NCBI GenBank assembly: GCA_947460065.1
Contig: CANHGF010000090.1
Span: 1-8,289 of the forward strand
Direction of reading: 5' to 3'
From: Comamonadaceae bacterium
Lineage (GTDB): Bacteria > Pseudomonadota > Gammaproteobacteria > Burkholderiales > Burkholderiaceae_C
Length of the DNA: 8,289 bases
In this document: positions 1-8,289 of the stretch, in pieces
Numbering within the stretch: position 1 is the stretch's first letter
How the letters are laid out: each line of letters starts with the position of its first letter
Program-made: the position numbers and the translations under genes
The notes under the pieces: model-generated
Told to the model about the DNA's origin: nothing
The model's input: only the letters and a program-made list of their open reading frames with translations
Database searches by the model: none

Positions 1-797
1 AGGCGGGGCAGGTCCCAGTCGTCGAGCACCGGCACCAGGCGGCCGGCCACGATGTCGTCGTAGACGATGTAGGTCGGTTGCACCAGGATGCCCAGCCCGT
101 CTAGGGCGGCTGCGCGCAGGATCTGGCCGTCGTTGGACTCGAGCAGGCCCTTGACGGTGAGCGTGCTGCTGACGCCGGCCTTGGAAAACCGCAGCTCGTT
201 GGGGTTGTTGGCATGGGTGTAAATCAGCAGCTTGTGCTGCTGCAGATCTTCCAGCGATTGCGGCGTGCCGTGTCTGGCCAGGTAGCCGGGTGAGGCAGCC
301 ATCAAGCGGCGCGTCTCGGCCATGCGGCGGATGGTGATGTTGGAGTCGGGCTCGGACTCGCGGTTGCGGATGGCCACATCGATGTTGTTGTCGATGATGT
401 CCATATAGCGGTTGGCCGCCTCCAAATGCACCTGCACATTGGGGTAACGCTGGGTGTATTCACGCAGCAGCGGCGCCACATGGTGCATTGCAAATGAGAG
501 CGAGGCGGTCACCCGCAGGATGCCGGTGGGGTTGAGCGCGGTGGCGTTGACCGCCGACTCCGCGTCGCGCAGGTCGGAGACGATGGTGCGGGCCCGGCTG
601 TGAAATTCGCGCCCGGTGTCGGTCAGGTACAGACGCCGGGTGTTGCGCTCGACCAGGCGTGCGCCCAGCCTGGCCTCCAGCGCCGCCAGGTGCCGACTGG
701 CGGCGGCATTGGACAGTTGCAGAGCCTCGGCTGCACGGCTCAAGCTGCCGGTTTCGGCCACTTGCACAAAAAGTTCGATTTCGGTCCAGCGGTCCAT
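1..797 (-). CDS. LysR-type transcriptional regulator (C-terminus cut by window edge)
   Basis: DNA-binding activator/repressor of the LysR family, probable regulator of the divergent operon starting at 966. From the ATG at 797 the frame is open for 265 codons to the left edge. Residues 1-60 form the winged helix-turn-helix, with recognition region around GSLSRAAEALQLSNAAASRH (18-37) and the wing ending in LYLTDTGREF. Residues from about 90 onward form the effector-binding domain (TGILRVTAS, later LESNDGQILRAAALDGLGIL). The family is usually about 300 residues, so roughly 35 are missing. The domain style (DVAIRNRE, GYLARHGTP) resembles the CrgA-like LysR subgroup common in Burkholderiales. Divergent position next to a catabolic operon is the classic LysR arrangement; the inducer would be expected to be the pathway substrate or an intermediate, but nothing in the sequence identifies it. 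Confidence 0.95.
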   Translation of the reverse strand, partial: MDRWTEIELFVQVAETGSLSRAAEALQLSNAAASRHLAALEARLGARLVERNTRRLYLTDTGREFHSRARTIVSDLRDAESAVNATALNPTGILRVTASLSFAMHHVAPLLREYTQRYPNVQVHLEAANRYMDIIDNNIDVAIRNRESEPDSNITIRRMAETRRLMAASPGYLARHGTPQSLEDLQQHKLLIYTHANNPNELRFSKAGVSSTLTVKGLLESNDGQILRAAALDGLGILVQPTYIVYDDIVAGRLVPVLDDWDLPR

Positions 798-863
798 AGG
801 GTCGGGTCGGCGCGCAGTTTGTTCGGTCGGCCGGGCAGGGCCGGGGGAGATTGTGTCGCTTTA

Positions 864-878
864 TTCCATTTGGCGGAA
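864..878. promoter_or_regulatory. Candidate LysR box (TTCC-N7-GGAA)
   Basis: TTCCATTTGGCGGAA is a perfect 4-base inverted repeat with a 7-base centre; it contains the LysR-family T-N11-A motif (T865, A877) inside a dyad. It lies in the control region between the divergent regulator and the dioxygenase operon. An overlapping dyad, CATTT-N5-AAATG, spans 867-881, and the hexamer CATTTG recurs at 867 and 883. The centre at about 871 is near -64 if transcription starts about 7 bases after the TATAGT at 923-928, which is the usual spacing for LysR activation sites. Assignment is by pattern and position only. Confidence 0.5.
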
Positions 879-900
879 ATGTCATTTGCGCCTTGGCTAT

Positions 901-943
901 TTTTCTTCGGGTTTTGAAAATCTATAGTCCCGCTTGCTAAAAA
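901..943 (+). promoter_or_regulatory. Candidate promoter region of the catabolic operon
   Basis: Two weak sigma70-like options sit in this AT-rich stretch. One is TATAGT (923-928) with no good -35 box (TTTTCT at 901-906, 16-base spacer), as expected of an activator-dependent promoter. The other is TTGAAA (914-919) with TAAAAA (938-943) at 18 bases and an upstream TG. The first fits better with the LysR box at 864-878. The sequence cannot decide between them. Confidence 0.3.
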
Positions 944-953
944 AACCAGCAAC

Positions 954-958
954 GGGGA
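954..958 (+). promoter_or_regulatory. Ribosome binding site deciding a TTG start
   Basis: GGGGA lies 7 bases before TTG at 966. No in-frame ATG exists until codon 29 of the dioxygenase, which is inside the conserved N-terminal helical domain, so the TTG start is favoured. Confidence 0.6.
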
Positions 959-965
959 CAGGCTT

Positions 966-1799
966 TTGCGCAATTTGAACCAGGAGACCATCACCCAGGC
1001 CGTTATCGCGCGCCTGGCGCAGACGCCGGATGCGCGTCTGAAGGAGCTGATGACCAGCCTGGTGCAGCACCTGCACGCCTTCGCCCGCGAGACGCGGCTG
1101 ACCGAGCCGGAATGGCAGATGGGCATCGAATTTTTGACCGCAGTCGGACAAAAGTGCAGTCCCACGCGCCAGGAGTTCATCCTCTTGTCCGATGTGTTGG
1201 GTTTGTCGACCCTGATGGTGGCGATGAACCATGACAAGCCTGCCGGGTGTACCGAGTCCACCGTGGTCGGGCCTTTTTATGTGGCTGATGCGCCGCGCTT
1301 GCCCGACGGAGCCGACCTGGCCCGTGGCGCGCCGGGCCAGCCCTGCCTGGTGCAAGGCCGGGTTTGCGCCCTCGATGGCGCGTCTGTGGCCGGCGCCGAG
1401 GTGGAGTTTTGGCAGTCTGACGCCGAAGGCCGCTATGACGTGCAGTACGAAGACCTGGACGAGCACCGAGCCCGTGGCGTGCTGAGCAGCGGCAGCGATG
1501 GCCGCTTCGAGCTGCGCACCGTGCTGGCCCTGCCTTATCCGGTGCCGGTCGATGGGCCGGTTGGGCAACTGCTGGGTGCCACTGGCGGCCATCCCTGGCG
1601 GCCGGCGCACATGCATTTCAAGATCAGTGCGCCCGGCTATGAGCCGCTGACCACCCATGTCTACCGGCAGGACGATCCTTATCTGGACAGCGATGCGGTC
1701 TACGGCGTGCGGCAGTCGCTGATTGCGCCCTGGGTAGACGACGGCCAGGGAATGCACCGGATTGAGTTTGATTTTGTGCTTCAGCGGAGAGCCCTGTGA
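966..1799 (+). CDS. Intradiol ring-cleavage dioxygenase, hydroxyquinol 1,2-dioxygenase type
   Basis: Non-haem Fe(III) enzyme that opens a catecholic ring between the two hydroxyls; 277 residues, typical for the family. The N-terminal helical linker/dimer domain (about 1-100) precedes the beta-sandwich catalytic domain. The expected iron ligands are all present: Tyr157 (GRYDVQ), Tyr191 (YPVPVDGPVG), His215 and His217 (RPAHMHF), with the active-site Arg212. The YPVP.DGPVG and HPWRPAH segments and the VVGPF loop (100-104) are typical of hydroxyquinol or 6-chlorohydroxyquinol 1,2-dioxygenases rather than catechol dioxygenases; the product from hydroxyquinol would be 3-hydroxymuconate, the enol of maleylacetate. 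TTG start chosen from the ribosome binding site. First gene of the operon, with its stop overlapping the next start by 4 bases. Pyrogallol or a substituted triol remains a possible substrate. Confidence 0.88.
   Translation: MRNLNQETITQAVIARLAQTPDARLKELMTSLVQHLHAFARETRLTEPEWQMGIEFLTAVGQKCSPTRQEFILLSDVLGLSTLMVAMNHDKPAGCTESTVVGPFYVADAPRLPDGADLARGAPGQPCLVQGRVCALDGASVAGAEVEFWQSDAEGRYDVQYEDLDEHRARGVLSSGSDGRFELRTVLALPYPVPVDGPVGQLLGATGGHPWRPAHMHFKISAPGYEPLTTHVYRQDDPYLDSDAVYGVRQSLIAPWVDDGQGMHRIEFDFVLQRRAL
1786..1791 (+). promoter_or_regulatory. Ribosome binding site for the overlapping GTG start
   Basis: GGAGAG ends 4 bases before GTG at 1796, inside the last codons of the dioxygenase gene. It supports the GTG start and translational coupling through the shared GTGA. 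Confidence 0.6.
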
Positions 1800-2101
1800 T
1801 TTTCACCTTCATCTTGATTGACAAGCCCGATACCCAGGCGCTGCGCCATCGACTGCGTCCTGAGCACAAGGCTTACTTGGGCGAGGTGGGGCAGCGCATT
1901 GCCTTTGCAGGCCCCTTGGTTGCCGATGACGGGCAGACCATGCTGGGCAGCTTGTTGGCCATCGACTTTGAATCGCGCGACGCAGCCCACGCTTGGCTGG
2001 CCGACGAGCCCTTTACCCGCGCGGGCCTGTACGGCAGCACCACCGTTCATGCCTTTGTGAACCTGTGGCCGCAAAGCGCTGGCTTTGCGCCCCAGGTTTG
2101 A
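1796..2101 (+). CDS. YciI-like protein (ferredoxin-like alpha/beta barrel)
   Basis: Small soluble protein of 101 residues, the usual size for YciI-like proteins. Seen: the N-terminal strand IFTFILIDK, EHKAYL with His24, GPLVADDG with Asp44/Asp45, then a GSLLAIDFESRDAA segment and ADEPFTRAGLY, a typical YciI ending motif. A conserved His-Asp pair forms the presumed active site in this family. The best described catabolic member is TftG of 2,4,5-trichlorophenoxyacetate breakdown, which dehydrochlorinates 5-chlorohydroxyquinol ahead of the hydroxyquinol dioxygenase TftH; the direct coupling to a hydroxyquinol-type dioxygenase here (start overlaps its stop by 4 bases) makes a comparable role attractive. 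A muconolactone-isomerase-like role is an alternative, as that enzyme has a related fold. The family is certain, the reaction is inference. Confidence 0.88.
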   Translation: MIFTFILIDKPDTQALRHRLRPEHKAYLGEVGQRIAFAGPLVADDGQTMLGSLLAIDFESRDAAHAWLADEPFTRAGLYGSTTVHAFVNLWPQSAGFAPQV

Positions 2102-2104
2102 ACC

Positions 2105-2110
2105 GGAGAA
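2105..2110 (+). promoter_or_regulatory. Ribosome binding site deciding a TTG start
   Basis: GGAGAA lies 4 bases before TTG at 2115 (GGAG core 6 bases away). It selects the TTG that begins directly with the conserved IKHIVMW strand over an upstream in-frame start at 2085, which would overlap the YciI gene and add ten unrelated residues. Confidence 0.6.
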
Positions 2111-2114
2111 GCGC

Positions 2115-2423
2115 TTGATCAAGCACATCGTCATGTGGAATTTGCGCGGCGACACGGACCAGGCCAAGGCCCGCGCCATCGAGCTGCTCAAACGCAGCTT
2201 CGAGTCTTTGCGCGGGCGCATTCCGGGTCTGCTGCATCTGGAAATCGGGGTCGATTCCAGCCGCATCGACTACGCCTGTGACGTGGTGCTTTACTCGGAG
2301 TTCGAGTCGCAGGCTGCGCTCGATGCCTACGCGCTACACCCCGAGCACCTGCGGGTCAAACAAGAGTTGGCCGACCTGCGCATTGCGCGTCACCAGGTCG
2401 ATTACCGGGTCGAGCCGGTCTGA
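2115..2423 (+). CDS. Dabb-domain (stress-responsive alpha/beta barrel) protein
   Basis: Predicted 102-residue cytoplasmic protein. The opening strand IKHIVMWNL, the IPGLLHLEIGVD segment (36-47), DVVLYSEFES (56-65) and YALHPEHLRVK (72-82) are the conserved landmarks of the Dabb family (dimeric alpha/beta barrel). Members include plant stress proteins, polyketide and olivetolic acid cyclases, and many uncharacterised proteins in aromatic catabolic operons. No membrane segment or signal peptide is present. It sits 13 bases after the YciI gene and 18 before the NTF2-like gene, so it is very probably co-translated with them. It may be an isomerase or cyclase acting on a ring-cleavage product, or bind an unstable phenolic; no reaction can be assigned from sequence. 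Confidence 0.88.
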   Translation: MIKHIVMWNLRGDTDQAKARAIELLKRSFESLRGRIPGLLHLEIGVDSSRIDYACDVVLYSEFESQAALDAYALHPEHLRVKQELADLRIARHQVDYRVEPV

Positions 2424-2441
2424 ATTTAAGGAGTCACAGCA

Positions 2442-3059
2442 ATGGATCAAGCGATGCACGATGAATTGGAAATCCGCCAGATGGTCGAGCGTTGGGCCGT
2501 CTGGCGCGATGCCGGCGACTGGGACCGTTTTGCCACCGTCTGGCACCCCGAGGGGGTGATGATGGCGACCTGGTTTCAGGGGCCGTTCAAGGACTTCATC
2601 CGCGTCACCCAGGAGGGCTGGGCCAAGGGGGTGAGCATTTTGCATTTCCTGGGCGGCAGCGCAGTCGAGGTGGTGGGTGACCGGGCAATCGCCCAGACCA
2701 AGATGACGATTTCCCAGCGTGGTATGGTCGAGGGCGCTGATGGCCCGGTCCTGTGCGACGTGGTGTGTACCGGCCGCTTTTATGATTTTGTGAGCCGTCA
2801 CGAAGGACGCTGGAAGCTGTTGCACCGTCAGCCCATCTACGAAAAAGACCGCATAGACCCGGTCGATCCGGTGGCGTTGCTCAAGCTCGATCAGCAGGCC
2901 CTGGCCAGCTACCCCGAGGGCTATCGCCACCTGGCCTACATCCAGACCCGCATTGGCTACAAGGTCAAGATGGACATGCCCATGCTCAAAGGCTCCGGGG
3001 TGCAGAATCTTTATCAACGCGGCAGCCGCTGGCTGGCCGGCGGTGCGCTCGAGCGCTGA
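2442..3059 (+). CDS. NTF2-like / SnoaL-like fold protein
   Basis: Predicted soluble protein of 205 residues starting at an ATG 8 bases after AAGGAG (2428-2433). Residues 6-135 match the SnoaL/NTF2-like cone: the opening helix ELEIRQMVERWAVWRDAGDW, then ATVWHPEGVM (31-40), ILHFLGG (66-72), TKMTISQR and the closing strand GRWKLLHRQPIYEKD. Asp23 and His68 occupy the approximate places of the Asp-His dyad of LinA dehydrochlorinase and scytalone dehydratase, so a dehydratase, dehydrohalogenase or isomerase role is possible. Residues 140-205 are a tail beyond the usual domain, with repeated aromatic and basic residues and no clear motif. No signal peptide, so it acts in the cytoplasm. The family is confident, the dyad is aligned by eye, and the substrate is unknown. 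Confidence 0.85.
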   Translation: MDQAMHDELEIRQMVERWAVWRDAGDWDRFATVWHPEGVMMATWFQGPFKDFIRVTQEGWAKGVSILHFLGGSAVEVVGDRAIAQTKMTISQRGMVEGADGPVLCDVVCTGRFYDFVSRHEGRWKLLHRQPIYEKDRIDPVDPVALLKLDQQALASYPEGYRHLAYIQTRIGYKVKMDMPMLKGSGVQNLYQRGSRWLAGGALER

Positions 3060-3090
3060 AGCAGACTCTGTTTATCAGGAGACAAAAATC

Positions 3091-4068
3091 ATGAACAAGC
3101 GATCTTTTAGTAAGGCAGTGGTCGTCGGCTGTTTCGGCGCCATGAGCGGCGGGCTCGCATGGGCCCAAGCTTTTCCGAGCAAGCCCTTGCGTGTGGTGGT
3201 GCCTCAACCGCCCGGCGGAGGTTTTGATGTGGTGGGCCGCTTGCTGGCTGACCGCCTGGGCAAGGCCATGGGCCAAAGCGCGGTGGTGGAAAACCGGCCC
3301 GGCTCGGGCACCCTGGTGGGCACCGACCTGGTGGCCAAGGCGCCGCCCGATGGCTACACGCTGCTGGTTGGCTCGGTCTCCAATCTGGCGCTCAATCCGG
3401 GCCTGTACCCCAACATTCCCTACGACAGCCTGCGCGACTTTGAGCCGGTGGGTTTGGCAGTGGCCTACAGCTACACCTTGGTTGCGCGCAAGGATCTGCC
3501 CTTTGCCAATTTGCGCGAACTCATTGCCTACGCCAAGGCCAATCCGAAGAAGCTGACCTACGCCTCCGGCGGCAGTGGCTCGGGCCAGCATGTGCTGGCT
3601 GCAGCCCTGTGGAACCTGGCCGGTGTCGAGGCGGTGCATGTGCCCTACCGGGGTGCTCAGGCGGCCTATCAGGACCTTCTGGGCGGTCGTGTCGACGTGT
3701 TCTTCGATCTTTCGCCGACCGCAAGGCCGCAGGTCGAATCTGGCAATCTGCGGGCCCTGGTGGTCTCGGGCAGCACCCGCTTGCCCTTTCACCCCGAAGT
3801 CCCCACGATTCTTGAAACCGGCGTGGCCAACCTGGATCTAGAGTCCTGGTTCGGCCTGTTCGTGCCGAGCAAGACACCGGCCGATGTGCAGGAGCGCTTG
3901 CGCAGTGAACTGGCGCGCATCATTGCCGCGCCCGACCTGGTGGAAACTTTCCGCAAGGCTGGCGGCAAGCCGCTGGCGCTCAGCGCCGAGCAGGCGCGCT
4001 CGCTGGTCAAGCGCGATGTCGACCGCTGGTCCAAGATCACCCGCGACCTGGGCATCAAGGCCGAGTGA
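3091..4068 (+). CDS. Bug/TctC-family periplasmic solute receptor (first copy)
   Basis: Secreted binding protein of 325 residues, the usual Bug length. A Sec signal peptide (basic MNKR, then a hydrophobic stretch) ends at AWA with predicted cleavage before Gln26. Family landmarks follow: FPSKPLRVVVP, the ligand loop GGGFDVVGR with Asp46, VVENRPGSG, DGYTLL, the HVPYRGAQAAYQDLLGG segment, and EVPTILETG. Bug proteins bind carboxylates such as tricarboxylates, dicarboxylates and aromatic acids for tripartite TctABC uptake, and some act as sensors. AGGAGA (3077-3082) lies 8 bases before the ATG. No TctA or TctB membrane gene is in the window, so it may be an orphan receptor using membrane subunits encoded elsewhere. 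Its place after three small catabolic genes suggests it binds the pathway's substrate acid. Confidence 0.95.
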   Translation: MNKRSFSKAVVVGCFGAMSGGLAWAQAFPSKPLRVVVPQPPGGGFDVVGRLLADRLGKAMGQSAVVENRPGSGTLVGTDLVAKAPPDGYTLLVGSVSNLALNPGLYPNIPYDSLRDFEPVGLAVAYSYTLVARKDLPFANLRELIAYAKANPKKLTYASGGSGSGQHVLAAALWNLAGVEAVHVPYRGAQAAYQDLLGGRVDVFFDLSPTARPQVESGNLRALVVSGSTRLPFHPEVPTILETGVANLDLESWFGLFVPSKTPADVQERLRSELARIIAAPDLVETFRKAGGKPLALSAEQARSLVKRDVDRWSKITRDLGIKAE

Positions 4069-4151
4069 GTTTCTTTCGCTGACCGATACTCCCCAGGTTT
4101 TTCTGCGGCCGCTAAGCTGCTTGTTTTTTAACTTTTAGGAATTGAACTGCC

Positions 4152-4736
4152 ATGCCCATCTCTGACGCCAGCCTCGACCAGCTTTTCCGCCAGGCCCGCA
4201 CCGCCAACGGCTTTACTGACAAGCCGGTTCCCGCCGACCTGCTCAAGAAGGTTTACGAGCTGGCCTGCATGGCGCCGACCTCGATGAACACCCAGCCCAC
4301 TCGCTATGTGTTCCTGACCACGCCGCAAGCTCGCGAGCGCATCATTGGGGCGCTGTCACCGACCAATGTGGACAAGACCCGCTCGGCACCGGTTTGCGTG
4401 ATCGTTGCAACCGACACCCGTTTTTATGAGCACATGCCCAAGATTTGGCACCGGCCCGAAGCGCAGGCGATGTTCGAGGGCAATCCAGCCATGGCCTCTG
4501 CCACCGCAACCCGTAACAGTACCCTGGGTGGCGCCTATTTCATCATGGCGGCTCGCTCTCTGGATCTCGCTTGCGGCCCGATGAGCGGCGTCGATCTGGC
4601 CAAGGTCAATGCCGAGTTTTTCCCTGACGGTCGCTATCAGGCCAATTTCCTGATCAACCTGGGTTACATGGACGAGAGCAAGCTGTTTGAGCGTAATCCG
4701 CGCTTGAGCTTCGAGCAGGCCTGCCAGGTCCTCTGA
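4152..4736 (+). CDS. HadB/RutE-family nitroreductase-fold flavoprotein
   Basis: FMN-dependent NAD(P)H oxidoreductase of 194 residues, closely resembling E. coli RutE (about 196) along its whole length: ARTANGF (15-21), APTSMNTQPTR (41-51, FMN site), SAPVCVIVATDTRFYE (78-93), RNS (121-123), GPMSGVD (142-148), and the end LINLGYMDESKLFERNPRLS. RutE reduces malonic semialdehyde in uracil breakdown; relatives HadB/TcpB sit beside 6-chlorohydroxyquinol dioxygenases and TcpB acts as a quinone reductase. With a hydroxyquinol-type dioxygenase in the same operon and no rut genes visible, reduction of hydroxybenzoquinone to hydroxyquinol is the more likely role. The upstream gap of 83 bases is the largest in the operon; the AGGA at 4137-4140 is 11 bases before the ATG, rather far, so translation may be modest. 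Family confident, substrate inferred. Confidence 0.9.
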   Translation: MPISDASLDQLFRQARTANGFTDKPVPADLLKKVYELACMAPTSMNTQPTRYVFLTTPQARERIIGALSPTNVDKTRSAPVCVIVATDTRFYEHMPKIWHRPEAQAMFEGNPAMASATATRNSTLGGAYFIMAARSLDLACGPMSGVDLAKVNAEFFPDGRYQANFLINLGYMDESKLFERNPRLSFEQACQVL

Positions 4737-4781
4737 GGCCGTCAAACCGGTCGCAGCTAGTCAGCGCAATTCATCATCAAC

Positions 4782-4788
4782 GGGAGGT
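4782..4788 (+). promoter_or_regulatory. Strong ribosome binding site for a GTG start
   Basis: GGGAGGT, the most complete Shine-Dalgarno sequence in the window, has its GGAGG core 6 bases before GTG at 4794. It fixes that start. Confidence 0.65.
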
Positions 4789-4793
4789 AAGAA

Positions 4794-5591
4794 GTGAAAA
4801 TCGGAAAAAACATTGTTCCCCACACCGCCATCAGCACATCCAACGAGCAGCGCATCGTGGTGCGGGGGCTGGACTTGTCGCGTGATCTGATCGGCAAGGT
4901 CAATTTCGGCGATTACTTTTTCCTCCTGCTGACTGGGCAGATGCCCGATGCGGCGACCAGCGCGCTGGTCAACGCCACCATGGTGGCCATCGCCGAGCAT
5001 GGCTTGGTGCCCAGCAACCAGGCCGCGCGCATGACTTTGGCTGCAGCCCCCGATGCGATGCAAGGCGCGGTCGCCGCTGGCATTCTGGGCGCCGGTTCGG
5101 TAGTGCTTGGCGCTTCGGAGACTGCCGGCAAGCTGTTCCTGCGGGTCGCAGCGGAGGCGGCTGCCCATCACGGCGGTGACCTCAAGGCGGCCGCCAAGGC
5201 GGTGGTTACCGACCTTCGCGCGAACAAGCAGATCGTGCCCGGCTACGGTCACCCCGAACACAAGACAGCCGATCCGAGGGTGGGTGCCTTGTTCAATCTG
5301 TCGGCCCAGGTCGGTGGCGGCCAGAAATATGTGGAACTGGCTCGCATCATCGAGTCGGTGATCCCCGAGGTCACTGGCAGGGAGCTGGCCATGAACGTCT
5401 CCGGGGCCATCCCGGCGGTGCTGATGGGCGTCAATTTCCCGGTGACCGCGCTCAAGGGCGTGCCGATGCTCGCGCGCGTGGCCAGTTTGATTGCTCACCT
5501 CAATGAAGAGATGGCTGACCCCATCGGTTTTGCACTGGCCAACCATGCGGTGTCCCAGCAGCAATACACCGGCACCCCTGTAAAGGATTGA
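4794..5591 (+). CDS. Citryl-CoA-lyase-like protein (short citrate-synthase fold)
   Basis: Predicted 265-residue member of the citrate synthase superfamily, far shorter than housekeeping citrate synthase (about 430) and close to citryl-CoA lyase size. Seen: EHGLVPSNQAAR with His69 (first catalytic His position), the CoA-loop-like GAGSVVLGA (99-107), GYGHPEHKTADPR with His153 and the DPR arginine, then MNVSGAIPAVLMG (200-212). In this last motif the family normally has NVD with the catalytic aspartate; here residue 203 is Ser (codon tcc). Citryl-CoA lyases cleave a 3-hydroxy-3-carboxyacyl-CoA to acetyl-CoA and a 2-oxoacid, or run the reverse. Its start follows a strong ribosome binding site, and the CoA-transferase gene begins 2 bases after its stop, suggesting the two act in sequence on one CoA thioester. 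The exact substrate is unknown and the serine makes the standard mechanism uncertain. Confidence 0.85.
   Translation: MKIGKNIVPHTAISTSNEQRIVVRGLDLSRDLIGKVNFGDYFFLLLTGQMPDAATSALVNATMVAIAEHGLVPSNQAARMTLAAAPDAMQGAVAAGILGAGSVVLGASETAGKLFLRVAAEAAAHHGGDLKAAAKAVVTDLRANKQIVPGYGHPEHKTADPRVGALFNLSAQVGGGQKYVELARIIESVIPEVTGRELAMNVSGAIPAVLMGVNFPVTALKGVPMLARVASLIAHLNEEMADPIGFALANHAVSQQQYTGTPVKD
5583..5587 (+). promoter_or_regulatory. Ribosome binding site deciding the CoA-transferase start
   Basis: AAGGA lies 6 bases before ATG at 5594 and directly abuts an alternative in-frame TTG at 5588, which is therefore unlikely to be used. It lies within the last codons of the lyase gene. Confidence 0.55.
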
Positions 5592-5593
5592 AC

Positions 5594-6739
5594 ATGGTTC
5601 AGGTACTCAAAGACATCAAGGTCGTCGAGCACGGCACCTTCATCACCGGCCCCTTTGCGGGCATGATGCTGGCGGATCTGGGCGCCGATGTGGTCAAGGT
5701 CGAACTGCCTGGCACCGGCGACCCCTTCCGGGCCTACCGGGGCGAGCTCTACAGCCCGCACTTTCAATCGGTCAACCGCAACAAGCGCTCGATCACCCTC
5801 AACACCAAGGACGCGGCCGAGTTGGCGCGCTTTGACGAGATGATCGCGCAGGCTGATGTCTACATCCAGAATTTCCGCCCGGGTGTGGCAGAAAAGCTCG
5901 GCTCTGGCTATGAGCGTCTGAAAAAAATCAATCCGCGCCTGATTTACTGTGCCATCAGCGGCTTTGGCCGTGACGGCCCTTACCGCGACCGGCCCAGTTA
6001 TGACTCGGTGGCGCAGGCCTACAGCGGCTTTCTCGGCTTGCTGGTCAACCCCAACGACCCGCGGGTGGTGGGACCGGCCCTGGCCGATGCGATGACCGGT
6101 TTTTACTCGGCCTACGGCATCCTTGGCGCTTTGCATGAGCGCAACGTCTCCGGCCAAGGCCGTCTGGTTGAGGTCTCGATGATCGAGGCGATGACGCATT
6201 TCAACCTCGATGCCTTCACCCACCTGTTCACCATCGGGCAGGTAGTCGATCCCTTCAGCCGGGCGCGCGTTTCTCAGTCCTATGTTCTCGAGTGCTCGGA
6301 CGGCAAGTGGGTGGCGCTTCACATGTCCTCGCCGCCCAAGTTCTGGGAAGGCCTGGCCAAGGCCATGGAAAAGCCGGACATCTTCGAGGATCCGCGCTTT
6401 GCCACCCGCGAAGCGCGCACCGACAACCAGGAGGCGATGATTGAGGTGCTGCAGGCGGTGTTCAAGCACCGGACCCGCACCGAATGGTGCAACCGCCTGC
6501 TGGCCGAGGATGTGCCGCACGCGCCGATGTACAACTCGGCCGAGGTGCCCGAAGACCCGCAGATCAAGCATCTGCAGATGTTTGTCGAGGCACCCTCGCC
6601 AGTCAAAGGCATGTTCAAGACGGTGCGTTCACCGGTCACCTATGACGGCGAGCGTCCGCTCGACGTGACCGCTCCGCCGCTGCTGGGCCAGCACAATGAA
6701 GAGTTCAAGACGGGCTGGCCAGCGCGGCCGGCAAAGTGA
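5594..6739 (+). CDS. Class III (CaiB/BaiF family) CoA-transferase
   Basis: Moves CoA between carboxylic acids; 381 residues, within the family range. The N-terminal Rossmann-like part contains the signature GTFITGPFAGMMLADLGADV (14-33) followed by VKVE, then NRNKRSI (61-67), ADVYIQNFRPG (87-97) and YCAISGFGRDGPY (118-130). Asp165 in GPALADAMTGFYSAYG is at the place of the catalytic aspartate of formyl-CoA transferase (Asp169), which forms the aspartyl-CoA anhydride/thioester intermediate. The C-terminal part ends with VPHAPMYNSAEVPEDPQ and LGQHNEE, both typical. Members use oxalate, carnitine, succinate/benzylsuccinate, mesaconate, itaconate and similar acids, so the family alone does not give the substrate. 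Tight linkage to the citryl-CoA-lyase-like gene suggests activation of a dicarboxylic or hydroxy acid for cleavage. Confidence 0.93.
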   Translation: MVQVLKDIKVVEHGTFITGPFAGMMLADLGADVVKVELPGTGDPFRAYRGELYSPHFQSVNRNKRSITLNTKDAAELARFDEMIAQADVYIQNFRPGVAEKLGSGYERLKKINPRLIYCAISGFGRDGPYRDRPSYDSVAQAYSGFLGLLVNPNDPRVVGPALADAMTGFYSAYGILGALHERNVSGQGRLVEVSMIEAMTHFNLDAFTHLFTIGQVVDPFSRARVSQSYVLECSDGKWVALHMSSPPKFWEGLAKAMEKPDIFEDPRFATREARTDNQEAMIEVLQAVFKHRTRTEWCNRLLAEDVPHAPMYNSAEVPEDPQIKHLQMFVEAPSPVKGMFKTVRSPVTYDGERPLDVTAPPLLGQHNEEFKTGWPARPAK

Positions 6740-6741
6740 GC

Positions 6742-6745
6742 AGGA
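6742..6745 (+). promoter_or_regulatory. Short ribosome binding site before two adjacent ATGs
   Basis: AGGA is 4 bases before ATG at 6750 and 7 before the next in-frame ATG at 6753. The second has the more usual spacing; the choice changes the protein by one residue. Confidence 0.4.
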
Positions 6746-6752
6746 CCGCATG

Positions 6753-7727
6753 ATGGCGCATTCGTCTCCACGCAGAACTGCTCTGGCCGTTCTGGCCCTG
6801 GCGCTGGCCGCCGGGCTTGTTCAGGCACAGGACTTTCCTACCAAGCCGATCCGCATGGTGGTGCCTTTTGGCGCTGGCACCACCACCGACATCGTCGGCC
6901 GCATCATGGCCGAAGGCATGTCGCGCGCATTGGGACAAGCCATCGTGGTGGAAAACCGGGCGGGGGCGGGCGGCGGCATAGGCTCTGAGCAGGTGGCCAA
7001 ATCGCCCGCTGACGGGTACACCTTGCTGATGGGTACGGTCGGCACCCATGCGATCAATGCCACGCTTTATAAAAAGCTGCCCTATGACCCGCAGCGCGAC
7101 TTCGCGCCGGTGGCCTTCCCGGGCTACACCCCGACCTTGCTGGTGGTGCCAGCCAGCTCGCCGCTCAAGTCGCTCAAGGACCTGTCCGATCTGGCCCGCA
7201 AACCTGGCGCCAATGTCAGCTTTGCCTCCGCAGGCAACGGCACCTCGGGGCATCTGGCCGGCGAGTTGCTCAAGGCCAGAGTCGGCGGCGAGATGACCCA
7301 TGTGCCTTACAAGGAGGGCGGCCTGGCGCTGTCCGATGTGATGAGCGCACAGGTCAATTTCATGTTCTACCACCCTGCCGCGGTGGTGCCCCACATGAAG
7401 AGCGGCAAATTGCGCGCGCTGGCTGCTTCGAGCGCCCGCCGCAGTGCGGCGGTGCCCGAGGTGCCGGCGATCGCTGAATCGGGTTATGACTTTGATCTGG
7501 TGGCCTGGTTCATGCTGTACGCGCCGGCGGCTACGCCCGCGCCGGTGCTGGCCCGTCTGCGTGAGGCAGCCGCCCAGGCCCTGGCCCATCCGGAAATTGC
7601 CGGCAAGCTCAAGGCCCAGGGACTCGAGTCCAGCACCATGCGTGCTGATGAGTTGCCTGCCTTCGGCCGCGCTGAACTGACCAAGTGGGCCGATCTGGTG
7701 CGCCGCTCGGGCGCGCAGGTCGACTGA
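6753..7727 (+). CDS. Bug/TctC-family periplasmic solute receptor (second copy)
   Basis: Secreted carboxylate-binding protein of 324 residues. The Sec signal (SSPRR, then a leucine/alanine-rich core) ends at VQA with predicted cleavage before Gln26. Family features: FPTKPIRMVVP, the ligand loop GAGTTTDIVGR with Asp46, VVENRAGAGGG, DGYTLLMG, MTHVPYKEGGLALSDVM, and EVPAIAESG. The ligand loop (TTTD) differs from the GGFD loop of the first Bug protein in this operon, and the middle thirds diverge clearly, so the two probably bind different ligands rather than being a recent duplication. It begins 13 bases after the CoA-transferase stop. No TctAB membrane subunits are seen. An in-frame ATG at 6750 would add one methionine. 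Confidence 0.94.
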   Translation: MAHSSPRRTALAVLALALAAGLVQAQDFPTKPIRMVVPFGAGTTTDIVGRIMAEGMSRALGQAIVVENRAGAGGGIGSEQVAKSPADGYTLLMGTVGTHAINATLYKKLPYDPQRDFAPVAFPGYTPTLLVVPASSPLKSLKDLSDLARKPGANVSFASAGNGTSGHLAGELLKARVGGEMTHVPYKEGGLALSDVMSAQVNFMFYHPAAVVPHMKSGKLRALAASSARRSAAVPEVPAIAESGYDFDLVAWFMLYAPAATPAPVLARLREAAAQALAHPEIAGKLKAQGLESSTMRADELPAFGRAELTKWADLVRRSGAQVD

Positions 7728-7779
7728 AATTTACCCAGCTTTTCCCCAATCCCTTTCTCAACCGCAACAGGAGACTCTT

Positions 7780-8289
7780 ATGAAAAAAATCGATAGGCGC
7801 TCGGTACTGGCTGCCACAGCAGCTGGCGCAGCCTTGGCGCTGTCGCAGGGCGTACAGGCCCAGGGCGCGCCGATCCGCATCGGCAGCACGCTGGCCCTGA
7901 CAGGTCCCCTGTCGGCCACCGGCCTGACCCACAAGCTGGTCGGCGACATCTATATCGAACAGATCAATGCCCGTGGCGGTCTGCTCGGACGCAAGGTCGA
8001 ATGGATCGTCAAGGACGATCAATCCAAGCCCGACCTGGCCCGCACCCTCTACGAGCAGCTGATCACCACCGACAAGGTGGACCTGCTGATGGGCCCGTAT
8101 GCCACCGGCGCCATCTTGTCGGCCATGGGCGTGGCCCAGCGCTACAACAAGGTCTTGGTCCATCACACCTTCGGCATTCCCTCGCTGGCCAAGTACGACA
8201 TGCACTTCCCGGCCTGGTCGCTGGGCCCGACCCCCCAGACCACGGTGCCCAACACTTTGTTCGACATGCTGGCGGCCTCGCCCAAGCCG
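7780..8289 (+). CDS. Liv-type ABC transporter substrate-binding protein (3' end cut by window edge)
   Basis: First 170 codons of a periplasmic binding protein of the branched-chain amino acid/amide family (Peripla_BP_6, LivK-like). The N-terminus MKKIDRRSVLAATAAG has a twin-arginine-like motif and a hydrophobic stretch, with probable cleavage after VQA (27). The mature part begins PIRIGSTLALTGPLSATG (31-48), the family's hallmark first strand and loop, followed by INARGGLLGRKVEW, DDQSKPDLARTLYEQLI and LLMGPYATG. The family is usually about 380-420 residues, so more than half is missing. AGGAG (7769-7773) lies 6 bases before the ATG. In Burkholderiales such proteins next to catabolic genes often bind aromatic acids rather than amino acids; livHMGF-type genes may follow beyond the window. 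The preceding gap of 52 bases shows no terminator, so it is probably in the same transcript. Confidence 0.93.
   Translation, partial: MKKIDRRSVLAATAAGAALALSQGVQAQGAPIRIGSTLALTGPLSATGLTHKLVGDIYIEQINARGGLLGRKVEWIVKDDQSKPDLARTLYEQLITTDKVDLLMGPYATGAILSAMGVAQRYNKVLVHHTFGIPSLAKYDMHFPAWSLGPTPQTTVPNTLFDMLAASPKP

Follow-up and report, generated by a model that had tools for sequence, protein, structure and literature searches.

A hydroxyquinol-type ring-cleavage operon of a Comamonadaceae bacterium carries a CoA-transferase and a citryl-CoA-lyase-fold protein that may act on the ring-opened acid beside a likely ordinary maleylacetate reductase route

In the textbook route, the ring-fission products of aromatic triols pass through maleylacetate reductase (MAR) into the 3-oxoadipate route. 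The locus analyzed here raises the question of whether a CoA-transferase and a protein of the citryl-CoA lyase fold, encoded in one block with an intradiol dioxygenase, act on such a product instead of MAR or in addition to it. The window, meaning the whole stretch of DNA analyzed, is one complete contig (C90) of 8289 bases from a bin of 421 contigs that is 78.8% complete, so the absence of a gene inside it is weakly informative. Family scans were performed on ten proteins in each of two runs, which jointly covered the 11 main open reading frames (ORFs) of the window (Table 1).

Table 1. Genes of the window with their positions, strands and supporting matches.
Feature	Position	Strand	Evidence
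LysR-type regulator, divergent, cut by contig end	3..797	-	PF03466, PF00126; 98% identical to L003 LysR
Intradiol dioxygenase HQDO1, hydroxyquinol 1,2-dioxygenase family, TTG start	966..1799	+	PF00775+PF04444; best solved match 1tmx, 258 bits
YciI-domain protein	1796..2101	+	PF03795
Dabb (A/B barrel) protein; alternative start 2115 possible	2085..2423	+	PF07876
SnoaL/NTF2-like protein	2442..3059	+	PF13577
TctC/Bug-type solute-binding protein 1	3091..4068	+	PF03401
RutE/HadB-type nitroreductase, possibly quinone reductase	4152..4736	+	NF003768 263 bits vs cut-off 152; nearest solved chain IstO 7vqk
Citryl-CoA-lyase-fold protein	4794..5591	+	PF00285/NF004868, NF004868 313 bits vs cut-off 193
Class III CoA-transferase CoAT3	5588..6739	+	PF02515 349 bits
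TctC/Bug-type solute-binding protein 2	6753..7727	+	PF03401
LivK-type ABC transporter binding protein, cut by contig end	7780..8289	+	Family scan; L003 comparison

ORF calls and family profile scans placed eight same-strand genes between positions 966 and 6739, from the dioxygenase through the CoA-transferase, and, beginning with the dioxygenase, successive genes are spaced by -4 to 83 bases, given a Dabb start at 2115. These results bear out the gene families named in the original prediction (dioxygenase, YciI, Dabb, NTF2, HadB, lyase and CoA-transferase on one strand) and its statement that the window holds no MAR or monooxygenase: profile scans of the 11 main ORFs detected no MAR, ring hydroxylase or decarboxylase. 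The TctC gene inside the block and the TctC and LivK genes downstream were missing from the earlier gene list; in L003, the corresponding locus of the nearest relative, permease and ATPase genes come after LivK. A promoter scan found no promoter, and terminator-like sites did not exceed the shuffled-sequence level.

Alignment of HQDO1 identified Tyr157, Tyr191, His215 and His217 as the residues that we take to be its Fe ligands. Both pocket motifs, TVxGPF and RPxH, are present as TVVGPFYV, with Val at the position occupied by Phe in most rows, and WRPAHMHF, and the closest solved structures are 1tmx, then 8r2x and 3n9t. Ligands, motifs and best solved matches agree that HQDO1 is, by sequence, a member of the hydroxyquinol 1,2-dioxygenase family, and it likely opens a 1,2,4-triol to maleylacetate. 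Of 62 loci found with HQDO1, 44 outside the genus (L007–L050) served as an internal control; MAR was present in 36 of the 44 and a lyase gene within 6 kb in none.

The nearest relative, G013, carries a dioxygenase 97% identical to that of the window. Its MAR gene (L003:7565–8623) lies 1.4 kb upstream, across the divergent LysR gene; among solved structures its product is closest to 3jzd, which is named an iron-containing alcohol dehydrogenase, and next to the maleylacetate reductases 3hl0 and 3w5s. Genes of the pcaI, pcaJ and pcaF families lie about 11 kb upstream, with pcaF scoring 686 bits (cut-off 597) and the CoA-transferase subunits matching no more than the subfamily models pcaI_scoA and pcaJ_scoB. 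MAR also accompanies the dioxygenase at L004 and in G033 and G022; in the window's own bin it was found only as a 50-residue end on an unlinked contig (C179), with a gene resembling enoyl-CoA hydratase after it. The claim that the lyase/transferase pair stands at this very locus instead of MAR was therefore rejected. A MAR gene just outside the window and in the same transcript had been named as evidence against that claim; in the nearest relative the position is as described but the transcript is not shared, because the opposite-strand LysR gene stands between.

We then considered what the pair might do. CoAT3 is, as judged from its PF02515 score of 349 bits and a conserved Asp, a class III (CaiB/BaiF) CoA-transferase: Asp167 aligns with an Asp of the solved relative 9br6 and is presumably the nucleophile. 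The lyase scores above the cut-off of NF004868, whose NCBIfam subfamily name is citryl-CoA lyase, and Foldseek ranks the Hydrogenobacter thermophilus citryl-CoA lyase 6hxp as its closest fold (TM 0.76/0.79); 6hxp is of similar length and shares one His and one Arg (His153 and Arg228 in the window). Both the name and the fold would suit citrate breakdown by a plain citryl-CoA lyase and a citrate CoA-transferase. However, the two proteins are only 27% identical, and Val104 and Ser203 occupy the positions of the 6hxp His and Asp that we take to be the catalytic residues of citrate synthase and citryl-CoA lyase. These residues are replaced by Val/Ile/Phe and by Ser/Thr throughout, in 58 rows at the His column and in the 57 rows with a letter at the Asp column (one is gapped), and the lyase was on this ground rejected as a plain citryl-CoA lyase. 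PDB titles further describe Asp-to-Ala mutants of ATP-citrate lyase, presumably at the same Asp, bound to citryl-CoA or substrates, as expected if the Asp is needed. Together with a linkage to dioxygenases across 13 genera that 6hxp does not share, these observations render citrate breakdown very improbable. Among distant lyase homologues (31–59% identical), a further internal control, none of the 14 loci fetched from 28 places (L168–L181) has an intradiol dioxygenase within 6 kb.

The linkage across genera involves a second dioxygenase type, IDO2. An IDO2 query against 399 genomes of the family yielded 27 matches at E <= 1.2e-89, and 24 of these genomes carry a lyase gene nearby, at 21 to 3299 bases (under 160 bases in 19). 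The CoA-activating partner is CoAT3 in 23 of the 24 and an AMP-ligase in one (G555), the whole linkage spanning 13 genera. Phylogenetic analysis recovered IDO2 as a single clade of 31 rows (support 100/98). The pocket signature RPGH plus Trp occurs in all 31, and RPAH without Trp in 75 of the 76 other non-PDB rows, the exception being the remote L139. This altered pocket suggests a substrate other than hydroxyquinol, and maleylacetate may accordingly never have been a substrate of the pair.

MAR is absent genome-wide from 10 of 27 lyase-bearing genomes (G013 left out of the count), and eight of these ten, all at least 99% complete, hold IDO2, the lyase and CoAT3 or, in G555, the AMP-ligase. 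The window, with lyase and CoAT3 but an HQDO1-type dioxygenase, is not a member of this module. The predicted CoA-transferase/lyase route without MAR thus fails at the window locus but gains support more widely, from the pair's conservation beside IDO2 in 24 of 27 genomes and the absence of MAR from 8 of those 24. Three genomes (G035, G534 and G441) carry IDO2 without an adjoining lyase or CoAT3; homologue searches found no lyase in G441 and only two distant ones (35–36%) in G534, and genome searches found MAR in neither. These two genomes refute the rule that MAR or else the pair occurs in every IDO2-bearing genome, indicating that the coupling is not obligatory and that MAR and the pair do not simply stand in for each other.

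The same comparison bears on a simpler explanation, in which the ring is processed by the ordinary hydroxyquinol pathway alone (dioxygenase, MAR and PcaIJF), and the pair handles another acid imported by the TctC/Liv transporters and merely shares the transcript. The upstream MAR and pcaIJF-family genes of G013 are consistent with it, as are the two TctC genes and the Liv genes of the operon and the existence of ordinary HQDO1 operons without the pair in the same genus (G012, G015 and G024). In G004 and G005, moreover, IDO2, lyase and CoAT3 follow a separate LysR gene, so the pair need not share control with HQDO1; scanning the FAD hydroxylase that adjoins LysR, done for the one in G004, indicated no substrate. 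Yet the pair adjoins IDO2 in 13 genera while the transporters beside it differ, three small loci (L146, L147 and L149) contain little besides LysR, CoAT3, IDO2, lyase and TctC genes, and dioxygenase, lyase and CoAT3 have shifted jointly in rate, as described below. We regard this explanation as rather unlikely.

In the window lineage, IDO2 is absent between the HadB and lyase genes (window, G013, L004, G033 and G007), where G004, G005, G022, G029 and G030 have it. Genome searches did not find IDO2 in G013 (100% complete) or in the window's bin, G007 and G033 (79–85% complete), the matches in the window's bin and G013 being only 45–46%. Relative rates were compared by setting the window lineage (G013, L004) and IDO2-bearing congeners each against outgroup loci. 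The lineage lay further off for the lyase (66–75% vs 73–85%, three outgroups), CoAT3 (68–75 vs 77–85, three) and HQDO1 (56–66 vs 62–77, four). No shift appeared for SnoaL (84–85 vs 82–83, one outgroup), HadB (76–81 vs 75–77, one outgroup, 111 residues), MAR (73–75 vs 73–78, two) or LysR against two outgroups outside the genus (62–78 vs 61–80). The contrast is not perfectly clean, since LysR against two within-genus rows (L110, L117; 81–84 vs 84–96) and, slightly, LivK (75–82 vs 80–87) also shift.

Faster change could reflect relaxed constraint or the import of foreign copies. Together with the missing IDO2, it would fit a pair that is a decaying relic, as would the CoAT3 gene of G007, split over two frames in an operon without the dioxygenase. 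In G009 (78% complete), IDO2 is interrupted across two frames and a lyase was not found; the defects of both genomes may be read as shared decay of dioxygenase and pair genes, which speaks for their coupling. The dN/dS values of lyase and CoAT3, however, are 0.015 and 0.032 between the window and G013 and 0.056 and 0.068 between the window and L004, indicating that both genes are now under strong purifying selection. A relic is accordingly improbable.

Comparison with known systems places the locus between several arrangements. The classical bacterial hydroxyquinol pathway (hydroxyquinol 1,2-dioxygenase, MAR, PcaIJ, PcaF) shares the dioxygenase family, its Fe ligands and, in the same G013 gene island, MAR and pcaIJF-family genes; here, in contrast, MAR belongs to a separate unit beyond LysR and the dioxygenase operon has the added pair. 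The HadB/HadC (TcpB/TcpC) chlorophenol operons combine a RutE/HadB-type nitroreductase with a hydroxyquinol-type dioxygenase, as in the window, but neither the window nor the called genes of L003 include a monooxygenase, and the pair is present here. A Burkholderia glumae plasmid cluster (intradiol dioxygenase, citryl-CoA lyase, MhpA-type hydroxylase, CaiB/BaiF CoA-transferase, LeuC and LeuD) has the same dioxygenase/lyase/CoA-transferase triad beside a LysR gene; in contrast to the window, its dioxygenase is IDO2-type, a hydroxylase and an aconitase-family hydratase are encoded as well, and no MAR lies within 6 kb. Plasmid clusters of Aminobacter sp. MSH1 and Sinorhizobium sp. B11 also have adjacent citryl-CoA lyase and CoA-transferase genes, but their ring-opening enzyme is a LigB-type extradiol dioxygenase, and the module therefore occurs with more than one type of ring cleavage. 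The nearest solved structure to the Aminobacter enzyme is gallate dioxygenase (78 bits). A vicinal triol of the gallate or pyrogallol type was considered as a candidate IDO2 substrate, since intradiol and extradiol cleavage of that type of ring can yield the same acid, and a gallate-dioxygenase-like enzyme holds the same place on the Aminobacter plasmid.

Taken together, we consider it about evenly balanced that, in this operon, HQDO1 opens the triol and CoAT3 and the lyase-fold protein activate and cut the ring-opened acid, beside a likely ordinary MAR/3-oxoadipate route, encoded upstream in the nearest relative. HQDO1 would produce maleylacetate, and CoAT3 would move CoA from succinyl-CoA or acetyl-CoA onto the acetate end of the diacid. 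The lyase-fold enzyme, with one active-site His kept and the other His and the Asp missing, would then cleave the molecule at the bond beta to its thioester, through a hydrolytic step of the retro-Claisen or retro-aldol kind, converting maleylacetyl-CoA to acetyl-CoA and maleate. To our knowledge, direct splitting of such a CoA thioester has not been described for the citrate-synthase fold. A maleate hydratase belongs to the LeuCD family, and LeuCD was considered as a possible hydratase for the released acid. The window lineage would have lost IDO2 and then coupled the lyase and transferase to HQDO1.

A broader reading, possible but still doubtful, is a MAR-independent lower pathway for aromatic triols, in which a dioxygenase, a CoAT3-formed thioester and a citrate-synthase-fold enzyme lacking the His and Asp would yield a C4 acid, maleate in the case of maleylacetyl-CoA, along with acetyl-CoA. 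It would be the sole route in MAR-less Comamonadaceae, rewired from IDO2 to a hydroxyquinol dioxygenase in the window lineage. In the parts of the open-licence literature covered by our text search, citryl-CoA lyase co-occurs with dioxygenase and aromatic in some papers; it was not found together with hydroxyquinol, with intradiol, or with ring cleavage and CoA-transferase, and a second route that cuts the opened ring through such a pair is apparently undescribed there. All three enzymes are small, and probably soluble, which makes the claim directly testable. If true, the dioxygenase/CoA-transferase/lyase-fold triad, which is widespread and present in MAR-less genomes, would be a second entry of aromatic triols into central metabolism, and would assign a role to a family that bears the name citryl-CoA lyase yet is devoid of that enzyme's active-site residues.

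Every gene family that the original prediction had named for the ring-cleavage block was found, at the expected position and on the expected strand. From the dioxygenase onward, intergenic gaps range from -4 to 83 bases, given a Dabb start at 2115, a spacing as in one operon. The window constitutes the entire 8289-base contig C90 of a bin of 421 contigs that is 78.8% complete. Its closest named relative is the Comamonadaceae MAG locus L003 (JAIXOM010000059.1, genome G013), whose dioxygenase is 97% identical to the window's. Between the two, synonymous divergence rises from approximately 0.1 in the class III CoA-transferase gene (CoAT3) to approximately 0.7 in the downstream TctC and LivK genes (window 6740-8289), as if the downstream part had been replaced by recombination.

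The proposal that the CoA-transferase/lyase pair replaces maleylacetate reductase (MAR) was not borne out at the window's own locus, as L003 carries a MAR upstream, past the LysR gene. Among the solved structures that this MAR matches, the 3jzd chain is titled iron-containing alcohol dehydrogenase, and 3hl0 and 3w5s are both titled maleylacetate reductase. Because the opposite-strand LysR gene intervenes, the MAR lies outside the operon transcript. Contig C179 of the window's bin opens with the C-terminal end of a MAR (50 residues, 90% identity), followed by an enoyl-CoA hydratase-like gene; the bin therefore contains a MAR, on a separate contig from the window.

Features of the MAR region in the relative locus L003
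Feature	Location	Strand	Remarks
MAR	L003:7565-8623	+	beyond the divergent LysR gene; best solved match 3jzd, then 3hl0, 3w5s
~60-base piece	L003:8687-8746		MAR-LysR gap; matches G000 contigs C2, C296, C394 and C147 at 87-91%

Judged by its matches, the 60-base piece is a dispersed intergenic repeat. Upstream of this MAR, L003 encodes a dehydrogenase, an AhpD-like protein, a binding protein, the two subunits of a xanthine-dehydrogenase-like molybdenum hydroxylase, TctC and an amidohydrolase; still further upstream lie a second dehydrogenase gene and pcaI-, pcaJ- and pcaF-family genes, of which pcaF exceeds its equivalog cut-off and the other two exceed subfamily cut-offs only. The XdhL-to-dehydrogenase part of this island recurs on contig C353 of the window's bin, with 94% nucleotide identity across 2250 bases. 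The molybdenum hydroxylase and amidohydrolase may point to a precursor that is N-heterocyclic or carries an amino group. The pocket of HQDO1, the window's dioxygenase, is of the hydroxyquinol type with a single Phe to Val change. In G004, G025 and G032, the gene adjoining LysR encodes an FAD hydroxylase instead of MAR (the profile scan covered that of G004 only).

Several genomes carry IDO2, a distinct intradiol dioxygenase, which is directly flanked by the HadB-type and lyase genes in G022, G029 and G030. In G004 and G005 it likewise stands between these genes, yet with its own divergent LysR gene in front, which makes IDO2, the lyase and CoAT3 resemble a separate unit. No IDO2 lies between the HadB and lyase genes in the window, G013, L004, G033 or G007. 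Since the IDO2-lyase-CoAT3 order is common outside the genus, the simpler reading is that the window's lineage lost IDO2.

Compared with G004, G005 and G022, the window's lineage has a dioxygenase, a lyase and a CoA-transferase that are all more distant from outgroups, and a branch of 0.49 precedes this lineage in the lyase tree. No such shift was detected in SnoaL, HadB or MAR, nor in LysR against outgroups outside the genus; it was also seen in LysR against two genus rows (81-84% in the lineage versus 84-96% in congeners) and in LivK (75-82% versus 80-87%). At present the lyase and transferase are strongly conserved within the lineage (dN/dS 0.015-0.068). We read this pattern as a change of partner for the pair; relaxed constraint and imported foreign copies are alternative readings. 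The operon of G007 is without a dioxygenase and its CoA-transferase is split across two frames; this split and that of IDO2 in G009 may be assembly errors.

The family genomes, apparently the same 399 each time, were searched with the lyase and then with the IDO2 protein of G022. The lyase query returned 26 further genomes at E <= 1e-60, with an IDO2-type dioxygenase within 6 kb of the lyase in 24 of the 26 loci and a CoA-transferase or AMP-ligase close to it in all 26. Of the other two loci, L167 carries a third-type dioxygenase beside an AMP-ligase near the lyase, and L166 has no dioxygenase within 6 kb of it. The IDO2 query matched 31 genomes, which were divided post hoc at a gap between 1.2e-89 and 2.1e-86, leaving 27 as IDO2-type. 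In 24 of these, from 13 genera, the lyase lies 21 to 3299 bases from IDO2 (under 160 bases in 19). Loci with the triad of IDO2, lyase and CoA-transferase include L135 and L141 of Variovorax paradoxus. In G618 (58% complete) the IDO2 locus stops at a contig edge and no lyase was found elsewhere in the genome; G534 and G441, of one genus, have no lyase at the IDO2 locus, and G534 has just two distant lyase homologues, away from that locus. The remaining four of the 31 have the ordinary RPAH motif, and their stretches hold a MAR but lack the lyase. Within the window's genus, G035 carries an intact IDO2 with neither lyase nor CoA-transferase alongside. Across 44 loci outside the genus (L007-L050), MAR lies within 6 kb in 36 and the lyase in none.

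A tree of 112 dioxygenase rows placed the 31 rows with RPGH plus Trp in one clade (support 100/98), and HQDO1 outside it, in a genus clade whose members show the usual RPAH motif. All 31 have a lyase within 6 kb, a count biased on its own because many rows were found via the lyase; the IDO2-query search provides the lyase-independent check. The G035 IDO2 was among rows dropped from the tree, and those of G534 and G441 were obtained later, outside the 112 rows; both of the latter have RPGH, and Trp is absent in G441.

Further arrangements were also observed. A lyase homologue occurs with an AMP-ligase and another intradiol dioxygenase type in L112, L167 and L139, and the third-type dioxygenases of G000:C5 (L102), G007 (L108) and G033 (L122) are accompanied by neither a lyase nor a ligase within the regions read. 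A core-MetE-like protein (PF01717) recurs in dioxygenase/lyase clusters (L138, L150, L153, L155, L161, L163, L164 and L165), possibly for a demethylating step; the L138 protein, the only one of the eight covered by the profile scan, is annotated as uroporphyrinogen decarboxylase family.

The predicted structure of the lyase-fold protein (43 sequences, mean pLDDT 85; below 50 in loop 101-103) best matches citryl-CoA lyase 6hxp. Whereas 6hxp carries the citrate-synthase active-site His and Asp, the window's family has neither: the His column holds Val, Ile or Phe in 58/58 rows and the Asp column Ser or Thr in all 57 rows having a letter, so the citryl-CoA lyase name is not transferable. His153, His156 and Arg228 are invariant wherever rows have a letter. 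A retro-Claisen cut of a beta-ketoacyl-CoA is one possible reaction of the protein. Such a cut requires a carbonyl-activating residue and water and no base for an acetyl methyl group, and would thus fit the loss of Asp.

At E <= 1e-40, no MAR was found in 10 of 27 lyase-bearing genomes (G013 not counted). Eight of the ten (G412, G512, G527, G530, G555, G612, G673 and G687), each with a completeness of 99% or more, combine IDO2 with the lyase and a CoA-activating enzyme. MAR and the module are not a strict either-or, because G534 and G441 carry IDO2 but lack both MAR and a neighbouring lyase, and MAR is missing as well from the HQDO1 genomes G025 and G032. Their loci L117 and L120 combine HQDO1 with pcaIJF-family genes and the FAD hydroxylase, both genomes are reported 100% complete, and another reductase may substitute for MAR there. 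Judged from gene content, the module must function without MAR in the eight genomes. As a wider idea, a CoA-transferase/lyase branch for ring-opened acids, with its chemistry predicted, gains genuine backing from the gene order seen in 13 genera.
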